Shown: positions 1-64,000 of the stretch, in pieces | Layout: every line of letters begins with the position of its first letter | Position numbering within the stretch: the stretch's first letter is position 1 | IMG/VR virus record: IMGVR_UViG_3300028559_000038 | Span: 1 to 64,000 of that record | DNA from: a virus | Direction: 5' to 3' (one strand) | Length of the DNA stretch: 64,000 bases | The notes under the pieces: generated by a model | The model's input: the letters and a program-made list of their open reading frames with translations, nothing else | Databases searched by the model: none | Told to the model about the DNA's origin: nothing | Made by a program: the position numbers and the translations under genes

Positions 1-117
1 TGCTACGCCAAATATTACACAAGAGAAATATTGGTCGTGGCTATCTTGCTGGTCTCTTAAAAAATTACCACGAACATAGCACTCAATTGGTGGTATGTTA
101 GCATTCAACTCTGGCAT
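1..117 (-). CDS. Hypothetical phage protein, N-terminal fragment (runs off left edge)
   Basis: An ATG at 115-117 opens a frame that stays open to the window edge (39 codons). It begins MPELNANIPPIECYVR. The start overlaps the stop codon of the RuvC-like gene by one base (TAATG), which supports it as a real, translationally coupled gene. The N-terminus looks like that of a conserved phage hypothetical, but I cannot assign a function. The C-terminal part lies outside the window. Confidence 0.7.
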   Translation of the reverse strand, partial: MPELNANIPPIECYVRGNFLRDQQDSHDQYFSCVIFGVA

Positions 118-707
118 TATTCCTCAACTCTCATTGCTTTATTCCAGTTATTAATAGCCCAATGGCCTATGCCACAAGCATCAGCAACGTCATTGTCTGT
201 TATTTTTTTGTCATACTGCATATTAATAAACCTAATTGTTTTTTCTTTTCTAACTTCTCTTTCTTGGGTTTTATACCAAGATTCTGATTTGTTAGGAATT
301 TTTTGTCTCATTAGTATTTTTTCTTCTTTACTAAATCTTTTATTGCCAATATAGTTTTGCCAAGTAATTGGAGAAACTGAACCCATTTCTTTTATGTCGG
401 ACTCCCACATTGCTGCAAGAATTGCTCCTTGAATTAATGCCAAGTCTGAAACTGTTTTGGGACTATTCATAAAAATAGTGTGCTCTATAACGACGGAGTC
501 TATTTCATAGGATTTAAAAAATGCCCGAATTTTTGCATATGAATCTCCAATTTTTTTATATATGGTGTCTCCTGAAAAATTTATTTTTCCTACACAAATT
601 AATTCTTTATTTTCAAAAATTGCAAAAGCCATACTGTTTGTGCTTGCATCTATAGAACAAACCCTTTGATTATTATCTGTATTAATTTTTATTATTTTTG
701 ATATCAC
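117..707 (-). CDS. RuvC-like Holliday junction resolvase
   Basis: The 196-aa protein has the RNase H-like fold signature of RuvC-type resolvases. A first acidic residue lies in SIDASTNSMAFAI (about residues 18-30), a glutamate follows a hydrophobic strand in VVIEHTIF (about 72-79), and a late Asp-rich motif DNDVADACGIGHWA sits near the C-terminus. These fit the D-E-D catalytic set that coordinates Mg2+ to cut four-way junctions. Phages use such enzymes to debranch recombination and replication intermediates before packaging. It sits at the end of the replication and recombination gene run. The start overlaps the zinc-finger gene upstream by 26 bases. Confidence 0.85.
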   Translation of the reverse strand: MISKIIKINTDNNQRVCSIDASTNSMAFAIFENKELICVGKINFSGDTIYKKIGDSYAKIRAFFKSYEIDSVVIEHTIFMNSPKTVSDLALIQGAILAAMWESDIKEMGSVSPITWQNYIGNKRFSKEEKILMRQKIPNKSESWYKTQEREVRKEKTIRFINMQYDKKITDNDVADACGIGHWAINNWNKAMRVEE

Positions 708-981
708 GAATAATTCCTTTTATTTGTTTTAAAGTTTTTGCAACTTCATCTTTATTTATTTTACAAGCGTTGCAAACTTTATCGTCATTGTACACAGATA
801 AAGTAATACCACACCCCCCTGCACATTTTTTTGGACTAAGTTTTCTTTTTTTTCTTTTCACTACTGAATACCTAGAATGAATTTTTTCTTTTGTAGACTC
901 TTCTCTACAATGAGCCCCGCAATACACCTGATAACTTACATTAGGCTTAAAAGAACTTCCGCACCAACTACATTGTTTCAC
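682..981 (-). CDS. Small double zinc-ribbon protein
   Basis: The 99-aa protein has two clusters of paired cysteines: CSWC...CGAHC near residues 4-26, and CAGGC...CNAC around 53-72. A basic linker rich in Lys and Arg (about 35-50) separates them. This suggests two zinc ribbons with nucleic-acid or protein binding. It lies between the Cas4-like nuclease and the RuvC-like resolvase and overlaps both, so it is probably co-translated with them. No enzymatic motif is visible. The exact function is unknown. Confidence 0.75.
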   Translation of the reverse strand: MKQCSWCGSSFKPNVSYQVYCGAHCREESTKEKIHSRYSVVKRKKRKLSPKKCAGGCGITLSVYNDDKVCNACKINKDEVAKTLKQIKGIIRDIKNNKN

Positions 982-1804
982 TTAATTCCCCTAGAGACGC
1001 GATCTTAATTACACCGTCTCCAGCATCATCACATGCTTTTTTAACTGGACACTTTTTACATATTTTAGCGTTAGTTCTATAATTTTTAATTGGCAAAGTT
1101 TTAGATGTCCAAGAAGCATAAACTGAGTTCATCCACTCAAATGTGTTATCTATCCAACTTCTATAGTTGTCATTAACCTCAATTGGAAATAATAATAACT
1201 CATGATTGTTTTTATTTTCATAAATAATAATACCTTTAGATCTTTTTAAAATTTTCATATAAATTAACGTTTGAGCGACGTGATCTTTTTTAGGCTTACC
1301 TGCTCTTTTTCTATATTCAAATGCCTCATTGTTTTGAGTCTTTATTTCTCCAACAATCTCTTCATCGTTCCAAACAAGCATGCAATCACCATATCCAAAA
1401 ATTGGAGGACTAGAACTGATAACTTTAAATTCAGTAGTATCTTCTAACTCTTTTGTCTTTGGATTTTCTTTCTTGTATATCATTGCAATTCCAGAATCTA
1501 ACAAAGCCTTTTCAATTCTGCTATGAGACAAAGTTCCACTACTCATGTTTGCTATATCAAATGGAGTGCTATAACTTTCAAATATAGAACCTTCAAAAGC
1601 AAGGTACCAATATCTAGGGCAAACTCCATTGCCATCGCTATAAGTTAAAGTTGAAGGAGCAAAGGTTTTTTTAGTCATAAACTTTGGATCTTGATTTGCA
1701 AGGTATCCATTATTTATTTTTTCTGCTATCCCAGTAACATCAAATGCTGGCTTAGGAGCCGATGGAGTTTTAATCATTATCTGTTGTAGTAAGTTTTTAG
1801 TCAT
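968..1804 (-). CDS. Cas4/RecB-like PD-(D/E)XK exonuclease
   Basis: The 278-aa protein carries the order expected of RecB/Cas4-family nucleases. A cysteine lies near the N-terminus in CPRYWYLAFEG, followed by an acidic strand, then the core VGEIKTQN (ExK motif), then the QTLIYMKIL helix (RecB motif IV, usually Q-x-x-x-Y). The C-terminal cluster KICKKCPVKKACDD, with the earlier cysteine, could hold an Fe-S cluster as in Cas4 and AddB. It probably processes DNA ends in recombination. A TGATACACT element upstream (1827-1835) may be its promoter. Confidence 0.8.
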   Translation of the reverse strand: MTKNLLQQIMIKTPSAPKPAFDVTGIAEKINNGYLANQDPKFMTKKTFAPSTLTYSDGNGVCPRYWYLAFEGSIFESYSTPFDIANMSSGTLSHSRIEKALLDSGIAMIYKKENPKTKELEDTTEFKVISSSPPIFGYGDCMLVWNDEEIVGEIKTQNNEAFEYRKRAGKPKKDHVAQTLIYMKILKRSKGIIIYENKNNHELLLFPIEVNDNYRSWIDNTFEWMNSVYASWTSKTLPIKNYRTNAKICKKCPVKKACDDAGDGVIKIASLGELSETM

Positions 1805-1826
1805 AAGTCTCTTTTCGTTAGTTTAT

Positions 1827-1835
1827 AGTGTATCA
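1827..1835 (-). promoter_or_regulatory. Candidate extended -10 promoter (TGATACACT)
   Basis: On the minus strand TGATACACT lies about 22 bases upstream of the Cas4-like gene start. It matches the TGnTATAAT-type element found throughout this window with one mismatch in the -10 hexamer. No convincing -35 element was seen. Confidence 0.4.
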
Positions 1836-1838
1836 GAT

Positions 1839-2144
1839 TTATCTAGTAATGTATTTTAACGCTGACACCAAATCGTTAACCGCTTCTGCTGCTGTGTAAT
1901 ATATATTCTTTTTTGCTCTATTATTTTTATCTACATTCGCCATCCATGTTGCTTTTAAAGAAAGTTTAGCAGCGATAGCCTGAAGCCTAACGATCTCAAT
2001 AGTTGCTACAGCAATTGGAACATCTGGCTTTAAAATAAATTTAGCAATCATTTCTAACGAAGTTGTTAGTTCTTTATCATCCATAAACTCAGCAATTTCA
2101 GATAGTCCATTAATTGACTCAAGAGTTGTTTTGCTTGGTTCCAT
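1839..2144 (-). CDS. Hypothetical protein, helical
   Basis: The frame encodes 101 aa from the ATG at 2142-2144. That start is preferred because AAGGGAAAT lies just upstream, whereas the frame upstream of it opens only with TTG. It follows the stop codon of the 2OG oxygenase gene with one base between them. The protein looks mainly alpha-helical and somewhat acidic, for example in NGLSEIAEFMDDKELTTSLE. It has no cysteine motif, signal peptide or membrane segment. I do not recognise the family. Confidence 0.7.
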   Translation of the reverse strand: MEPSKTTLESINGLSEIAEFMDDKELTTSLEMIAKFILKPDVPIAVATIEIVRLQAIAAKLSLKATWMANVDKNNRAKKNIYYTAAEAVNDLVSALKYITR

Positions 2145-2145
2145 T

Positions 2146-2799
2146 TTATTTCCCTTCAAGTTGTTTTAATTGATTAAAAAATTTTTCTCGATAATCTTTC
2201 ATTCTAGGAATATTTTTATGTTTTTCAATAATTAAATCTCTTTCTTCCTGCCCCATTGGATTATCAATGTATGGTTGATGATCAAACTTATTGGAAAAAT
2301 GAAACACAATTACTTCACAGCGATCATTTTCTTTTAAAAGAACTGGCTCTCTCCAATGTATTCTTTCTGCAGCCTCAAACACAAGAACATCGTTATTATT
2401 TAGAATAAAGTTATTGTCTTCAACAACAATGGCCCAATCTATATTGCTAGACATTTGATAATCAATACTTACTTTTGTATAATAGTTTTCAACATCTAAA
2501 TGTGGTGGCAGGTTTGGGGAAGCACCCTCTCCATACTTACCAAAATAATCTAAATATTGATAATGGGTTAGTTCTAAATCTGGATCATCTACAAATTGTT
2601 TTGCAGTGTTTAATAATTTTTCCTTAATTTCTTCTGGAACTAAAAATTCTATTTGTTCTCTAGACATAGATTTTATTATCATTGGTGCAAATCTACTAGA
2701 GCCTCTTTCCAACTTTCTATTTTGCTCTACCAAATTTCTTAAAACGTCTTCTTCGTTTTTTGTAAAAAAGTTTTTAAGTACTTCAATTTTAGTTTTCAT
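2146..2799 (-). CDS. 2OG-Fe(II) oxygenase, HWR-type
   Basis: The 217-aa protein has the double-stranded beta-helix signature of 2-oxoglutarate/Fe(II) dioxygenases. A proximal HxD lies in LPPHLDVENY, a central strand in DWAIVVEDNNF, and the distal histidine in RIHWREP. The metal ligands look intact. The PHxD...W.IVVE...HWR layout recurs in both halves of the neighbouring 442-aa protein and in the protein at 61287-62009, so these are one family. Substrate is unknown; hydroxylation of protein side chains or nucleobases are possibilities. TATAAT lies 7 bases before the ATG, so it may be expressed leaderless. Confidence 0.78.
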   Translation of the reverse strand: MKTKIEVLKNFFTKNEEDVLRNLVEQNRKLERGSSRFAPMIIKSMSREQIEFLVPEEIKEKLLNTAKQFVDDPDLELTHYQYLDYFGKYGEGASPNLPPHLDVENYYTKVSIDYQMSSNIDWAIVVEDNNFILNNNDVLVFEAAERIHWREPVLLKENDRCEVIVFHFSNKFDHQPYIDNPMGQEERDLIIEKHKNIPRMKDYREKFFNQLKQLEGK

Positions 2800-2807
2800 A
2801 TTTATAA

Positions 2808-3098
2808 TTATACTCCATTCACTAAATCTTCAATTACGGAAAACTCCGAAACAAAAAGCCTCACCTTTTTGCCACCAGTTCCCAACACCACTATTAATGC
2901 TGGAGATTTATCTATTCCCGACTTGATTGCATCAGTTGTTATTTTTGCCCAAACCTTTTCATTTAAAGTGTAAGACTTAGATGCTTCTTTTATGTCAACT
3001 ATAAAATTCCCCCAAGTTGCATCCCCCTTTTTGTTATTTCTTCCAGAGTTTTTATGGGCAGTCGCTTTTATTTTTTTTATTTCTGATCTTTCACTCAT
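2808..3098 (-). CDS. Small conserved-looking protein, possible PD-(D/E)XK nuclease fold
   Basis: The 96-aa protein has a Lys/Arg/Gly-rich N-terminus (KNSGRNNKKGDATWGNF), then a strand ending in an acidic-x-Lys motif (IVDIKEASKSY) and later a hydrophobic strand (PALIVVLG). This order resembles small phage PD-(D/E)XK resolvase-like proteins, where the Asp and the D-x-K form the active site. That is an inference from pattern only. It starts directly after the stop codon of the tandem oxygenase gene. An alternative is a non-enzymatic DNA-binding protein. Confidence 0.65.
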   Translation of the reverse strand: MSERSEIKKIKATAHKNSGRNNKKGDATWGNFIVDIKEASKSYTLNEKVWAKITTDAIKSGIDKSPALIVVLGTGGKKVRLFVSEFSVIEDLVNGV

Positions 3099-4427
3099 TT
3101 AGTAACTGTCGCTTTCGCTAAGTCTATCTGTCATTTTTTTTAACCAAGAAATAATATTTTTATACTGAGAAATAGTATCCATTAATTTTACAGCATATCC
3201 ATTAGAATATTGAGCCATTTTGCTTTCTATTTGAACCTTTTCTTGCAAAGATATTGGTTTTTTATTTTTTAAAGAAAAATGACAAAATAGCATTTCTACA
3301 AAATCTTGTTTTTCAAATTCGACATACTCTCTCCAATGTATTTGATGGGTTCCGGAAAACGTTAACCCTTCGTTATTGTTTAGAATAAACCTACTGTCTT
3401 CAACAACAATTGGCCACCTTATACTTGACCTTAACTGAATGTCAAGAGTTAGTCTTTGTTCAATAAAGGTGTTATCGTAATGTGGAGTTAAATTTGGACG
3501 CTCTCCATACTCTATAGAATATCTTGCAAAAGACATTCCTTCTAAAGTTAACTCTTCACCATATTCTTTTTCTGCAATAAACTTAACTTTTTGAATAATG
3601 TTTTCTGGAAATTGCGTAAACAACCAAACTTTTTGAGCATAAAGAGGAACTATTGTGGTATTTTCTGATTGATTATAATTAATTAAACTATAAATTTCTT
3701 CTGTTTCTTTTTCTGTAAAAATATCTTTGCATACAGAATTTTTCATTAACCCTTCTCTTATTGTGATGCCGTATGGAATTTCTAAGTTAGAGATTTTAGT
3801 CTCATTTAATAAAACCTCTTCTCTAGTTTTCATTATTAACGAATGATCGCTAGACAATACTTTTTTTTCTTTGTGGGATAGCCATACAAAAATCATATCA
3901 ATTTGTGCATTTGGGGATAATTTTTTCTTTTCTCTCCAGTGCATTTGCTGTGTTCCAGAAAAAAGAATTGCTTGATTATCTTCTAAATTATATTTTTTCC
4001 CTTCAACAATAATTCCCCACTCTTCATTTGATTTTAATTGCAAATCAAAAACAAACATTTCGCATGGTCTTGTGTCATAGTGTGGAAATAGTTTAACATC
4101 GTATCCAAATTCTGGAGAATACCTAACTATAGAAACGTATTCTATTTCTAATTCTTCTTTAGACATTTTGTTTGCTTCTGATAATATTTTTTCTTTAATG
4201 TCATCTGAAAGGGAGACGGTGTCATAACATCCTTGCCCTCCCCACTTCTGAATTCTTATTTTTTCTTTTGGGTATGAGTCTATCATTGAATAAATTTCTT
4301 CTGTTTGTTCTTTGGTTAAAACATTACTTGAAAATTGTGGTATAAAGTTTTGATCATGCACTTCTGGCTGGCTTTTTCTTAACTTCTCATACTCTGGAAA
4401 ACTTTCTAATTCTGGAAAACTATTCAT
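3099..4427 (-). CDS. Tandem-domain 2OG-Fe(II) oxygenase (two HWR-type domains)
   Basis: The 442-aa protein is an internal duplication. Domain 1 (about residues 20-195) has PHYDTRP, EEWGIIVEG and QQMHWREKK. Domain 2 (about 215-400) has TPHYDNTF, IRWPIVVEDSRF and HQIHWREYV. Each half keeps an HxD pair and a distal His, so both sites look competent. Each is clearly related to the single-domain neighbour at 2146-2799. TATAAT lies exactly 6 nt before the ATG (plus coordinates 4434-4439), so the mRNA is likely leaderless. The targets of the two domains are unknown. Confidence 0.8.
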   Translation of the reverse strand: MNSFPELESFPEYEKLRKSQPEVHDQNFIPQFSSNVLTKEQTEEIYSMIDSYPKEKIRIQKWGGQGCYDTVSLSDDIKEKILSEANKMSKEELEIEYVSIVRYSPEFGYDVKLFPHYDTRPCEMFVFDLQLKSNEEWGIIVEGKKYNLEDNQAILFSGTQQMHWREKKKLSPNAQIDMIFVWLSHKEKKVLSSDHSLIMKTREEVLLNETKISNLEIPYGITIREGLMKNSVCKDIFTEKETEEIYSLINYNQSENTTIVPLYAQKVWLFTQFPENIIQKVKFIAEKEYGEELTLEGMSFARYSIEYGERPNLTPHYDNTFIEQRLTLDIQLRSSIRWPIVVEDSRFILNNNEGLTFSGTHQIHWREYVEFEKQDFVEMLFCHFSLKNKKPISLQEKVQIESKMAQYSNGYAVKLMDTISQYKNIISWLKKMTDRLSESDSY

Positions 4428-4433
4428 ATATAT

Positions 4434-4439
4434 ATTATA
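4434..4439 (-). promoter_or_regulatory. -10 element (TATAAT) for leaderless oxygenase gene
   Basis: TATAAT on the minus strand is separated by 6 nt from the ATG at 4425-4427, which places the likely transcription start at the A of the ATG. There is no Shine-Dalgarno sequence between them. It overlaps the stop codon of the upstream 59-aa gene. The bases before the hexamer are GGG, so this copy lacks the TGn extension. Confidence 0.55.
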
Positions 4440-4614
4440 CCCTACCCCTTTTAGTATAACTTGTTTGCTTTACAAGTGTTATTTTTGATATATGTTTATT
4501 AGTACACATCCAAGTGCAATCTGTTGTTTTGATCCATAGCCTCATAGTTAAAACCTCTTCTTTGCAAGTATGACAAGGAAATTTTCCTGGATAAATAGAA
4601 TATTCTTTATCCAA
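4435..4614 (-). CDS. Zinc-ribbon-like miniprotein, TTG start
   Basis: A 59-codon frame starts at TTG (4612-4614), inside the last codons of the recA-like gene. AAGG lies about 9 bases upstream. It contains FPCHTCKEEV followed about 14 residues later by DCTWMC, a four-cysteine pattern consistent with a zinc ribbon. Phages often carry short proteins of this type. Length, frame and cysteine spacing support a real gene filling what would otherwise be a 180-base gap. Function is unknown. Confidence 0.65.
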   Translation of the reverse strand: MDKEYSIYPGKFPCHTCKEEVLTMRLWIKTTDCTWMCTNKHISKITLVKQTSYTKRGRV

Positions 4615-5623
4615 ACTTTATTACCTTATCTAAAATATCTGAAAACAATTTTTTGTCTTCTCTTACTTTATTTATAAAGCCATCTCTTCCTTGAACCTTT
4701 GTTTCATCTGGAAGTATATACCAGGCGCCAGTCCTATTTACAATGCCCATTAGTTCTGCTGTATCTACTAGGTCGGCGATTGTATCAATTCCAGTTTTTT
4801 CCCCTCTAAAATAAAAATCATACTCTCCAGATTGAAACCCTGGAGATGTCTTTGAAAATTGCAAATCCCATCTAATCTTTCTACCAATTTTTTCTTCTAT
4901 TAATTTATCACCAATATTAATTTTACCCTTTATGGCCTGATTGTCTGATTCTGAAGAAAATAATTTAATAACGCAAGAAGAGTAAAACTTTGTAGCCTGA
5001 CCACCAGATGGTTGCTGACTAGTATACATAGCATTAATATTATTTCTAGATTGAGAAATTAAAATAAACAATGTTGGTTTAACTTTATTGTTTGCATAAT
5101 TAATCATTTTCCATGCGTTACTAAAATCACGAGACTCCGCTCCTATTTGTTTTGTATTTTCTAGTTGCTTCAACTCGTCTGAATCTTTTTCAAAATAAAT
5201 TGCCGGAAGCAGTGAAGTTATTGAATCAACAACAACTAAATCTACGCCAGCATTAATTAAATTAGTTCCAACATCAACCATTTCATTAATAGTTCTTGCT
5301 TGTGAATAAATTAATTTAGATGAATCGACTCCAAGTTTTTTTGCCCACTCTTCTGAGTATGACATTTCTGCATCTATCCAAGCACAAACCTTTCCTTCTT
5401 GTTGAGCAAGTGCAATTGTTTGCAAACACAAAGATGACTTAGCGCTTGATTTACTTCCCCATATTAAAACTTGACGTCCATATGGAAGTCCACCATTTAA
5501 TGCTTTGTTGAGTCCATGGCTTGGGGTTGGCTGGTACTCTACACTGATGCCCTCTCCGTTTGTTAAATTTTTTCTAATTCTTGGATCAAGTTGTGCTAAC
5601 ACATCTTCTGTAGTCATTGTCAT
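4607..5623 (-). CDS. RecA/UvsX-like recombinase
   Basis: The 338-aa ATPase has RecA-core motifs: a P-loop GSKSSAKSS (about residues 47-55), a Walker B strand DLVVVDSIT (about 128-136), and ILISQSRNNI with the Gln/Ser sensor typical of RecA. It would form filaments on ssDNA and promote strand exchange in phage replication and repair. The P-loop has Ala where Gly is usual before Lys-Ser, a variation also seen in some phage RecA-like proteins. AAGGGGGA precedes the ATG. The gene directly follows the DNA polymerase gene. Confidence 0.85.
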   Translation of the reverse strand: MTMTTEDVLAQLDPRIRKNLTNGEGISVEYQPTPSHGLNKALNGGLPYGRQVLIWGSKSSAKSSLCLQTIALAQQEGKVCAWIDAEMSYSEEWAKKLGVDSSKLIYSQARTINEMVDVGTNLINAGVDLVVVDSITSLLPAIYFEKDSDELKQLENTKQIGAESRDFSNAWKMINYANNKVKPTLFILISQSRNNINAMYTSQQPSGGQATKFYSSCVIKLFSSESDNQAIKGKINIGDKLIEEKIGRKIRWDLQFSKTSPGFQSGEYDFYFRGEKTGIDTIADLVDTAELMGIVNRTGAWYILPDETKVQGRDGFINKVREDKKLFSDILDKVIKFG

Positions 5624-5636
5624 ATTATTTTCCCCC

Positions 5637-8600
5637 TTATTTTATTAAAATATCTTCTAAAATTGTTGTACCATCTTTTGTTTCTCCAAGAGAAAAATTA
5701 TAAAAATTTCCCTCCTTTACGTTCATATAGGCTTTTGCAAAAGAAGTAGGAAAAACTAAAACAGATTTTAACTCTCTAGAAGTATTAGCCAATGTCATTG
5801 ACGCCATCTTTTTTCCAGTCTTGGTTACCCTTGGTTTAAAGGCTACAACAAACATTTCGTTTTCACTGTAGGGTAACTGTTTATAACTCAAAAATTTTAC
5901 CAAAGCACTATCTGATTTTTTTATTTCTTCAATAGGAACTGCAGATATAATCCTGTTATCACTACTAAGGATAAGGTAAGTACGACCCGCCTCAATAACT
6001 GTATTTTCATCATCAAATATACCGACACTGCCACTTTTGTCCAAAATTTCAACTCTTGACCAACCCTTTCCTCGTTTAATTGATTTTATCATACCCATTA
6101 AAATAAAAGATCCTTTTTCTTCAAAATCAGAAACACTATTTATAAAAGCGTGATAGTGAGATGGAACAGAAATATTAAATTCTGGTAAATTTAAATATTC
6201 GTATAAATTTTCTTTTATTTCATTATCGTTTCTTGGATTGTCCGCAAAGGTTAAGGCTCCTATTAAATTCATTGAAGATAAAGCACGACTGTTAACTCCG
6301 TTACCTTTTGTAAATGTAAAATCCTCAACATCTTTATAATTTTTAAATGGTCTAGAAGATATATATCTATCTGCTATTTTATCCGATATATATTTGATTG
6401 CGGTTAACCCAAATCTAATTCCCTTTCCTTCAATTTGGAAATCTTTGCCAGAATCATTAATGTGTGGAAGTTTAATGGGAATGCCCATGCGTTTTGCTTC
6501 AATTAAATATTCAGTTCTATTGTCTGGATTTTTTTCATTTTTTAATAAAGCAAACATAAATTCAAGAGGGTAATAATATTTTAACCACGCCGTCCAATAC
6601 GAGAGAGTAGAGTAAGCAACTGCGTGACTTTTGTTAAATGAGTATCCTGCGTGCTCTTCGAAGTCTTCCCAAAGATCTTTTGCTTGATTAGGAGATATGT
6701 AATTCGATGCCCCAGATATAAACCTATCTTGAAAAATACTGAATTCTTTTGCATCTTTTTTCTTTCCAATTATTTTCCTAACCTGATCTGCTTCAGACCA
6801 TGACATTCCACCAAGATGTACGCAAGCCTGCATAACCTGCTCTTGATAAAGAATGCATCCATACGTCTCCTCTGTAAATGGTTTTAATACTTGATTTAAA
6901 TATGATACAGCCTGTTTTCCATGTTTCCTAGCAATATAGTCTTTTCCAATAGTATTCATTGCTCCTGGTCTAACTAAAGCATTAGAGGCAACTAATTCTT
7001 TAAAGTTTTTTACCCCCATTTTTACCAATAAACTTGTGTATGGGGTAGCCTCACATTGAAAAACTCCTTTTGTATGACCATCTGATAACATTTCATAAAC
7101 TTTTTCATCCGCCATGTCTATACCTAATGGATCAATCTTAACAAAATGATTTTTTTCAATTACGTCTATTGCATCCCTAACAACGCTTAATGTTTTTAAT
7201 CCAAGAGCGTCAATTTTTATTAGACCAATCTTTGCAGCCTCTTCCATATCAACTGCAACAACTGGTATTCTTTGATCTAGTCCAGGAGAAGATCTAGTTT
7301 CCATTGGAGCATATTTAAAAATTGGATTTTTACTTGTGACAATTCCTGCAGCATGTATTCCAGTTCCTCTAATTCGGCCACGGAGTTGTTCTCCTAGTTT
7401 TTCAACCTCTGGATACTTTTCTTTAAACCAATTAGTTGACTTTGAAAAGCAATACTCTTCCCAGGTGTCTACTAACTTTAAAACCTTGTTAACATCTGTC
7501 AGCGGAATGTTTAATGCTCTTGCAACATCTCTAACAACACCCTTATCTTTAAATTGAAGGAATGTGGTAATAGACGCTACGTGTCTATATTGTCTAACCA
7601 AATAATCTTTTACTTCGTCTCTTCTAGTATCCTGAATGTCTGTATCAATATCGGGAAAGTCATTGCGTTCTGGATTTATGAAACGAAAAAACAATAGATC
7701 GTGCTCTATTGGATCAATATCTGTAATGCCAAGAAGGTAACAAACTAAAGATCCCGCAGAAGATCCTCGTCCTGGACCAACCATAATGTTTTCTTTTTTA
7801 GCCCAAGCAATCATGTTTTGAACTACAAGGAAATATGGCGCAAACTTTTTGTTACGAATAACCTCTAACTCTTCTTGAAGTCTTTGTTCATAGATATCAT
7901 TTCCAAGCCAATTATCAGTAAGTCGTTTTTCCTCAAGCCCTGTAAATGCTAAGTTTGCTAACTCTTGATCTGGATCTTTGTATTGGACTGGCAATAAATT
8001 TAAATCCTCTTTAATGTTATATTTTTGAATTTTATTAGATAGTTCTAGAGTGTTCTCATATATATCTTCTCTATATATATCCTGTTTTAACATGGCTTCT
8101 TTAATTTCATCATAAGACAAAAGATGAATGTCAAATTTATTAAAACTCATCATTCTTTCTTTTCCATATAGATAATCTAACCTTGACATAATGCTATTGT
8201 ATTTTTTTGATTTTTCATATGTTACATTTTTTTCTAATTTGGCATGAGTATTCAAAATTAACATTAATTCCTGTATTTCTTTTTGATCATCGCAACTATG
8301 ATGACAGTCTGGAGTAACGACTGCTTTTACTTTATATTCGTCTGCTAAATCAAGCAAAGCAATATTAACTTGGGCTGGGTTGTGTGGCATGACCTCAATA
8401 TAGTAATCATCTTTAAATACTTTTTTAAACCAACTTATTTTTTCTTTTGCAACTGCATAATTTTCTGTTTCAACTGCCTTAGTTACAATTCCGCTCAAGC
8501 AGGCAGAGGTAACAATAATTCCTTCACTATACTTTTCTAATGTTTCAAAATCAAACCTTGGCTTTCTAAAATACCCCTCTGTCCAAGCAATTTCGTTTAT

Positions 8601-8924
8601 TTTATTTAAATTTTCCAAACCTACTTCATTCTTTGCAAGAAGAACTATATGATTATAAACTGAATCTAGTGGCTCTGTTCTTTCTGCTCTTTCTCTTTTA
8701 TCAAACCTATCATTTGTCATGTACCCCTCTATACCTAGAATTGGCTTAATACCCCTTTTTTCTGCTTCACGAGCAAACTCTCTGTGACCAGATAAGGTTC
8801 CATGGTCTGTAATCGCTAGAGAGGACATCCCTAGCGATACAGCACGGTCTAAATATTCTATTGGGGTTGCGACCCCATCCATTAAAGAGTAATGAGTATG
8901 TACATGTAATGCGCTATAACTCAT
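5637..8924 (-). CDS. dnaE: DNA polymerase III alpha subunit (DnaE type)
   Basis: The 1095-aa family C replicative polymerase starts MSYSALHVHTHYSLMDG at 8922-8924, the usual N-terminus of the PHP domain. The longer frame to 8999 would read through the upstream gene's end. The PHP metal-site motifs HVHTHYS and ITDHGTLSG are present. The palm contains GPGRGSSAGS and the catalytic PDIDTDIQD. The fingers, helix-hairpin-helix and C-terminal OB-fold regions follow. The start lies one base after the ssDNA-binding gene's stop, so the two are probably coupled. Phages more often use family A or B polymerases, so a bacterial-type DnaE is notable. Confidence 0.93.
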   Translation of the reverse strand: MSYSALHVHTHYSLMDGVATPIEYLDRAVSLGMSSLAITDHGTLSGHREFAREAEKRGIKPILGIEGYMTNDRFDKRERAERTEPLDSVYNHIVLLAKNEVGLENLNKINEIAWTEGYFRKPRFDFETLEKYSEGIIVTSACLSGIVTKAVETENYAVAKEKISWFKKVFKDDYYIEVMPHNPAQVNIALLDLADEYKVKAVVTPDCHHSCDDQKEIQELMLILNTHAKLEKNVTYEKSKKYNSIMSRLDYLYGKERMMSFNKFDIHLLSYDEIKEAMLKQDIYREDIYENTLELSNKIQKYNIKEDLNLLPVQYKDPDQELANLAFTGLEEKRLTDNWLGNDIYEQRLQEELEVIRNKKFAPYFLVVQNMIAWAKKENIMVGPGRGSSAGSLVCYLLGITDIDPIEHDLLFFRFINPERNDFPDIDTDIQDTRRDEVKDYLVRQYRHVASITTFLQFKDKGVVRDVARALNIPLTDVNKVLKLVDTWEEYCFSKSTNWFKEKYPEVEKLGEQLRGRIRGTGIHAAGIVTSKNPIFKYAPMETRSSPGLDQRIPVVAVDMEEAAKIGLIKIDALGLKTLSVVRDAIDVIEKNHFVKIDPLGIDMADEKVYEMLSDGHTKGVFQCEATPYTSLLVKMGVKNFKELVASNALVRPGAMNTIGKDYIARKHGKQAVSYLNQVLKPFTEETYGCILYQEQVMQACVHLGGMSWSEADQVRKIIGKKKDAKEFSIFQDRFISGASNYISPNQAKDLWEDFEEHAGYSFNKSHAVAYSTLSYWTAWLKYYYPLEFMFALLKNEKNPDNRTEYLIEAKRMGIPIKLPHINDSGKDFQIEGKGIRFGLTAIKYISDKIADRYISSRPFKNYKDVEDFTFTKGNGVNSRALSSMNLIGALTFADNPRNDNEIKENLYEYLNLPEFNISVPSHYHAFINSVSDFEEKGSFILMGMIKSIKRGKGWSRVEILDKSGSVGIFDDENTVIEAGRTYLILSSDNRIISAVPIEEIKKSDSALVKFLSYKQLPYSENEMFVVAFKPRVTKTGKKMASMTLANTSRELKSVLVFPTSFAKAYMNVKEGNFYNFSLGETKDGTTILEDILIK

Positions 8925-8925
8925 A

Positions 8926-9576
8926 CTACCAATCAGTATTGGTTGCTGAGGTAGGTGATTGAGTGTCAAATCCAAGATAAAAGTTTTCTTGTTCTGCATA
9001 TGGCACTCTACGTAAAGCCAACTCTAATGGGTATGGCGCAATGCCTTCCCAACTGTATGGCTCTTTGTCTGGAGCAGATGGAATCATTGTATAACTAGTT
9101 TCCAAACTCTGTCCATTTCTTTTTAACTTCCAAGATACGTTTGAGATGCTTCCAGTTTCTAGAGCATATTCACGAATTGTATCAAAGGATGATTGTTTGC
9201 TAACACCCATTGACCAGATAGCCACGTATGGAGTTTCAATTCCGTCATCTACTAAAACATTGCAATAAAAACGAAGTCTTGCTCTCCAGCCAGCCTTCGG
9301 ATCTTTTTTATGCATTTCTTCTGCCCAGTCACGGCCTTCGGAATCCATAGTATCTATTGCTTTGCGCTTATAGTCTTTTGGATTGACATGCTCTTTTACG
9401 ACAAGAGCAAGCCCACGATCTGGACTGTAATTTGCAGAGTCTTCATCTAACTCTTCGATAAACCTTATTTTTACTGACTGACCATCTGCAAGTTTTAGCC
9501 AACGAACCTTTGGTGAATCTGACTTCGGCTTATCAAGCAGTGCGTTTATATTTTTTAAACCTTTAACAACGCTCAC
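8926..9576 (-). CDS. Probable phage ssDNA-binding protein
   Basis: The 216-aa protein starts at GTG (9574-9576), with AAAGGAGAAAA just upstream. It sits between primase and polymerase in a replisome gene cluster. The sequence has a basic N-terminus, aromatic and basic beta-rich stretches (VKIRFIEELDED, GWRARLRFYCNVLVDDG) and a tail ending TNTDW. It looks like the single-stranded DNA-binding proteins that occupy this position in many phages. The assignment rests on context and composition, as no zinc site like that of T4 gp32 is evident. Confidence 0.6.
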   Translation of the reverse strand: MSVVKGLKNINALLDKPKSDSPKVRWLKLADGQSVKIRFIEELDEDSANYSPDRGLALVVKEHVNPKDYKRKAIDTMDSEGRDWAEEMHKKDPKAGWRARLRFYCNVLVDDGIETPYVAIWSMGVSKQSSFDTIREYALETGSISNVSWKLKRNGQSLETSYTMIPSAPDKEPYSWEGIAPYPLELALRRVPYAEQENFYLGFDTQSPTSATNTDW

Positions 9577-9605
9577 GTATTTTCTCCTTTTAAGTGTTTG
9601 TCTAT

Positions 9606-10547
9606 TTATTCTAGCATAAGAGATATGGTTTTGTCAAACTGGAAGTCTAAGTTCCTGATTGCAGCATCGTCCATATCTCCTATGTCTTTATATTCTATAT
9701 TAAGTTGTATAACAGAAACACGAGATTTTAATTTTTCAATTATTTTATCTTTCATGTTTCCTCCTGCCTCATCGTTATCTGCAATAACAATAATGTTATT
9801 GAAATATCTTTGAAGCAATTCTATTTGTGTGTTTGACACATTAGCCCCCAACGTTGCTACTGCCGAAAATCCAACTTGATCCAACCTTATAGCATCAAAT
9901 GATGATTCAACAACGTAAACTTTACTAGAGGTTTTTACCCTATGTAAATTAAAAAGAATTTTAGATTTTGGTAATCCTGGGGTGTTTTTAAATTCTTTTC
10001 CTTCTATAGATCTTCCAACAAATCCTACTAAAATTCCATCTGGAGAATGTATTGGAATCGTTGTCATGTCTTGTTTTTCTGAATAACCTAGACCGAATTT
10101 AACAACTGACTCCTTTGTAACTCTTCTTCTTTCATAGTAAGACATCGCTCTTGGTGAGCCTAGTGCATTAGTGTTTAATCTTTTAGTTATCAACTCGTCA
10201 AACATTTTATATTCTGGAACATCTATCAACGATTTATTTATCTCTTTTTCAATATCAATATTTTTTCCCTTACTAGATATAAATCTAAGGGATTCAAAAT
10301 ATGTTCTATTGGTAAACTCTTTAATAAAAGAAACTAGATCCCTTGTTGTATGACATGAAAAACACAAAAAAGTTCCTTTTGTTTTTGAAACCTCTCCTGC
10401 TGGAGTTCTAAAGTTATTGTGATATGGACAAAAAATAATAAAATCCGTATCTAATTCTTTTTCTATATTAACTCCAGCCCCGTCTAAAACTCTACGAACC
10501 TGATCTGCGTTGTACAGGCTTGAGCCATAACTTTTATTTTTTGACAT
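9606..10547 (-). CDS. DnaG-type DNA primase
   Basis: The 313-aa protein has an N-terminal CHC2 zinc finger (FCPYHNN about residues 39-45, then FLCFSCH about 62-68). A TOPRIM domain follows, with VYVVESSFDAIRLD providing the conserved Glu and VIADNDEAGG the DxD. It would make RNA primers for lagging-strand synthesis. It is shorter than bacterial DnaG, which suggests a minimal zinc-finger plus catalytic core arrangement. Its start overlaps the end of the helicase gene by 14 bases. Confidence 0.88.
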   Translation of the reverse strand: MSKNKSYGSSLYNADQVRRVLDGAGVNIEKELDTDFIIFCPYHNNFRTPAGEVSKTKGTFLCFSCHTTRDLVSFIKEFTNRTYFESLRFISSKGKNIDIEKEINKSLIDVPEYKMFDELITKRLNTNALGSPRAMSYYERRRVTKESVVKFGLGYSEKQDMTTIPIHSPDGILVGFVGRSIEGKEFKNTPGLPKSKILFNLHRVKTSSKVYVVESSFDAIRLDQVGFSAVATLGANVSNTQIELLQRYFNNIIVIADNDEAGGNMKDKIIEKLKSRVSVIQLNIEYKDIGDMDDAAIRNLDFQFDKTISLMLE

Positions 10548-11766
10548 TTAAATCCTCAAAATCTTTATATCTATAACGTCCTTTATCGAAATCTGCTTGA
10601 ACTAAAAAATCTCCCATAAATCCATTACGATTTTTTCTAAATACGCATTCAATGGTATCACTATTTGATTCTCTTCCCAAAGCCAACACCCAATCTGCAT
10701 CATATGCAATTTGTCTTGACCAGGCTGTCTGCCCTAGGGTTGGGACTGTACTTAAATTAGTAACATCGTCTGGAGTGGCTGAAGAGATAGCGATAATTGG
10801 AACATCTTCCCCAATAGCCATTAATTTAAGTTCTCTAGAAAGATTTTTCATTCTTACTGTTTCGTTTTCTGACTTTTGATTAGGAGACATTAATTGTAAG
10901 TAATCTACAATAACAAAGTCTGGTCTATACTGATCAATTTTTCCACGTACCACAGAAGGGTTTATTTCTCCACCGCTGTCATTTGAGATGATGTGAAACT
11001 CGGGTCTCCCGCTTAAATTTTTTGCATGCCAAGACTTAAGCATGTCTAATTCTATTTCTCCATTACTAATTTTTCTGTGTGACCATAAACCTTCGCCCAT
11101 AATTGTAAGCACACGATTTCTAACTTCTACTTCTGACATTTCAAGGCTTATTACCATAGGACTCTTACCTTGCTTCCAAGCCTGCACTGCAAAGTATAAT
11201 GCTAACCAAGACTTTCCAATTCCTGGATATGCGAGGAATACTCCTAGTTGCCCTGGCATAATTCCAGATGGAAGGTAGTTATCAAAACCTGGCAGACCTG
11301 TTTTTATTCCAAGACTTCCAGCATCTTTCATTGTTTGCATCTTTGTATAATAAGCAACTGCAGATTCTAAATCTGTTGCATCAATGTCTCTAATTGCTGC
11401 CGTATTCTTTTTTAGTTCAGAGGTTTTATTAATTATTTCATTTAAGGCAATTTCTCCATTTCCAGACTGCACTTCTGAAGCAGCCGACCTCAATATACCC
11501 TTGAGGCTATCAGTTAAGTATTCAGACTGTAACTCTTCTAAATGATATTTTGTTGCTCCAGTATTTTCTACAAATTGAAAATCTCTAAATTTATCTACAA
11601 TAAGTGATTGTGGCGGAACCGAATTATTGGCCTCATAATATTTTCTAATAAATATCCAAAGGTCTGTATGGGTCTTCAATAAATTCTCAACGTTGGCCTG
11701 TAATAAAACATGCATTTGTTTATCACTAAGTAGTGCAGATATTAATTTAGACTCTGTGTTATTCAC
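10534..11766 (-). CDS. DnaB-type replicative helicase
   Basis: The 410-aa protein has a helical N-terminal domain (about residues 1-130) and a RecA-like ATPase. Walker A is AYPGIGKSWLALYF and Walker B is FVIVDYLQLMSPNQ. A DnaB-like arginine-rich region follows (VRMKNLSRELKLMA). It would unwind the fork as a hexamer and partner the adjacent primase. The start is GTG at 11764-11766, overlapping the stop of the upstream 102-aa gene by a few bases. That gene could encode a loader, but this is only positional. Confidence 0.9.
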   Translation of the reverse strand: MNNTESKLISALLSDKQMHVLLQANVENLLKTHTDLWIFIRKYYEANNSVPPQSLIVDKFRDFQFVENTGATKYHLEELQSEYLTDSLKGILRSAASEVQSGNGEIALNEIINKTSELKKNTAAIRDIDATDLESAVAYYTKMQTMKDAGSLGIKTGLPGFDNYLPSGIMPGQLGVFLAYPGIGKSWLALYFAVQAWKQGKSPMVISLEMSEVEVRNRVLTIMGEGLWSHRKISNGEIELDMLKSWHAKNLSGRPEFHIISNDSGGEINPSVVRGKIDQYRPDFVIVDYLQLMSPNQKSENETVRMKNLSRELKLMAIGEDVPIIAISSATPDDVTNLSTVPTLGQTAWSRQIAYDADWVLALGRESNSDTIECVFRKNRNGFMGDFLVQADFDKGRYRYKDFEDLNVKK

Positions 11767-12067
11767 TTAACCATTCCTTTGCTTTTTTCCTTCTTTCTAA
11801 TCTTGCTTCATCGTCATGAATTTTATCTAATTTTGCCTGCAATATTTTTTCACAATTGTATGCAAAATAATTCCAAGAGGGAGACAGGGAGTGAGTAAAA
11901 TAGTACTCAAGCAACTCATAGCATTTTGCGATTCCGTAAGAATCTATTAAGGCATCAGATGCCCATTGTTCTACATTTAGGTTTAGATTAGCCTTTTTTT
12001 CGTACCGAGCAGTATGAAACTTACTGTAACGACTTAACAAGGCCATTCGGTCCTTGCGCTCTGCCAC
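11759..12067 (-). CDS. Hypothetical protein upstream of helicase
   Basis: The 102-aa, helix-rich, basic protein starts at GTG (12065-12067), overlapping the stop of the preceding gene (TAGTG). It contains several aromatic residues (ELLEYYFTHSLSPSWNYFAYN) and a Lys/Arg-rich C-terminus (DEARLERRKKAKEW). Its position next to the DnaB-type helicase makes a helicase-loading or replication-accessory role conceivable, but no motif shows this. Confidence 0.65.
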   Translation of the reverse strand: MAERKDRMALLSRYSKFHTARYEKKANLNLNVEQWASDALIDSYGIAKCYELLEYYFTHSLSPSWNYFAYNCEKILQAKLDKIHDDEARLERRKKAKEWLSE

Positions 12068-12282
12068 TATTCAGATATTTCTAATTTTGCTAACTTTGCC
12101 TCATTTAGTTTTTCGGCAAGTTTGTTTTCGACAAAATTATAAACTCTTTCAAATGCATCGTTTATATTTTCACCATCTTTTTTACTGTCTATTACGCCAA
12201 GATCTAATCTAAGAGATTGAAAATTTCCTAAATTATATGTATATCCCAATGTTACGTTTATTTTTGCTTGATCATTTTCCAT
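12067..12282 (-). CDS. Hypothetical small protein
   Basis: A 71-aa frame begins with an ATG preceded by GGGAGACAAC. It has a beta-type N-terminal half (INVTLGYTYNLGNFQSLRLD) and an acidic helical C-terminal half (NKLAEKLNEAKLAKLEISE). It lies inside the early-region operon between a putative DNA-binding protein and the helicase-proximal gene. I do not recognise the family. Confidence 0.65.
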   Translation of the reverse strand: MENDQAKINVTLGYTYNLGNFQSLRLDLGVIDSKKDGENINDAFERVYNFVENKLAEKLNEAKLAKLEISE

Positions 12283-12298
12283 TGTTGTCTCCCAACAG

Positions 12299-12844
12299 TT
12301 ATCTTATTGATTCGTTCCAGACTGGAATAAATCTTCCATCTTTAGTTTTTGTATAAGTAAGTATACCATCTCCCAACTTTCTGGTCAATTCTTGTTTTGT
12401 AGGCGTCATATTATTTGTTATTAAACCATCTTTTCTTGGTTGTCCAATATGTATACTTGCCAGTATATCACGAATCTCTTTTACTGTGTTTTCAGAGTAG
12501 TACGCTCTTATTTGAAAACCTCTTTTCCCATTTTCAGAACACCCTACTGGTGGAGGGATGATTCCTCGTTTTATTAAACTTGGCATATATTTTCTATGCC
12601 TATTAATAATTTTTGCAGTTTCTGTTATCGTATATGCCTTTTCTCTATTTTTTTTAAAATCTAAAATAAAGCATAATTCAATTTTATTTTTAATAATATT
12701 ATACAATGCAACAGTTCCATTTGATCTATTATAATGATGTATTCTTACTAAATCATTATTTAAAAACCAAACAGCCTCGCTGCCTTTTATTACAGGCGAC
12801 TGATTGTATTCTTCGCTTTCAATATTTCCTTTTGAAGTAGCCAT
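12299..12844 (-). CDS. Probable helix-turn-helix DNA-binding protein
   Basis: The 181-aa protein contains a segment typical of MerR/excisionase-like winged helices: YTITETAKIINRHRKYMPSL, then GIIPPP (about residues 70-100). It would bind DNA and could regulate early or late genes. The ATG is preceded by GAGGGGAA. The start overlaps the upstream zinc-ribbon gene by 55 bases, so a later start is possible, although the helix-turn-helix would be retained. Confidence 0.65.
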   Translation of the reverse strand: MATSKGNIESEEYNQSPVIKGSEAVWFLNNDLVRIHHYNRSNGTVALYNIIKNKIELCFILDFKKNREKAYTITETAKIINRHRKYMPSLIKRGIIPPPVGCSENGKRGFQIRAYYSENTVKEIRDILASIHIGQPRKDGLITNNMTPTKQELTRKLGDGILTYTKTKDGRFIPVWNESIR

Positions 12845-12981
12845 TTCCCCTCGCTTGATGCTGATGGCGGATTATAAAATTTTCTATTTCCACAGGACAA
12901 ACAAAATGATTCCAAGTGATTTTCCCTACTATATTGCCTATCTAAAAACATCCTTGACTTACATCTTGAACATTTTATCAT
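12790..12981 (-). CDS. Zinc-ribbon miniprotein
   Basis: The 63-aa protein has a CxxC pair at residues 4-7 (CSRC) and a second at about 27-30 (CLSC), with Arg/Lys-rich sequence between. This is a classic one-zinc ribbon. Its start overlaps the stop codon of the upstream structural gene (TAATG), so it is translationally coupled to it. It marks the junction between the virion genes and the replication genes. Function is unknown; transcription factor-like or DNA-binding roles are possible. Confidence 0.7.
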   Translation of the reverse strand: MIKCSRCKSRMFLDRQYSRENHLESFCLSCGNRKFYNPPSASSEGKWLLQKEILKAKNTISRL

Positions 12982-13424
12982 TAAGTAGGAACGCCAATTG
13001 CAATTAAGTTTACGTGCAAAGATAAATCTCCAGCGCTTCCAAACCTTACAACCCCTTCAACTCTAGAGGTGGTTACATTTTTTAAAATTACAGAAACATT
13101 TTTACCTGCTAATGTGTTTCCAATGTTTACTGGCGTAGCGGTAACAATTGGGGCATATTTAAAATTATTGCTGAAATCATAAAAAAATTCTTTTTCTTGA
13201 GCAACAATGACTGTCGCGTTATTGTATATTTCTACACGGGCTGCTACAACACCCATTTCTGAAGTTTTAACGTTAACTATGTCATTATTTGTAATATTTA
13301 TTTTAGCATAATTGCCTGTACTGGATGATATCTGATTATATAATCCGTTGACTGCGTTAGCCAATTGATTTATATATGTTAAATCTAGGGGCTGCCCTCT
13401 TTCTGGTAGTGGTATTTTTGCCAT
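12981..13424 (-). CDS. Putative virion/baseplate protein
   Basis: The 147-aa protein is predicted beta-rich, with a short helical N-terminus (ERGQPLDLTYINQLANAVN) followed by Asn/Thr/Val-rich strands. It is the last gene of the tail run. AAAGGAGACAT precedes the ATG, with TGATATAAT just upstream at 13439-13447. The composition fits a tail-tip or fibre-associated protein. No catalytic motif was seen. Confidence 0.6.
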   Translation of the reverse strand: MAKIPLPERGQPLDLTYINQLANAVNGLYNQISSSTGNYAKINITNNDIVNVKTSEMGVVAARVEIYNNATVIVAQEKEFFYDFSNNFKYAPIVTATPVNIGNTLAGKNVSVILKNVTTSRVEGVVRFGSAGDLSLHVNLIAIGVPT

Positions 13425-13438
13425 ATGTCTCCTTTATT

Positions 13439-13447
13439 ATTATATCA
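13439..13447 (-). promoter_or_regulatory. Extended -10 promoter TGATATAAT
   Basis: TGATATAAT lies about 14 bases upstream of the start of the 147-aa gene, and a Shine-Dalgarno AAAGGAG lies between. It is one of the best matches to the window-wide TGnTATAAT element. Confidence 0.5.
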
Positions 13448-13993
13448 GTCTAAATCTTTAAAATCAGTAATTAAATAAGTTGCTAGATCAAATTCTTTCT
13501 TTACCAGGGTGTACCTTTGAACTCTAAATCTTGCCATATCTGGACTTCCAGATGCGTATGGATAAGAAATTGAATAACTAGAGCCAGAAGATTGACCTAC
13601 CCAAATCCAGTTACTATTAACTGTTCCAGTCTTCCATTGAACATATACGTCAAAAGCAGCAATAGCAGCCTGTTCCTGTTGCAATGCAACCTCTGCTTCT
13701 GTTGGATTTACTATTTGTAATGCTGGCATTGTCCAGGAAAGATTAATTAAATGTTTGGTAATGTCTACCTCAAAATTATGTGGGATATGAGTGCTTGTAT
13801 CTGAAACTATAAAACCAACCTCGTCTGCAGTTGGATCAATATTTAAGGTTGTAATTGGAGACCAATGGGAGTATCTATTTCTGTCTTCAGAGATTACTCT
13901 ATATCTAATATTGTGATTTAATTCATAAACATCTCCAACTTGATATAGGTCTGATTTTTTTATTATAACTTTTTTAATGTTGTTGTCAGGCAT
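13445..13993 (-). CDS. Putative minor tail protein with Ig/FN3-like fold
   Basis: The 182-aa protein is beta-rich with a pattern like fibronectin/immunoglobulin-type domains: INLSWTMPAL, then FDVYVQWKTG, then MARFRVQRYTL. Its start overlaps the stop codon of the 374-aa tail protein (TAATG). Such domains occur in phage tail tips and can bind carbohydrate. The fold is inferred from sequence pattern only. Confidence 0.6.
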   Translation of the reverse strand: MPDNNIKKVIIKKSDLYQVGDVYELNHNIRYRVISEDRNRYSHWSPITTLNIDPTADEVGFIVSDTSTHIPHNFEVDITKHLINLSWTMPALQIVNPTEAEVALQQEQAAIAAFDVYVQWKTGTVNSNWIWVGQSSGSSYSISYPYASGSPDMARFRVQRYTLVKKEFDLATYLITDFKDLD

Positions 13994-15117
13994 TACCCTA
14001 CCCCTATTGCAAACTTAAACTCTATATAATTATTTGTATTGCTTGATTTTATAATTGTTGTTGCTTCGTCATTTTGTATTATTGAGTATCCAACTAATCC
14101 GTATAAAGGATTTGATGCGGTTGTGTTCTCAAATTTTAATGCATCTAAAAATACATAAAAATTGTTAGACACTGACCCAGAATCTACAACGGATGCGTAT
14201 ATGTTTATTGTGTTTACCGAGGTCCAAGAAAAATTAGAAGTTGTATATAGTTCTTGCTTTTGTTTACTTACTACACAGTATCTATTGTTTGCAAAATTTT
14301 GTTGGCTACTTGCCGAACCATTGTCAACTACCGCTTCAAATCTTGAAAAATTTGAAGTATCTGAACTATTAGTAAATTCTATAATAATTTTCACAGTGTC
14401 GGGAATTGCAACTGAATCACCGTCTTTGTTAATAACTGAAAACGCCAATCTTAATTCATCTAACGGAGAAACCTTTGATATGTCTACAGATGTTCCTACT
14501 AGTCTAATATATTCTGGATTTGAGCCAACCACTAAATGCCCTCCAGAAGAAGTCATTGAGCAAGAGTCTCCACGTATTGCAATTGCGTTATTAAAATATC
14601 TGCACCTTTCGTACCTATTTGCCCTATTTTGGTTATAAAATATTTTATTGTCAGCGTTGGTTTCAAAGATTTTTAAGGTTGAATCTATTACGTTATTTGA
14701 TAGGGCAGAGTCAAGCGGAACTGTTATTCTTGCTATGTCTGTCGTTGCTGTTGGTGTTACGTGCTCCCAATTTTCTGCTTCAGAAAAAACCAAAACTGGT
14801 CTACTATCATTTGCTGTTGCATTTGGATTTGCACCAGCGGAATATATTCCAACTTCAGATATCTCATATCTTTCTTCCGTTGGCAACTCTGCTGTTAAAA
14901 CTAATTTTGATTTACCATCTTCAACAATATATCCCCTTGAACTGATTGGAACACGAAACATTTCAAAATTAAGATTTTCTTTTAAAGAATGATCTGGCGC
15001 TGTTGTTAAATTGTCTAGAGGTTTAACTCCACACCCCACAGCCATATATGACGCAAATGCTGGTGTTTGGCCCAACAAATACTTAGCAATAATATATTTT
15101 CCAACATTAGTTATCAT
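13993..15117 (-). CDS. Putative tail fibre/baseplate protein
   Basis: The 374-aa protein has an N-terminal region resembling tail-fibre attachment domains: MITNVGKYIIAKYLLGQ, then YMAVGCGVKP, then RYEISEVGIYSAG (about residues 1-115). A beta-rich C-terminal half follows. The ISEVGIY-type motif is common in proteins mounted on baseplates. It overlaps the upstream gene by 4 bases. The role in adsorption is inferred from position and sequence style. Confidence 0.65.
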   Translation of the reverse strand: MITNVGKYIIAKYLLGQTPAFASYMAVGCGVKPLDNLTTAPDHSLKENLNFEMFRVPISSRGYIVEDGKSKLVLTAELPTEERYEISEVGIYSAGANPNATANDSRPVLVFSEAENWEHVTPTATTDIARITVPLDSALSNNVIDSTLKIFETNADNKIFYNQNRANRYERCRYFNNAIAIRGDSCSMTSSGGHLVVGSNPEYIRLVGTSVDISKVSPLDELRLAFSVINKDGDSVAIPDTVKIIIEFTNSSDTSNFSRFEAVVDNGSASSQQNFANNRYCVVSKQKQELYTTSNFSWTSVNTINIYASVVDSGSVSNNFYVFLDALKFENTTASNPLYGLVGYSIIQNDEATTIIKSSNTNNYIEFKFAIGVG

Positions 15118-15752
15118 GACTCTTCAACTCCAACGGCTATAGTATATATTGTACCACCCGCACCGACTTGAATTTCAACAATTTCGTCTGAATCTAAATT
15201 GATTAAATCAATAACTAAGTCTTTTGTTATAGGGTCTAGGTATACGTTTGTTCCTCCAGGACCATTGCCCTCGACTGGAATTTTAGAATCAAGTTTAATG
15301 CTAAAATTTGAAAAATATTTATCTGATGTATTTTGTAATCCTAATATTTTTTTTGAAGAATATTCCTGATTAAAGAATGTTAAATTTTTTATTAATTGAT
15401 TAGATACATTTTCTCCACTTATTCTATCGTGCCTTGACAAAGAAAGTAACTCTTGCCCCCCAATGTTTTCAAGAGTTAAATTTGATAGTATTTCCATTGG
15501 AATTGTTGCATCGTCCCACAATATAATTTCTGGGGTTGCACTTTTAACTTTAACTGTGGGTGGTGGTGGTGGTGGACTTGGCATGTATGGAGGTGTTGCT
15601 GGAACGGAAGCAGTTATATTTGAAAATGTATCAAGTGTTTCTTTTATTATTCCACTGTCTTCGGGTGTATTGGGTCCAATTGCAACATCAGATACCCAAT
15701 ATGGAATATCTGGGAAATTTCTTTCCCAATTTTTTGCATCTAGTGCGCCCAC
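15114..15752 (-). CDS. Putative minor tail protein with proline-rich linker
   Basis: The 212-aa protein starts at GTG (15750-15752) behind a strong GGAGGTG. A proline-rich stretch near residues 50-65 (PATPPYMPSPPPPPPTV) joins a short N-terminal region to a beta-rich domain. Such linkers are common between the tail-anchoring and the exposed parts of tail proteins. It lies just downstream of the 1375-aa tail protein. Confidence 0.6.
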   Translation of the reverse strand: MGALDAKNWERNFPDIPYWVSDVAIGPNTPEDSGIIKETLDTFSNITASVPATPPYMPSPPPPPPTVKVKSATPEIILWDDATIPMEILSNLTLENIGGQELLSLSRHDRISGENVSNQLIKNLTFFNQEYSSKKILGLQNTSDKYFSNFSIKLDSKIPVEGNGPGGTNVYLDPITKDLVIDLINLDSDEIVEIQVGAGGTIYTIAVGVEES

Positions 15753-15753
15753 T

Positions 15754-18700
15754 TTACACCTCCGCCAAGTATACGGTCATTTCTGGACCATTATTTTTTC
15801 TGCCATATTCAATACTATAGACTACAAACTGAGTATCTGGATCTGAAATTATACTAACATCGTTTTTTGTATAATCAATTTCAACTATGTCTCCTAATTG
15901 CAAAACTGGTAATGAAAATATTTCTGCTCCAACCATCTTTTTAGGTTTCATAGATTTATTAATAATCCAACCTAATAAATTTTCTGCGTCTGAAGAATTT
16001 TGAATGTATGGAGTTTCCAAAGAAAAAGTAGAAACTCCGTGGTTTAGTCTGCTTTGTTTTATATAGTTATAGTTTTGCAACGCAAACAAAGAGGATCTTA
16101 TTGTGTTAGTATCTAGGTTATCTTGTTCTGAAAAATTAGATTTTTTATTAAAATAATCATCAACAGATGCAGTATAGGTTGTGTCTTGGGTAAAAGTTAT
16201 ACCTTGAATTTTTAAATAATTTCCCCCGGTTTCATCTAAATTTAAAGCCGAATCCGTTGCGTTAAAAACTAAAAATTCTGCTCCATAAGAGTCTGCCTGA
16301 AACCCAGAAACAACATATCCCTTTATAGTACTAGGGGTTGGAGATATTTGAGCGTATAACGCTGGAAATGCTTTATCATATTTTATATTAAAGTATGCCA
16401 CTTCTCTAAATATAGAGCCAAATTCATCATAGTATATATTGTAATCTGGTGGTTGAGCAGCAGAGATGCCAGTTAGATACGTAGATTGCAAAATTCCACT
16501 CATAGCGTATTTTCTAAATGAATCATTAGCGCTAATTTTAGAATCTCCAAAAACATTAGAAACTGAGTCTGCAACATCAAAAACAGTATTTTGAGAATAA
16601 TTTTTACCAAGTGCATATATGTTTTCAAACATACATTTTGAGGATCCTCTAACAAATAAGCATGCATTGTTATAGAATGGCAATGGATCTAGGTCATCTA
16701 CTATACCAACAACTTTATTATTAATGAACAAATAAAATCTTTTAGATGTTCCGACATCTTCATACTCTACTGACAAATCATACACTGTTGGCTTTTCTTC
16801 TCCCGCAATTCTATATTGACCAGTAAACTGTCCATCATCTACTAAAATACTTGAAAGCCCAGACCAAATTTTTATTGGTATGGCGTTTCCACTATCATCT
16901 TTTTTAATTTTATAAAAAACCATATTGTAAACATTTACGTCTTTTGTTCCATCGGCATTTATTTTTGTATAAGATTCTATATTTTTTTGAGTCAATGCAA
17001 CAATCTCAAAATAATATCCATTGTTGGTTTCTGGATTTATCATTATACCTATACCTCCAGAGCCACCACCAATATTAGAATTTTGATTTGGCTGAGTAGA
17101 TGGCAATTGATAATATATTGCGCTACCAGTTGGCGTTTGTAGTCTGTTATCAGTATTTTCTGATTTTCCTATTATTCTCATTCTTGTTCCGAAATGTTTA
17201 AATGAATTATTTAGCGATTTATATATATATGAAATAAAATTTATTGGCTTGTCCGATGATTCAAATACTGGCCCTGAAAATACTAGAGCAGATGATTGAA
17301 TTGTTCCAGTCTCTGCAGATGGTAAACTGTTTAACTGAGTCTCTGTTAAAAAATTATTAGACATAAAGTTTTTTATAATACCATTCCTTAAAGATTTTTT
17401 TGCCAAAGTATCACTTTTACCCGCCTCTCCTAAGGTTGTAATTGGATACTCAATCTCTAGACTAGTATTAAATAGTAAGTCTGATCTCATACTACATCCA
17501 CGAACATAAGAGTTATCTGTCCAGTTACTAGATATTCCAGCACTATGACTAGATATTTTTGTTCCAAACTGTGCTCTTCCGTGCTCAAAAACTGCACCCT
17601 CTTTTAATCTTAACTGATTATCAATTGTTTCGTAGTGTGGGTTAGAAAAAATACGAACTAGCCCAGTAGGATATATTTTGCCATTAAATTTTAAATTACC
17701 AAAGTAATCTTGATACTCTTGATTGTTGCTGATCCATACGTTACCAACCCCAGTTATGTTATATTCAACAGCATCATATTTTATTATTTCTCCATTTGAA
17801 TAAAAATATCCTGTATATCTTGTTAGCCAATATGCATTTTCTCCAACATCTATTATGTTGTTTATTACTATGCCATTTTGAACTGTTGGTAAAGCAGAAA
17901 CTAGGTCGGAGTTTATTGGAACCGCTGATAAAATAAAATTTGATTGCTTAGAGACTCTGTCATTTATTGTTTTCATGGAGTCATCCCCAGAAGATTCCCA
18001 TAGAAGTGCTGGCTTGTATATCCATGTTTTTTCTCTGTCCAATAAAGAACTTTGGTTTAATGATCCATAAGATCTTTGAATATATCTTGAGGTATAGTTT
18101 ATTTTCCCGTCATTGTATATTTTTTTATCTTGAGACGATATTGAAATTATATTTGAAAGGTTTTCACTTTGTGATTTATTTTTAATTACTCCGTCAGCAA
18201 GTTGATTGTTTGTTCCAATTAATTTAAAGTCTGTGACTCTTTCATTTTTTTCTGGCATAATATAATTCTTACTCATAACTACAAAATTATTGTATTCATC
18301 AAAAAACATTGCTGTTTGAGTTGAAACCGCCAACTCGTTTAAAACTTGTGCCAAACTTTGCTCTGGAGCAACAAAGAAATAAGGAATAATTGGATCTTTT
18401 TCATAGCCCAATCTTTTAAATGTGTAATTAGTAAAACCTACAGAATCGAGAATGGTTGATATTGCAAAACTTAAAGACACGTCAGTTAGAAGCATTCTTG
18501 GGGCAGTTTTTGATTCAAAATAAAAGTAAAAATCACGTAAGTTTATTGATACTGAAGATCCGTCATTATTTGTTTGTGGAAAATTATCTGAATACAAAGT
18601 CTTTATTGGAACAAAATAATTAACTGATAAATCTTTATTGTAGATATTTTCATAAAAAACAAATTTAACATTTTTATTTAAGTAGTTTTTAATTATACTG

Positions 18701-19881
18701 TTGTCGTTGTTTTCATTAAAAGAAAAATTTTCATCAAAAATTGTAACGCTTCCAGTTGATGGCAAAAGTTGTCCTACTGGAATTGCTCCCTGTGATAGAT
18801 CGGAAAGAGTTTTATTAATTTTAAAATCAACTATCATGCTAGAAATGTTGGCGGTTAGTCTTGGAGACATTTCAATTAAATCAAATGTTGAGTCAAATTT
18901 GTTCATTGCTTTTACGACAAATCTTATTCCATCAATATATTCAAATTCGTTATAATAAAAAGTTGAATCATCGTTTGTTGTTTTTGTGGGATTAGATAAC
19001 TCAGTAACAAATGGAGTTTCATAATCAACATCTTCTGACTTTAAAAACCATTCATTGTTTGAGTAGTATAATTCTAAATATCCATCTGGTGCAATAATTT
19101 CTGAGTCATCACTTCTTTTATTGTTTTCGTTTATGTCTAAAATATCGACCCAATTGTTATTTTTTAAAACCTGAATTTTAAATTTTGATGGAACTGTTTT
19201 ATTTTTATTTCCATAAAACGGGTCTGAAATTGTCTCAGAAATTCCAACAGAATCTCCCCTGTCTAAATATCCTACGTTTGTTTGCATTTTAAAAACAATT
19301 CTATTACATGGCACGCTATCTTTATATACTATGAATGGACACGCATCTTCTATATAATTAAAGTTATTAATTTTAATATTAGAAATGCCCCTTTCTTTTC
19401 CATCTTCTTTTCTATATGAACTCCAATATTTAAAGTCATCATTTCTCGATGACATGTAGTATCTGGGTGAGTTATTTCCAAAGTGTGTATTGTTAGGCAA
19501 ATATTTATTATTAAAATAATCGGTTTTGTTAATACCAGATCTTGGCCTAAACGGCTTTGTGCAATCCTCTAAAGAATAATACAAAGATTTTTTTTCATCC
19601 AAAGATTGAAAAACCTGTACACTGTTATCTAAGTTATAAGTGTTTTGTTTTTTTTCATAAGATAATAATGCGTCTTCATAGTAATTTCCTAAGTCGTCTT
19701 GATCAAATGTGTTTGGAATTGTTTTATATATGCTTGTATTTTCATTTGGCCTATATCTATAGTTACCTATTTTTTTAATATTTCCAGGAACATTCATATT
19801 CCATTCAGCAATTGTTACAGAGTTAATATATATATCGTTAGATTTTTTTAAATAATCTAATAGATCTTCATTGCTAAACAC
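15754..19881 (-). CDS. Large minor tail protein with LamG-like region
   Basis: The 1375-aa protein starts at GTG (19879-19881). The central part has a concanavalin/LamG-type beta-sandwich pattern (YDLSVEYEDVGTSKRFYLF, NNKVVGIVDDLDPLP). The C-terminal part contains GDIVEIDYTKNDV and a YSIEYGRKN segment, as in tail-tip hub proteins. It lies immediately after the distal-tail-like gene in the usual tail order. It may be the tail hub/Tal-like protein with carbohydrate binding. A catalytic hydrolase motif was not recognised. Confidence 0.7.
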   Translation of the reverse strand: MFSNEDLLDYLKKSNDIYINSVTIAEWNMNVPGNIKKIGNYRYRPNENTSIYKTIPNTFDQDDLGNYYEDALLSYEKKQNTYNLDNSVQVFQSLDEKKSLYYSLEDCTKPFRPRSGINKTDYFNNKYLPNNTHFGNNSPRYYMSSRNDDFKYWSSYRKEDGKERGISNIKINNFNYIEDACPFIVYKDSVPCNRIVFKMQTNVGYLDRGDSVGISETISDPFYGNKNKTVPSKFKIQVLKNNNWVDILDINENNKRSDDSEIIAPDGYLELYYSNNEWFLKSEDVDYETPFVTELSNPTKTTNDDSTFYYNEFEYIDGIRFVVKAMNKFDSTFDLIEMSPRLTANISSMIVDFKINKTLSDLSQGAIPVGQLLPSTGSVTIFDENFSFNENNDNSIIKNYLNKNVKFVFYENIYNKDLSVNYFVPIKTLYSDNFPQTNNDGSSVSINLRDFYFYFESKTAPRMLLTDVSLSFAISTILDSVGFTNYTFKRLGYEKDPIIPYFFVAPEQSLAQVLNELAVSTQTAMFFDEYNNFVVMSKNYIMPEKNERVTDFKLIGTNNQLADGVIKNKSQSENLSNIISISSQDKKIYNDGKINYTSRYIQRSYGSLNQSSLLDREKTWIYKPALLWESSGDDSMKTINDRVSKQSNFILSAVPINSDLVSALPTVQNGIVINNIIDVGENAYWLTRYTGYFYSNGEIIKYDAVEYNITGVGNVWISNNQEYQDYFGNLKFNGKIYPTGLVRIFSNPHYETIDNQLRLKEGAVFEHGRAQFGTKISSHSAGISSNWTDNSYVRGCSMRSDLLFNTSLEIEYPITTLGEAGKSDTLAKKSLRNGIIKNFMSNNFLTETQLNSLPSAETGTIQSSALVFSGPVFESSDKPINFISYIYKSLNNSFKHFGTRMRIIGKSENTDNRLQTPTGSAIYYQLPSTQPNQNSNIGGGSGGIGIMINPETNNGYYFEIVALTQKNIESYTKINADGTKDVNVYNMVFYKIKKDDSGNAIPIKIWSGLSSILVDDGQFTGQYRIAGEEKPTVYDLSVEYEDVGTSKRFYLFINNKVVGIVDDLDPLPFYNNACLFVRGSSKCMFENIYALGKNYSQNTVFDVADSVSNVFGDSKISANDSFRKYAMSGILQSTYLTGISAAQPPDYNIYYDEFGSIFREVAYFNIKYDKAFPALYAQISPTPSTIKGYVVSGFQADSYGAEFLVFNATDSALNLDETGGNYLKIQGITFTQDTTYTASVDDYFNKKSNFSEQDNLDTNTIRSSLFALQNYNYIKQSRLNHGVSTFSLETPYIQNSSDAENLLGWIINKSMKPKKMVGAEIFSLPVLQLGDIVEIDYTKNDVSIISDPDTQFVVYSIEYGRKNNGPEMTVYLAEV

Positions 19882-19882
19882 G

Positions 19883-20488
19883 CTAGACCTCTTCTAAAGT
19901 TATATTAATATTCCATAAGTCTTGGTTTGCAAAACCACTTCTTTTTACAACAGAGTATGAAAAATCTGCAAAATACATTAAAACAATTTGATTATATTTT
20001 GTTTGATCTGCATTATTATCGTAAGCAAGAAATACCCAGAACGGTCCTGGATGATTGTCGTACCAATTTAATAACTCTGTTCCTCCTGCACCTGCGTCTA
20101 CAGTAAACTGCTCATAAGTACCAGATAATGCAGAGGCTCCCGAAGAATCATAGTTTGGATTATTCTTAAATGACCTTGACGGGAGTAACTGCCAAGAAGT
20201 AGATAATGTAAGTTTGTCAGCAATATTGTAGGCTCTCATATTTCCATTAATCATTCTTTGCCTGTTTTGAATTCTATTAGATGAAAAATTTAACTCAGAT
20301 CTATTGTGATCGCTAGTTATTAAAAAGGTATTTTGTTCATCAGTCGGCACACCAGTATTATTTGCCCCTATTTCTGTTCCTGTTGGGTAATAAAATCCAT
20401 TTGATAAAGTCCCGGAATTTTCTGACCAAAGCATAGCCTGAGGGCTATAGTATTTTTTTCTACCACCTAAGTACGCTGCAGTTGCCAT
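19883..20488 (-). CDS. Distal-tail-like minor tail protein
   Basis: The 201-aa protein directly follows the tape measure gene, with a TAATG overlap. This is the usual place for a distal tail (Dit-like) protein. The sequence is beta-rich with many aromatic residues (GPFWVFLAYDNNADQTKYNQ, MYFADFSYSVV) and ends WNINITLEEV. It probably forms the ring joining the tail tube to the tail tip. The assignment rests mostly on gene order. Confidence 0.65.
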   Translation of the reverse strand: MATAAYLGGRKKYYSPQAMLWSENSGTLSNGFYYPTGTEIGANNTGVPTDEQNTFLITSDHNRSELNFSSNRIQNRQRMINGNMRAYNIADKLTLSTSWQLLPSRSFKNNPNYDSSGASALSGTYEQFTVDAGAGGTELLNWYDNHPGPFWVFLAYDNNADQTKYNQIVLMYFADFSYSVVKRSGFANQDLWNINITLEEV

Positions 20489-23400
20489 TAGTACTTATTC
20501 CCCCTAATTCTTTGTGAGTCCATATTTTTAATTTGCGTAAGAACAACCCTAGCAATATCATTTGGATTCATTGACCCACCACTTGCATCAATACTTAAAC
20601 TATAATTATACACTGAATTGGAATTGTTTGTAACTTCATTTCTATTTGCTTGTACCATTCCAGAGTTGTACCCTGAAAGTGCATTTTGTGGATATCCTGA
20701 TTCATTCATTTGCTTTAGCAATGGTCCAAACCTTTGCGTTGCAGACTTACTCATAACATATTCTCCTGGAGTAAGCATTGCAGGAACTGTGTCTGACCCA
20801 CGAGACAGGCCTCCTTTTGCAAAGTATTGAGGAACCATTCCTCCCTTACTTAAGTAGCCTAATGCCTGCTTTCTTAAAGCAACAGCATCGGAAGAAGCAA
20901 TGGCTTTTACTGCTCCAATCTCTTTCATCATTTTTACTGTTGCTGATTCTGCTGCATTATAGTTACCCTTTTTAACAAGATTTTGAATTCCAGAAGTTAA
21001 TCTTGCGGCAATTCCTTTTTGTGTACCATCAAGACCTGTAGGTGTTCCACCTCTAACAGTATCTTCAACATCGTCTAAGGTTCCACCCCCTGCAAGTTTT
21101 GCTGCCAGGGCTACCATTCTTATTAAAACTTGTTCTGCTCTTTTTAGTGCCTCTGTGTATGAATCAGTTTGAACTTCAGCAGCACGTATTGCCAACTCTG
21201 CCTGCGCAAACCTTTGTCTTTGCGCATCAATAGCATCTATTTCTTTCTTTAAGGATGACTCTAATACGGCTAATTGGTTTACTTTTAACTGATAGTTTTG
21301 ATCCTCTAACGCAATAATTTCATTAATTTTAATTTGTTGCTGTTCTTCAATAGCATATATTTGTAAACTTATAGCATACATTTTTTCTTCAATTTGCACT
21401 CTACTTAATCCAGAAGCAGATCTTAAGGCTGCAATTTGATTTTCTTGGGCAACCTGCAAAGCATGTAAACTATCTTCTTGGGCGTACTGTTGATTTTGCG
21501 CCCTTATGTCTTGTGCTATTTGTGCTGCTTGTGATATGTCTCCACTAGATAGTGCATCAGCAAGAGATATTTTAGATTTTTCTTGTTGAACAAGCCTACT
21601 GTTTAATTCATAAACTTTTTGAAGAGCCTCTTTTTGCTCTTCATATTTTTTAGTTATTAACTCTGCACTTTTTTCTATTAAAGATAAATCGTGATTTAAT
21701 TTTTTAGTTTGATCTTGAAGAGCCTGAATTGGTCTATCATATTCTATTTCAATGTATCTTCTTTTTGCATCTATTGCATCTTCATTCGCTTTAATCAGAC
21801 CATTGATTCTTTTAATTTCTGGCTCATACCTAGCACGAGCCTGACTTTCTTGAACATCTAGCATTTCAGAAACCTTAGACATATCATCACGAAATGACTG
21901 AATAGGGTTAATAAATCTTGCAGTCTCTTGATTCTTTTTATTCGCCGTTTCAAAATCTTTTGCTGCTTGTATAGCATCTTTTCCTGCTGACTTTGATGCG
22001 ATTGCTGCAGCGAGATTTGCATCCGCAACCATCTCTAAAGCAGTTGCATTATCTATTCCCGCTTTTGTTAATTTTATAAATGCTTGTTTTTGATCATCAG
22101 CGGTTTTTGTTAAACCAATTTGCCTTGCCTGGAATATTCCAATTGTTTTTTCGTCATATGCTTTTCTTGCTGCCTCTCCAAGTTTTGTCAACGCTACTGC
22201 TCCATCATTGCTTACTTTAATTAACTTGCCTTGAATAGCCTTTTCTATTCCTCCTACCCAATCAATAAAATCTGTGTTTCCAGTAATTGTAGATAGTTGT
22301 TGATTTAATCCTTTAAATATTGTTAAATCTTTATTTCCTCCAAGAATACGCATAAGTTCTTCGTCTCCACCCTCGGCATTAATTCTTGAATCCCTTGTGC
22401 GCTTTAAGTCAGTTAAAATTGAATCAAAGGTTGTATCTCTATTGCCACCTGGTACATTTTTATTACCACCTGGGATTGTGTTATCTATACTAATTTTTGT
22501 TACTTTTTGTGCAGACTCAACATAATAATCTGCTTCAGTTTTTCCTGGATTTTGTTTTAGCCAATTTTGAATTGCTTCTGAATTATTTCCTTTAATATTT
22601 GCCATTGTTGTAAGTGTTTGCAAATATACCTTTTGTTGTTCTGCTGGAAGTTTACTAAAATATTCTTGATCTTTTCTTAAGGCCTCCATTTCTTTTGCAC
22701 CTAGTATTTTTGTTGCAATGTCTAAATCAATTTTTCCTTTTTGTTTATTAATCTCATCTATTGTTGACTGTAGTTTTGCTGCTTCAATTGGATTATTGCT
22801 GTAATATGTTAATGCAACTTCAATATCCATAACATTTCCAACTTTACTTATGTCTGCAAAAAGTTTTAGATATTTTTCTGCTTCTGCTGAAGTTTTGCCA
22901 CTAATGTCCGCAATAAATTTTGTCTGTTGCTCTTTAAGTGGATTTCCATTTTTATCTTGAAATAGGTTAACAACTGACATTGCTTGATTAGCAAAAGCAC
23001 CACCAAACTTTGTAACAATATTCATAACTTTGGTTAAAGTTTCTGAATCTTTCCCAAATGTTTCTATCAAATTAACAATTTGCATTGGGTCCATTTGACC
23101 AGAGGCTAATTGCATTTTTAAAGTAAATTGTGCTTCTTTAGATAAAGACGAACCACTTAATAAATCTGTAGCAAGTGGTGCTATATCTGCCATAGCAGTA
23201 TCTTTATATTTACTTGTAATCTGTTTGTCTAATCCAGTTTCAAGTGCTCCACGAACTGCTCCAGATGAATTTTTATATGTATTTTGTATATCTGTAACTA
23301 ATTTTCCATTTTGCTCAAGCAATGTAGAATTTTCTCGTTGATAGTCATTTTGTAACTGGATTGCTTTTGCAGTGTCTCCAGCAGCCTTAGCATTAGCAAT

Positions 23401-26400
23401 TCTTTGTTCATACTCAAGTCTTAAAGAATCTTGCATCTGTTGGCTTTGTTCTAAGGCCATTTTTTGCATAGCAACATTTGCTCCAGATGCCCTACCAAGT
23501 TTTTCCTGTTGTCCTTTTTGACTATACCATAGCGCTCCTGCGCCAATTGCTGCGCCAATTGCTGCTCCGATTGCTGTTCCAACAACTGGAACAACTGATC
23601 CAGCAGTAGCGCCAGTCGCTGCAGCGCCTAACACCCCTCCAGCAATAGCACCTCCTACACCTAAACCTATTGCACCAACTTTTGTTTGTGTTTTTGTCAG
23701 TGCCCCTGCTCCAGCAGATGATAAAAGTTTTGATTGGTTTTCCAAACCTTTACGTGATTTTTCCATTAGTTCTACTCTTATTTTTAAAGGATCTTTTATT
23801 AAATTTTCCCCATTAACACCAATCAAATTTATAAGTTTTGCATTAACACTAATTCCAAATGAGTAGTCTCCTATTTCTGAGGCTATGTTGGCAGCGATAC
23901 TTCTGGCTTGCGCTGGATTAATTGCTCCTGCAGCAATTCCGGTTGCTAATTGATTTAATAATTGATCCTGTGCCGATTGCCTTCCCCCAGTTTTAATAGA
24001 TTCAGAAACACCAGATACCATAGATTTTCCTGTTTCAGATTTAACAAAGTTTTCACCAAATGTTGTTTTTCCAGTTTGCACTGCAAAGGGATTAAGAAGA
24101 TTTCCTCTTCTTCTATTCATAATTTCTCCAGCACTTACTTTATTTGAAAATATTGCAAGATCCTGTATTGCTTTATTTCCGCTTCCCATTGCTTCAGACA
24201 TTTCAATAGCACTATCTTGTGCTTTATCAAATGCCCTTCTAATAAGAACAACAGATGCTGCTAATGCTGTTAATCCTGCTGCTGCTGCACCTAATGGATT
24301 TGCAAGCATTGGAGCAATCATTGCTAATCCAGAAACTCCCATTGCAACATTTCCTAAACCAGTATTTCCTGTAGCATAACCAGCCATTGCAGCAGTTCCT
24401 GCAACCATAGATAGAGGACCCGTCATGCCAGCCATACGGTTCATTTTTTGTGATTTCATGTCTCTTTTTGACTGTTTATCATTTTCTGTATTATCTTTAG
24501 ACGCATCAGTATTTTTTTCTATTGCATCAATAAGTTTTGATTCTGGAACATACAAACCACTTGCAGTTTGTGAAAATGTTTTTCCAGCCATTAAGGATGG
24601 GTCATCTGCTCCACCTATTGCACCAGAAAATCTTGGGCCTTTGACCCCGTATGGAAAAACTCTTGCCAAATTAGATGTAGACATGAGTCTTGTATCTCTT
24701 GGATTTGCTGTTATTGTTTTACCACTTGGTTTTGGTTCTCCAGTTTGTCCACCAACTACACCAACTTTTCCATCTTTAGTTTGATAAACTTCTCCTTTGG
24801 CTACTGCCAGAGTAGATGCTGTAGATTGGTACCCTTTTTCTAAAGATTTATCTGAGAAATAAACTCTATTGGCTTTTGACCCACGACCAAGACTTACTTC
24901 TTTTCCATCGGTAGTTGTAACAATAAGACTCTTTGTTGCTGTTTGTCCAGTCTGCCTCTGTCTTGTTTCTACTCTAAAGTCTTTAATAATTCCAGCACGC
25001 TTTGCTTGTTCTAAAATTTGAGCGCTAGTTTGAGGGGTAGACCCTAATCCTTTTCCTAAAGAGTATCCGCCAATTCTTTCATATTGACTTAGCATTTTTT
25101 GATATGCTGGAGTAGATTTAATATTATCAGGAACATTTTTAAAAGCATTTTCTATAACGGCATCGGTAACTCTTGGAGATCTTCTTATTTGATCCATCAT
25201 TGCTGAATCAATTGCTTGAGTTTCTGCTGAAGTTAATCCTGAAGGTGCCCACTTATTTGGGCGACTTGCCCATTCTCTTTCAAAATCGCCTAAAGACACA
25301 CCACTTCTTGTTGCCAAACCTTTATTTAATGTAGGATCAAATGAAAGTGCTAAAGAACCGTATGCTCTTGCTTCTGGAGATTTTCCTGTTGCTCTCAATA
25401 CATCTCTATACATTTGGGCCTGAAGTTTTTCATTTTCTGTTAGTCTTCCTTGTGCAATTATGTCATCTAGATTTGTTAATCTTCCCCCGCCTATGTGAGT
25501 ATAGTCATCCCCTGCAGAAACAGTTCCTTTTCCGTATTTTTTAATTTTTCCAGTAACAAGCGCTTCTACAAGTGGTTTATATGTTTCATCTTGTGCAATT
25601 TCTGTAGGAATGACAGCCTCTCCTGGCATCAATAGAGATGGTACAGAATCTTTTCCTGAAGTTCCACCAACAACACCAGTTGTTCCTGATGCAAATTTCT
25701 TAGGGCCAAGGTTTTTAAATCCTGGAGCCATCATTCCTGGATTTGTTCTGGCAAAATTTGCTGCTGCTACTGTTGCGTTTATATATGCTTGTCTTAATGC
25801 TTTGACTGCTACCGCTTCTACTGTAAATGATTGAGTAAGTCTATTGTGAGCCTGGTCCAATGAGGTTGCAACCGTTGCCGCTTCTAACTGTTCTGAATTT
25901 AAATAATTTGTTTGATCAGCCAAAACTTTGGTACTAGCGCCAGACTTTAAAAATCCAGCCCTCAGTGTTCCGAACAATTTAATGATATTTGCTGTAGCAT
26001 TTAAAACTAAACCAAATGTCATTAACAACACAGGGCCAATTACTCCAACCAAAGTTCCTGCTACAACAATAAACTTTTTTGTTCCTTCACTTAAATTGTC
26101 AAATTTATCTAATAATGAACCTATAACTTTTACTATCGGAGTTACGGCTTGTAGGAATGTTTTTCCTATTGGTGCAATAGCAACTTTTAATTTTTCAATA
26201 GATTCTCTAAAGTCAGTTCCTATAGCATTTTCTACAGTCTTTAATTCTCGTTCAGATAAAATTGCAAGTTCTTCAATTGACGCTGAGGCTAGGCCTAATA
26301 CTTTGGAAGCCTGAGTGCCTTCTTTTGTTATGTTTTGAAATAGTGTTGATAAACGTGAAAATTGAAACTTACCAAACAATTGTTCAATTGCACGGGAGCG

Positions 26401-27699
26401 ATTTAGTGGATCTAGTGTGTCTAATGCCTGAGCAAAATCTACGACTGTTTCTCTAATGTTTCCTTGGTTTCCCTCAACAATTGCTTTAATGTTAACTCCA
26501 AAACCAGCCAACATTTCGCTAGCCTTTTTGCTCGGATTAATTAATGATGCAAGGCCAGATTTAAGTGCGTTAGCGCCTTCTGATGCATTAATTCCGCCTT
26601 CTTTCATTGCGGTTAAGAAAAATGCTAAATCTTCAACAGATCCGCCAAGTTGTTTTATTACTGGGCCTGCTTTAGGGATTGCAATAGTTAAATCTTCAAT
26701 GGATACTACAGTTTGGTTTTCTACTGCGTTAAGGAAGTTAATTTTATTTGCTAGGTCTTCTGCTGCTACTCCAAAAGCGTTTGTTACTGATATAGTTGTT
26801 TCTAATGCTTGCCCCTGCTCTACCCCGCCAAGAACTGCAAGTCGAGTTGCTTGTGCTACTTGTGCTGTAAGGTCTGCTCCAGTTTTACCCATTGCTGCTG
26901 CCTTGGCAGCCATCTCCATAGTTTCAGTAACTGCAACACCATATTTAGTAAAACCTTCAGCAAGAAGTTGTATTTCTTTTAATGCTTTATTAGTTTCATC
27001 TGCAGTAGTAAAAATATCTCCATAAACACGTTTAAATTTAATGGCTTGTGCTTCAAGATCCATAAATGTTTTTGATGCTACAGTTCCAAAGTATGCGAGT
27101 GGTATTGTAAAACCTACCATTAATTGACGACCAGCCCACTGAGTATTTTTACCAAAATTTAAAAGATTTGTCGATCCTTGTTTTAGTAATTGATTAAATA
27201 GTGCCTGTTTTTGTGCTGCTAATGCTGTTTTGGTTGCATAGTCATTCATATCCAATGTTCTTGGAGTAATTGACATTGCCTTAATTGCTCCAGATGCGTC
27301 ACGACCCATTTTAATATATTGAGTCTGCATCTTCTTAACACGTTCTTCTGCTACCTTGCCAATAGTATTAAATTCTTCTTTAAATAATTTTCCAAATGTT
27401 CTTGTAGATCCGCCTGCATAACGGAAATACTCACGCATTGAAAGTTTGTTCTTTTCAAGTGAGTGAGTAAATGATTCTGTCGAACTTCTTACTAGTCCCA
27501 TTTGGGCAGTAAATTTGCCCGTAGCATTGATTGAATTTAAAAGATTAGTGGATAGATTTTTTTGCGCTGCTATTGAGGCTGCGCTACCTTTTGATAGAGA
27601 TGAATGAAAGGCTGCTAGTTGCCTTTGTAAATTTTTTAGTTCTGCTAAAGCGGCTGACGAATCAATTTGAACGCCAATTCTAGCGTTTACATCAGCCAT
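20488..27699 (-). CDS. Tape measure protein
   Basis: The 2403-aa protein is the longest gene in the window and has the typical tape measure layout. The N-terminus is coiled coil, and a helical core (about residues 170-520) contains phage-tape-measure motifs (FGKNTQWAGRQLMVGFTIPL). Hydrophobic segments lie near 530-570, and a glycine-zipper region near 1370-1430. Coiled coils follow near 1950-2200. Motifs such as SVPSLLMPGEAVIP and DTVPAMLTPGEYVMSK occur in many siphovirus tape measures. It sets tail length and may help form the DNA channel. At roughly 0.15 nm per residue the tail would be about 350 nm. Confidence 0.95.
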   Translation of the reverse strand: MADVNARIGVQIDSSAALAELKNLQRQLAAFHSSLSKGSAASIAAQKNLSTNLLNSINATGKFTAQMGLVRSSTESFTHSLEKNKLSMREYFRYAGGSTRTFGKLFKEEFNTIGKVAEERVKKMQTQYIKMGRDASGAIKAMSITPRTLDMNDYATKTALAAQKQALFNQLLKQGSTNLLNFGKNTQWAGRQLMVGFTIPLAYFGTVASKTFMDLEAQAIKFKRVYGDIFTTADETNKALKEIQLLAEGFTKYGVAVTETMEMAAKAAAMGKTGADLTAQVAQATRLAVLGGVEQGQALETTISVTNAFGVAAEDLANKINFLNAVENQTVVSIEDLTIAIPKAGPVIKQLGGSVEDLAFFLTAMKEGGINASEGANALKSGLASLINPSKKASEMLAGFGVNIKAIVEGNQGNIRETVVDFAQALDTLDPLNRSRAIEQLFGKFQFSRLSTLFQNITKEGTQASKVLGLASASIEELAILSERELKTVENAIGTDFRESIEKLKVAIAPIGKTFLQAVTPIVKVIGSLLDKFDNLSEGTKKFIVVAGTLVGVIGPVLLMTFGLVLNATANIIKLFGTLRAGFLKSGASTKVLADQTNYLNSEQLEAATVATSLDQAHNRLTQSFTVEAVAVKALRQAYINATVAAANFARTNPGMMAPGFKNLGPKKFASGTTGVVGGTSGKDSVPSLLMPGEAVIPTEIAQDETYKPLVEALVTGKIKKYGKGTVSAGDDYTHIGGGRLTNLDDIIAQGRLTENEKLQAQMYRDVLRATGKSPEARAYGSLALSFDPTLNKGLATRSGVSLGDFEREWASRPNKWAPSGLTSAETQAIDSAMMDQIRRSPRVTDAVIENAFKNVPDNIKSTPAYQKMLSQYERIGGYSLGKGLGSTPQTSAQILEQAKRAGIIKDFRVETRQRQTGQTATKSLIVTTTDGKEVSLGRGSKANRVYFSDKSLEKGYQSTASTLAVAKGEVYQTKDGKVGVVGGQTGEPKPSGKTITANPRDTRLMSTSNLARVFPYGVKGPRFSGAIGGADDPSLMAGKTFSQTASGLYVPESKLIDAIEKNTDASKDNTENDKQSKRDMKSQKMNRMAGMTGPLSMVAGTAAMAGYATGNTGLGNVAMGVSGLAMIAPMLANPLGAAAAGLTALAASVVLIRRAFDKAQDSAIEMSEAMGSGNKAIQDLAIFSNKVSAGEIMNRRRGNLLNPFAVQTGKTTFGENFVKSETGKSMVSGVSESIKTGGRQSAQDQLLNQLATGIAAGAINPAQARSIAANIASEIGDYSFGISVNAKLINLIGVNGENLIKDPLKIRVELMEKSRKGLENQSKLLSSAGAGALTKTQTKVGAIGLGVGGAIAGGVLGAAATGATAGSVVPVVGTAIGAAIGAAIGAGALWYSQKGQQEKLGRASGANVAMQKMALEQSQQMQDSLRLEYEQRIANAKAAGDTAKAIQLQNDYQRENSTLLEQNGKLVTDIQNTYKNSSGAVRGALETGLDKQITSKYKDTAMADIAPLATDLLSGSSLSKEAQFTLKMQLASGQMDPMQIVNLIETFGKDSETLTKVMNIVTKFGGAFANQAMSVVNLFQDKNGNPLKEQQTKFIADISGKTSAEAEKYLKLFADISKVGNVMDIEVALTYYSNNPIEAAKLQSTIDEINKQKGKIDLDIATKILGAKEMEALRKDQEYFSKLPAEQQKVYLQTLTTMANIKGNNSEAIQNWLKQNPGKTEADYYVESAQKVTKISIDNTIPGGNKNVPGGNRDTTFDSILTDLKRTRDSRINAEGGDEELMRILGGNKDLTIFKGLNQQLSTITGNTDFIDWVGGIEKAIQGKLIKVSNDGAVALTKLGEAARKAYDEKTIGIFQARQIGLTKTADDQKQAFIKLTKAGIDNATALEMVADANLAAAIASKSAGKDAIQAAKDFETANKKNQETARFINPIQSFRDDMSKVSEMLDVQESQARARYEPEIKRINGLIKANEDAIDAKRRYIEIEYDRPIQALQDQTKKLNHDLSLIEKSAELITKKYEEQKEALQKVYELNSRLVQQEKSKISLADALSSGDISQAAQIAQDIRAQNQQYAQEDSLHALQVAQENQIAALRSASGLSRVQIEEKMYAISLQIYAIEEQQQIKINEIIALEDQNYQLKVNQLAVLESSLKKEIDAIDAQRQRFAQAELAIRAAEVQTDSYTEALKRAEQVLIRMVALAAKLAGGGTLDDVEDTVRGGTPTGLDGTQKGIAARLTSGIQNLVKKGNYNAAESATVKMMKEIGAVKAIASSDAVALRKQALGYLSKGGMVPQYFAKGGLSRGSDTVPAMLTPGEYVMSKSATQRFGPLLKQMNESGYPQNALSGYNSGMVQANRNEVTNNSNSVYNYSLSIDASGGSMNPNDIARVVLTQIKNMDSQRIRGNKY

Positions 27700-27720
27700 T
27701 CATTTGCACCCCGTTTATTT

Positions 27721-28053
27721 TTAGTTATTGGCGAGTACTGTATTTAACAAGGCATTTGCGTCTGCCAATTTAATTCCAGATGCTGCTTCAATAATTTTAT
27801 AAGTAGTTGGAAGGTCTAAAATCTCTTCTAACTTTTCGATGTCTTTTGATAACTCTGGACTAAACTGCTCCATTGCAATCTGAGCACACTCTACTAACAA
27901 TGTCATAGACTTATCATTATCTTCTGCTACTGCTGCAACCTGCTCAAATTTTTTCATAAATGGTCTTAGTAACGATAGTTTTAATGGTCTAACATTAATT
28001 TTTGTTCCATCCATTAATACAAGTTCTGTTCCATCTGTTTTTGTTGTTGGCAT
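27721..28053 (-). CDS. Tail assembly chaperone (short paralogue)
   Basis: The 110-aa protein lies just upstream of the tape measure gene, the usual place for tail assembly chaperones. It is similar along its length to the N-terminal part of the 226-aa protein upstream. Shared features are INVRPLKLSLLRPFMKKF against IEISPLKIKYLREFMDIF, the LVECAQIAMEQF/LIECIRICMKQF helix, and the LPTTYKIIEAASGIK/MPTIFEILDVAAGIK segment. It has its own ATG with AGGAAAGGGA just upstream, and a TGATATAAT element at 28084-28092. Confidence 0.75.
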   Translation of the reverse strand: MPTTKTDGTELVLMDGTKINVRPLKLSLLRPFMKKFEQVAAVAEDNDKSMTLLVECAQIAMEQFSPELSKDIEKLEEILDLPTTYKIIEAASGIKLADANALLNTVLANN

Positions 28054-28083
28054 ATATTCCCTTTCCTAGGTAGATTTGAATTA

Positions 28084-28092
28084 ATTATATCA
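28084..28092 (-). promoter_or_regulatory. Extended -10 promoter TGATATAAT for short chaperone
   Basis: TGATATAAT on the minus strand lies about 30 nt upstream of the ATG at 28051-28053, in the 55-bp gap between the two tail chaperone genes. It implies separate transcription of the short chaperone and the tape measure gene. No clear -35 was found. Confidence 0.5.
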
Positions 28093-28108
28093 CAAAACCA
28101 GCGTATTT

Positions 28109-28789
28109 TTATTCAATTTTTTCATAATCCAAACCCAGACCTATCCCAAATCCTGCCCTCTTGGCTTTGTCGCCTTTATAGGTAAGAATGTCATTGTCTG
28201 GTCTTCCGCCATTAAATACTTTATTTTTTAACTTGGTCCATGGATCTTCTTCTTGCGACTTATTCTTATCTAAATCAATGCCCTGAATAGCAGCAAGAAA
28301 TTTTTTTTCTTCGTTATCAACTTCTCTTTTTGATTTAAGAATAGCCATTAATTCTGGCATGGATATAGAGGTTTCTAGTTCATTGTAGTCTTTCCATATT
28401 CCCAGCAAAAATGCTTCTGATTCTAATTTTACTAAATCTAGATCTGCCCAAACCGATTTATCCTCTGTGACGTTTTTTGCTACAGAATCTTTTGAGTCTT
28501 TATTAACTTTAATGCCTGCTGCTACATCCAATATTTCAAATATTGTTGGCATGTCAAAATTATCTTCTACATCTTTTTTATTTTTAGACCATTCTGGATG
28601 AAACTGTTTCATACATATTCTAATGCACTCAATTAAAACATCTGTGGCTTCATCATCGCCATTAGTGTCTTTGACTAATTGAAAAATGTCCATAAACTCC
28701 CTTAAATATTTAATTTTTAAAGGACTAATTTCTATTTCAAAACTATCAACAGAGTATACGTTTTTAATATCATAAACAGTGTTTGCCAT
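28109..28789 (-). CDS. Tail assembly chaperone (long, with C-terminal extension)
   Basis: The 226-aa protein has an N-terminal domain (residues 1-95) paralogous to the 110-aa chaperone. Its C-terminal extension (about 113-226) includes EAFLLGIWKDYNELETS and resembles a T-domain that binds the tape measure. In many siphoviruses the G and GT products arise by frameshift; here separate genes encode a short and a long form. A slippery A AAA AAC heptamer lies in frame at 28472-28478. A -1 shift there would end after 4 more codons, giving about 110 aa. TGATATAAT lies 6 nt before the ATG, suggesting a leaderless mRNA. Confidence 0.75.
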   Translation of the reverse strand: MANTVYDIKNVYSVDSFEIEISPLKIKYLREFMDIFQLVKDTNGDDEATDVLIECIRICMKQFHPEWSKNKKDVEDNFDMPTIFEILDVAAGIKVNKDSKDSVAKNVTEDKSVWADLDLVKLESEAFLLGIWKDYNELETSISMPELMAILKSKREVDNEEKKFLAAIQGIDLDKNKSQEEDPWTKLKNKVFNGGRPDNDILTYKGDKAKRAGFGIGLGLDYEKIE

Positions 28790-28795
28790 AATTCT

Positions 28796-28804
28796 ATTAT
28801 ATCA
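28796..28804 (-). promoter_or_regulatory. Extended -10 promoter TGATATAAT, leaderless
   Basis: TGATATAAT ends exactly 6 nt before the ATG at 28787-28789, with no room for a Shine-Dalgarno sequence. It begins directly at the T-run of the major-tail-gene terminator, so terminator and promoter form a compact insulator. Confidence 0.6.
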
Positions 28805-28834
28805 AAAAAAAGACCCACCAGTTTGACTAGTGGG
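28804..28834 (-). terminator. Rho-independent terminator after major tail gene
   Basis: On the minus strand, CCCACTAGT, a CAA loop and ACTGGTGGG form a 9-bp stem with one G-T pair. It is followed by TC and eight T residues. It lies 25 bases past the stop codon of the major tail gene. Confidence 0.85.
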
Positions 28835-28858
28835 CCCTTCTTTTCTTTATTAAGTTTT

Positions 28859-29503
28859 TTATGAACCTTGAATTGTACGGTCAATAATTTTTCCGTATGA
28901 TCCAGAAGTATCTTCTGGTAGAAGACGGAATGTAACATCAAACATTGTTGCTGTATCACGCTTTGCTGACACTGTAACATTTTCAATAGAAAGTGCACGG
29001 TATGCAACATAAACACGCTCAATAACGTCTGAATCTTCGCAATCTCCAGTTCCTGGTCCTACTGCGATTAATGCACGTTCAACTGGACATTCTCCAATAT
29101 CGCCTGACGCAAGATTAAGAACGCGACCTGCTGATGTGCTTTTTGTTCCTGAAAGATCGTCGGCTTGACCTGCGATTGAAAATAATAAATTTTCTAATGT
29201 TGCTTCTGCAAACGAAGTAGCAAGAGTTACTTGCATACCCTGCTTGTAAAGTTTTGCAACGTCAAGAATTTGATCTACTTGAACCTCGCCGAAATCAGGT
29301 TGAAATGTGATTTCGATACCATTACTTGTGTATCCTACGTTTTCAATTCCACCAGCAATATTTGCTGAGTTGGACAAAGTCTCTTTATAAGACTGTGTTG
29401 TTACAAACGCAGGCACTGTACCTGGTGTTAATGTACTGTCTGCTGTAAACAGTGCAGCAGCGCCAACGATAATATCGCTAGATGTACCTCTTGTATATGC
29501 CAT
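28859..29503 (-). CDS. Major tail protein (tail tube)
   Basis: The 214-aa protein lies between the tail terminator region and the tail chaperones, which is the usual place for the tube subunit. It is beta-rich: GIEITFQPDFGEVQVDQI, MQVTLATSFAEATLENL and FDVTFRLLPED fit the tail-tube fold. GAGGTGAATAA precedes the ATG, with a roughly 50-nt leader from a TATAAT at 29554-29559. A strong terminator follows the gene. Both features suit a highly expressed structural gene. Confidence 0.8.
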   Translation of the reverse strand: MAYTRGTSSDIIVGAAALFTADSTLTPGTVPAFVTTQSYKETLSNSANIAGGIENVGYTSNGIEITFQPDFGEVQVDQILDVAKLYKQGMQVTLATSFAEATLENLLFSIAGQADDLSGTKSTSAGRVLNLASGDIGECPVERALIAVGPGTGDCEDSDVIERVYVAYRALSIENVTVSAKRDTATMFDVTFRLLPEDTSGSYGKIIDRTIQGS

Positions 29504-29553
29504 TTATTCACCTCGTTTTGGTTAGTATATGGACGATTTGTTTCCTCAGAACA

Positions 29554-29583
29554 ATTATACAGCCTTTTTATTGTTGTAGGCTG
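29554..29583 (-). promoter_or_regulatory. Promoter of major tail gene with inverted repeat
   Basis: TATAAT (29554-29559) is preceded directly by TG on the minus strand. An exact 6-bp inverted repeat, CAGCCT (plus 29560-29565) and AGGCTG (29578-29583), spans the spacer just upstream of the -10. It could be an operator or simply a small hairpin ending the upstream transcript. Confidence 0.4.
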
Positions 29584-29600
29584 GGACGGTTTATATTAAA

Positions 29601-30170
29601 TTAAAGAAATTCTGGATTGTCTTTAAAATGATAGTCATATTCCACTATGTACTTATGGATGCTTCCCCTTCTATACTCGTCTAAATCTACTAGGTCTTGT
29701 GATTCGTCTGCCTGAAAAACCCTAATTCCTCTAAAAAATACTTTCATTGGAAAACCTTTTGCAACAAGATCTGCTCTATTATCATGCATCCATTTATTTA
29801 AATCTTGACCAGAGTAGTCTTCTCTGTCTAAGATTCCTAACATTACATTTCCAATGTTAGTGCAACTTTCAATAGATCCATAAACTGTGTATAAAACCTG
29901 CTCTCTTTTTCCTATTGGAAAAGCGCTAGATCTTAAGCGAATCATACGATCATAAAACAAAACAGCAGGAAGCGTTCCATCTTCTGATGTTTGCAAACCC
30001 TCATATATTTCTGAAATATTAACTGCTTGTCCTGCTGGTAAAAATGGAATATACGATGTGATGTTTGGGTTTATTGCCATATTTATATCCTCATATTTAC
30101 TAAGTTCAGAATACAAATACTCGTTAATGTACCTTATAGGAAAATCAAATGTTGCTGCTGCGGTTACCAT
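29601..30170 (-). CDS. Putative tail terminator protein
   Basis: The 189-aa protein is the last gene before the major tail protein, as expected for the subunit that caps the tail tube. It is a small alpha/beta protein with MIRLRSSAFPIGKREQVLYT in the middle and KYIVEYDYHFKDN at the C-terminus. The assignment follows gene order in siphoviruses rather than a strong sequence signature. Confidence 0.6.
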   Translation of the reverse strand: MVTAAATFDFPIRYINEYLYSELSKYEDINMAINPNITSYIPFLPAGQAVNISEIYEGLQTSEDGTLPAVLFYDRMIRLRSSAFPIGKREQVLYTVYGSIESCTNIGNVMLGILDREDYSGQDLNKWMHDNRADLVAKGFPMKVFFRGIRVFQADESQDLVDLDEYRRGSIHKYIVEYDYHFKDNPEFL

Positions 30171-30174
30171 AATT

Positions 30175-30852
30175 CTATTCTACCTCAATTTTTGCATCTA
30201 CCATCCATTTAAACCCAGTGGCTTTGCCTACTGATCTACCACCTTTAACCCCTGCTGCAAAATTCTTTTTATATATTTTGGGATTATTTAAATACTCATA
30301 CAATCCTGTTGATGTTAAAAATGACTGAGTAAAATATACGTTCATAAAAGTATCAAATACTTTCTCATAGGATCCTTTAACTTCTCTACCCCCAGGAAAA
30401 CTATTAACTATTGTTTTTTTAGTAAACACTTCAGTCCCATTATCCATAAACACTAAAGCATTGTTTCCTTTTGGCCTTATAACAACTGGAACCCCATCTT
30501 CCATAATTTTTGCCTTACTGTAGAAAGGTTCATAAGACCCAGACTGTACTGATTGAGACTGCTTAAATTTAGAGTTAATTGATATCCCCAAACTTGTTAC
30601 TCGATATTCAACGTCAAACAATCTTTGCCCTCTATTTCCAACCTGATACCATTCGTATACGTGGTGTAGTGCTGCAGGATTGCTTCTTGCCATCGCATCT
30701 ATATATAATTTTAATGCTTCAACTGTTCCTCTTGCAAGATTATCTAAAAATATTTTTTTTCCAGACTCAGCACCTTCTAAAAAACCAAAAGAATAATCTA
30801 CCATATTATCTAACTGTTTTTGAAAAAGTTTAGTATTTAGTTTAACTAGCAT
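30175..30852 (-). CDS. Putative head-tail joining/neck protein
   Basis: The 225-aa protein lies between the head-tail closure-like and tail terminator-like genes and overlaps its upstream neighbour (TAATG). It is basic, with an N-terminal helix (LFQKQLDNMVDYSFGFLEG). The position matches HK97-gp10-like neck or minor tail proteins. Moderately confident of the role by gene order only. Confidence 0.55.
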   Translation of the reverse strand: MLVKLNTKLFQKQLDNMVDYSFGFLEGAESGKKIFLDNLARGTVEALKLYIDAMARSNPAALHHVYEWYQVGNRGQRLFDVEYRVTSLGISINSKFKQSQSVQSGSYEPFYSKAKIMEDGVPVVIRPKGNNALVFMDNGTEVFTKKTIVNSFPGGREVKGSYEKVFDTFMNVYFTQSFLTSTGLYEYLNNPKIYKKNFAAGVKGGRSVGKATGFKWMVDAKIEVE

Positions 30853-31298
30853 TAATCTACTGACGCTTGACTATCAGTACGTCTCCAAACCATTCTATAT
30901 GAATCAATATTTCCAAACGGACCAACAAATGGATTTATTGTTGCAATTTCGTATATTGTGCCTTTGCCAGAGCGTATGCCAGAGGTTTCTTTATATATTG
31001 AATTACCCTTATCATCTCTTATGTTTGTAATTAGGATATCCGTTATGGCATAACTTTTACCAAGAGAAGACACTCTTAGGTCGGTTAATGATCTTGCGTT
31101 TAGTTTATTGCTTAGGGTTGAAATCATCTTGGGATCCAACTCTTCGATGTTTTTTCTAGAGGATGGGGTGGCGTTGCAAGCAATTGTTCTATCAATAACC
31201 CATTGTTTTTTTATTTCTCCGTAGCCACCTTGGGAGGCTATTGCATAGTAAACATCTGCACACATGGGATGAATAAAGTCATTTAACTCGCATAACAT
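30852..31298 (-). CDS. Putative head closure protein
   Basis: The 148-aa protein follows the connector-like gene and is coupled to it by overlapping stop and start codons. It has a beta-rich C-terminal half (GTIYEIATINPFVGPFG, YRMVWRRTD), as seen in head-tail stoppers. Role inferred from position. Confidence 0.55.
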   Translation of the reverse strand: MLCELNDFIHPMCADVYYAIASQGGYGEIKKQWVIDRTIACNATPSSRKNIEELDPKMISTLSNKLNARSLTDLRVSSLGKSYAITDILITNIRDDKGNSIYKETSGIRSGKGTIYEIATINPFVGPFGNIDSYRMVWRRTDSQASVD

Positions 31299-32206
31299 TA
31301 AATCACACCTGGCCTAACAAGGTTATTTCTGTATTTGTCTAAAATTTTATCAACTATCATATTGCCAGTTCCATTTAAAACAGTTTTATCAAACTGAATT
31401 TTATACTGATCAGTATTGTATGATGTTACATATCGTTTGTAATAGTCTAACTTCCCGCACTTTAAATCTTCAATTAATAACTTTGTTGCATACTCAATAT
31501 CAACAGGAACTGTTTTATACCCTGCGTCTAGTAGAAAAATATAATCATAGCCTCTTGGAAAATCAACAACTCTTCCAGTTCCTACGGATCCTAAATCTCC
31601 AGCGGATGCAGGGAGTATAATTGATCCTTGCTCAACTCGGTTGTATGTAGATTCAGAAACACGTTGAATGGCAGAGTTATCTCCGGTAATATTAAAATCG
31701 TAAAAATTTTCATCTGGAGTTTCAAAATCAAAAATTAAAATATTGTTTTCATATACCTTTAAGACTTTATTAAATTTTTTCCAAACATTAAAATAGTCTG
31801 ATCCTTGGCCAACGCCTTGAACTATCATTTTTGAATTATAAAAACCATCCTGAATTATGGTATCTATTATTGATCTAGCAACCATTTCTAGTTGTGTGTA
31901 CTCTGTAATTTCTGAAGCGGTAGATCCCAAACTATTTGGGTTAACATACGGCCTTACAAAATCAACTACATCTTCTACAACTATATTTTCATCTTCGTCT
32001 AAAATTTGAAATAAAAATTTCCTGTCCATTAATAAATCAGATTGATTAAAGGTATAAGTAACTTTAGAGTTTACTGTTGATACGACGTTAGAAGATACCA
32101 TTTCATGATCTACTAAATCTTCAACATATATTGTATAGTTTTCGTTATTGTCTGGCACTTCCCAAGTAGTTAATTTTGGGTATGTGGGTACTCTTAATAT
32201 ATCCAT
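31298..32206 (-). CDS. Putative head-tail adaptor/connector
   Basis: The 302-aa protein has an N-terminal beta-domain (TWEVPDNNENYTIYVEDLV) and a helical C-terminal half (DIEYATKLLIEDLKCGKLD). The latter resembles adaptor proteins that attach below the portal. It is one base away from the upstream 90-aa gene. Its extra N-terminal beta domain makes it larger than typical adaptors. Confidence 0.55.
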   Translation of the reverse strand: MDILRVPTYPKLTTWEVPDNNENYTIYVEDLVDHEMVSSNVVSTVNSKVTYTFNQSDLLMDRKFLFQILDEDENIVVEDVVDFVRPYVNPNSLGSTASEITEYTQLEMVARSIIDTIIQDGFYNSKMIVQGVGQGSDYFNVWKKFNKVLKVYENNILIFDFETPDENFYDFNITGDNSAIQRVSESTYNRVEQGSIILPASAGDLGSVGTGRVVDFPRGYDYIFLLDAGYKTVPVDIEYATKLLIEDLKCGKLDYYKRYVTSYNTDQYKIQFDKTVLNGTGNMIVDKILDKYRNNLVRPGVI

Positions 32207-32207
32207 A

Positions 32208-32480
32208 TTATAATCCGTATTCCTTTGCTACTTCTTCAGGGTCGGCAAGCCTAATTCCTGATTTAGTTAACCATTTTTCTAAATTCTTTTTTTCTATAAT
32301 GTTATATCCCTTTAATACTTTTCCCAGGCTTGACGAATATAAATTTTTAATTGAATGAATGGCGACCAAATCTTTTACCTTAACCGTTTTAATTTCTTTG
32401 TTTTGGGTAGGCAGATTGTCTACAGAGACTCCTAAAATATTATTTTCAATTAAATCAATTTTTTGTTTTTCTGTTGACAT
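32208..32480 (-). CDS. Hypothetical small protein after capsid gene
   Basis: The 90-aa protein is basic and helical, ending RLADPEEVAKEYGL, with a pattern reminiscent of small winged-helix or Rho-N-like helical domains. GAGGGAGAAAA precedes the ATG. It starts a new transcription unit after the capsid terminator, with TGATATAAT at 32498-32506. A head-decoration or connector-accessory role is possible but not shown. Confidence 0.6.
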   Translation of the reverse strand: MSTEKQKIDLIENNILGVSVDNLPTQNKEIKTVKVKDLVAIHSIKNLYSSSLGKVLKGYNIIEKKNLEKWLTKSGIRLADPEEVAKEYGL

Positions 32481-32497
32481 TTTTCTCCCTCAATTGT

Positions 32498-32506
32498 ATT
32501 ATATCA
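32498..32506 (-). promoter_or_regulatory. Extended -10 promoter TGATATAAT downstream of capsid terminator
   Basis: TGATATAAT lies directly after the T-rich tail of the capsid terminator and 17 nt before the ATG at 32478-32480, with GAGGGAG between. It restarts transcription of the connector genes. Confidence 0.55.
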
Positions 32507-32509
32507 TTA

Positions 32510-32548
32510 TAAATTAAAATGGGGATAAGAGATTTAACTCTTACCCCC
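32510..32548 (-). terminator. Rho-independent terminator after major capsid gene
   Basis: On the minus strand, GGGGGTAAGAG, a 6-nt loop and CTCTTATCCCC form an 11-bp stem with one G-T pair, followed by ATTTTAATTT. It lies about 20 bases past the stop codon of the major capsid gene. Confidence 0.8.
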
Positions 32549-32569
32549 AAAATAAAAACTGTTTACAGA

Positions 32570-33718
32570 TTATGAATCTGAAGCAGCATCAGCGAATGCA
32601 ATTGCATCCTGCTCTTCCCATTGCAAACCGAAACGAACGAATACTGTGTATTCGATTGTATCTTTCTTTGCTTGGTATTGACGATTTACAGTAATGTCTC
32701 TTTGGAAACCCCATACACGGTTGGCAGGGAATGTTAAATCAACATATCCTTCTGGGTAGTAAGGAACTTCTTGAACTTCAATACCTAGAACACGAGTTGT
32801 ACGTGCTCCGCCAAAAGTTTGTCCTAGACCGTCTAAATAGTTTTGACGGTTTGCTTGTGTGCTTCCTGGAACTTGTCCAGCAAACGCTTCTGCAACTGCA
32901 TCTGCAAGGGTACCGTTATTTTTAACGATTCCTCCAAATACATCTGTTCCTGCATAGAACTTAAGATTGTTCTTAAGTGCACGATACTTACGTGGCATTG
33001 CATTGATGATGTTTTGCATCACAGATGGTGTCCAAGCGTTATCTGATACAGTTACTTCTGACTCATGGGCATCCCCATCGGTCTTTACCTTATTAACAAA
33101 TCCGTTCATAATTGAAAGGAATGCGTTTGATCCTGCACCTGTACCATTAATAGCAAGGTCTTCGATATCATTACCGAAAGCATTTGTCATTAATCGAACG
33201 ATGTGATCTTCTAGTGCTGCACCTTCGATGTTATCTTCTAGTGCCTCTGCAGAAACTTCCCAATCTAGACGAATCTTCTTGGTTGTAAGTTCTACTTTGC
33301 TAAATGTTGCTCCAGCGTTGGTGTAGTCACCAACTGCTTGTGAAGCAGCACGAATTACACGCTCACCAACGTTAACTTTTTCAAGTTCCATTGTGTTAGC
33401 ACGCATTGTAACGCGACGGCCATCTTGTGCAAGTACTGTTGCGTCCCAAACATAGTCAATAAATTGACGTGCTTGTTCTGGACGAAGAATACCACTGCCA
33501 GCATCACCTGAGGGGTTAACTGCATTTGGACCATCTACGATTCCTGATAGTGCTGTTGGGATATTCCCAATAACTCCACCATCAGAGTAATTACCTGGTA
33601 CGTTTGTTGCTGCGTCTGAACCTGATGCAAATGCACCCTGACCTTGGAAAAGGCCTGGAGTAGTTCCACCAATATTGCCACTTGTACCTGGCTGATTTTT
33701 CTTAATTTCTTCCGACAT
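32570..33718 (-). CDS. Major capsid protein (HK97 fold, putative)
   Basis: The 382-aa protein starts at ATG 33716-33718 behind GGAGGTGTAATC; the frame upstream of this overlaps the protease gene and has no better start. The N-terminal 90 residues are Gly/Ser/Pro-rich and probably removed by the prohead protease. A helix-rich E-loop/spine-like region (FSKVELTTKKIRLDWEVS) and an A-domain (VLGIEVQEVPYYPEGYV) follow. Its position after portal and protease and the strong terminator fit a highly expressed capsid gene. Confidence 0.85.
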   Translation of the reverse strand: MSEEIKKNQPGTSGNIGGTTPGLFQGQGAFASGSDAATNVPGNYSDGGVIGNIPTALSGIVDGPNAVNPSGDAGSGILRPEQARQFIDYVWDATVLAQDGRRVTMRANTMELEKVNVGERVIRAASQAVGDYTNAGATFSKVELTTKKIRLDWEVSAEALEDNIEGAALEDHIVRLMTNAFGNDIEDLAINGTGAGSNAFLSIMNGFVNKVKTDGDAHESEVTVSDNAWTPSVMQNIINAMPRKYRALKNNLKFYAGTDVFGGIVKNNGTLADAVAEAFAGQVPGSTQANRQNYLDGLGQTFGGARTTRVLGIEVQEVPYYPEGYVDLTFPANRVWGFQRDITVNRQYQAKKDTIEYTVFVRFGLQWEEQDAIAFADAASDS

Positions 33719-33737
33719 GATTACACCTCCAGATGAT

Positions 33738-35072
33738 TTATCTAAATAGATCGGCTGTTTTGAGGAAACGACCGCCCCATAGGGATTTTTCAACCATTTC
33801 AGGCTGATTCTGAATAATCTCTCCGAGATCTCCAGATTTTCGGAATGCTGTATCTGCCTCAACGGCGTTTACTCGCTTTCCAAATTCATTGAATGCATCT
33901 TTTGTTGCAATTGCATCTTGTGCGACTGCATCAATTGATTTTGTGATTGTATTAACCTGCTCTTGTAGAGACTTAACGGTTGCAACTAGATCGCTAAAGG
34001 CTGATGTTAAAGTATTGTTGATTTCAGTAACTGCTTCTGCAATTACCTTATCAGATTTAGATACCTCTTCAGTCTTTTCTGGTGTTGCCACTGACTCAGA
34101 CTTTGTAACCTCTTCTACTTTAACATCTTCTGTTTTAGTAATTTCAGAAACTTCATTCTGTTCTGTTGTTGCAACTTCTGCCACTGTAATATCTTCTGAT
34201 TTTTCAGTTTCAGCAGTTTCGACTATGGCTTCTACCTGAGGAGCGACCTGAATATCTTCAACAACAACATCTGAATTCTTAACGATTTCTTCTGTTGTAT
34301 TTTTTGTTGTTTTTGACATAGGATTTTCCTCCTTATTCATCTTAGAAGTGTTTGTGCCTTTAGCACTTGCTACTAAGAACTTTATCATTTTTGTTTTCTC
34401 GTTGTCTGTTTTTTCAACGAAACCTATATTTTCCATTTGTATTCCATCAGTTGGACTTAACTCTGATTCATTTTGTGACAACATCACAACACCTGAATTC
34501 TTATCCCAAAATACATTTTCAATTACTGTGTCTGCACCCTTAACAACATTTACTCCGTCTACTTTTTCTACTGAAATTATATTTGCAAATTGATTTGCTG
34601 GGCTATCAACTAAAGATAATTCTACTAAATCATAATCTTTAATAACTCTAATTGTTTTATCTACTTTTTCATTATAGGCATCGTCCCACTCGTTCATTCT
34701 CCCGCCAATAGAAAAACCAGTATATGTTCCGTCTAAAACTTTTTCCCAAGCGTCCTGCGCACCTTTTGAAATGTAGGCAGAAACAACAACTCCATTGTAC
34801 ATTTTTTCTGAACTCTCATCATAATATTTATCTTCTTTGAATGAAACCATTTTGCCAACTGCAGATGGTTGATGCATCTCACGAATATTTCCACGAAATT
34901 TTTTAAATGCCTTTAAACTTGCTTCAGTTGTAACAATGTCATCTTGCTTATCTACGTTGTCAAGAGTTGCAAAACCAGAAACAGTTCGTCTTTCTTTATC
35001 TACCTTATTGAAAGGCATTGATAATCTAAGATTTTCGCCCTCTGCGTTCCACTGGGCTTTTGATATAATCAT
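33738..35072 (-). CDS. Prohead protease fused to scaffold-like domain
   Basis: The 444-aa protein has an HK97-type (S78) prohead protease domain in its first 170 residues. A catalytic His lies in REMHQPSAVGKM, the Ser in GTYTGFSIGG, and the strand DLVELSLVDSPAN follows. The C-terminal half is Glu/Val/Thr-rich low complexity (about 250-340), then a coiled coil (about 340-400), as in scaffolding proteins. No separate scaffold gene exists between portal and capsid, so one polypeptide probably supplies both activities. TATAAT lies 10 nt before the ATG. Confidence 0.85.
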   Translation of the reverse strand: MIISKAQWNAEGENLRLSMPFNKVDKERRTVSGFATLDNVDKQDDIVTTEASLKAFKKFRGNIREMHQPSAVGKMVSFKEDKYYDESSEKMYNGVVVSAYISKGAQDAWEKVLDGTYTGFSIGGRMNEWDDAYNEKVDKTIRVIKDYDLVELSLVDSPANQFANIISVEKVDGVNVVKGADTVIENVFWDKNSGVVMLSQNESELSPTDGIQMENIGFVEKTDNEKTKMIKFLVASAKGTNTSKMNKEENPMSKTTKNTTEEIVKNSDVVVEDIQVAPQVEAIVETAETEKSEDITVAEVATTEQNEVSEITKTEDVKVEEVTKSESVATPEKTEEVSKSDKVIAEAVTEINNTLTSAFSDLVATVKSLQEQVNTITKSIDAVAQDAIATKDAFNEFGKRVNAVEADTAFRKSGDLGEIIQNQPEMVEKSLWGGRFLKTADLFR

Positions 35073-35112
35073 ACTAGTATATATTATAGTGCAATTTTTT
35101 ACACTATCTCAC

Positions 35113-36702
35113 TTATTGAGACGATCTTCCTTCGCCCTTGGGGTTTCTTCCAGAAACTGTTGCTGCACCATCGGATTGATTGTTTGATCGTTCTGAATCT
35201 CTTTGTCTATTGGCTGTTTCATTTGCTACGTCTTGTGGCTTTAATTGAAAAGGCTCATCACCATATGAAACTTGTGGTAATCCAAGTTGTTGCCTTGCTT
35301 CATTGGGAAGCATGACCTGTGTTTTTACGTACCTCTCTAATATTTGAGACTGAGTAATTTCATCTGTTAAAGTGAGTTCGTTAAACCTAAACTCTAAAAT
35401 ATCAGTCTTTTCACGAATAATTTTATTAATCATTTTTTCTATTTGTCTTTGGGCTGGTCTTGCCACCTGCTCTTTAAACGTCCTATCTTGTGACAAAGCA
35501 GCAGCCAAAGATGAAGCATCGTTCCCACCAAGTTTAGATATTGGCACTTGATGTGCTATTAAGATATCATCACGATTTTGTTTTCTATACTCTTTAAATG
35601 ATCCATCTTGAATTCCGTTTTCAATTGGCTCCATTTTAAATTCAACTTTATTTCCATCAGAGTCGCCAGGAAGAGGAATGTATAGTGTTCTGTGAGACTG
35701 ACCTTTTAGACTGGTTTGCAAAAATCTAAACATTTTATCTTCAGCGTCTGAAGAAAGTTTTGCTCCTTTTAAAGTTACAACATATCTTGGCACAGCCTTG
35801 TTTGAAAAATAATCAATATTGTATTGAGATGCTAATTGATCTCCATGTAAAGAAGATATTGCAGAAATAATGTCTGGTACACCATAAAAAGTATTTAACG
35901 GAGAGTATTGTTTCAACTGAATGATTTCGTTTGGCCTGCTATCTGATGTTATTGGATTTGGATTTGTTGCTCCAAAATTTCTAAAATAAACAACCTTGTT
36001 TGCAATAATTTGAACAAAGCCGTCACGCAGACGCCTTACACGCATTGTGGTTGCGGGAATGTGCCCTACATATCCTATTTCCCCCCTTATAGTTCTTCCA
36101 ATTTCTATGTAACCGTTTCCAGTTGCCTGAACGTCTGTATATACTTTTTCCATCGTAGATGTAAAAGAATCTTCGTTGTTTAAATTTTCTAACCAATCAG
36201 TTAGTTCAATTTTTGATCTTTCAATTCTTCCTCTTGCTCTTTCTGTTGCTTCTTTATCTGCAGAGGCTTCTAATTTAAGAGTTGTTCTTGGAGATATTTG
36301 AAATTTATATCCTAGCCCAACAATGTTTTCTACTTTTGCATCAATTGCTGCATGATTTGCAAACGAAGTGTCATAATAATTGGCTAACTCATAAACGTTC
36401 CATGGCGGAGTTATAACATCAAACAAACCATAAGCATTTCTATATAGTGTGCCTGGATTTATTTCTTTTGATTGTGCCCCATCTTTTCCAGAACTAACAG
36501 CATTAGCACTACTTAAATATGTTGGAGAGGCTTCAACTTTTGACATTCTAGAAGCACGTCTTTTAAAATTATTATCTAGTCCAGATAAATTTTTTAACTC
36601 TTCCCAAGATTGATCGAATGCGTCGCTTTTTTTAAATTGACTATCTGTATCTTGTAGGTCATCAATTCTTGCTCCGACCCTATATTCTATTTCTTCACTC
36701 AT
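35113..36702 (-). CDS. Portal protein
   Basis: The 529-aa protein matches siphovirus portals in size, position and style: FDVITPPWNVYELANYYDTS, then YNIDYFSNKAVPRYVVTLKG, then AHQVPISKLGGNDASSLAAA, then ILERYVKTQVMLPNEARQQL. It would form the dodecameric ring at the capsid vertex through which DNA is packaged. The start overlaps the stop of the 136-codon gene upstream (TAATGAG). The C-terminus is hydrophilic. Confidence 0.88.
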   Translation of the reverse strand: MSEEIEYRVGARIDDLQDTDSQFKKSDAFDQSWEELKNLSGLDNNFKRRASRMSKVEASPTYLSSANAVSSGKDGAQSKEINPGTLYRNAYGLFDVITPPWNVYELANYYDTSFANHAAIDAKVENIVGLGYKFQISPRTTLKLEASADKEATERARGRIERSKIELTDWLENLNNEDSFTSTMEKVYTDVQATGNGYIEIGRTIRGEIGYVGHIPATTMRVRRLRDGFVQIIANKVVYFRNFGATNPNPITSDSRPNEIIQLKQYSPLNTFYGVPDIISAISSLHGDQLASQYNIDYFSNKAVPRYVVTLKGAKLSSDAEDKMFRFLQTSLKGQSHRTLYIPLPGDSDGNKVEFKMEPIENGIQDGSFKEYRKQNRDDILIAHQVPISKLGGNDASSLAAALSQDRTFKEQVARPAQRQIEKMINKIIREKTDILEFRFNELTLTDEITQSQILERYVKTQVMLPNEARQQLGLPQVSYGDEPFQLKPQDVANETANRQRDSERSNNQSDGAATVSGRNPKGEGRSSQ

Positions 36703-37106
36703 TAGTCTTCAGATCCCCACTTTTTTACTGTTTGCTGTGCAGCATGCACCGCTCCCAAATCGTTCATATTTGGAATCAAACCTTCAGACATCCTCTGTTT
36801 TTGTTCAGAGTATTCTTCTTCGGACACACGATTAAGACCAGGGACAAACACACAAGTTCCATCACCATCATCTCCATAATACTTGGCTGCTTGTTTTAAT
36901 TCTGAAATCTTAGCGATGTCGCCCTTCATAGATTGAATGTTTAGCACAGAGCCAGTACCGTCTGTAAACCATTTACCATTAGATCTTTTATAAACATAAA
37001 GTCCCCAATCGTACATCTTATCTATTACTTTGATGCGTGATTCTCCAACTTGCCCCTTCATTTTGGGCAAACTTTTTCTTTTTTTGTTGCTTTTTGCAGA
37101 ATCCAT
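36702..37106 (-). CDS. Hypothetical protein upstream of portal
   Basis: The 134-aa protein starts at ATG 37104-37106, which lies 7 nt behind TGGTATACT, so the mRNA is probably leaderless. An ATG two codons earlier would sit only one base after the -10. It has a basic N-terminus (SAKSNKKRKSLPKMKG), then a small beta region (DWGLYVYKRSNGKWFTDG) and a helical end. It is coupled to the portal gene. I do not recognise the family. Confidence 0.65.
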   Translation of the reverse strand: MDSAKSNKKRKSLPKMKGQVGESRIKVIDKMYDWGLYVYKRSNGKWFTDGTGSVLNIQSMKGDIAKISELKQAAKYYGDDGDGTCVFVPGLNRVSEEEYSEQKQRMSEGLIPNMNDLGAVHAAQQTVKKWGSED

Positions 37107-37113
37107 AACCATC

Positions 37114-37122
37114 AGTATACCA
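37114..37122 (-). promoter_or_regulatory. Extended -10 promoter TGGTATACT
   Basis: TGGTATACT ends 7 nt upstream of the ATG at 37104-37106. It is consistent with a leaderless transcript that starts the portal-protease transcription unit. Confidence 0.5.
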
Positions 37123-37124
37123 TA

Positions 37125-40100
37125 TTAGACTGGAGACTTGACCTCTAATTGCCACGAAGTGTCCGAATATACTTTAACAGAATCTAGCGTAAAGTTTAAA
37201 CTTACATCGGTATTTTCATTTATGGTTGTTTTGTTTCTTCCAATATAGGCCTTATATACAACGGATGGGTCAATTCCATAAAGTTCGGATGTTGATAAAA
37301 CTAAAACCCCATTCCAGTTATAAGACTGAAGCCAATATGACCAAAATAAATCAATTCCTTCACTATTTTTTACTTTTAGCCAAGGCCTAAAAATTTTTGA
37401 TTGTATTTCTTGTAATGAAGTAGATTGATAATTAGTAATATTGTTATAAACAAACGGACCATTTAAATTAATGCTTCCTGAAAAATTATTAAAGTCTAAA
37501 CTGTTAGCAAAGGATACACCCAAAACTGCCCACTCCATAACATCAATAATTGGCTCTCTTACTATGTTTCCATTTATATAAAATGCCAACCCATTGACTT
37601 CTTGTTTATTTGATTTGTTTACTGCAAAAATTTTACCTCTTTTTCCGTTTCCATCTGTTGCGGATATAAAAAATTCAATTATATCCCCCTTATGCTCTAT
37701 TTCAAAAACCTGAGTGGCTCCATAGGAAAATTTTTCCAAGTTATATCTAACCCACATTTGCAATGCAGACATCTTATAATTAGAAGAATTATTTTGATTT
37801 ATTGGAACCCTAACACCCCTGCTAACGAAAGGATTAAAGTTTCCTCTAATTTCTATACCACTTTTTTTAGTTGAATACAAATAGGGCACGCTCTCTTTGT
37901 ATATACTAATTGGATTTTTTGATTTATAATCAAAATATATCCCTGTTTTCCTATAGGGATAAATTAAAGTTCCAAATCTTGTTCCTATTTGTTTCGAGGA
38001 AGAATTATCTAGGGCTTGAGATGCAAACTCCATCTTCTTTAATGTTAAATCATAGTTCTTCGTTCCTTTTATATCAAAAACAAGGTGAGTAACGATAGCA
38101 AATTTATTAAAGTCAACACCTGATGGAGGATATATAATAGTATTATCTACAACCTCAAATGCAATATTTTGCCAATCATTGAAATTTGAAACGTTTAATA
38201 TTTTATTGTTGCTAACTGTTTGCCTTTGTGAAAAAGTTTTTAAATTTTTGTTTGCTCCAGAATCTATACTTTGAAAAGTAATGTAACTTCTAACAAATGA
38301 ACCTTCTGTATTATAATAATAATTTTTTATCGATTTTTGATCTATATCTTGATAATCTTGCCAACCAGAAAACAAAGAATTGTCTAGTTGAGAGTATGAT
38401 CTTTGTACCGTATGATCGTAACTTAAATCTAAACTTTCGTAGTCCCAATTAGACACTGTTTCTGAAAACAATAAAGATGTTGGGGCTGGATAGTCTATAT
38501 TAAATTGAATAAAATCTAAATCATATACTTTGTCTCCATTAGAGTTGTTTACATAGGATGCAAAGTATGACAATGGTAAATAATCTTCCCAGTACCCATA
38601 AGAGTCAATATCCAAGTAGTAATTGTCGTAATTTAAAACTCCCTTAAGGGTGTAGGTTGATGTATGACTTAGAAGGTTTGCAACTTTGCTACTATCACAA
38701 AGGCCGTTGTTTAAAAAATTATCAGAAATTAAACTAACATTATATCTACTGCAAATGTCAAATTTATAAAATTTGCCTAAAAAATTTTCTAAACCATTTT
38801 GATTTGCTCCAAGATTTATTTTTAAAGAATTTGTTTTATCAAAAAATGATGATAGATTTAAACCAAAATATTCTGAAATAACTGAAAGTGTAAAGCCAGC
38901 AGAAAAATATGTATCCAGCGGGATTGAACTTATTGATGTTAGAGTTGTGACCTCTTGATTATAACTAAAATGATAACTTAAAGAAGTGCCGTTTAGAGTT
39001 ACTTTAAAGTAATCGCTGCTATTTATGTCATATATTGTAAAAAGTGTTTGGTTTTGATTTATAGATTCATCAATTTTAAATACTGTAAAAATACCGCCAA
39101 CTTTTTCAGCATTTAAAGTAAAGTTATCAAAGTATGCATAAGTTTTTTTGTTGTTCCAAGTCGAGTTTGGCCTAAATGTAAAATAACAGACATCTTCGTC
39201 TTGAACTGCTTGATTGTCAGTAAAAAAATTACTTTCTGTTTTATCTTCAAGAAATAAAACTGGTAAGTCATGTTTAACTATAGATAAGTTTTTTTCTGTT
39301 GTTTTCATATTATCATTTGTTGCTTGATCCCAAGTCCCAATATTTGGATATGTATAGTTTGCCGTATATTCTGAGTATGGGTAGTCAATGTAAACGGATG
39401 ATGCTCCGTAAGATGAATTAACAACCTCTGGAGAAAAAACTCCTTGTCCAGTTACCCATCTAATTTTAGAAACAACATCTGGAACTAAGTATGAATAAAT
39501 GGCCAAACAATCTATTTCGTATGCAGCAATATCTTCGTTTGAATAAAATCCAAGCCAATCTAGTTCTTTGTTACTGTTATTAAACTCTGAAGGAAAATTT
39601 ATATTCTCTAAGTGTGGGCTTAAATTTATGACTTGCTCACCATTAATAGATAAAGAAGCACTTGTTTGCGTTGTTTTAATTTGTATAAGCATTGGCCTAT
39701 ACCACTCTCCAACATAATGAGATCCAAAATATTCTCCAACAACTAAACTAATAAAACCATCTTTAATATATATTCCGTCTGTTGAACCAATTGGACCAAA
39801 AATTCTAAAATTATCTACAGAATTACAATCAATCCTTAACCACATCTCGACTGTATATTGTTTATATTTTCCGGTTTCATTTAAAAATCCAAAACCAGAA
39901 ATAATAAATGATGGATTGTTTTCATTTGGAATAATTTTTGTTATACTATCCGAGCCATAAACCATTGGTACGCTTGTATTTTTTGCAAGCAAACGATTAT
40001 TTTTTATTAAATAGTATCCATTGCTCAATCCTGGAATATAAGAATTTGCAACACATACCTGATCAACTCCAGAAATAGCAATTGTGCTGGGAAAAGTTTG

Positions 40101-40715
40101 AACTTCTGCCCCCAAAGAAATAGTATTAAAGTTTTCAGACTCTTGCCCAACTGTAAATCCGTTTGTGAATATTTTATAACTTTCTGTAGATGCTGCCCCA
40201 CCTTCAAATTCAACTTTAATTAAAGGTCTAAAGGATGTGCTTTGATTTGGAAAAGTTGACGTGTGAGAAAGAAAAATCCATTTTTGAGAAATATTAGTTT
40301 CGTATTTTTTTATTTTTTCTATTGTTTCCCCTGAAGATGTATCATTATATTCAAACCCAATAGATACTGATTTTATGTAAGCACTTTCAGTGTAAAAATA
40401 ACAACCAGAAGTTAGTGTTGCAGAATACTGATTTAAATCTTCTAAATTTTCTAAATTTGGACCAACAAATTTTATTTCTTTTGAACTTGACAAAAAGTCG
40501 TCAAATTCTATTTCATTTAAAAAATTTAAAAAAAATGGTTGATTTATTTTTTCTGTACTTACTGTCACCTGTGAATCTAAAAACTGCCAAGTGCTTAAAT
40601 TTCTTTGCGAGTTAGAAATTAACGAAAGATAATTGACGTCATCATCCAAAGACCACAGTCCAACTGGATGATCTGAAAATACTTTTTCTGCATAAAGATT
40701 AGATTGAATAGACAT
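37125..40715 (-). CDS. Large LamG-like structural protein
   Basis: The 1196-aa protein has repeated concanavalin/LamG-like segments: YTVEMWLRIDCNSVDNFRIF about residue 290, IKDGFISLVVGEYFG about 320, GGIFTVFKIDESI about 540 and MSALQMWVRYNLEKFSYG about 985. These folds bind carbohydrate or act as assembly modules in phage fibres and capsid decorations. It is encoded just before the portal module and far from the tail genes, so a head or neck appendage is as likely as a tail fibre. TGATAAAAT lies 9 nt before the ATG. Confidence 0.65.
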   Translation of the reverse strand: MSIQSNLYAEKVFSDHPVGLWSLDDDVNYLSLISNSQRNLSTWQFLDSQVTVSTEKINQPFFLNFLNEIEFDDFLSSSKEIKFVGPNLENLEDLNQYSATLTSGCYFYTESAYIKSVSIGFEYNDTSSGETIEKIKKYETNISQKWIFLSHTSTFPNQSTSFRPLIKVEFEGGAASTESYKIFTNGFTVGQESENFNTISLGAEVQTFPSTIAISGVDQVCVANSYIPGLSNGYYLIKNNRLLAKNTSVPMVYGSDSITKIIPNENNPSFIISGFGFLNETGKYKQYTVEMWLRIDCNSVDNFRIFGPIGSTDGIYIKDGFISLVVGEYFGSHYVGEWYRPMLIQIKTTQTSASLSINGEQVINLSPHLENINFPSEFNNSNKELDWLGFYSNEDIAAYEIDCLAIYSYLVPDVVSKIRWVTGQGVFSPEVVNSSYGASSVYIDYPYSEYTANYTYPNIGTWDQATNDNMKTTEKNLSIVKHDLPVLFLEDKTESNFFTDNQAVQDEDVCYFTFRPNSTWNNKKTYAYFDNFTLNAEKVGGIFTVFKIDESINQNQTLFTIYDINSSDYFKVTLNGTSLSYHFSYNQEVTTLTSISSIPLDTYFSAGFTLSVISEYFGLNLSSFFDKTNSLKINLGANQNGLENFLGKFYKFDICSRYNVSLISDNFLNNGLCDSSKVANLLSHTSTYTLKGVLNYDNYYLDIDSYGYWEDYLPLSYFASYVNNSNGDKVYDLDFIQFNIDYPAPTSLLFSETVSNWDYESLDLSYDHTVQRSYSQLDNSLFSGWQDYQDIDQKSIKNYYYNTEGSFVRSYITFQSIDSGANKNLKTFSQRQTVSNNKILNVSNFNDWQNIAFEVVDNTIIYPPSGVDFNKFAIVTHLVFDIKGTKNYDLTLKKMEFASQALDNSSSKQIGTRFGTLIYPYRKTGIYFDYKSKNPISIYKESVPYLYSTKKSGIEIRGNFNPFVSRGVRVPINQNNSSNYKMSALQMWVRYNLEKFSYGATQVFEIEHKGDIIEFFISATDGNGKRGKIFAVNKSNKQEVNGLAFYINGNIVREPIIDVMEWAVLGVSFANSLDFNNFSGSINLNGPFVYNNITNYQSTSLQEIQSKIFRPWLKVKNSEGIDLFWSYWLQSYNWNGVLVLSTSELYGIDPSVVYKAYIGRNKTTINENTDVSLNFTLDSVKVYSDTSWQLEVKSPV

Positions 40716-40724
40716 TATTAGTCT

Positions 40725-40733
40725 ATTTTATCA
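40725..40733 (-). promoter_or_regulatory. Candidate extended -10 promoter TGATAAAAT
   Basis: TGATAAAAT ends 9 nt upstream of the ATG of the 1196-aa LamG-like gene. No Shine-Dalgarno sequence is apparent between them. Confidence 0.45.
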
Positions 40734-40735
40734 CA

Positions 40736-41335
40736 TTACTTAGTTTCCCCAAAGGGATCTCCCCAGTAAATATCTTCATACTTTAAACCAGGGTATGGAG
40801 ATTGGCCAACAGGAGCGTTCCAAAAATCAGAAAGAAAAAGATTGCCCTCTTCTATTAATGTAAATTCTCTTTGAAATTCTTCTGTTTCTGGAAAAATTAT
40901 ACAATCCCCAGCAATTAAATTTTTTGCTATTTTATAGTTTTTAAATTTAAAAACTCCGCCTTTATGGTTATCGCTCCACTTAACTATAGACCTAAAAACA
41001 TTTTTTGGTCTATCTGTTGAGAATTGCATTTCAATTTTTTTACCGCTGTGAGTTTTAGTTATGTAACTTTTCCCAAGAATTGGAGGATCATAGAATATTT
41101 TAGTTTGATTGCTGACGGCTTTTTGAATTTCAAAGACATATTTTTCAAATATTGATACAACTTCTTTGGGCATGTCTCCATATGTTGTAATGTCAAAATT
41201 AATTTGATCTTGACTAAATAGTGGGTCGTGGAGTGGGATGTGATCTTCTTTTGTATTAAATTTTACAGAATTAATAAATTCATCAATTAACTTTAAATCT
41301 TCTTTTGTAGCAACATTAATTATTTGATATGTCAT
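40736..41335 (-). CDS. Degenerate 2OG-oxygenase-like protein
   Basis: The 199-aa protein starts at ATG 41333-41335, overlapping the stop of the adenosyltransferase gene (ATGA). The segment FRSIVKWSDNHKGGVFKF followed by LIAGDCIIFPE matches the core of prolyl-4-hydroxylase-like oxygenases (strand, GG turn, then GD-IFP). However, the expected HxD is replaced by polar residues near EMQFSTDRP and no distal His is obvious. It may have lost catalysis or be a distant relative. It is the last gene of the cobalamin operon. Confidence 0.6.
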   Translation of the reverse strand: MTYQIINVATKEDLKLIDEFINSVKFNTKEDHIPLHDPLFSQDQINFDITTYGDMPKEVVSIFEKYVFEIQKAVSNQTKIFYDPPILGKSYITKTHSGKKIEMQFSTDRPKNVFRSIVKWSDNHKGGVFKFKNYKIAKNLIAGDCIIFPETEEFQREFTLIEEGNLFLSDFWNAPVGQSPYPGLKYEDIYWGDPFGETK

Positions 41336-41826
41336 GTTCTTGGAATCCATAATTTTTCGTTTCCTTTGCTGTGATACCTTGCCATAACAAATAATAAATC
41401 TGAAAGCCTATTTAAATATTTAGCAATATTTATATTGATTCCTTCTAGTTTCCAAACCTGGCGCTCTGCTCTTCTAACAATAGTTCTAGCGTTGTGTAGT
41501 GGTCCTGTAGGCAATATAAAAGAATGAAGTGGTTCTAGATATTCATTATAATCGTCTATAACATTTTCTAAATAAACAATTCTTTCTTCAGATATAGTTA
41601 TTGTTGGTGCTCCTGCAAGTTCTGCTCCTAAATCAAAAAGGTCACTTTGAATTCTATCCATAATGTCATTATGATATTCTATAGCCATTCCTATAGCAGA
41701 ATTTGCTTCATCTACCGCACCAATAGCCTCTATTAAATCGCTACTTTTATTTATTCTTTCGTTAGTAGCAGTTGATGTTTTTCCATCATCGCCAGTTTTT
41801 GTGTAAATACGAGTTAAATGAACCAT
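41332..41826 (-). CDS. ATP:cob(I)alamin adenosyltransferase (PduO type)
   Basis: The 164-aa protein has the full motif set of PduO-type adenosyltransferases: IYTKTGDDGKTS at the N-terminus, SDLIEAIGAVDEANSAIG in the first helix, IVRRAERQVWKLE for the nucleotide and cobalamin pocket, and KYLNRLSDLLFVMARY near the end. It transfers the adenosyl group of ATP to cob(I)alamin, making coenzyme B12. That is the cofactor needed by the class II ribonucleotide reductase encoded three genes upstream. The start overlaps the stop of a 54-aa membrane peptide (TAATG). Size and motifs are normal for the family. Confidence 0.93.
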   Translation of the reverse strand: MVHLTRIYTKTGDDGKTSTATNERINKSSDLIEAIGAVDEANSAIGMAIEYHNDIMDRIQSDLFDLGAELAGAPTITISEERIVYLENVIDDYNEYLEPLHSFILPTGPLHNARTIVRRAERQVWKLEGININIAKYLNRLSDLLFVMARYHSKGNEKLWIPRT

Positions 41827-41990
41827 TAGTGCCCCGTCAATGATCTCCAGATATCAATAGTAATATTATTTGCTAAATATAAACAAATTAAATTTAATGA
41901 TAACTGAACCATATATCCTAGTATTGCATTTTTCTTTTTTTGTATAGGAAACTCTATAACATTATTAAACTCTTTTTGTGCTAGTTTCAT
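41826..41990 (-). CDS. 54-aa membrane peptide in cobalamin operon
   Basis: The short frame starts at 41990, overlapping the stop of the DUF4430 gene (ATGA), and ends in a TAATG overlap with the adenosyltransferase start. It encodes a charged N-terminus, a Lys cluster (IQKKKN) and one hydrophobic segment (about residues 22-43: AILGYMVQLSLNLICLYLA). The overlaps at both ends show that it is a translated gene. It could anchor or couple the B12-related proteins at the membrane. I do not recognise a family. Confidence 0.75.
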   Translation of the reverse strand: MKLAQKEFNNVIEFPIQKKKNAILGYMVQLSLNLICLYLANNITIDIWRSLTGH

Positions 41991-42442
41991 GGAAACTTAA
42001 TCTCTCCATTATCTGAAAATACCAAACCAATAGAGTCACCAGGATTTAACTGTTGTTGATCTATGGCTAGTTGACCCCAACCCCATTCTTTTCTAGGAAA
42101 AGGAATAGTCTGTTTTTCTTTAATAATAACCGCCCAATATGCTTTTTCTGATGGCATAGTTTCACAAGATTCTAATTTTGCATCTGGCAAACCATTTACT
42201 CTACAAACAACAGATAGCCCATATTTTTTTGTTCCTTCAATTTCAAGATTGGCCATTTTTAAAACATCTAGGGCAATTGTTTTACCTGTCACATCTATAC
42301 ATTTCGTTAACTTTGCATTATTATCTAAAACTGTATAATCAATATATAAGTTAATACATTTAGACTCTTCTTTATTTATTAAAGACAAGCCTAAAAATAC
42401 TAATATAAAAATTGTTATAGATGCCCATATTCTTTTGATCAT
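41987..42442 (-). CDS. Membrane-anchored DUF4430/transcobalamin-like protein
   Basis: The 151-aa protein has an N-terminal membrane anchor or signal peptide (RIWASITIFILVFLGLSL), then an extracellular domain. The domain has the DUF4430-like order: TGKTIALDVLKMANLEIEG, then KKYGLSVVCRVNGLPDA, then EKAYWAVIIKE, then LNPGDSIGLVFSD. It also has paired cysteines (near VVCRVNG and LESCETMP). This fold is related to the cobalamin-binding beta domain of transcobalamins, and similar secreted proteins occur in actinobacteria. I infer cobalamin capture at the cell surface. AAGGAGAATA precedes the ATG, one gap after the RNR stop. Confidence 0.7.
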   Translation of the reverse strand: MIKRIWASITIFILVFLGLSLINKEESKCINLYIDYTVLDNNAKLTKCIDVTGKTIALDVLKMANLEIEGTKKYGLSVVCRVNGLPDAKLESCETMPSEKAYWAVIIKEKQTIPFPRKEWGWGQLAIDQQQLNPGDSIGLVFSDNGEIKFP

Positions 42443-42450
42443 TATTCTCC

Positions 42451-44481
42451 TTAGTTAGTTTTTATTTCACAATAATCGGTAGTACAGTACATCTCGCCTT
42501 GTGCTTCTAGATTATCTATACCATCATAGATTGCAGACCAGTCAATCTTTGCAATTTTACCAATATAAGATTCATACTCTTCTTTGGTAATTTCATTATA
42601 TGGTTGTTGTGGATAAACCTCATTTCCCATAGGCAAGAAAGAAACTGCTTTTAGTTGACCTTCATACATATGTAGTGCTGGGGCAACAAATTTTGATTCT
42701 GTTTCTTTATTAAAAGATAGGGTTACAGATACACCGTTATCAGACCAATATTTTTGAGCAGTTGCTGCCAAACCAATTTTTTCAAAAAGATTTACATCTT
42801 TTTCGGATCTTGTATGTCCAGATGCAATTGGGAAATATACTACTGAAGTATTTGCTGATACAAGGTCTGCCTCAACTTTATACCCTGCTGCTTTAAACAA
42901 ATGAAGCATTGGATCTGTATTTCCAAATCTAATTGCTCTCATGTAATATGCGCCTCCAGGCCCCCAGTGAACTCCAGGGGTAGCGCCAGAAAGCAATGAT
43001 ACAGAGCCAGAAGGCTTGACGGTGGTCACACGAATTGATTCACGTACACATAACCATTCTGAATATGAATGGTCATATTGACGAATTTTATTGTAGCCAT
43101 CATCCATCCACTCACGTACTGTTGGCATACCTTTTGAATCAGCAAAAGATGCAATACCAGTCAAAGATGTTCCAATACGTCTATTACGTTGCATAATTCC
43201 ATTTGTCTGTTGCCAATGCGTAGGAACTAGCGTTACTGTTTTGCCATATAAATAGGCAAACTTTAGTGTTCTTAAAAAGTCTTCTTTGTCTTCATGTCTA
43301 TTTAAATGAACTTCAACAAGAGTGCATAGTTCATAAGATTCTAATGGCTGCTCTGCACAAGGATTAAACCCCATAACACGATAATCTTTGCCATCTGCTG
43401 GATCTGCAAGTCGACCATAATTTCTTGAAATATCTAGCCAAATAAATCCTGGCTCTCCATTGTTTACAATTAAGTCAACATAATCTTCATATTTTGTTCC
43501 TACTTCAGCCGAAATAGAGTTATTAGACATCCAAGCCCAGCCTGGTTTTTTTGGATCATAAGAATTTCTTTCTGGAAATATTTCTGGATTTTTTAAATTA
43601 CTAAATATTTCATCAGTTGGAGACCCCAAAGCAAGAGTTGCAGAACGACGAACATTGCCAGCAACCACACAAGTTCCAATTAAATTTACAATATCAACAA
43701 TGGCACGACTATCTAGCATTTCTCCTGCCCTAGAACCTATTACATTGCGTATACGGCCATGTAAATCTTTTAATGGTCCTGGACCACTAGCCACGCCTCC
43801 AAACCCTTTAATTGGGGCACCTAGGGGCCTTATAAGGTCATAATTAAACTCCTGTATGGATTGGTTTGGTCTTAAAAATGAGTTAATTAATAATCTTACA
43901 GACTCTACCCAACCTTCACGAGTATCTGGAATTTCATATATTGATGGTGGCTCTGTAGGAGAAAATATTAACATTTCTTTATCTTGCCCAAGGGTATCAA
44001 ACCCTACCCCTATTCCTAACATTAATGCATCCATTACCCACGCAAACAGAGCACCTGGGTCATTGCGATCAAGGTCTCGGGTAGACACCATAGCGCAATT
44101 TTGCAACGCTGAAGAATTACGTTTTTCCATAGTCATTGGTGTGCCAAAAGCCCACAAGCCTCGGCCAGGTGGAGTCCATTTAAGATTAAACATTCTTTCG
44201 TAAGCCTCTTGTGCTGATTTCTGAGCCTTATAGTCATTCCAAGGAAGACGGTTTTCTTTGGCATGATTTTTTTGTACTGAGTACATACCCTCGATTACAC
44301 GCTTACAAACCTCATACCATCTTTCTTTAGTTCCATCTTCTTTCATACGAGAGTATGTTCGAATAAAGGTGATCTCTCCTAATGAGTTAGATGCAGCATC
44401 TTTAAATCCAAAGGGTGCTTTAAGTTTTTGATAACTCTCTATAAAATCTGATGATAATTTAAAAGAAAAAAAGTCCGACAT
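42451..44481 (-). CDS. nrdJ: Class II (adenosylcobalamin) ribonucleoside-triphosphate reductase
   Basis: The 676-aa protein starts at ATG 44479-44481 behind TTGGAGAT; an ATG five codons earlier overlaps that Shine-Dalgarno. Active-site motifs are present: ALQNCAMVSTRD (first redox Cys), FNPCAEQPLESYELC (radical Cys and catalytic Glu, N-x-C-x-E), and the C-terminal dithiol MYCTTDYC. These match the monomeric B12-dependent reductase type of Lactobacillus leichmannii. It reduces ribonucleotides to dNTPs without oxygen and needs adenosylcobalamin. A TGATACAAT element at 44513-44521 is the probable operon promoter. Confidence 0.92.
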   Translation of the reverse strand: MSDFFSFKLSSDFIESYQKLKAPFGFKDAASNSLGEITFIRTYSRMKEDGTKERWYEVCKRVIEGMYSVQKNHAKENRLPWNDYKAQKSAQEAYERMFNLKWTPPGRGLWAFGTPMTMEKRNSSALQNCAMVSTRDLDRNDPGALFAWVMDALMLGIGVGFDTLGQDKEMLIFSPTEPPSIYEIPDTREGWVESVRLLINSFLRPNQSIQEFNYDLIRPLGAPIKGFGGVASGPGPLKDLHGRIRNVIGSRAGEMLDSRAIVDIVNLIGTCVVAGNVRRSATLALGSPTDEIFSNLKNPEIFPERNSYDPKKPGWAWMSNNSISAEVGTKYEDYVDLIVNNGEPGFIWLDISRNYGRLADPADGKDYRVMGFNPCAEQPLESYELCTLVEVHLNRHEDKEDFLRTLKFAYLYGKTVTLVPTHWQQTNGIMQRNRRIGTSLTGIASFADSKGMPTVREWMDDGYNKIRQYDHSYSEWLCVRESIRVTTVKPSGSVSLLSGATPGVHWGPGGAYYMRAIRFGNTDPMLHLFKAAGYKVEADLVSANTSVVYFPIASGHTRSEKDVNLFEKIGLAATAQKYWSDNGVSVTLSFNKETESKFVAPALHMYEGQLKAVSFLPMGNEVYPQQPYNEITKEEYESYIGKIAKIDWSAIYDGIDNLEAQGEMYCTTDYCEIKTN

Positions 44482-44512
44482 GTGTGTAATCTCCAATTGA
44501 TTTAAGTAACTA

Positions 44513-44521
44513 ATTGTATCA
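44513..44521 (-). promoter_or_regulatory. Extended -10 promoter TGATACAAT of the RNR/cobalamin operon
   Basis: TGATACAAT lies about 31 nt upstream of the RNR ATG, with TTGGAGAT between. It follows a hairpin (44537-44571) that probably ends the upstream unit. No cobalamin riboswitch-length leader is present: the leader would be only about 25 nt. Confidence 0.55.
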
Positions 44522-44536
44522 GAGTTTTAAAAATTA

Positions 44537-44571
44537 AATAACTCTATGTAAAGTTAAGGTATAGAGTTATT
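44537..44571 (-). terminator. Candidate hairpin terminator before the RNR operon
   Basis: AATAACTCTAT and ATAGAGTTATT form a perfect 11-bp inverted repeat with a 13-nt loop. On the minus strand it is followed by TTTAATTTTT. It overlaps the stop codon of a zinc-ribbon miniprotein gene and would separate the oxygenase cluster from the RNR operon. The stem is AT-rich, so its strength is uncertain. Confidence 0.5.
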
Positions 44572-44713
44572 GAAATTTTGAAACTGCATTGTTATTTGGC
44601 TTGCACCTGCTACATACATTATACGTTATTTTTGTATAAGGGCAAAATATTTGTTCAATTTTATGTCCAAGTATGGCACAAAGAATTTTTTTATAATGGA
44701 ATAAACGGAGCAC
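44567..44713 (-). CDS. Zinc-binding miniprotein, GTG start
   Basis: A 48-codon frame begins at GTG (44711-44713) inside the end of the upstream oxygenase gene. It carries LCAILGHKIE, then IFCPYT, then NVCSRCKPN. The Cys-x4-Gly-His and Cys-x2-Cys arrangement is a recurrent pattern of phage and bacterial zinc miniproteins. GGAA lies a few bases upstream. The exact start is uncertain. Function unknown. Confidence 0.55.
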   Translation of the reverse strand: MLRLFHYKKILCAILGHKIEQIFCPYTKITYNVCSRCKPNNNAVSKFQ

Positions 44714-45299
44714 GAGTTCCAGTGTTTTCAATAAGAACGCTTAATGGAAGGATATTGTACGCAATTGTAATTCTATGAGTATCTTGATTCCACTCCCCTG
44801 GAGAGTGAGGAAAACCATTCTTAGCAACAATCAAAGTATTGTTTTTGTTTATTTGATCAAATATTTTATTATCTACATCTTTATAGTAAGTTATGGATGG
44901 CTCTGCATTTACGCAATAATACCCATGAAAAGTCATGGGGTTCGGAAAATGGTCATGATACCTTAAATTTTCTTTTGATACTCCAATGTCGGTTTTAACT
45001 GGATAATAGTTAAACCATCCATGAATCATATATTTTTGTTCATCAAAATCTATACCATAATAACTGCAATTCTCTTTTGTTAATTCTAAAACACCTTTTT
45101 TTAGATCAAAAATTTCTTCATTATAAAAATTAAAAATATTATAAGTCTCCCAATGATTTCCTGGATCATAAAATTTTGTATCTTTGTCACTATAATTATT
45201 TAATTTCATTTCTTCGTATTTATACTTTAAATATTTATTTAAGTTGTCTAAATTTAAAGATAGACTTTTTGTAAAAATTTTAAGACTATTATTTTCCAT
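44691..45299 (-). CDS. 2OG-Fe(II) oxygenase, FHGYY family, copy 3
   Basis: The 202-aa protein is the third of three tandem paralogues. It has LRYHDHFPNPMTFHGYYCV, then NAEPSITYYKDV, then KNGFPHSPGEW and THRITIAYN. His residues in YHDH and FPHS are candidate iron ligands, and the Arg of HRIT is a candidate 2-oxoglutarate ligand. It differs from the other two by TFHGYY instead of WFHGYY and GFPH instead of GHPH. The ATG follows the stop codon of the upstream paralogue directly. Substrate unknown. Confidence 0.72.
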   Translation of the reverse strand: MENNSLKIFTKSLSLNLDNLNKYLKYKYEEMKLNNYSDKDTKFYDPGNHWETYNIFNFYNEEIFDLKKGVLELTKENCSYYGIDFDEQKYMIHGWFNYYPVKTDIGVSKENLRYHDHFPNPMTFHGYYCVNAEPSITYYKDVDNKIFDQINKNNTLIVAKNGFPHSPGEWNQDTHRITIAYNILPLSVLIENTGTRAPFIPL

Positions 45300-45959
45300 T
45301 TATAACACATTCCATATGTTTGGATCGACATAGGCTAATTGTTTTGCTGGCGTAATGTCGTAAGCAATAGTTATCCTTGGTTTTTCTTCAAACCAATCAT
45401 CTCTTCCGTGAGGATGTCCTGTTTCTGAAATAATTGCTCTATTATTTTTATTAATATTTTCAAATATATTGTTTTCATCTCTATCTATTTTATAAAAAGT
45501 TGATGAAGGTTCTGCGTTTACGCAGTAATATCCATGAAACCATGGTACTCCTTGCCCATCTGAATGATCATGAAAATGGTATGGATTTTGTTTTGGATTT
45601 ACTCCTCCAAACGCATAAAATTTATCTACTGGAGATTCGTCTAAATTAAACCATCCATGAATAAAATATTGTTCTTTTTCAAAGTTAATTTCATAATATT
45701 CGCATGCAGTCTTTGTCAATTCTCTTAACGCTAACTGTAAATTATAAATTTCTGGATTAACAAAAGAAAAAATATTATAGTCTTTTACGCCTATCCTAGT
45801 CATAGCCCCTGGCAAAATTTTGAATTCTGCTAACTTTTCTTCTTTTAAATTTAAAACATTTTCTTTTAAAATTTTACTGTCCATCGTTATTAAAAAATCA
45901 TAAAGTTTTTGCAAGTCATTTTCTAAAAAAACATCAAAAAACTTATGTGGTTTTTTCAT
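45300..45959 (-). CDS. 2OG-Fe(II) oxygenase, FHGYY family, copy 2
   Basis: The 219-aa protein starts at ATG 45957-45959, overlapping the stop codon of copy 1 (ATGA). Motifs are YHFHDHSDGQGVPWFHGYY, CVNAEPSSTFYKI, SETGHPHGRDDW and PRITIAYDI. The His-x-His near HDH and the His of GHPH are candidate metal ligands, and the Arg of PRIT would bind 2-oxoglutarate. It is highly similar to copy 1, so the two look like a fairly recent tandem duplication. Confidence 0.78.
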   Translation of the reverse strand: MKKPHKFFDVFLENDLQKLYDFLITMDSKILKENVLNLKEEKLAEFKILPGAMTRIGVKDYNIFSFVNPEIYNLQLALRELTKTACEYYEINFEKEQYFIHGWFNLDESPVDKFYAFGGVNPKQNPYHFHDHSDGQGVPWFHGYYCVNAEPSSTFYKIDRDENNIFENINKNNRAIISETGHPHGRDDWFEEKPRITIAYDITPAKQLAYVDPNIWNVL

Positions 45960-46600
45960 GCTAATGGAATCCAATGTTGCTCCCACTCGTGCATTATTCC
46001 TCTAAATGGAATTACGTCGTAAGCAACTGTAATTCTTGGCCCATTCCAATCCCAATCACCCATAGCGTGTGGGTGTCCTGTTTCAGATAAAATAGCACGA
46101 TTGTTTTTATTTTCAATTGTTGCATTTTTGTCAAATACCTTGTAATGTGTTGATGAAGGCTCTGCGTTTACAGAATAATACCCATGAAACCATGGAGCAC
46201 CTTCTCCGCCGTGCTCGTGCCAATCTAACTTTCCACCATGAGTATAATTTACGTTAAACCAACCTTGAACCCAAAAATTTTCTTTTTCAAAATCAATTTT
46301 ATAGTATTCGCATGCTTCAAGAGTCATAGATCTAACCGACTTAAAAAGATTATGAATTGCTGGATGATAAAATTGAAAAACGTTATATTTGTTCCATTTA
46401 GAAGTGGTTATGCTACCTGAAGAGTCCCAAGCAGTTTTTTGATCATTGTCATTTTTTAATATTTGTCCAGATTCAATTCTTTCATATTGTTGCAAAAGAT
46501 AAGAAGATAGATCTTGAGTGTCGTTATTTAAATTTCTTTCAAAAAAACTATGAGGTATGATACTTTTACTTGTATTTTGAACATTATTATTGTCGTACAT
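45956..46600 (-). CDS. 2OG-Fe(II) oxygenase, FHGYY family, copy 1
   Basis: The 214-aa protein is the first gene of a three-gene tandem array. Motifs are LDWHEHGGEGAPWFHGYY, SVNAEPSSTHYKV, SETGHPHAMGDW and PRITVAYDV. The family resembles the 2OG-FeII-Oxy-5-like proteins that occur in phages and marine bacteria. AAAGGAAGTT precedes the ATG and TGATACAAT lies upstream at 46631-46639. Such phage oxygenases may modify proteins or cell-surface glycans; the target is not visible here. Confidence 0.78.
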   Translation of the reverse strand: MYDNNNVQNTSKSIIPHSFFERNLNNDTQDLSSYLLQQYERIESGQILKNDNDQKTAWDSSGSITTSKWNKYNVFQFYHPAIHNLFKSVRSMTLEACEYYKIDFEKENFWVQGWFNVNYTHGGKLDWHEHGGEGAPWFHGYYSVNAEPSSTHYKVFDKNATIENKNNRAILSETGHPHAMGDWDWNGPRITVAYDVIPFRGIMHEWEQHWIPLA

Positions 46601-46630
46601 AACTTCCTTTCTTAAATAGTAATGTAAACT

Positions 46631-46639
46631 ATTGTATCA
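46631..46639 (-). promoter_or_regulatory. Extended -10 promoter TGATACAAT of the oxygenase array
   Basis: TGATACAAT lies about 30 nt upstream of the start of the first oxygenase gene, with AAAGGAAG near the ATG. The 77-bp gap also holds an AT-rich palindrome near the end of the upstream fibre gene. Confidence 0.5.
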
Positions 46640-46677
46640 TAAAGAATTATTTTAACAAAAAATAATATATTATATTT

Positions 46678-47391
46678 TTATCTAAATGGTGGGGAGAAAC
46701 CAAATGGTGTGAATCCGAATGCTCCGAATGGAGTGAATCCGAATGCTCCAAATGGGGTGAATCCGAATGCTCCAAATGGTGCAAAACTAAAGGTAGTTGT
46801 TACGCTTGAAGATTGAGCAGATGTTCCTGAGTTACCATTAGCATTTGTTGCATAAACAGTGTATGTTTGTGCTGTTCCTGCTTCTTGACCAACTGCTACT
46901 GATGTAGATGCAGTTGATCCAGATTTACCATCACTTGATTGCCAAGTGTAACCAGTTATTGCTGATCCGCCATCTGCTGGTGCTGACCAGGAAACGTCAT
47001 CGCTATTTGCGCTTGGAGATGAAGCACTTGGTGCTGAAGGAGTTGCTGGCACAGTTGTTGCAGTGATACTACTAGATGCAGATGATGCTGGAGAGTTTCC
47101 AACAGCGTTGGTTGCAACTACTGTAAATGTGTAGGCTGTGTTTGATTGTAGACCAGTTACAGATATTGGAGAAGATGCTCCTGAAGCAGTATACGATCCT
47201 GGAGAGGATGTTACTGTAAAGGATGTAGCAGCAGGTGAATTTGCTGGCAAGGTAAATGTTACATCGGCCCGTCCATTATTAAATGCACGACCTGATCCAA
47301 CGTTTGTTGCTGATACTGATGTTGGTGCGTGTGGCTCCAAAAAGTCATTTGACGCCTGGGACTTTCTACCTGATTTTTTACCTGCTGCCAT
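46678..47391 (-). CDS. FN3-domain protein with Phe-Gly-Pro repeat tail
   Basis: The 237-aa protein has a basic N-terminus (AAGKKSGRKSQASN), two fibronectin type III-like domains (about residues 18-107 and 108-200, with LQSNTAYTFTVVATNAVGN and AQTYTVYATNANGNSG), and a tail of 8-residue repeats (FTPFGAFG) ending FSPPFR. The repeats are encoded by a 24-bp tandem repeat. The same tail occurs on a PASTA protein at 56045-56380. It lies just downstream of a fibre gene, so it is probably a fibre-associated or capsid-surface binding protein. Confidence 0.75.
   Translation of the reverse strand: MAAGKKSGRKSQASNDFLEPHAPTSVSATNVGSGRAFNNGRADVTFTLPANSPAATSFTVTSSPGSYTASGASSPISVTGLQSNTAYTFTVVATNAVGNSPASSASSSITATTVPATPSAPSASSPSANSDDVSWSAPADGGSAITGYTWQSSDGKSGSTASTSVAVGQEAGTAQTYTVYATNANGNSGTSAQSSSVTTTFSFAPFGAFGFTPFGAFGFTPFGAFGFTPFGFSPPFR
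46700..46787 (-). repeat. 24-bp tandem repeat encoding FTPFGAFG units
   Basis: About three and a half imperfect 24-bp units encode the repeated FTPFGAFG octapeptide at the C-terminus of the FN3 protein. Units differ by single bases at codon third positions, so the peptide is selected or recently duplicated. Approximate boundaries. Confidence 0.75.
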
Positions 47392-47414
47392 TATCTACTC
47401 CCTTAATTAGTTTT

Positions 47415-48842
47415 TTATGCTGAAAGATCGCCGAAGACTACCCAAGTATTTTCTGCTCTCTTAAATAAAGTTGCAGATGACCACTGAGTACGTAGTTTTA
47501 ATCCTGGTGTTGCGTTAACAGTAACTCCGCCAGCGCCTGCAATTGTAACTTGTCCAGTGTTAGTTTGTAGGATATCTAATGTAGTTCCTACTGGATAAGC
47601 AACTGCACTATTTAGTGGAATAGTTATTGTTGTTGCTGATACTGAATCTACCTCAATTAAAGAATCTCTTTCAGATGTGGCTGTAAGAGTGTATGAGGCA
47701 GTCTTAGAAATAATTGGTGTCCGTGAAGGAACGCCTTCCTTAGTCTGAGTTCCATCTGTAAATGCTACGCCTAATGCTGCAACTGTTACTGTTCCAGTAA
47801 ATGTTGGTGAATCAAGTGGTGCCTTTAGAGCAATTGCATTTGCAGTTGTTGTTGCAAAGTTAGCATCATCACCAAGGGCAGCAGCAAGTTCGTCAAGAGT
47901 GTTTAAAAGTTCTGGGGCTGCTGTGGTTAATATAGCAATTTCTTGCTGAACAAACTCTGTAGTAGCAATCTGTGTTGTATTAGTTGCTGTATTTGCAGTA
48001 GGTGCTGTTGGAGTGCCAGTAAGTGCTGCTGAAACCAACGGGGCATATGTACTTGATGCAGTTGCTGCAGCAAGTTTTGCTGAAAGATCTGATGTAAGGC
48101 CTGAAATCTTTGATTGATCAATTGCTGCTTCTGAATTAATATCAGAGTTTACAATTGTGTTGGCAGCAATCTTTGCAGATGTTACTGCGCTGTCTAGAAT
48201 CTTTGCAGAGGTTACTGCATCGTCTGCAATCTTTGCAGATGTTACTGCGTTAGAAGCAATTTTTCCTTCAGAAACAGATGAATCTGCTGGAGTTCTTGTA
48301 TCTGTTAATCTTGCATCATTTGTATAAACTAATGCTGCGGTGTTTGAAATTCCGTGAGCATTTAGCGTTAGATTAGCGTGAGTTGTAAGATTATTTGAAA
48401 GTGTTGATAACTCGCTAGTTGTATTTGCTTGACCTGTAGAAACTGTGTTGGCTAATGTATTGGCTACAGTTCTTATGTCGACATCTGCTGTTTCTAAAGC
48501 AGTTAAACGACTAGTTACGTTAGAAAAAGTATTTGTTACATATGCTGAATAACTCTGATCGTCTCCAATTGCTGCGGCTAATTCATTTAATGTGTTTAGT
48601 GTGCCAGGAGCGCCATCTATAAGATTTGATACTGCTGTATCAACTAATCCCTGAACTTCTGCTGAGTCAAAGACTACAGATGCATCTACGAAGTATTCTA
48701 GGCTGGTCCAAGCGCTTGAACCATTTCCTAATTTAAATTTATTTGTGTCAGTTTCAAAACCAATTTCACCTGCTGCTAGAGTTGGGTTTGCTGCAGTCCA
48801 TTGTGCTGCTGTTCCTCTGCGCTGTTGCATTCTTGTTGCCAT
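47415..48842 (-). CDS. Tail fibre protein (Mtd-like N-terminus)
   Basis: The 475-aa protein starts MATRMQQRRGTAAQWTAANP, then AAGEIGFETDTNKFKLGNG, the classic N-terminal domain of many phage receptor-binding proteins. The middle has repeats typical of trimeric fibres (AVTSAKIADDAVTSAKILD, and LLNTLDELAAALGDDANF). The C-terminal domain (about 380-475, LKLRTQWSSATLFKR) is shared with the protein at 56380-57000. AGAGGAGAAAT precedes the ATG. It probably forms part of the adsorption apparatus. Confidence 0.78.
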   Translation of the reverse strand: MATRMQQRRGTAAQWTAANPTLAAGEIGFETDTNKFKLGNGSSAWTSLEYFVDASVVFDSAEVQGLVDTAVSNLIDGAPGTLNTLNELAAAIGDDQSYSAYVTNTFSNVTSRLTALETADVDIRTVANTLANTVSTGQANTTSELSTLSNNLTTHANLTLNAHGISNTAALVYTNDARLTDTRTPADSSVSEGKIASNAVTSAKIADDAVTSAKILDSAVTSAKIAANTIVNSDINSEAAIDQSKISGLTSDLSAKLAAATASSTYAPLVSAALTGTPTAPTANTATNTTQIATTEFVQQEIAILTTAAPELLNTLDELAAALGDDANFATTTANAIALKAPLDSPTFTGTVTVAALGVAFTDGTQTKEGVPSRTPIISKTASYTLTATSERDSLIEVDSVSATTITIPLNSAVAYPVGTTLDILQTNTGQVTIAGAGGVTVNATPGLKLRTQWSSATLFKRAENTWVVFGDLSA

Positions 48843-48868
48843 TTATTTCTCCTCTTTGGGTTGATATA

Positions 48869-48877
48869 ATTATAACA
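48869..48877 (-). promoter_or_regulatory. Extended -10 promoter TGTTATAAT of fibre gene
   Basis: TGTTATAAT lies 26 nt upstream of the fibre ATG with AGAGGAG between, in the 43-bp gap after the upstream 151-aa gene. Confidence 0.5.
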
Positions 48878-48885
48878 GATTTATT

Positions 48886-49341
48886 TTAATTAAAATTATC
48901 TGTTGCACTTCCGCCATCATAAGTTAGTTCAAAAGATGCTGTTGATGGACTGCCTGCATCTTTGGGTGTACCCTGTGGTGCATTATAAAATCCACTAGAT
49001 ACAAATTGACTTACTATAAATCCAGTTCCATCAATTGATGTATCATGAATATGATCTGGAAGCGTTTGTGTATCATCAATAGATGCTTGGGTTATCCAAG
49101 ATCCATTGTAGTATACATTAACTCTAGAGGTTAGGGAATCAAACCACATGTCTCCATTGTCTGGAGATGCTGGTGCGGTATTTCCTACACTGATTCCTGA
49201 TGCAAGGCCGTCAACATAAGCCTTTGTTGCTGCATGTGTGCCTTCAGTAGGAGTGGCAACTGTTACCGTACCGCCAAAAATGGCGCCATTAGTAACGGCA
49301 AGACCATTTTTTATTTTAAAGTCTTTATTGACAGTTGCCAT
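48886..49341 (-). CDS. Fibre-associated protein with shared N-terminal anchor
   Basis: The 151-aa protein starts MATVNKDFKIKNGLAVTNGA. The N-terminus is nearly the same as that of the 400-aa protein just upstream (MATVVKNFKVKNGLVVEGA), so the two share a virion-attachment segment. The rest holds VATPTEGTHAATKAYVDGLA and GDMWFDSLTSRVNVYYNGSW, which are common in phage fibres. AAAGAGGAGAAAT precedes the ATG. Confidence 0.7.
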   Translation of the reverse strand: MATVNKDFKIKNGLAVTNGAIFGGTVTVATPTEGTHAATKAYVDGLASGISVGNTAPASPDNGDMWFDSLTSRVNVYYNGSWITQASIDDTQTLPDHIHDTSIDGTGFIVSQFVSSGFYNAPQGTPKDAGSPSTASFELTYDGGSATDNFN

Positions 49342-49374
49342 TTATTTCTCCTCTTTTAATTGTTTTTGTTTTTA

Positions 49375-50577
49375 TTAAGCAAGCACTGTTCCAACAACTG
49401 AGATAGTTGATGTATTGTTTGCTGTTGTAACTAGAACTCTAACATTGTTACCAGAAACATCTGCTGTAACTGATCCAAGAGAACCGTTTGTACCTACCAT
49501 CGCATATTCTGTAATTGCAACGTTGTCTGCTGTATCAAGTGTTAAAACAACCTTTGAAACATCTGTGTGAGAGCCGTTAGCAATCTTGACCAAGAACTCA
49601 CCAGATCGGTAAGTAGCCTTAGGCCATGAATAAACTACGTTTGCTGCACTTGCTGTAGGAATGCTTGCAGTTGCTGCAACATTCTTAGCAAGTGAGTTTA
49701 ATGCAACTTCTGTAAAGTTCGGAGTTACTGCTTCTAAAGCAGTTACTGCACGAGCATTTGAGAAGTATAGATTTGAAGAACCTTCAACAAGGTTATCTGT
49801 GTTAGAATCTGCTACACCGTTTTCTGCAGTAATAGTAAGTCCTGAACCTGAACCTGTGATGGTAATGTTTGTAAGAGTTGCACCAGTTAACAACTCTGCT
49901 GCTGATGTTTTTGCACGAGCATTTGAGAAGTAAAGGTTTGTACCTTCTGATACATCATCTGTATCAAGACCAGATACGGCAATTGTATTTCCTGTAATAG
50001 AAATGTTTTCTCCTGCAGTTAAAGTATTTTGCTTTAATGCAACTGAGTTAGTAAGTGTTGTTGCAAAGTTAGCATCGTCACCAATCGCTGCTGCCAACTC
50101 ATTAAGAGTGTTAAGCAATGCTGGGGCTGAATCTACAAGTGATGCTATAGAGTTGTCTGTATATGATCCTGCGTATGCAATAGCATTTGCATATGCTGAA
50201 GAGGCTTGTGAGGCTGCGGTACCTGCTGCATCGTATGATGCTGCTGTTGCTTCCTGGGCACGAGCATTTGAGAAGTAAAGATTTGTGGTTCCTTCTACAA
50301 GATCGTTGGTATCAAAGTTAGAAATATCTGATACTGTACCTGTGACGGAACCAATTAGGTCTGCTGTAATTACGTTTGCAGCAAAGTTTTTATTTGCATC
50401 ACGAAGAACGATAGCGTTTGCTACTGAACTTGAATTTGCTACTCCACCAACTAAACCCTGAATGTAAGTTGTGTCTGATGCTGATTTTGTTAAAATATCA
50501 AAATTGTTTACTGTTGCGGTTGCGCCTTCAACAACTAAACCATTTTTTACTTTAAAGTTTTTTACTACGGTTGCCAT
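49375..50577 (-). CDS. Tail fibre protein with LYFSNARA repeats
   Basis: The 400-aa protein has the MATV...FK.KNGL N-terminal anchor, then three copies of a NLYFSNARA motif (encoded near 50255-50290, 49905-49945 and 49745-49790). It also has the LLNTLNELAAAIGDDANFA motif seen in other fibres in this window. The C-terminal region is beta-rich (YRSGEFLVKIANGSHTDVSK). The repeats are short fibre-shaft repeats known from many phage tail fibres. Function in adsorption inferred. Confidence 0.75.
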   Translation of the reverse strand: MATVVKNFKVKNGLVVEGATATVNNFDILTKSASDTTYIQGLVGGVANSSSVANAIVLRDANKNFAANVITADLIGSVTGTVSDISNFDTNDLVEGTTNLYFSNARAQEATAASYDAAGTAASQASSAYANAIAYAGSYTDNSIASLVDSAPALLNTLNELAAAIGDDANFATTLTNSVALKQNTLTAGENISITGNTIAVSGLDTDDVSEGTNLYFSNARAKTSAAELLTGATLTNITITGSGSGLTITAENGVADSNTDNLVEGSSNLYFSNARAVTALEAVTPNFTEVALNSLAKNVAATASIPTASAANVVYSWPKATYRSGEFLVKIANGSHTDVSKVVLTLDTADNVAITEYAMVGTNGSLGSVTADVSGNNVRVLVTTANNTSTISVVGTVLA

Positions 50578-50591
50578 TTTTTATCTCCTAG

Positions 50592-51038
50592 TTAGGCCTT
50601 TAATCCTATACGTGCATAACGTACAGTGATTGGGGTTATTCCTCCGACAGGGGTTACAGTGATTGACACTGTAGTTCCTGCTTTAGAGACGCTAATGGTT
50701 CCAATATTCCCATTTGTGTCAATAGTTCCATATTCGCTGACATTTATATCTGTACCGTCAACTAATATTGTCATCTCTGTGGCAAAGTATTTATTATCGC
50801 CAGCAGAAGTCTTTGCGATGGAGATAATGTATTTAACCATTCTCCATTCAGTGGAAAGAAAACTGTCAATTACTGTTGCGCTTTCAATTCCGTAAATTGT
50901 TGAATCATTATTACCTGAAGATCCAATCGAAGTGGCTTGAGAAGCCGTGGTGTCAATAAGTTTCTCGTAATCAGTCTGTGTGGGACGATCACCAGTTTGA
51001 AATAATCCTTTTAAAGTTCCGATAGTTATGATTGCCAT
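50592..51038 (-). CDS. Putative fibre/baseplate protein, leaderless
   Basis: The 148-aa protein is beta-rich. It shares a C-terminal style with the 400-aa fibre next to it (AEYGTIDTNGNIGTISVS against YAMVGTNGSLGSVTADVS), so the two may share a domain. TGTTATAAT ends exactly 6 nt before the ATG, with no room for a Shine-Dalgarno, suggesting a leaderless transcript. Role inferred from context in the fibre cluster. Confidence 0.65.
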   Translation of the reverse strand: MAIITIGTLKGLFQTGDRPTQTDYEKLIDTTASQATSIGSSGNNDSTIYGIESATVIDSFLSTEWRMVKYIISIAKTSAGDNKYFATEMTILVDGTDINVSEYGTIDTNGNIGTISVSKAGTTVSITVTPVGGITPITVRYARIGLKA

Positions 51039-51044
51039 GGCTTT

Positions 51045-51053
51045 ATTATAACA
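51045..51053 (-). promoter_or_regulatory. Extended -10 promoter TGTTATAAT, leaderless
   Basis: TGTTATAAT is separated from the ATG at 51036-51038 by exactly 6 nt, which puts the transcription start at the start codon. Confidence 0.6.
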
Positions 51054-51061
51054 TTATTTTT

Positions 51062-51625
51062 TTAAACTTTTTGAATCCAAACCTGATAATTTTTAACCAA
51101 CAACTTGAACTGATTTTTAAAGTTATTTAAGAACATATCAATGCCTTTTTTGGGTTGTAAGTCTAAATTATTAGTTTCATCCTCCCATAGGTAATCGTCA
51201 AAAGCCAAGACTCCACCCCGTTTTAAAAGCGGGAAAGAATTAATTGCATCTTGATAAACTGCTTCCGCTGTATGGTCTCCGTCAATATATATAAAGTCAA
51301 ATTCCTCAGTGCAAATTTTTAAATATGAAACACTGGGACTTTTGTGTTTTTTAATATTAGGAAACTTAGACATTCTTTTATCATAAAAAGATTCTAAATC
51401 AAACCAATCAAAACTCTTATGAACAGATTCTTCAGAACCTTCCCAAGTATCAACATCGTTTAAATAAGATGTTTTATCTGTAAGTATATTTTCTAATATC
51501 CATTCTGAGGCATCTCCAGTGTATGCCCCTATCTGTAAAAAATTAAGGTTTGGGATTTGTTTATATTGGCTTAAAAAATATTCAAAATTTTTAGTGTGTG
51601 GCCTAAACCAATTAGGATATTCCAT
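51062..51625 (-). CDS. SAM-dependent methyltransferase
   Basis: The 187-aa protein has Rossmann-type methyltransferase motifs: FLQIGAYTGDASEWIL (motif I, SAM binding), then EFDFIYIDGDHTAEAVYQD, and the late GGVLAFDDYLW. The DGDH motif is characteristic of the Methyltransf_24-like group, which methylates small molecules or sugars. It overlaps a GT25 glycosyltransferase gene by 14 bases and a second glycosyltransferase lies just upstream, so methylation of a glycan is the likeliest role. Confidence 0.82.
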   Translation of the reverse strand: MEYPNWFRPHTKNFEYFLSQYKQIPNLNFLQIGAYTGDASEWILENILTDKTSYLNDVDTWEGSEESVHKSFDWFDLESFYDKRMSKFPNIKKHKSPSVSYLKICTEEFDFIYIDGDHTAEAVYQDAINSFPLLKRGGVLAFDDYLWEDETNNLDLQPKKGIDMFLNNFKNQFKLLVKNYQVWIQKV

Positions 51626-52349
51626 ATTTTTCCCAGTAAGAAACTACATCTTTCCTTGATTTGTAATGTATCCCGTCCGGATTTTCTTTATCTTCTTTGG
51701 TATTGTTAGCAGCAGTAATTGATGTTTCAAAATCTACAGAATAGGTAAACAATGGTTTTGAATAACACTTTGCGTCTCCATAAATAATAAAATCTGCTAA
51801 GGCTGTATAATTTTTGGGTAACACATATTTATCATCAATAAAGTATTTGTCTATTAACTGCTTTGCTCTTTGTCTTGTAATTAAATAACATGCTGCTGAC
51901 CAATCTCTGTGCTCTTTAATATGCAAAGAAGTATTAACATTAAAATTATGAATTATACAAAATTGCAATATATCATATTTCTTTTTTATTGAATCTACAA
52001 ACTCTTTAAATGTAAAATTCCAATACTTTACAGTTTCAAAACTTAAATCATCTTCAATTATAATTGCATACTCAGAGTCAGAAGTTTCAAACCATTCTTT
52101 TATTGTGTTAAGATGTGAAACTGTTGCTCCCAATTCTGAATTAGATAAAGATAAAGAGTCTCTTTCAAATACCAAATTTGACCAGTCTGCGGTTTCTCCA
52201 TGAGTGGCCTCTATAACTTTATAATTTAAAAGATCGTTTTCTTTTAATTGTCCTTCTATATAATTTAACCTATCTGTTCTTGATTTTAAATTAATAACGT
52301 ATATTGGGCCAAAGCCATCTAATTTATTTAAACCAGTATGTTCCAACAT
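51612..52349 (-). CDS. Glycosyltransferase family 25-like protein
   Basis: The 245-aa protein has the GT25 layout: PIYVINLKSRTDRLNYIEG at the N-terminus, ELGATVSHLNTIKEW, then EYAIIIEDDLSFE, where the acidic residues bind metal and nucleotide sugar. Family members add galactose or glucose to lipopolysaccharide or to hydroxylated collagen. It overlaps the upstream glycosyltransferase gene by 26 bases. It may glycosylate phage fibres or host surface polymers. Confidence 0.82.
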   Translation of the reverse strand: MLEHTGLNKLDGFGPIYVINLKSRTDRLNYIEGQLKENDLLNYKVIEATHGETADWSNLVFERDSLSLSNSELGATVSHLNTIKEWFETSDSEYAIIIEDDLSFETVKYWNFTFKEFVDSIKKKYDILQFCIIHNFNVNTSLHIKEHRDWSAACYLITRQRAKQLIDKYFIDDKYVLPKNYTALADFIIYGDAKCYSKPLFTYSVDFETSITAANNTKEDKENPDGIHYKSRKDVVSYWEKYGIS

Positions 52350-53037
52350 GCTCCACCTTTACGTAAGGGGCAAGATAAACTTTGCCACCGCTTTCTTTCC
52401 AAAGTTTACAGAAATAATAATCTTCAGATAAAAGTCTTTCGTTGTCTTCGTCTACAATTGCTTGCCAAAAATCATAAATAGGATCTCCAAATTTAATGTT
52501 TCCTATTTGGGTTTGATCACAGCGATATTGTCTAACATTTTTTTTAATTGTTTCAAAAACATTTCTAGAAATTAACATTAAGCCAGTTCCTATATAATCA
52601 ACCTCTACTAAAAGATTTGGGTTTTCTTTTAATTTTACTTTTTGATCTGGGCTTATGTTTACGTTATAAATTGCTGTATGTTTTTCTAAATTTGGCTCGT
52701 CGTTTTTTGCTGCTGCTCTAACACGATCCCAATTAATTCCTTTCATTGGAACGGGGGCTGCAACCAAATCTACGCCCTCATTAACCATTCTTAAAACACC
52801 TACAGAGTCAAAACCTTCATCCGCATCAATAAACAACAAGTAATCACTATTTGTTCTTAAAAAGGTTTCTGTTAATACGTTTCTGGCTCTTGTAATTAAA
52901 GACTCATTTGCAATGTCTATAAAGTTTGCTGAATGCCCAGCGTCTGACAAAGTTTTTATTAACACTAACATACTCTTCATGTATACCCCAGTACACATTC
53001 CACCATACATCGGTGTTGCAATTGTAATATGTGCCAT
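52324..53037 (-). CDS. GT-A-fold glycosyltransferase
   Basis: The 237-aa protein has a GT2-like Rossmann start (ITIATPMYGGMCTGVYMKS), the DxD motif in YLLFIDADEGFDS, and further EGVDLVAAPVPMK and LSEDYYFCKLWKESGG. It is similar to glycosyltransferases found in cyanophages and actinophages. It is the first gene of a three-gene glycan-modifying run (two glycosyltransferases and one methyltransferase). Substrates are not determinable from sequence. Confidence 0.8.
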   Translation of the reverse strand: MAHITIATPMYGGMCTGVYMKSMLVLIKTLSDAGHSANFIDIANESLITRARNVLTETFLRTNSDYLLFIDADEGFDSVGVLRMVNEGVDLVAAPVPMKGINWDRVRAAAKNDEPNLEKHTAIYNVNISPDQKVKLKENPNLLVEVDYIGTGLMLISRNVFETIKKNVRQYRCDQTQIGNIKFGDPIYDFWQAIVDEDNERLLSEDYYFCKLWKESGGKVYLAPYVKVEHVGTYWFK

Positions 53038-53048
53038 ACACTTCCTAT

Positions 53049-53249
53049 CTATAAGATGTAGTTACTGTATCCGATTACTTGCAGTGGAATTGGAGGTGGG
53101 TTTCCTACCCCAAATCCCTCAACACCAATGCTTGTAAAACGAACTCTAAAAGGTAATACTTCATTTATTAAAACAATACTTGGGTAATTTGCTAACTTGA
53201 TTTTTTTTGTTTTTACGGGTGTTTTGTTTTTTAATACTGCAGCGGACAT
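53049..53249 (-). CDS. Hypothetical small protein coupled to BppU-like gene
   Basis: The 66-aa protein starts with TAATG overlap at the stop of the 136-aa gene. It is basic at the N-terminus (VLKNKTPVKTKKIKLANYPS) and then beta-rich with a Pro-rich C-terminal half (GNPPPIPLQVIGYSN). A 32-aa peptide holds the same position after another paralogue at 59254-59352, so a small gene after a BppU-like gene is a recurrent arrangement here. Confidence 0.65.
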   Translation of the reverse strand: MSAAVLKNKTPVKTKKIKLANYPSIVLINEVLPFRVRFTSIGVEGFGVGNPPPIPLQVIGYSNYIL

Positions 53250-53659
53250 TAGTCTGTGACATCCTCAAGGACAACTAAACTTCCTTGAGCGACAGTCCAA
53301 ACTTGAACACTTCCTGCAGAAGACAACTGTATATCAAAAATATCTCCAGTTCGCAAGGATACTGATTCTGCTGCAGTTAAGGAAACAGTAAACTCACCTG
53401 GCAAGTCATCTGCATCACGAATTGGTGTTAATGCCATAATTGTTACGGCATCATCTGTAATTTTTCCTAAATTTGCTGCAAGGTTTGGGCGTTTAATCTT
53501 CATTGCAATTGTCCAGTCTGCAATAGTTAATGGACTTTTTGCATCATCAGTCACATAAACTTTAAATGCCGATGTGTCTCCTTTTACAAAAGTCCAAACC
53601 ACTGTTGGTGGTTTTTCTCCAACATCATATTCTTTATTTCTGCTTCTTGTTGTTGCCAT
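53249..53659 (-). CDS. BppU-like N-terminal domain protein, leaderless
   Basis: The 136-aa protein has the order WTFVKGDTSAFKVYVTD, DWTIAMKIKRP, then GEFTVSLTAAES and QVWTVAQGSLVV. It resembles the Ig-like domain found at the base of baseplate upper proteins. Two paralogues occur at 58070-58420 and 59352-59729. TGTTATAAT ends exactly 6 nt before the ATG, suggesting a leaderless transcript. Confidence 0.68.
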   Translation of the reverse strand: MATTRSRNKEYDVGEKPPTVVWTFVKGDTSAFKVYVTDDAKSPLTIADWTIAMKIKRPNLAANLGKITDDAVTIMALTPIRDADDLPGEFTVSLTAAESVSLRTGDIFDIQLSSAGSVQVWTVAQGSLVVLEDVTD

Positions 53660-53665
53660 GATTTA

Positions 53666-53674
53666 ATTATAACA
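53666..53674 (-). promoter_or_regulatory. Extended -10 promoter TGTTATAAT, leaderless
   Basis: TGTTATAAT lies exactly 6 nt before the ATG at 53657-53659, with no Shine-Dalgarno between. Confidence 0.6.
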
Positions 53675-53675
53675 C

Positions 53676-54206
53676 TTAAAGTCCGTTTTTAACAGCACCC
53701 CAGGTGGCATTTCCTCCTTTAATTGGCGAAACTAATATTTTTCCACTTGTTGCATGTGCATATGCAACTACAGCAATGACGGAAGACCCAGATGATGGCT
53801 TAGTAATGGTTAACCCACCAGATGCACCTACATAAAGTTTATCTCCCTCATCATATGCGGACGTATTAACATTTTCTAATAGTCCAACAGTAACCACAAT
53901 TCCATCATTTGCATTTTGCATTGTAGCCTTGGCCAAACCAATGCACGGAAATGTGCTAATATCACTTGCTTGAGATTTTGCAATGGTAGTTCTGCTGTTT
54001 GCGTATCCTGTTATATATACGGGGGTTCCTTTTGTTATTTCTGCCCCGCTAACATTTCTTACGTCTAGAGACAGGTATGGAACCTGCAGCGCAGTTAATA
54101 TATCATTAACTTTTTCTGCCAGTTCCTGCATATCAGAGTGAACATTAACAGGATCATCTGATAACGGATATGGTATTTCTTGAGGATTAGTTAAACCAGT
54201 AGCCAT
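53676..54206 (-). CDS. Virion-associated protein, beta-rich
   Basis: The 176-aa protein begins with a helical N-terminus (SDMQELAEKVNDILTALQ), then a beta-domain (GTPVYITGYANSR, then VTVGLLENVNTSAYDEGDKL, then LYVGASGGLTITKPS). This beta pattern is common in capsid- and fibre-associated proteins of phages. TGGTATAAT ends 8 nt before the ATG. It starts the fibre-cluster unit, divergent from the lysozyme-like gene. Confidence 0.65.
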   Translation of the reverse strand: MATGLTNPQEIPYPLSDDPVNVHSDMQELAEKVNDILTALQVPYLSLDVRNVSGAEITKGTPVYITGYANSRTTIAKSQASDISTFPCIGLAKATMQNANDGIVVTVGLLENVNTSAYDEGDKLYVGASGGLTITKPSSGSSVIAVVAYAHATSGKILVSPIKGGNATWGAVKNGL

Positions 54207-54214
54207 GATTTTAC

Positions 54215-54223
54215 ATTATACCA
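54215..54223 (-). promoter_or_regulatory. Extended -10 promoter TGGTATAAT
   Basis: TGGTATAAT ends 8 nt upstream of the ATG at 54204-54206. It sits back to back with the plus-strand promoter of the lysozyme-like gene, giving a divergent promoter region of about 60 bp. Confidence 0.55.
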
Positions 54224-54239
54224 TTAAAAATATACCTAC

Positions 54240-54269
54240 TTGACTTTTGATTACCTCTTTTGGTATAAT
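54240..54269 (+). promoter_or_regulatory. Promoter of lysozyme-like gene (TTGACT-18-TATAAT)
   Basis: TTGACT (54240-54245) and TATAAT (54264-54269) are spaced by 18 bp, and the -10 is extended by TGG. It is the only promoter here with a near-consensus -35 on the plus strand. It directs transcription opposite to the surrounding late genes. Confidence 0.7.
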
Positions 54270-54276
54270 TAATGTA

Positions 54277-54296
54277 TTGACACCGAAAGGTGTCAA
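54277..54296 (+). promoter_or_regulatory. Leader hairpin upstream of lysozyme-like gene
   Basis: TTGACACC and GGTGTCAA form a perfect 8-bp stem closed by a GAAA tetraloop, starting 7 nt after the -10 and so at or near the mRNA 5' end. It is followed by AGGAGG at 54306-54311. It could protect the mRNA 5' end, or act as an operator on DNA; there is no T-run, so it is not a terminator. Confidence 0.65.
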
Positions 54297-54318
54297 TTTG
54301 TTTCTAGGAGGTATTACC

Positions 54319-54861
54319 TTGAAAGAAAATATAGCAGTTTTTTGTTTGGCAGTTTTGTTGGCAGTTTCTACTGTTTTTAATGCTAGTAATGCTCAAGCAA
54401 TAAAACAGCAAGAAATGATAAAAAATATATCTATACCAAAGTTATTGAAGAAGTCGGATCATATGAAAGTTCTTGAAAAATATAGCGAGGCAGAATCTTT
54501 AAATCAAAAGCAGTGTAAAGAATTGCTATCTGCAGTTGGGTTTGAGGGCAAGGCTTTAAAAATGGCTTGGACCGTAGCGCAAAAAGAGTCAAATTGTAGA
54601 CCAAAGGCCATAAACAATAATACAAAAACTGGAGATAACTCCTATGGCATATTTCAAATTAACATGATTGGTGATCTTGGAGAGGCTAGGCTAGAAAAGT
54701 TTAATTTAGAGTTTAAAAAAGAACTTTTAGATCCTGTGACTAATGCGAAAATTGCCTACCATATGAGTAAACAAGGTAAGGATTGGTCATCTTGGACATA
54801 TTTAGACGGGGAAAGATTTAAAGAGTTGTGGCTAGAGTTTCCTGATTCTAAAAGTAAGTAA
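54319..54861 (+). CDS. Secreted lysozyme/lytic-transglycosylase-like protein
   Basis: The 180-aa protein starts at TTG (54319-54321), 7 nt after AGGAGG; a longer frame upstream would begin inside the promoter. The N-terminus is a signal peptide (KENIAVFCLAVLLAVST, then NASNAQA). A C-terminal domain has WTVAQKESNCRP (catalytic Glu) and GDNSYGIFQINM, as in SLT/goose-type lysozyme folds, and YHMSKQGKDWSSWT. It would cleave peptidoglycan outside the membrane, possibly as a Sec-exported endolysin. Its 3' end overlaps the convergent gene by 14 bases. Confidence 0.82.
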   Translation: MKENIAVFCLAVLLAVSTVFNASNAQAIKQQEMIKNISIPKLLKKSDHMKVLEKYSEAESLNQKQCKELLSAVGFEGKALKMAWTVAQKESNCRPKAINNNTKTGDNSYGIFQINMIGDLGEARLEKFNLEFKKELLDPVTNAKIAYHMSKQGKDWSSWTYLDGERFKELWLEFPDSKSK

Positions 54862-55462
54862 CTGCAACATACTTAGTTCCAGAGGTTACTGGTAAGTGTT
54901 TATGCTTATATTCTTCAGTAGAAGGATAAATTAAAACCCCTCCTTTAGCAATTTTAATTAAATCGTTACCGACTCTATTTTCAAATTGAACCTCTCCACC
55001 AGTGTAATTATCGTTTAAAAAAACAATAACTGTATAATTATTTTGTATTTCATTTCTGCTCACATCAGAGTAAAAATTATCGGTATTTAAGTCTTCGCAA
55101 ATAGACCATTTTTTTATTTCTGTAATCTCTAAGTCAAATCTACGTATATATTCAACAATGAATGGCAAAATATTTTGGTTTAATAAATTTCTTAATTTAC
55201 CTTTTTCTTTTCCTCCATTATCAAAAATATTATTATTGGATTTACGCCACCAATTAAATAAATTGTCAAAGTTAGGTAAATAAAAAATTTTATTGTTTAA
55301 AGTTAAATCGGTATCTTGATTATTTTTGTTGGAAGACAACTCCCAAACATTTCTGTTTATTGTTTTGTTACACAAATTTTCTATCAATGATACGTAATCT
55401 GTTTCCTTGTTTTCATAATACAAAACAATTTTATCGTCTAATGTTGTTATGTTATCTACCAA
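54848..55462 (-). CDS. Degenerate P4H-like 2OG oxygenase
   Basis: The 204-aa protein starts at TTG (55460-55462), about 9 nt after GGAGGCG. The C-terminal half has the prolyl-hydroxylase core pattern NNYTVIVFLNDNYTGGEVQF, then GGVLIYPSTEEYKHKHLPV. The expected HxD before it is absent (CEDLNTDNFYSD in its place), although a His cluster at KHKH could hold the distal ligand. It is probably an inactive or altered member. It is similar in style to the degenerate protein at 40736-41335. Confidence 0.65.
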   Translation of the reverse strand: MVDNITTLDDKIVLYYENKETDYVSLIENLCNKTINRNVWELSSNKNNQDTDLTLNNKIFYLPNFDNLFNWWRKSNNNIFDNGGKEKGKLRNLLNQNILPFIVEYIRRFDLEITEIKKWSICEDLNTDNFYSDVSRNEIQNNYTVIVFLNDNYTGGEVQFENRVGNDLIKIAKGGVLIYPSTEEYKHKHLPVTSGTKYVAVTYF

Positions 55463-56034
55463 GAAGAATCGCCTCCAGCAAATAAAATAAAGTTTTCTGT
55501 AAAATAAAAATGTCCGCCCACGATATTTATTGAAAACGAATTACTTTCTAACAACTCTTCTGTACTATCAAAATCTTGATAATCAAATATTTTGAACTCT
55601 TCCAAATCAAGTGTTGAAAAATCTTTTTTTAATTTTACAATTTTTATATTAGTTAAACCTTTAATATGTGGAACAGTCCAAGATTTATAAAAATCTAAAA
55701 TTGGAGGATTCTCTTTTGAAAAAACTTTTCCTTCTGACATTGCTGTTGCAATGTATTGCCCATGATGAACAAATTGATTTCCCATTTTTACAAATTTTCC
55801 TCTAGATTCTTTGTCTAGATAAACTGAGTATACAGTTGCTTCGCTTAATTGAAAATTGTCTACTTGTTTTTTTTCTTTAATATATTTTTCATAAAAATCT
55901 ATAGAGTCTTTTATGTCTTCATCTAAAATTTTTAAAGAAAGAACTTTATCTCCAACTTTTAAATCTTCAGCGTTCACTAAAGTTTTATTAGATAAATAAA
56001 TTTTTTCACTAAGTGGAATTGCTCCTAAAAACAT
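55456..56034 (-). CDS. Hint-like (intein-fold) protein without splicing residues
   Basis: The 192-aa protein resembles the Hedgehog/intein fold. An N-terminal block A/B-like region reads AIPLSEKIYLSNKTLVNAED then LKVGDKVLSL. The C-terminal strand is SFSINIVGGHFYFTENFILF. Inteins begin with Cys or Ser and end with His-Asn; here the first position is Ala and the end has no HN, so splicing is unlikely. TAGGAGAT precedes the ATG. It lies next to fibre genes, so a structural role is likely. The fold is inferred from pattern. Confidence 0.55.
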   Translation of the reverse strand: MFLGAIPLSEKIYLSNKTLVNAEDLKVGDKVLSLKILDEDIKDSIDFYEKYIKEKKQVDNFQLSEATVYSVYLDKESRGKFVKMGNQFVHHGQYIATAMSEGKVFSKENPPILDFYKSWTVPHIKGLTNIKIVKLKKDFSTLDLEEFKIFDYQDFDSTEELLESNSFSINIVGGHFYFTENFILFAGGDSSW

Positions 56035-56044
56035 TTTTTATCTC

Positions 56045-56380
56045 CTATCTAAATGGTGGAGAAAAAATAAATGCTGGGGTAAATGAAAATACAGGAGTAA
56101 ATCCAAATGGGGTAAATCCAAACGCTCCAAATGGGGCAAATGAAAAAACATTGTTTACTAAGTTTACGGTAGTCCCTAGGGCTGCTGAATCTCCTGCTGC
56201 AATGCTTTGAGTTTTGATAGTATTATTTAGTGCACTATCTGCTGTATTTTCGTTTGTTGTTACAAAGTTAAATCCTGCACTTGATAGATTTGATTCTGCC
56301 GTTGATTTTGACAAACCAACTACATTTGGAATTGTGTTCCTTCTAAATATTTTATTTCCACGTCCAGGGTTTTTTGCCAT
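56045..56380 (-). CDS. PASTA-domain protein with Phe-Gly-Pro repeat tail
   Basis: The 111-aa protein starts at ATG 56378-56380, overlapping the stop of the gene upstream (TAATG). A PASTA-like domain (about residues 11-75) has IPNVVGLSKSTAESNLSSAG and AAGDSAALGTTVNLV. The tail FAPFGAFGFTPFG then ends FSPPFR, as in the FN3 protein at 46678-47391. PASTA domains bind peptidoglycan or beta-lactam-like groups. The shared tail suggests a common attachment or assembly function. Confidence 0.75.
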   Translation of the reverse strand: MAKNPGRGNKIFRRNTIPNVVGLSKSTAESNLSSAGFNFVTTNENTADSALNNTIKTQSIAAGDSAALGTTVNLVNNVFSFAPFGAFGFTPFGFTPVFSFTPAFIFSPPFR

Positions 56381-57000
56381 TATGCAGTCAAATCTCCCAT
56401 TGCTAACCAAGTGTTTGTATCACGCTTGATTAATGTTGCACTAGACCATCTTGTTCTTAATTTTAATCCAGGAGTTGAATCCACAGTGACTCCTTCTGCG
56501 CCAACTAAAGTTACTTGAGAGGTACCAGTCTGAAGCACATCTATAGCAGTTCCAATCGGGAAAGCCACTGAACTATTGAGTGGAATAGTTAAATTTCCAC
56601 CAGAAGACATCTCAATCATTTTAAAAGAGTCTGAAATAGTTAATGTATAAGAAGATGATTGCTGATTAAATGTATATACTGGATCTGTTATAGACTGCCA
56701 AACGGATCCATCAAAAAATTGAAAATCATTAATTGTGTTTCCAACAGAGTCTTGTTTTATAAAAATTAAAGTTCCATATACTGGAGATGGTATTGCTGCT
56801 GTGACTGCAGATGGATTTAAAAATATATTAAAATTTTTAGATATAGTCGTAGATGATAAAGTAACTGGATTATCAAATGTTTGTGCTGCTGTCCAAGTGT
56901 ATGCTGAAGCGGTATTTACATCTCCTGCAATTCTATACCATTGATTGGTTCCTTCATCATAAACATATGCTGGCCTTGAAGTGGAATTAATCGCTGCCAT
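56380..57000 (-). CDS. Tail fibre-like protein with shared C-terminal domain
   Basis: The 206-aa protein has a C-terminal domain (about residues 110-206) related to that of the 475-aa fibre at 47415-48842. Shared features are SYTLT, LTIPLNSSVAFPIGTAIDV, LKLRTRWSSATLIKR and the end GDLTA. The N-terminal part holds RPAYVYDEGTNQWYRIAG. It overlaps both neighbours by one base. It is followed by a Phe-Gly-Pro tail protein exactly as the other fibre is. Confidence 0.72.
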   Translation of the reverse strand: MAAINSTSRPAYVYDEGTNQWYRIAGDVNTASAYTWTAAQTFDNPVTLSSTTISKNFNIFLNPSAVTAAIPSPVYGTLIFIKQDSVGNTINDFQFFDGSVWQSITDPVYTFNQQSSSYTLTISDSFKMIEMSSGGNLTIPLNSSVAFPIGTAIDVLQTGTSQVTLVGAEGVTVDSTPGLKLRTRWSSATLIKRDTNTWLAMGDLTA

Positions 57001-57443
57001 TAGTTCACCCGAATAAATGCGCTAGTGTTAGAATCATATACATACATTTCTAGGGGAGATGTTCCCTTTTTTACCCAGATTAATCCATCTATAAGGTTTG
57101 ATGTTGGCGTTGCATTTTGATAAATAGATGTTGCAGATGCTGGAGAACCAGTTGCTAAAACGTTTGACTGCACCCATAAAAATCCGTCTACAGGTGATGT
57201 TGGCTCTGCATCTTGAACCTCTGCTGCTGCTGCTGGATTTAATAAATTGTCATCAATTTGTGTTTGTAGATCATGAAGAGAGTATGCCAAAGATGGATTT
57301 GTTAATAATGCTGTGTTTGTATTGTTAACGTCATATAAACTAGATCCGTAATGATATAGTCTTAATGCTGCCTGAATGTCTGCAGAATCATCATAACCAG
57401 GAATTTTGGTTGGATATACGTTACCAATGTTTTCAGAAGCCAT
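57000..57443 (-). CDS. Virion structural protein
   Basis: The 147-aa protein contains a helical N-terminal part (ADIQAALRLYHYGSSLYD, AYSLHDLQTQIDDNLLNPAA). Two short repeats follow, DGFLWVQSN and DGLIWVKKG, as in fibre-associated proteins. GGTGGTGAGTA precedes the ATG, with TGATATAAT at 57462-57470. It overlaps the next gene by one base. Confidence 0.65.
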   Translation of the reverse strand: MASENIGNVYPTKIPGYDDSADIQAALRLYHYGSSLYDVNNTNTALLTNPSLAYSLHDLQTQIDDNLLNPAAAAEVQDAEPTSPVDGFLWVQSNVLATGSPASATSIYQNATPTSNLIDGLIWVKKGTSPLEMYVYDSNTSAFIRVN

Positions 57444-57461
57444 TACTCACCACCTTTGCTC

Positions 57462-57470
57462 ATTATATCA
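57462..57470 (-). promoter_or_regulatory. Extended -10 promoter TGATATAAT
   Basis: TGATATAAT overlaps the stop codon region of the 200-aa gene and lies about 18 nt upstream of the 147-aa gene start, with GGTGGTGAG between. Confidence 0.5.
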
Positions 57471-58070
57471 TGACTCCTCGGTTTGTAACTGAGTGATAGT
57501 AATTGAAAGATGAACAGTTACGGTTCCAGACAAATTAATCCAAGTCCCAGAATCTAATTCCGCAGCCTTTAAAGAAATTGAAAGTGTATCACTACTGGCT
57601 CCGGTAATAGACACCGCAGTTATAGATGCAGCAACTGGATTTTGATATCCAACAGAAAAGTTTATTAAAAAATTTTCTTCAGTAAGAATTGATTGGCTAT
57701 TCTGAACTATATCTGCAATTGGAATTAAAATTGTAGATGTTCCGCTTACAAAAGTTTTTTCAATAAGTCTAGAATAAATTGTTGGATTTAAATTTAAGAC
57801 TGGGAACCAAGTGTTAGATCCTGGAGCAGATATATATTGATACATATATGAGTATTCAGAACCAATAGCGTTGTTAATGTATAGATCACCAGCAATAATT
57901 TCTTGATTAAAAATTGTTTCTTGAACTGTAAATGCATTTGGCTCACCAGTGCCAACAAAAACTTTATTTCCACGAATTCCTGTTGCTCCAATATCTAGTT
58001 GAACATTTACAACTGGAGGAGAACCTAAGACAGTTACATCTTCTGTATTTACTAAAACATCTACCGCCAT
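57468..58070 (-). CDS. Virion/baseplate protein
   Basis: The 200-aa protein is beta-rich with VQLDIGATGIRGNKVFVGTG at the N-terminus and a C-terminal domain (SILTEENFLINFSVGYQNPV, ISITGASSDTLSIS) that resembles fibre domains. Its start overlaps the stop codon of the BppU-like gene (TAATG). Role inferred from neighbours. Confidence 0.62.
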   Translation of the reverse strand: MAVDVLVNTEDVTVLGSPPVVNVQLDIGATGIRGNKVFVGTGEPNAFTVQETIFNQEIIAGDLYINNAIGSEYSYMYQYISAPGSNTWFPVLNLNPTIYSRLIEKTFVSGTSTILIPIADIVQNSQSILTEENFLINFSVGYQNPVAASITAVSITGASSDTLSISLKAAELDSGTWINLSGTVTVHLSITITQLQTEES

Positions 58071-58420
58071 TAAACTGCTCCGGTTATATCATCTGTTACA
58101 GTAACAGTTCCAGTTATAATGGTAATTATGTTTGTGGCACTAGAACTGATTTGAACGTCATATACATATGTTCCTGCTGCTAAAGTTCTACCCACCGCTG
58201 GTAAAATTGTACAAACTATAGTATCGTTGGTTGTATTAATAATTGCCTGTGCTGTAGTTTTTACTCCAGTAGTTCCTCGTGCTGTAGCAATTGTGTAAGC
58301 ACCGTTTCCAAGATAAGAGTCTAAACTAAATGCCGTTCCATCAGAATTTTTAGGGGACACAACAAACTCATGAGTATCTCCACGATAGTAATTAAAATTA
58401 TAAGTACCTGGAAAAGCCAT
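58070..58420 (-). CDS. BppU-like N-terminal domain protein, copy 2
   Basis: The 116-aa protein starts at ATG 58418-58420 behind AAGGAGACTT. A longer frame would run through the tRNA gene and is rejected. It has NFNYYRGDTHEFVVSPKN, then DVQISSSATNIITIITGTVT, in the same order as the paralogues at 53249-53659 and 59352-59729. These Ig-like domains attach baseplate proteins in other siphoviruses. Confidence 0.7.
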   Translation of the reverse strand: MAFPGTYNFNYYRGDTHEFVVSPKNSDGTAFSLDSYLGNGAYTIATARGTTGVKTTAQAIINTTNDTIVCTILPAVGRTLAAGTYVYDVQISSSATNIITIITGTVTVTDDITGAV

Positions 58421-58435
58421 AAGTCTCCTTTTTTC

Positions 58436-58506
58436 CTTTGGGTGCGGGAATCGAACCAGCGTTACCCGCTTCGGAGGCGGGGGTCCGACCATTAGACGAA
58501 CCCAAA
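58436..58506 (-). tRNA. tRNA-Arg (anticodon CCG)
   Basis: The cloverleaf has an acceptor stem TTTGGGT/ACCCAAA, a D arm GTC...GAC, an anticodon stem CCCGC/GCGGG with loop CTCCGAA (anticodon CCG) and a T arm GCTGG-TTCGATT-CCCGC with one mismatch. Total is 70 nt plus a discriminator G. CCA is not encoded. It lies between two virion genes, 9 nt after TGGTATAAT, so it has its own promoter. It reads CGG codons. U1-A72 at the acceptor end is unusual. Confidence 0.9.
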
Positions 58507-58515
58507 ACTATTATT

Positions 58516-58524
58516 ATTATACCA
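58516..58524 (-). promoter_or_regulatory. Extended -10 promoter TGGTATAAT for tRNA
   Basis: TGGTATAAT ends 9 nt upstream of the tRNA 5' end. The tRNA would thus have almost no 5' leader. Confidence 0.55.
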
Positions 58525-59244
58525 TTAAGAAACAGAAACTGTTATGCTTTTTAAAATCAATTCAGCAGGAAAATCTGTTCTAATTTGTGGTTTGGCGTAG
58601 GATTTAAAATCTTTATCCTCTAAATAAAATGTTTGACTAATAGAAAAATCATACACATTTTGATACTTTAGACTTCCAACAAAATTAGAATGACCTACAT
58701 TATTTTTTGTAAACAATGTCCGAATCCAAATGTCTGTGTTGCTAGACTGAGTAGATATCTCTACTTCATACAGTACATCAATTTTAGCCCCTACATTTAA
58801 ACTTAGAAAATTTAAAGCCCTTATATCATTTCCCCACAAACTACCACTATCTTTTGGCAAAAAATTATTCACATCATTCTTGCTATTAAGATATAAAGAA
58901 ACCCAACCGCTATCCCCTTCTGTAATACCAAGAATAAAAGGTTTGATATCGCTATTATAATATTTGCCCCATCCAGGTGTTTGTCCAGAAGCAGATATGC
59001 CATCTATTCCTGGTTTTCCACGATCTCCTCTTGCTCCGTTTACTCCAGGATCCCCTTTTGGTCCCTGCTCTCCAGTGTCACCTTTTTCACCTTTTAATCC
59101 CTGAGGTCCTTGAGGTCCTGGCGTTGGTATATGTATTGCTTGAACAATTTGTGGCTCAGGGTTATTACTTTGTGCTTGAATTACTTGCTCAATATACTTA
59201 TCTTTGGTATTAAACGGAGTTGATATATTTTTACTTACAGCCAC
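58525..59244 (-). CDS. Collagen-like fibre protein
   Basis: The 239-aa protein starts at GTG (59242-59244) behind TAGGAGTG. It has a helical N-terminus, a run of about 14 G-x-y triplets (GPQGPQGLKGEKGDTGEQG onward, about residues 51-88), and a beta-rich C-terminal domain (about 95-239, GDSGWVSLYLNSKNDVNN). Collagen-like triple helices are typical of trimeric phage fibres. The C-terminal domain would be the receptor-binding or tip domain. Confidence 0.85.
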   Translation of the reverse strand: MAVSKNISTPFNTKDKYIEQVIQAQSNNPEPQIVQAIHIPTPGPQGPQGLKGEKGDTGEQGPKGDPGVNGARGDRGKPGIDGISASGQTPGWGKYYNSDIKPFILGITEGDSGWVSLYLNSKNDVNNFLPKDSGSLWGNDIRALNFLSLNVGAKIDVLYEVEISTQSSNTDIWIRTLFTKNNVGHSNFVGSLKYQNVYDFSISQTFYLEDKDFKSYAKPQIRTDFPAELILKSITVSVS

Positions 59245-59253
59245 AATACACTC

Positions 59254-59352
59254 CTATTTTTTTATTTTTATTGTTTTGGTTGTTCCAGAAGCAATTATTC
59301 TAATAACGTCTGGCAAGTTTGTTTTTACGTTGCTAACTTTAATGACTGCCAT
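59254..59352 (-). CDS. 32-aa peptide coupled to BppU-like gene
   Basis: The frame starts at ATG 59350-59352, overlapping the stop of the 125-aa BppU-like gene (TAATG), and ends just before the fibre gene. The product is a beta-type, basic peptide (AVIKVSNVKTNLPDVIR then TTKTIKIKK). Its position mirrors the 66-aa gene after the paralogue at 53249-53659. Translation is likely; function is unknown. Confidence 0.6.
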   Translation of the reverse strand: MAVIKVSNVKTNLPDVIRIIASGTTKTIKIKK

Positions 59353-59729
59353 TACAAACCTACACTCACATCGCCAAAAACAGATATAGTTCCAAGAATA
59401 GGCGTCCAAATTGTTTCATCTATGTTAATCTGTAAATCAAAAGATAATTCAGCAACTACTCCACCATATGTAGTTCCCCAAAACGATGTAGTTTCGGCGG
59501 GAGCGGTAATTACAATATAGCCATCAAAAGCCTCTACCTCTAACTCATCTATAATATCTGTTTTACGATCATATGCGCTTGCAACGAATTCCCAGTCGTC
59601 AATATCCAAATATGTGGTTTCGTCGTCATTTAAAAAATCAACCCTTACTGTGGAGGTATCCCCTCGGACCACACTCCATCGTATAGTAACGGGGTCAGCC
59701 CCAAAAATCTCAGGTTCACAGGAAGACAT
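59352..59729 (-). CDS. BppU-like N-terminal domain protein, copy 3, leaderless
   Basis: The 125-aa protein has VTIRWSVVRGDTSTVRVDF, then IDDWEFVASAYDRKTD, then VVAELSFDLQINIDETIWT. It is the third copy of the Ig-like BppU-type domain in this window. TGGTATAAT lies 6 nt before the ATG, and GTGACA lies 17 nt farther upstream, so the promoter is nearly consensus and the mRNA leaderless. It begins the fibre and glycan transcription unit. Confidence 0.7.
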   Translation of the reverse strand: MSSCEPEIFGADPVTIRWSVVRGDTSTVRVDFLNDDETTYLDIDDWEFVASAYDRKTDIIDELEVEAFDGYIVITAPAETTSFWGTTYGGVVAELSFDLQINIDETIWTPILGTISVFGDVSVGL

Positions 59730-59735
59730 AACAAG

Positions 59736-59764
59736 ATTATACCATTAAATATATAAAATGTCAC
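59736..59764 (-). promoter_or_regulatory. Promoter (GTGACA-17-TATAAT), leaderless
   Basis: On the minus strand GTGACA (plus 59759-59764) and TATAAT (59736-59741) are spaced by 17 bp. The -10 is extended by TGG and lies 6 nt before the ATG. This is the best full promoter on the minus strand. Confidence 0.7.
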
Positions 59765-59957
59765 CTCTGATTTTAATGTCCCCAAGGGTCAAAACAATGA
59801 TTATGTTAAGATTGAAAAATATAACAATTTTATAAAGTTTTTAAAATTTGTCTCAATATTTAAGATTGATCCCCACGATCTAAATTTTATAGTGTATACT
59901 TAAAAATATATAAGAAAAAAGAACACCTTTAAACCTTTAATATATTATATATATAGA
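59765..59957. other. AT-rich noncoding gap
   Basis: About 190 bp lie between the membrane-protein gene (59958-60212) and the promoter of the BppU-like gene. It is AT-rich and has no good frame. It contains two short copies of AAGGTTTAAAGGT-like sequence and a GATC-GTGGG-GATC repeat, but no clear terminator or tRNA. It may hold the end of the upstream transcript or a small RNA. Confidence 0.4.
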
Positions 59958-60212
59958 CTATTTTTTATTTGCTATGTAATTTAACAATATCTCGTACATT
60001 TTATCTAACTTAATTTCTATTTTTTTATTGTCTGAGTCCACTTCATTAACCTGAACTTCTAGTTTTGAGATTTGGTCCTTTATCGATGTTCCAGAATTTG
60101 GTTTAAGTTCGTTTAAATAATGTTTTACTAACCACTTGATTGTAAGAACAATTCCTGATATAATTGTGAATACAGAAATTATAAGTGCTGTTGTGGTAGA
60201 GGCTAATTCCAT
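59958..60212 (-). CDS. Small membrane protein with coiled coil (possible holin)
   Basis: The 84-aa protein has one N-terminal membrane segment (about residues 8-29: TALIISVFTIISGIVLTIKW) followed by a coiled coil (IKDQISKLEVQVNEVDSD, then KKIEIKLDKMYEIL). This layout is common for phage holins and for spanin-like or anchor proteins. TGTTATAAT lies 9 nt before the ATG. It is near, but not next to, the lysozyme-like gene. Holin activity is inferred from layout. Confidence 0.6.
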   Translation of the reverse strand: MELASTTTALIISVFTIISGIVLTIKWLVKHYLNELKPNSGTSIKDQISKLEVQVNEVDSDNKKIEIKLDKMYEILLNYIANKK

Positions 60213-60221
60213 AATAGATTA

Positions 60222-60230
60222 ATTATAACA
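60222..60230 (-). promoter_or_regulatory. Extended -10 promoter TGTTATAAT
   Basis: TGTTATAAT ends 9 nt before the ATG of the small membrane protein. It lies in the divergent gap before the plus-strand DHH-type gene. Confidence 0.5.
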
Positions 60231-60267
60231 TTTTTTTAAGGAGAAATTAAAAATTAACAACGCTATC

Positions 60268-61011
60268 TTGGAAACGCTGCAGAAGTCTCAGAAAATTATT
60301 ATCTCGCCAGATATTGATGGTTTTATGTCGGCGGAGTTATTGAATCGTAAGTATGGTTCGAAAATTGTTGGTACGTATGATAAAAGTTTATTATGTCTTT
60401 CTGACGATGTAAAGCCGGAAGAATGTCTTTTTGTCGATTGTGACATGAATACAAAAGAATTCGTTTCGGTCGGAAATCATATGAGAGTTCAAAATGACAA
60501 TATGGCTGATTCGTCGTTTAATCCAAATCGTTTTTGGAATACAAAAACATATACTGCGAAATTTCCATTTGCAACTTGTTTTTTAATTTCGGCGGCAATA
60601 GAGATTGATCTTGATCTGTATGACCTCAAACGCATGGCTCATGCTGACTCAACACTAACTAATATGGATAATTACAGCAACAACATGCGTAACTGGTCAA
60701 AGAGGCTCAGGGATATAGATGTAAAACCAATTATTGAACAAACCTTAGATATTTCAGATATACGAGAGAAGTATCCAAACCAATCATTTTCATCAAAAAG
60801 GTTTGGTAAGCAAAGGTATTTAGATACACTAAATAAGGCCCTAGAAAGCGAGGGGATGAACTATTCTCCAATCACCAATGGTATCAAGTACATGTGTGAT
60901 ATGGTTGGCTTAAACACCCTTACAAGGTATATGTGCGATATAATATCTTATGCGGAGATATATTCAGGTGAGTATAGTGTTACGTATAACCAGGAGATAG
61001 AATGGAAATAA
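60268..61011 (+). CDS. DHH-family phosphoesterase-like protein
   Basis: The 247-aa protein has a DHH-type N-terminal domain: IIISPDIDGFMSAELL (motif I, D-x-D-G), LFVDCDMNTKE (motif II) and SVGNHMRV (motif III, where GNHM replaces DHH). Such proteins cleave oligonucleotides or nucleotides with Mn2+. The C-terminal half has many aromatic and acidic residues. The listed TTG start lacks a nearby Shine-Dalgarno; AAGGAG at 60238-60243 would suit an ATT at 60253-60255 in the same frame, adding five residues. Confidence 0.65.
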   Translation: METLQKSQKIIISPDIDGFMSAELLNRKYGSKIVGTYDKSLLCLSDDVKPEECLFVDCDMNTKEFVSVGNHMRVQNDNMADSSFNPNRFWNTKTYTAKFPFATCFLISAAIEIDLDLYDLKRMAHADSTLTNMDNYSNNMRNWSKRLRDIDVKPIIEQTLDISDIREKYPNQSFSSKRFGKQRYLDTLNKALESEGMNYSPITNGIKYMCDMVGLNTLTRYMCDIISYAEIYSGEYSVTYNQEIEWK

Positions 61012-61076
61012 TGGTATTAGGTTTAATTATGTTTGGTGTTTGCCTTATGGCTGTTATTAAGAAATATGTCAGATGA
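61002..61076 (+). CDS. 24-aa membrane peptide
   Basis: An ATG at 61002-61004 lies 5 nt after AGGAG (60992-60996), a strong Shine-Dalgarno. The frame encodes MEIMVLGLIMFGVCLMAVIK then KYVR, one membrane helix with a basic end. It overlaps the DHH-type gene by 10 bases and the next gene by 11 bases. A small hydrophobic peptide with a good ribosome site is a candidate holin, antiholin or membrane regulator. Confidence 0.6.
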   Translation: MEIMVLGLIMFGVCLMAVIKKYVR

Positions 61077-61266
61077 TGTTAAGCCTTGGGATTTGTTTAA
61101 TCCTAATCAGCCAAAAAGCACAGAAGACCTTGTTAAGTCCCGCTTAGAAATTTGTAAGTCTTGTGAGTACTTTAGACCTAAGACAGAAACTTGTCGTAAG
61201 TGTGGATGCTTTATGAAATTAAAAACAACTTTAGTAAATGCTAAGTGCCCTATTGGTAAATGGTAA
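61066..61266 (+). CDS. DUF6171-like zinc-binding protein
   Basis: The 66-aa protein starts at ATG 61066-61068. It has EICKSCEYFRPKTETCRKCG then CFMKLKTTL, ending KCPIGKW. Six cysteines in C-x2-C / C-x2-C-x-C / C arrangement and the terminal CP-GKW match the DUF6171 pattern found in many phages. It probably binds zinc. Function is unknown. A longer frame would run back through the membrane peptide and is less likely. Confidence 0.75.
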   Translation: MSDDVKPWDLFNPNQPKSTEDLVKSRLEICKSCEYFRPKTETCRKCGCFMKLKTTLVNAKCPIGKW

Positions 61267-61271
61267 AATAA

Positions 61272-61280
61272 TGATACAAT
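61272..61280 (+). promoter_or_regulatory. Extended -10 promoter TGATACAAT, leaderless
   Basis: TGATACAAT ends exactly 6 nt before the ATG at 61287, on the plus strand. It shows that the same promoter layout is used in both orientations. Confidence 0.6.
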
Positions 61281-61286
61281 GGCTTA

Positions 61287-62009
61287 ATGAGCGTTAAAAG
61301 AATAGAGCCTTTTCAAATAGATCAGTTTCTTACAAAAGACCAAATAGATCTTATCTATAGAGTTGTTGATGAAAAGATGGAAAGAGGTCATAGAGAAAAG
61401 GGTGATAAGTACGACGAATTTTTTAAATTTCAAGGTAATGGTTTTATTACAAGCAACAAGGATTGGCCAATAGAAATTGTTAATATTATTAAAAATAAAG
61501 CAGAAGAGTTAGGACAAGGACATGTCCCATATGAAAATGTAGTTTTAATCTATGCAAGATACACACATGACAGTGGTGGAGCACCAAACTTAACTCCACA
61601 CGTAGACGTTGTTACAAATAAAACCTTATATACCTGCACAGTTAGACTGAGATCTCTTAAGCAGTGGGATTTTTATGTTAAAGATGAAAAGTTTGAGATG
61701 GGGCTATATGGTTCGGCTGTTTGGCTTACTGGAAATCAAGATGCTCACTGGAGACCAGATTTAGAGTTTGGTCCAGGAGATTATTATGACATTTTATTGT
61801 GTCAGGCTTGGTCAGATGATGATAATGATTTATATCCAGAAGATCATAAAGACAAAATGCTTGCTCAGGAAAAAGAATATTGCGAAAAATACAAAGATAT
61901 GCTTCATATTGGGCTTGGCATGGCAAAGCCAAATCAAACAGATTGCGTAGGAAGTAGTGACGGCCAAACCACTGATGAGGCTTATGAAATGGCTAAGAAG
62001 CCTTATTAA
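61287..62009 (+). CDS. 2OG-Fe(II) oxygenase, HWR-type, leaderless
   Basis: The 240-aa protein has NLTPHVDVVTNKTLYT with the HxD, then QWDFYVKDEKFEMG, then NQDAHWRPDLEFGPGD with the distal His and the HWR signature. It is clearly related to the proteins at 2146-2799 and 3099-4427 on the other strand, 57 kb away. Metal ligands look intact. The promoter lies 6 nt before the ATG. Substrate unknown. Confidence 0.8.
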   Translation: MSVKRIEPFQIDQFLTKDQIDLIYRVVDEKMERGHREKGDKYDEFFKFQGNGFITSNKDWPIEIVNIIKNKAEELGQGHVPYENVVLIYARYTHDSGGAPNLTPHVDVVTNKTLYTCTVRLRSLKQWDFYVKDEKFEMGLYGSAVWLTGNQDAHWRPDLEFGPGDYYDILLCQAWSDDDNDLYPEDHKDKMLAQEKEYCEKYKDMLHIGLGMAKPNQTDCVGSSDGQTTDEAYEMAKKPY

Positions 62010-62021
62010 AAATTTTTAATA
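61978..62021. terminator. Candidate bidirectional terminator between convergent genes
   Basis: AGGCTT and AAGCCT form a 6-bp inverted repeat at the end of the oxygenase gene, followed by the exact 18-bp palindrome TATTAAAAATTTTTAATA (62004-62021). The palindrome includes both stop codons. It could terminate transcription from both sides, although the GC content is low. Confidence 0.4.
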
Positions 62022-62621
62022 CTGAAGATTAACGTTAATTACACATCTTAAATTGGTTTTAGTTGGCGCAGATATAGCGTGAAAATGTTTTCCATCCATA
62101 AGAATTGCTGCCCCTTTTTTAGGGGTTATCTTTTTCATTAATGTTAAATCTTTATATTCAAATTTTTTAGATAACTCTGCCTTTTCGTTAAAAACAAAAG
62201 TATCTCCATCTGAGTCGTTCACGTAATATAAAAAAACATAATGATCATTCATATTATCTACATGCGGATACATATGGCTATCATAGTCTGATCTCAGAGT
62301 CATATTAAATTTCATTCTTATTACTTTAGAGTATTCAATTTTATGTTTTTTACAAAACTTATCTATTAAGGATATAAATATTGGACTTACTTTATGATTA
62401 TATTTCATGTCTTCAGTATTCCCTATTTGAAAACAAGAAAAATATGCGACATCTTTGACTGGAAAATCAACCATAGAATTTCCCTCTTCAAATTTATATT
62501 CGTATCCAGGCTCTGATTGAGTTCCAGGGAAATATGTCCAAGACTTTTCAGGGCTAAAATAATTTTTATCTATTTCTATTATTTCTTCTTCTGTTAAAAA
62601 GTTATCGTCATATATAAACAT
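62016..62621 (-). CDS. 2OG-Fe(II) oxygenase (P4H-like)
   Basis: The 201-aa protein has HMYPHVDNMNDHYVFLYYVN with HxD, then SDGDTFVFNE, then KGAAILMDGKHFHAI with the distal His and TNLRCVINVN with the Arg for 2-oxoglutarate. It is a prolyl-hydroxylase-like oxygenase with all ligands present, unlike the degenerate members at 40736 and 54848. It is convergent with the upstream oxygenase gene, so three classes of this enzyme are carried. Confidence 0.82.
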   Translation of the reverse strand: MFIYDDNFLTEEEIIEIDKNYFSPEKSWTYFPGTQSEPGYEYKFEEGNSMVDFPVKDVAYFSCFQIGNTEDMKYNHKVSPIFISLIDKFCKKHKIEYSKVIRMKFNMTLRSDYDSHMYPHVDNMNDHYVFLYYVNDSDGDTFVFNEKAELSKKFEYKDLTLMKKITPKKGAAILMDGKHFHAISAPTKTNLRCVINVNLQY

Positions 62622-62737
62622 TATCTAAATTTTTCATTTATAAAAAAAACAATTAATGTTATACCTGCAGCGATTGCAAGAATTAATAACATCCTATCTG
62701 AGTGATCGTAAGATCCATAATGAGTTAGGCTATTCAT
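62621..62737 (-). CDS. 38-aa membrane peptide
   Basis: The frame starts at ATG 62735-62737, overlapping the stop of the 63-aa gene, and ends with a TAATG overlap to the oxygenase start. It encodes a polar N-terminus (NSLTHYGSYDHSD), one membrane helix (about residues 16-32: MLLILAIAAGITLIVFF) and a basic end. Overlaps on both sides support translation. Function unknown. Confidence 0.65.
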   Translation of the reverse strand: MNSLTHYGSYDHSDRMLLILAIAAGITLIVFFINEKFR

Positions 62738-62921
62738 TATTTCTCATATGATCTTTTTCAGATTTGCAAGAACAACTTTCACAACAAAACTCTTGAAAAA
62801 CCTTTAATGCCAAACCATCATTTATAACAGACTCGCCATCTTGCAGTCTTGCTATGCTGCTCTCTGTTTCGTATCCTTTAGGTGTTTGCCTTGACCAAGA
62901 TTCTGGATATTTAGATTCCAT
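62730..62921 (-). CDS. Cys-rich small protein
   Basis: The 63-aa protein contains YPESWSRQTPKGYETESS and a C-terminal cysteine cluster (FCCESCSCKSEKDH), which could bind a metal. Its start overlaps the end of the 47-aa gene. It is part of a run of small genes with overlapping ends. Not recognised. Confidence 0.6.
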   Translation of the reverse strand: MESKYPESWSRQTPKGYETESSIARLQDGESVINDGLALKVFQEFCCESCSCKSEKDHMRNNE

Positions 62922-63054
62922 TGTCCTCCATGTATTTTAGACGTTCCTCAAGATGTGGATCTTTAAGTATTTCTTTAATAGCGTTTATATCTTTTTGACT
63001 TGGCATACCGTCGTCATCTGCCATAGAGGCTTCTAAATTGTCTAGGATAGCCAT
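62911..63054 (-). CDS. Small acidic protein
   Basis: The frame encodes 47 aa from ATG 63052-63054, just after the stop of the zinc-ribbon gene. An alternative GTG start at 63121-63123 would lie inside the zinc-ribbon gene in another frame and is less likely. The product is acidic and helical (NLEASMADDDGMPSQKDIN, then DPHLEERLKYMEDNG). Function unknown. Confidence 0.6.
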   Translation of the reverse strand: MAILDNLEASMADDDGMPSQKDINAIKEILKDPHLEERLKYMEDNGI

Positions 63055-63055
63055 T

Positions 63056-63196
63056 TTAACTACAGGATGAGCAGTAATTATCAACACGGAGTTGCTCTTT
63101 TGCAATCCACATAACCTTGCCACAGCGATAGCAAGCCTTCATAGAGTATTTTTTCTCTCTACGGTCTTTCCGAATCTCTAGTCCTAGTAAGTGCAT
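63056..63196 (-). CDS. Zinc-ribbon miniprotein, leaderless
   Basis: A 46-codon frame starts at ATG 63194-63196, exactly 6 nt after TGGTAAAAT. It has a basic N-terminus (LEIRKDRREKKYS), then ACYRCGKVMW and NYCSSCS, a four-cysteine zinc ribbon. It is the first gene of the run of small genes ending at 62016. Function unknown; DNA or RNA binding is possible. Confidence 0.7.
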   Translation of the reverse strand: MHLLGLEIRKDRREKKYSMKACYRCGKVMWIAKEQLRVDNYCSSCS

Positions 63197-63202
63197 ATAT
63201 TA

Positions 63203-63211
63203 ATTTTACCA
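63203..63211 (-). promoter_or_regulatory. Extended -10 promoter TGGTAAAAT, leaderless
   Basis: TGGTAAAAT lies exactly 6 nt before the ATG at 63194-63196. The layout matches the other leaderless promoters in this window. Confidence 0.5.
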
Positions 63212-63252
63212 TACAGGACCCTATTTGTCTAGTTACTCTTGACTATCCCGTT

Positions 63253-64000
63253 TTAAACTTTTGCTAGAACTGGGCTAAGTGCAGATTTTTCTCCTGCAAT
63301 TGCTGCTTCAATTTCGTAACAAACAAAAGCATACTCCTCTACAAACATTTCCATTGATCTATCGTCACGAATATAGGGGGACTTTCCCTCTTCAATCAGC
63401 GACCTTTTTAATGTTTTTTCAACATCGTAGTTTAAGACTGTGTTTTCAAAGTGCTTCATGACATATCCATTTCTATCAATAAGATACTTTTCGAAGTTGC
63501 CTCCCATGTCACCTCCACCATAGAAGCCCATGCTTAGCCATGGCGACATGAATTTTCCTTCTGTATCAAAGTCTTTTAGATGCTCTTTCATTTCACGCAA
63601 AGCCTTCATTTGTAATGAAATTTCTTGATAAATATCATGAGTTGGTTTAGTTTCTTGAACTAGTCCAGTTACTTTTGATGGTACATGTGGATACATTTCA
63701 TAAAAATCTTTGTGTGGGAGTGAAGAAACCATTTCAGAATACTTAAATGTTGTTCCGTAAACATCTTCTCCGTAAGCCTTTGAATCTATACCGCAATTAA
63801 TTCCATCTGCCCATTTTCCAGAAGTAATTCCTGGACCACAATAATCATTTGTAGGAATAGCAATGATTTCAAACCCTTGATCCTGATATTTCTCTTGAAG
63901 CCACTGAAGAATTTCCATTTGATTAGCGTTACCGCAACCTACTGTTGTATTAACAACTAACGTAACTTTACCTTTGTACTGTTCAAGGAAGTTTGGGGTG
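63253..64000 (-). CDS. Glutathione peroxidase-like protein, 5' end outside window
   Basis: The frame is open from the right edge, so the start is missing. The visible part has GKVTLVVNTTVGCGNANQ, then GFEIIAIPTNDYCGPG, and later GGNFEKYLIDRNGYVMKHF, which are the three blocks of glutathione peroxidase/thioredoxin-fold peroxidases. The Cys in VGCGN occupies the peroxidatic position. An ATG at 63916-63918 is internal, because the conserved Cys motif lies upstream of it. It may protect the infected cell from peroxides. Confidence 0.78.
   Translation of the reverse strand, partial: TPNFLEQYKGKVTLVVNTTVGCGNANQMEILQWLQEKYQDQGFEIIAIPTNDYCGPGITSGKWADGINCGIDSKAYGEDVYGTTFKYSEMVSSLPHKDFYEMYPHVPSKVTGLVQETKPTHDIYQEISLQMKALREMKEHLKDFDTEGKFMSPWLSMGFYGGGDMGGNFEKYLIDRNGYVMKHFENTVLNYDVEKTLKRSLIEEGKSPYIRDDRSMEMFVEEYAFVCYEIEAAIAGEKSALSPVLAKV

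Follow-up and report, generated by a model that had tools for sequence, protein, structure and literature searches.

The locus examined here raises the question of why a phage presumed to infect vitamin B12 auxotrophs should carry, next to a ribonucleotide reductase (RNR), genes that look suited to obtaining and activating this cofactor. The locus lies at positions 40736-44521 of the window, that is, the whole 64,000-nt stretch of DNA analysed (positions 1 to 64,000 of the IMG/VR virus record IMGVR_UViG_3300028559_000038). The first-pass annotation had described five tightly spaced or overlapping genes behind one promoter, which would together secure B12, convert it to adenosylcobalamin (AdoCbl) and use it for dNTP synthesis. 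All five open reading frames are present on the minus strand, arranged as follows:

42451..44481, minus strand: monomeric class II ribonucleoside-triphosphate reductase (RTPR), predicted to be AdoCbl-dependent, 676 aa (ATG at 44481, stop at 42451; TIGR02505, PF17975)
41987..42442, minus strand: putative membrane-anchored transcobalamin beta-domain-like protein ("beta protein"), 151 aa (predicted fold, hydrophobic segment, riboswitches of homologs)
41826..41990, minus strand: 54-aa peptide with a single transmembrane (TM) segment and a conserved C-terminal DIWRSLTGH (alignment of relatives, TM prediction)
41332..41826, minus strand: predicted PduO-type cob(I)alamin adenosyltransferase (ATR), 164 aa (PF01923, TIGR00636)
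40736..41350, minus strand: accessory fifth gene, 204 aa, 2OG/Fe(II)-dioxygenase fold with degenerate metal site (fold match)
41987..41990, minus strand: ATGA stop/start overlap between beta protein and TM peptide (sequence)
41824..41828, minus strand: TAATG stop/start overlap between TM peptide and ATR (sequence; a one-base overlap, kept in 31/31 complete cassettes)

The beta-protein gene starts 8 nt downstream of the RNR gene, and the ATR and oxygenase-like genes overlap by 19 nt. The single promoter could not be upheld, as the region holds 16 promoter-like sites and 20.2 are expected from shuffled sequences, which is not above chance. No cobalamin riboswitch was found at the gathering score in the 64,000-nt window.

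Both enzymes of the proposed pathway were annotated correctly at the family level. By profile and key cysteines, the RNR is a member of the monomeric class II family and is predicted to depend on AdoCbl: it exceeds the cut-off of the RTPR profile TIGR02505 (343.0 vs 340.05 bits), scores 111.8 bits with PF17975 and has the RTPR 1l1l as its sole match in a PDB sequence search. Its residues C129, C375, C386, C666 and C671 align with the five cysteines of 1l1l that form the active-site thiyl, the redox pair and the C-terminal pair. The ATR is a PduO-type family member predicted to make AdoCbl from cob(I)alamin and ATP, with scores well over the cut-offs of PF01923 (163.6 vs 24 bits) and TIGR00636 (149.2 vs 108.45 bits). 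Its best PDB match and closest solved homolog is the PduO-type ATR of M. tuberculosis (2g2d/6wgs, E 3e-32), which shares the core motifs; the phage enzyme has reduced loops and some 30 fewer residues. It carries the N-terminal motif TKTGDDGxT and the core D-E...F...R..RRAER, and residues D39, E40, F103, R114, R118, R119, E121, R122, N139 and R140 are all present. The core residues are invariant across 11 aligned phage rows and also align to the M. tuberculosis enzyme; we take the active-site roles of these motifs to be those described for LrPduO and MtATR. In a careful tree, all 15 phage ATRs form one group within the freshwater actinobacterial clade, although support is weak (44/78). A quick tree had split them, and the idea of two independent captures was dropped when the careful tree joined all 15.

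The case for capture depends largely on the 151-aa protein, which had been called DUF4430/transcobalamin-like. The first half of this label was rejected at the sequence level: neither 12 family members (up to E 5) nor the window protein (up to E 1) matched Pfam DUF4430 (PF14478), and a PDB sequence search gave no credible match. We replaced it by a fold comparison, which bore out the second half. The top 14 structural matches of the AF2 model (pLDDT 83.8) are transcobalamin/intrinsic factor beta domains and 3u7z, with Z scores of 10.1-11.1, and the next unrelated fold follows at Z 6.0. A pair of strands follows the helix in the model, as is expected for the transcobalamin-like clade of the SLBB superfamily (PMC1796856). 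Judged by this model, the protein is predicted to adopt a transcobalamin-like SLBB beta-grasp fold. Its beta-grasp aligns with the animal transcobalamin/intrinsic factor beta domain over 94-99 residues (Z 10-11), but the phage protein is viral, apparently membrane-anchored, without the alpha-toroid half and only 16-19% identical. A viral structure library contained no credible match to the domain. Cys 29, 48, 80 and 93 are invariant in the alignment, and a hydrophobic segment spans about residues 5-23. The 54-aa membrane peptide is likewise as annotated, with a single predicted TM segment at about 22-40; positive charges N-terminal of it predict an N-in/C-out orientation. It accompanies the beta protein in every readable locus.

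A first genome scan with the beta-protein alignment found no relative, and cellular relatives surfaced only by an HMM search of whole genomes. Homologs were present in 10/201 genomes of the Nanopelagicales order, and in 14 genomes with a closer sample. In 13 of these 14 Nanopelagicales (acI) genomes, a cobalamin-class riboswitch lies directly upstream of the homolog, at 52-74 nt from its start in the eight cases measured. In three other actinobacteria (L188, L304, L306), a cobalamin riboswitch precedes the homolog at operon distance. These riboswitches lend indirect support to cobalamin binding by the beta domain. The operon of L188/L217 runs from riboswitch to alpha/alpha toroid, homolog and CbiQ (ECF-T), whereas riboswitch, toroid and ECF genes are all absent from the phage cassette. 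In the beta-protein tree, the phage clade adjoins Nanopelagicales (SH-aLRT 99).

In the genomes examined, the same riboswitch type is followed by genes of the SCO2322 family (NF040672), whose actinobacterial cobalamin ECF operons contain what appears to be a related domain behind the same kind of AdoCbl switch. The beta homolog and the SCO2322 family are mutually exclusive in Nanopelagicales-order genomes: SCO2322 occurs in 0/10 homolog-bearing genomes vs 127/191 others (Fisher p 3e-5). Profile-profile comparison, with modest support, suggests that SCO2322 is a circularly permuted relative of the beta domain. The phage sequence, natural or permuted, did not match NF040672. When permuted sequences were scanned with NCBIfam, the phage and Nanopelagicales proteins gave no match and those of the Microbacteriaceae type only a partial one. 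Our searches found no literature on SCO2322-SCO2325. These data indicate an unrecognised cellular gene, which in a group of acI bacteria with streamlined genomes is the cobalamin-riboswitch gene, most relatives having SCO2322 instead; B12 uptake by acI becomes directly testable with this homolog.

Gene homology indicates that the hosts are most likely B12-auxotrophic freshwater Actinobacteria of the Nanopelagicales, and both the ATR and the beta protein look host-derived. AcI bacteria are reported to have no B12 synthesis and to carry riboswitch-linked ECF modules (PMC5301498). All three presumed host genomes examined encode a class II NrdJ (1547-1566 bits).

The linkage proposed for this locus recurs widely in related phage contigs. 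Among 36 distinct phage ATR loci with at least 2.9 kb of upstream sequence, RNR, beta protein, TM peptide and ATR are contiguous in 31. In all 31 complete cassettes, the beta gene directly adjoins the RNR gene, and the ATR start codon shares one base with the preceding stop codon. Because of this contiguity and overlap, the four-gene arrangement is not due to chance. All four core genes are under purifying selection, with dN/dS values of 0.09 (RNR), 0.25 (beta protein) and 0.056 (ATR), and with pN 0.032 against pS 0.333 in the last 10 codons of the TM peptide. A divergent RTPR, also a class II RNR, occupies the same slot in L360 and L363, and the ATR is missing from L361, L364 and L374, the beta gene being kept in all five. 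L105 and L107 lack the RNR, and L101-L103 have the ATR without the beta protein. Since some related phages lack RNR or ATR, the three steps are not obligately linked. We count this replaceability of parts around one theme in favour of a B12 cassette.

Altogether, the four-gene core is probably a phage cassette for the capture, activation and use of B12 in auxotrophic freshwater Actinobacteria. This reading draws on our own results on gene content, linkage, selection, predicted fold, riboswitch-controlled homologs (including the ECF-T operon), conserved ATR and RNR residues and the class of RNR that the presumed hosts encode. Every refuting outcome named with the first-pass annotation that could be checked by computation was decided in favour of that annotation. 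The beta protein would be anchored by its N-terminal helix with the domain outside the cell, and would bind cobalamin like the beta half of transcobalamin, probably in concert with the TM peptide that is conserved alongside it. The captured vitamin would enter through a translocator of the host and be adenosylated by the ATR, and the resulting AdoCbl would serve the phage RTPR and possibly the host NrdJ, presumably to the phage's benefit. As the phage copy is riboswitch-free, capture would continue while AdoCbl represses the host gene. A more far-reaching version is tentative, and we place it somewhat short of an even chance: beta protein and TM peptide would form a virus-made surface complex raising B12 uptake of infected auxotrophs above that of healthy cells, independently of the host's riboswitch and with on-site AdoCbl for viral DNA. 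The outward WRSLTGH tail could complete the binding site and might even give a histidine ligand to the cobalt.

Some observations count against a capture cassette. Transcobalamin binds the vitamin between its alpha and beta domains, and the phage has no alpha toroid. The absence of the RNR or the ATR from some related phages also belongs here. The homolog-bearing host genomes G014 and G016 lack a CbiQ-family ECF component, and SLBB folds can take other ligands. One alternative, which we regard as unlikely, is that the ATR merely converts the host's existing B12 for the phage RNR, with beta protein and TM peptide acting otherwise at the envelope, e.g. by masking a B12-uptake receptor against superinfection. 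BtuB and other B12 receptors are known to serve phages as receptors. The intracellular steps are indeed the best supported, the ATR is constrained far more strongly than the beta protein, and the loci with an ATR but no beta protein (L101-L103) would fit. However, the beta gene sits directly beside the RNR in every complete cassette and persists where the ATR is absent or the RNR replaced, and control of the host homologs by cobalamin riboswitches fits uptake better than exclusion.

The ligand captured by the beta protein could also be something else than cobalamin, in which case the association with riboswitches would be indirect and the cassette a mixed nucleotide-metabolism block. Non-B12 binders within the SLBB superfamily (PMC1796856) and the lack of credible Pfam DUF4430 or PDB sequence matches would allow for this, but the folds nearest to it belong to B12 carriers, far ahead of the others in Z, and the homologs lie behind cobalamin riboswitches in Nanopelagicales as well as in L188, L304 and L306; we therefore consider it improbable. 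Phages often carry auxiliary genes. That the core is made up of host genes carried as passengers, with hardly any influence on infection, agrees with the host-derived look of ATR and beta protein, but appears very improbable in view of purifying selection on all four genes, the beta protein's 182 relatives in viruses and the conserved order and overlaps.

As the first-pass annotation had supposed, no described phage operon combining all three steps came to light: a search of 50,697 phage records, of viral structure models and of the literature yielded no equivalent cassette, and no cultured phage in the collections searched carries this gene set. Cobaviruses, Thermus phages and mycobacteriophages share the AdoCbl-dependent RNR for phage dNTP supply (PMC6775973, PMC6459318), and no B12 genes are annotated beside the RNR in the two closest cultured-phage loci inspected. 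The phage collection contained no credible phage ATR: 15 records matched, two were inspected singly and none was counted as a relative. One of them is surrounded by trp genes, btuB and a fatty acid desaturase gene and looks bacterial; the other, a fragment without annotation, bears the label UNVERIFIED. Wastewater viruses are also reported to carry B12-related genes (cobA/cobS/cobT AMGs, including a cobA-named adenosyltransferase), which the part of that report considered here gives within a cofactor-biosynthesis AMG list, describing no capture-activation-use operon (PMC11183165). Cobaviruses have been argued to need B12-producing hosts. While class II RNR phages had been described in this way, the phages studied here, whose hosts are presumably B12 auxotrophs, appear to carry their own genes for B12 acquisition and activation. 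As the likely acI/Nanopelagicales hosts rank with the most abundant bacteria of fresh water, infection could change how B12 moves through lakes.

The fifth gene was rejected as a part of the operon. It is present in only a subset of loci and therefore lies outside the conserved cassette, so that of the proposed five-gene unit the four-gene core remains. The description of its product as a degenerate oxygenase-like protein proved apt: inspection by eye of a 10-row alignment revealed no HxD...H metal triad in the barrel strands, and the model (pLDDT 67) has the double-stranded beta-helix fold of 2OG/Fe(II) dioxygenases, matching prolyl hydroxylases with a Foldseek E of 1.8e-5 and Z 11-12.

The window comes from a 65.7-kb IMG/VR virus record and carries a phage auxiliary metabolic cassette on its minus strand, in which each enzyme is a member of a known family. 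The run of five genes proposed in the first-pass annotation was recovered in the sequence as consecutive minus-strand ORFs joined by overlaps or an 8-nt gap: a class II ribonucleotide reductase (RNR), a transcobalamin beta-domain-like protein (beta protein), a transmembrane (TM) peptide, a cob(I)alamin adenosyltransferase (ATR) and a fifth gene found in only a subset of loci. In profile searches, the RNR scored above the RTPR cut-off; RTPR 1l1l was its sole sequence match in the PDB, and alignment to RTPR showed that the five functional cysteines are retained. The ATR scored far above the PduO-type cut-offs; among solved structures the M. tuberculosis enzyme is closest to it, and the ATR core residues do not vary among 11 aligned phage sequences. 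Structure comparison of the predicted model assigned a 2OG-oxygenase fold to the fifth gene, and the metal triad of these enzymes was not visible in the alignment. Upstream of the cassette, three tandem related genes (44691-46600; 202, 228 and 214 aa) look oxygenase-like, two of them matching phrog_2696 weakly; a subset of related loci also has them ahead of the cassette. The window further encodes a fibronectin type III protein with a tandem FTPFGAFG repeat at its end (46678-47391) and a single tRNA gene, tRNA-Arg (CCG) (58435-58507).

Profile searches gave no convincing match to the 151-aa beta protein. The core of a structural model computed from an alignment of 77 sequences is confident, and the model's top 14 structural matches were all transcobalamin, intrinsic factor or 3u7z (Z 10.1-11.1), with the next fold following at Z 6.0. 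Phage and cellular members share four invariant cysteines. Since its hydrophobic N-terminal segment is consistent with a membrane anchor, the beta protein is likely sited outside the cell. The TM peptide accompanies it in every readable locus. The charge at the peptide's N-terminus and the conservation of its C-terminus point to an outer-face partner, and any function of its terminal histidine would be speculative.

While 1,195 records of the phage collection match the window RNR, neither the beta protein nor a credible ATR was found there, and the viral structure library held no match to the beta domain. One stretch of a record labelled as an Acinetobacter phage (CAKLQH020000002.1, 54603-61142) contains trp genes, btuB and a fatty acid desaturase and therefore looks like bacterial chromosome. 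The only related literature find was a passing mention of a viral cobA (PMC11183165). Within the collections and literature searched, which bound these negatives and do not prove absence, the gene combination and a viral transcobalamin-like domain are, as far as we found, new.

Viral relatives were collected via the beta protein (32 loci; 182 when searching with an alignment) and via the ATR, for which the best 80 of 237 were used. Removal of identical ATRs left 36 loci with enough upstream sequence, a set skewed to close relatives by this selection; the order RNR, beta protein, TM peptide, ATR was found in 31 of them, each with a one-base overlap between the TM peptide stop and the ATR start (31/31). 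More divergent loci retain the cassette theme. In six loci (L030-L032, L338, L347, L371) the RNR is 62-64% identical and the ATR host-like. L360 and L363 carry a different RTPR in the RNR slot before beta protein, TM peptide and ATR (L360:2980-4899), with 27% identity to the window RNR (tblastn) and 299 bits to TIGR02505, under its 340-bit cut-off. Three loci (L361, L364, L374) have no ATR. In L105 and L107, beta protein, a TM peptide and ATR adjoin replication genes, and no RNR was detectable in these records, which may be fragments. Median dN/dS was 0.056 for ATR, 0.09 for RNR, 0.25 for beta protein and 0.27 for the TM peptide, whose last ten codons show protein-level conservation (pN 0.032, pS 0.333).

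HMM searches detected cellular beta homologs in 10/201 genomes from the order that includes Ca. Planktophila versatilis and in 38/200 from a different actinobacterial family, where some carry a motif resembling a lipobox. A closer sample yielded 14 Nanopelagicales homologs, 13 of them directly preceded by a cobalamin-class riboswitch. In Nanopelagicales genomes (L189-L196, L283-L295) the homolog stands alone behind the riboswitch, flanked by gcvT and the same aldo/keto reductase that adjoins SCO2322 in relatives. A Micrococcales MAG operon comprising riboswitch, alpha/alpha toroid, homolog and CbiQ (the ECF-T component) recalls a transcobalamin in two separate halves beside an ECF transporter. 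Secreted homologs of other actinobacteria (L304, L306) have a C-terminal anchor-like segment; the cobalamin riboswitch that lies roughly 1.2 kb upstream of them probably heads their operon. The beta tree resolved the phages and the Nanopelagicales as a single group each (93 and 93), with the two groups together (99); a careful ATR tree placed all phage ATRs inside freshwater actinobacterial ATRs, with weak support.

Among genomes without a homolog, three of four read had a riboswitch followed by a protein of the SCO2322 family (NF040672), adjoined by CbiQ in at least L226. SCO2322 occurs in 127/191 genomes without the homolog versus 0/10 with it. The hhalign score between SCO2322 and the beta domain rose from 39 to 48 when permuted at the natural cut and was at most 40.3 at six other cuts; this profile comparison suggests the same domain, circularly permuted. 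Several of the SCO2322-family loci that look permuted in this way (L226, L229, L231, L250-L279) lie behind AdoCbl riboswitches. A literature search found no paper on SCO2322-SCO2325.

Gene homology points to Nanopelagicales (acI) as presumed hosts. Published acI genomes show no capacity for B12 synthesis, and their ECF modules lie behind cobalamin riboswitches (PMC5301498). The RTPR type of the phage was found in 0/201 genomes searched, and the three genomes examined encode class II NrdJ (1547-1566 bits); both host and phage would thus need AdoCbl for DNA precursors. In the proposed pathway, the beta protein would capture B12 outside, a putative host translocator would pass it across the membrane, and, judging from strong family membership, the ATR would adenosylate it for use by the RTPR. 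A CbiQ-family gene was not found in two homolog-bearing presumed host genomes (G014, G016). As a riboswitch search found no cobalamin riboswitch in the window, the phage beta copy would be expected to evade feedback by AdoCbl. In one genome, G024, a class Ib RNR is also present, its NrdE adjoining a second AdoCbl-like riboswitch (L230, L234), together with a second large, NrdJ-sized RNR, which suggests that RNR class is switched there under B12 control.
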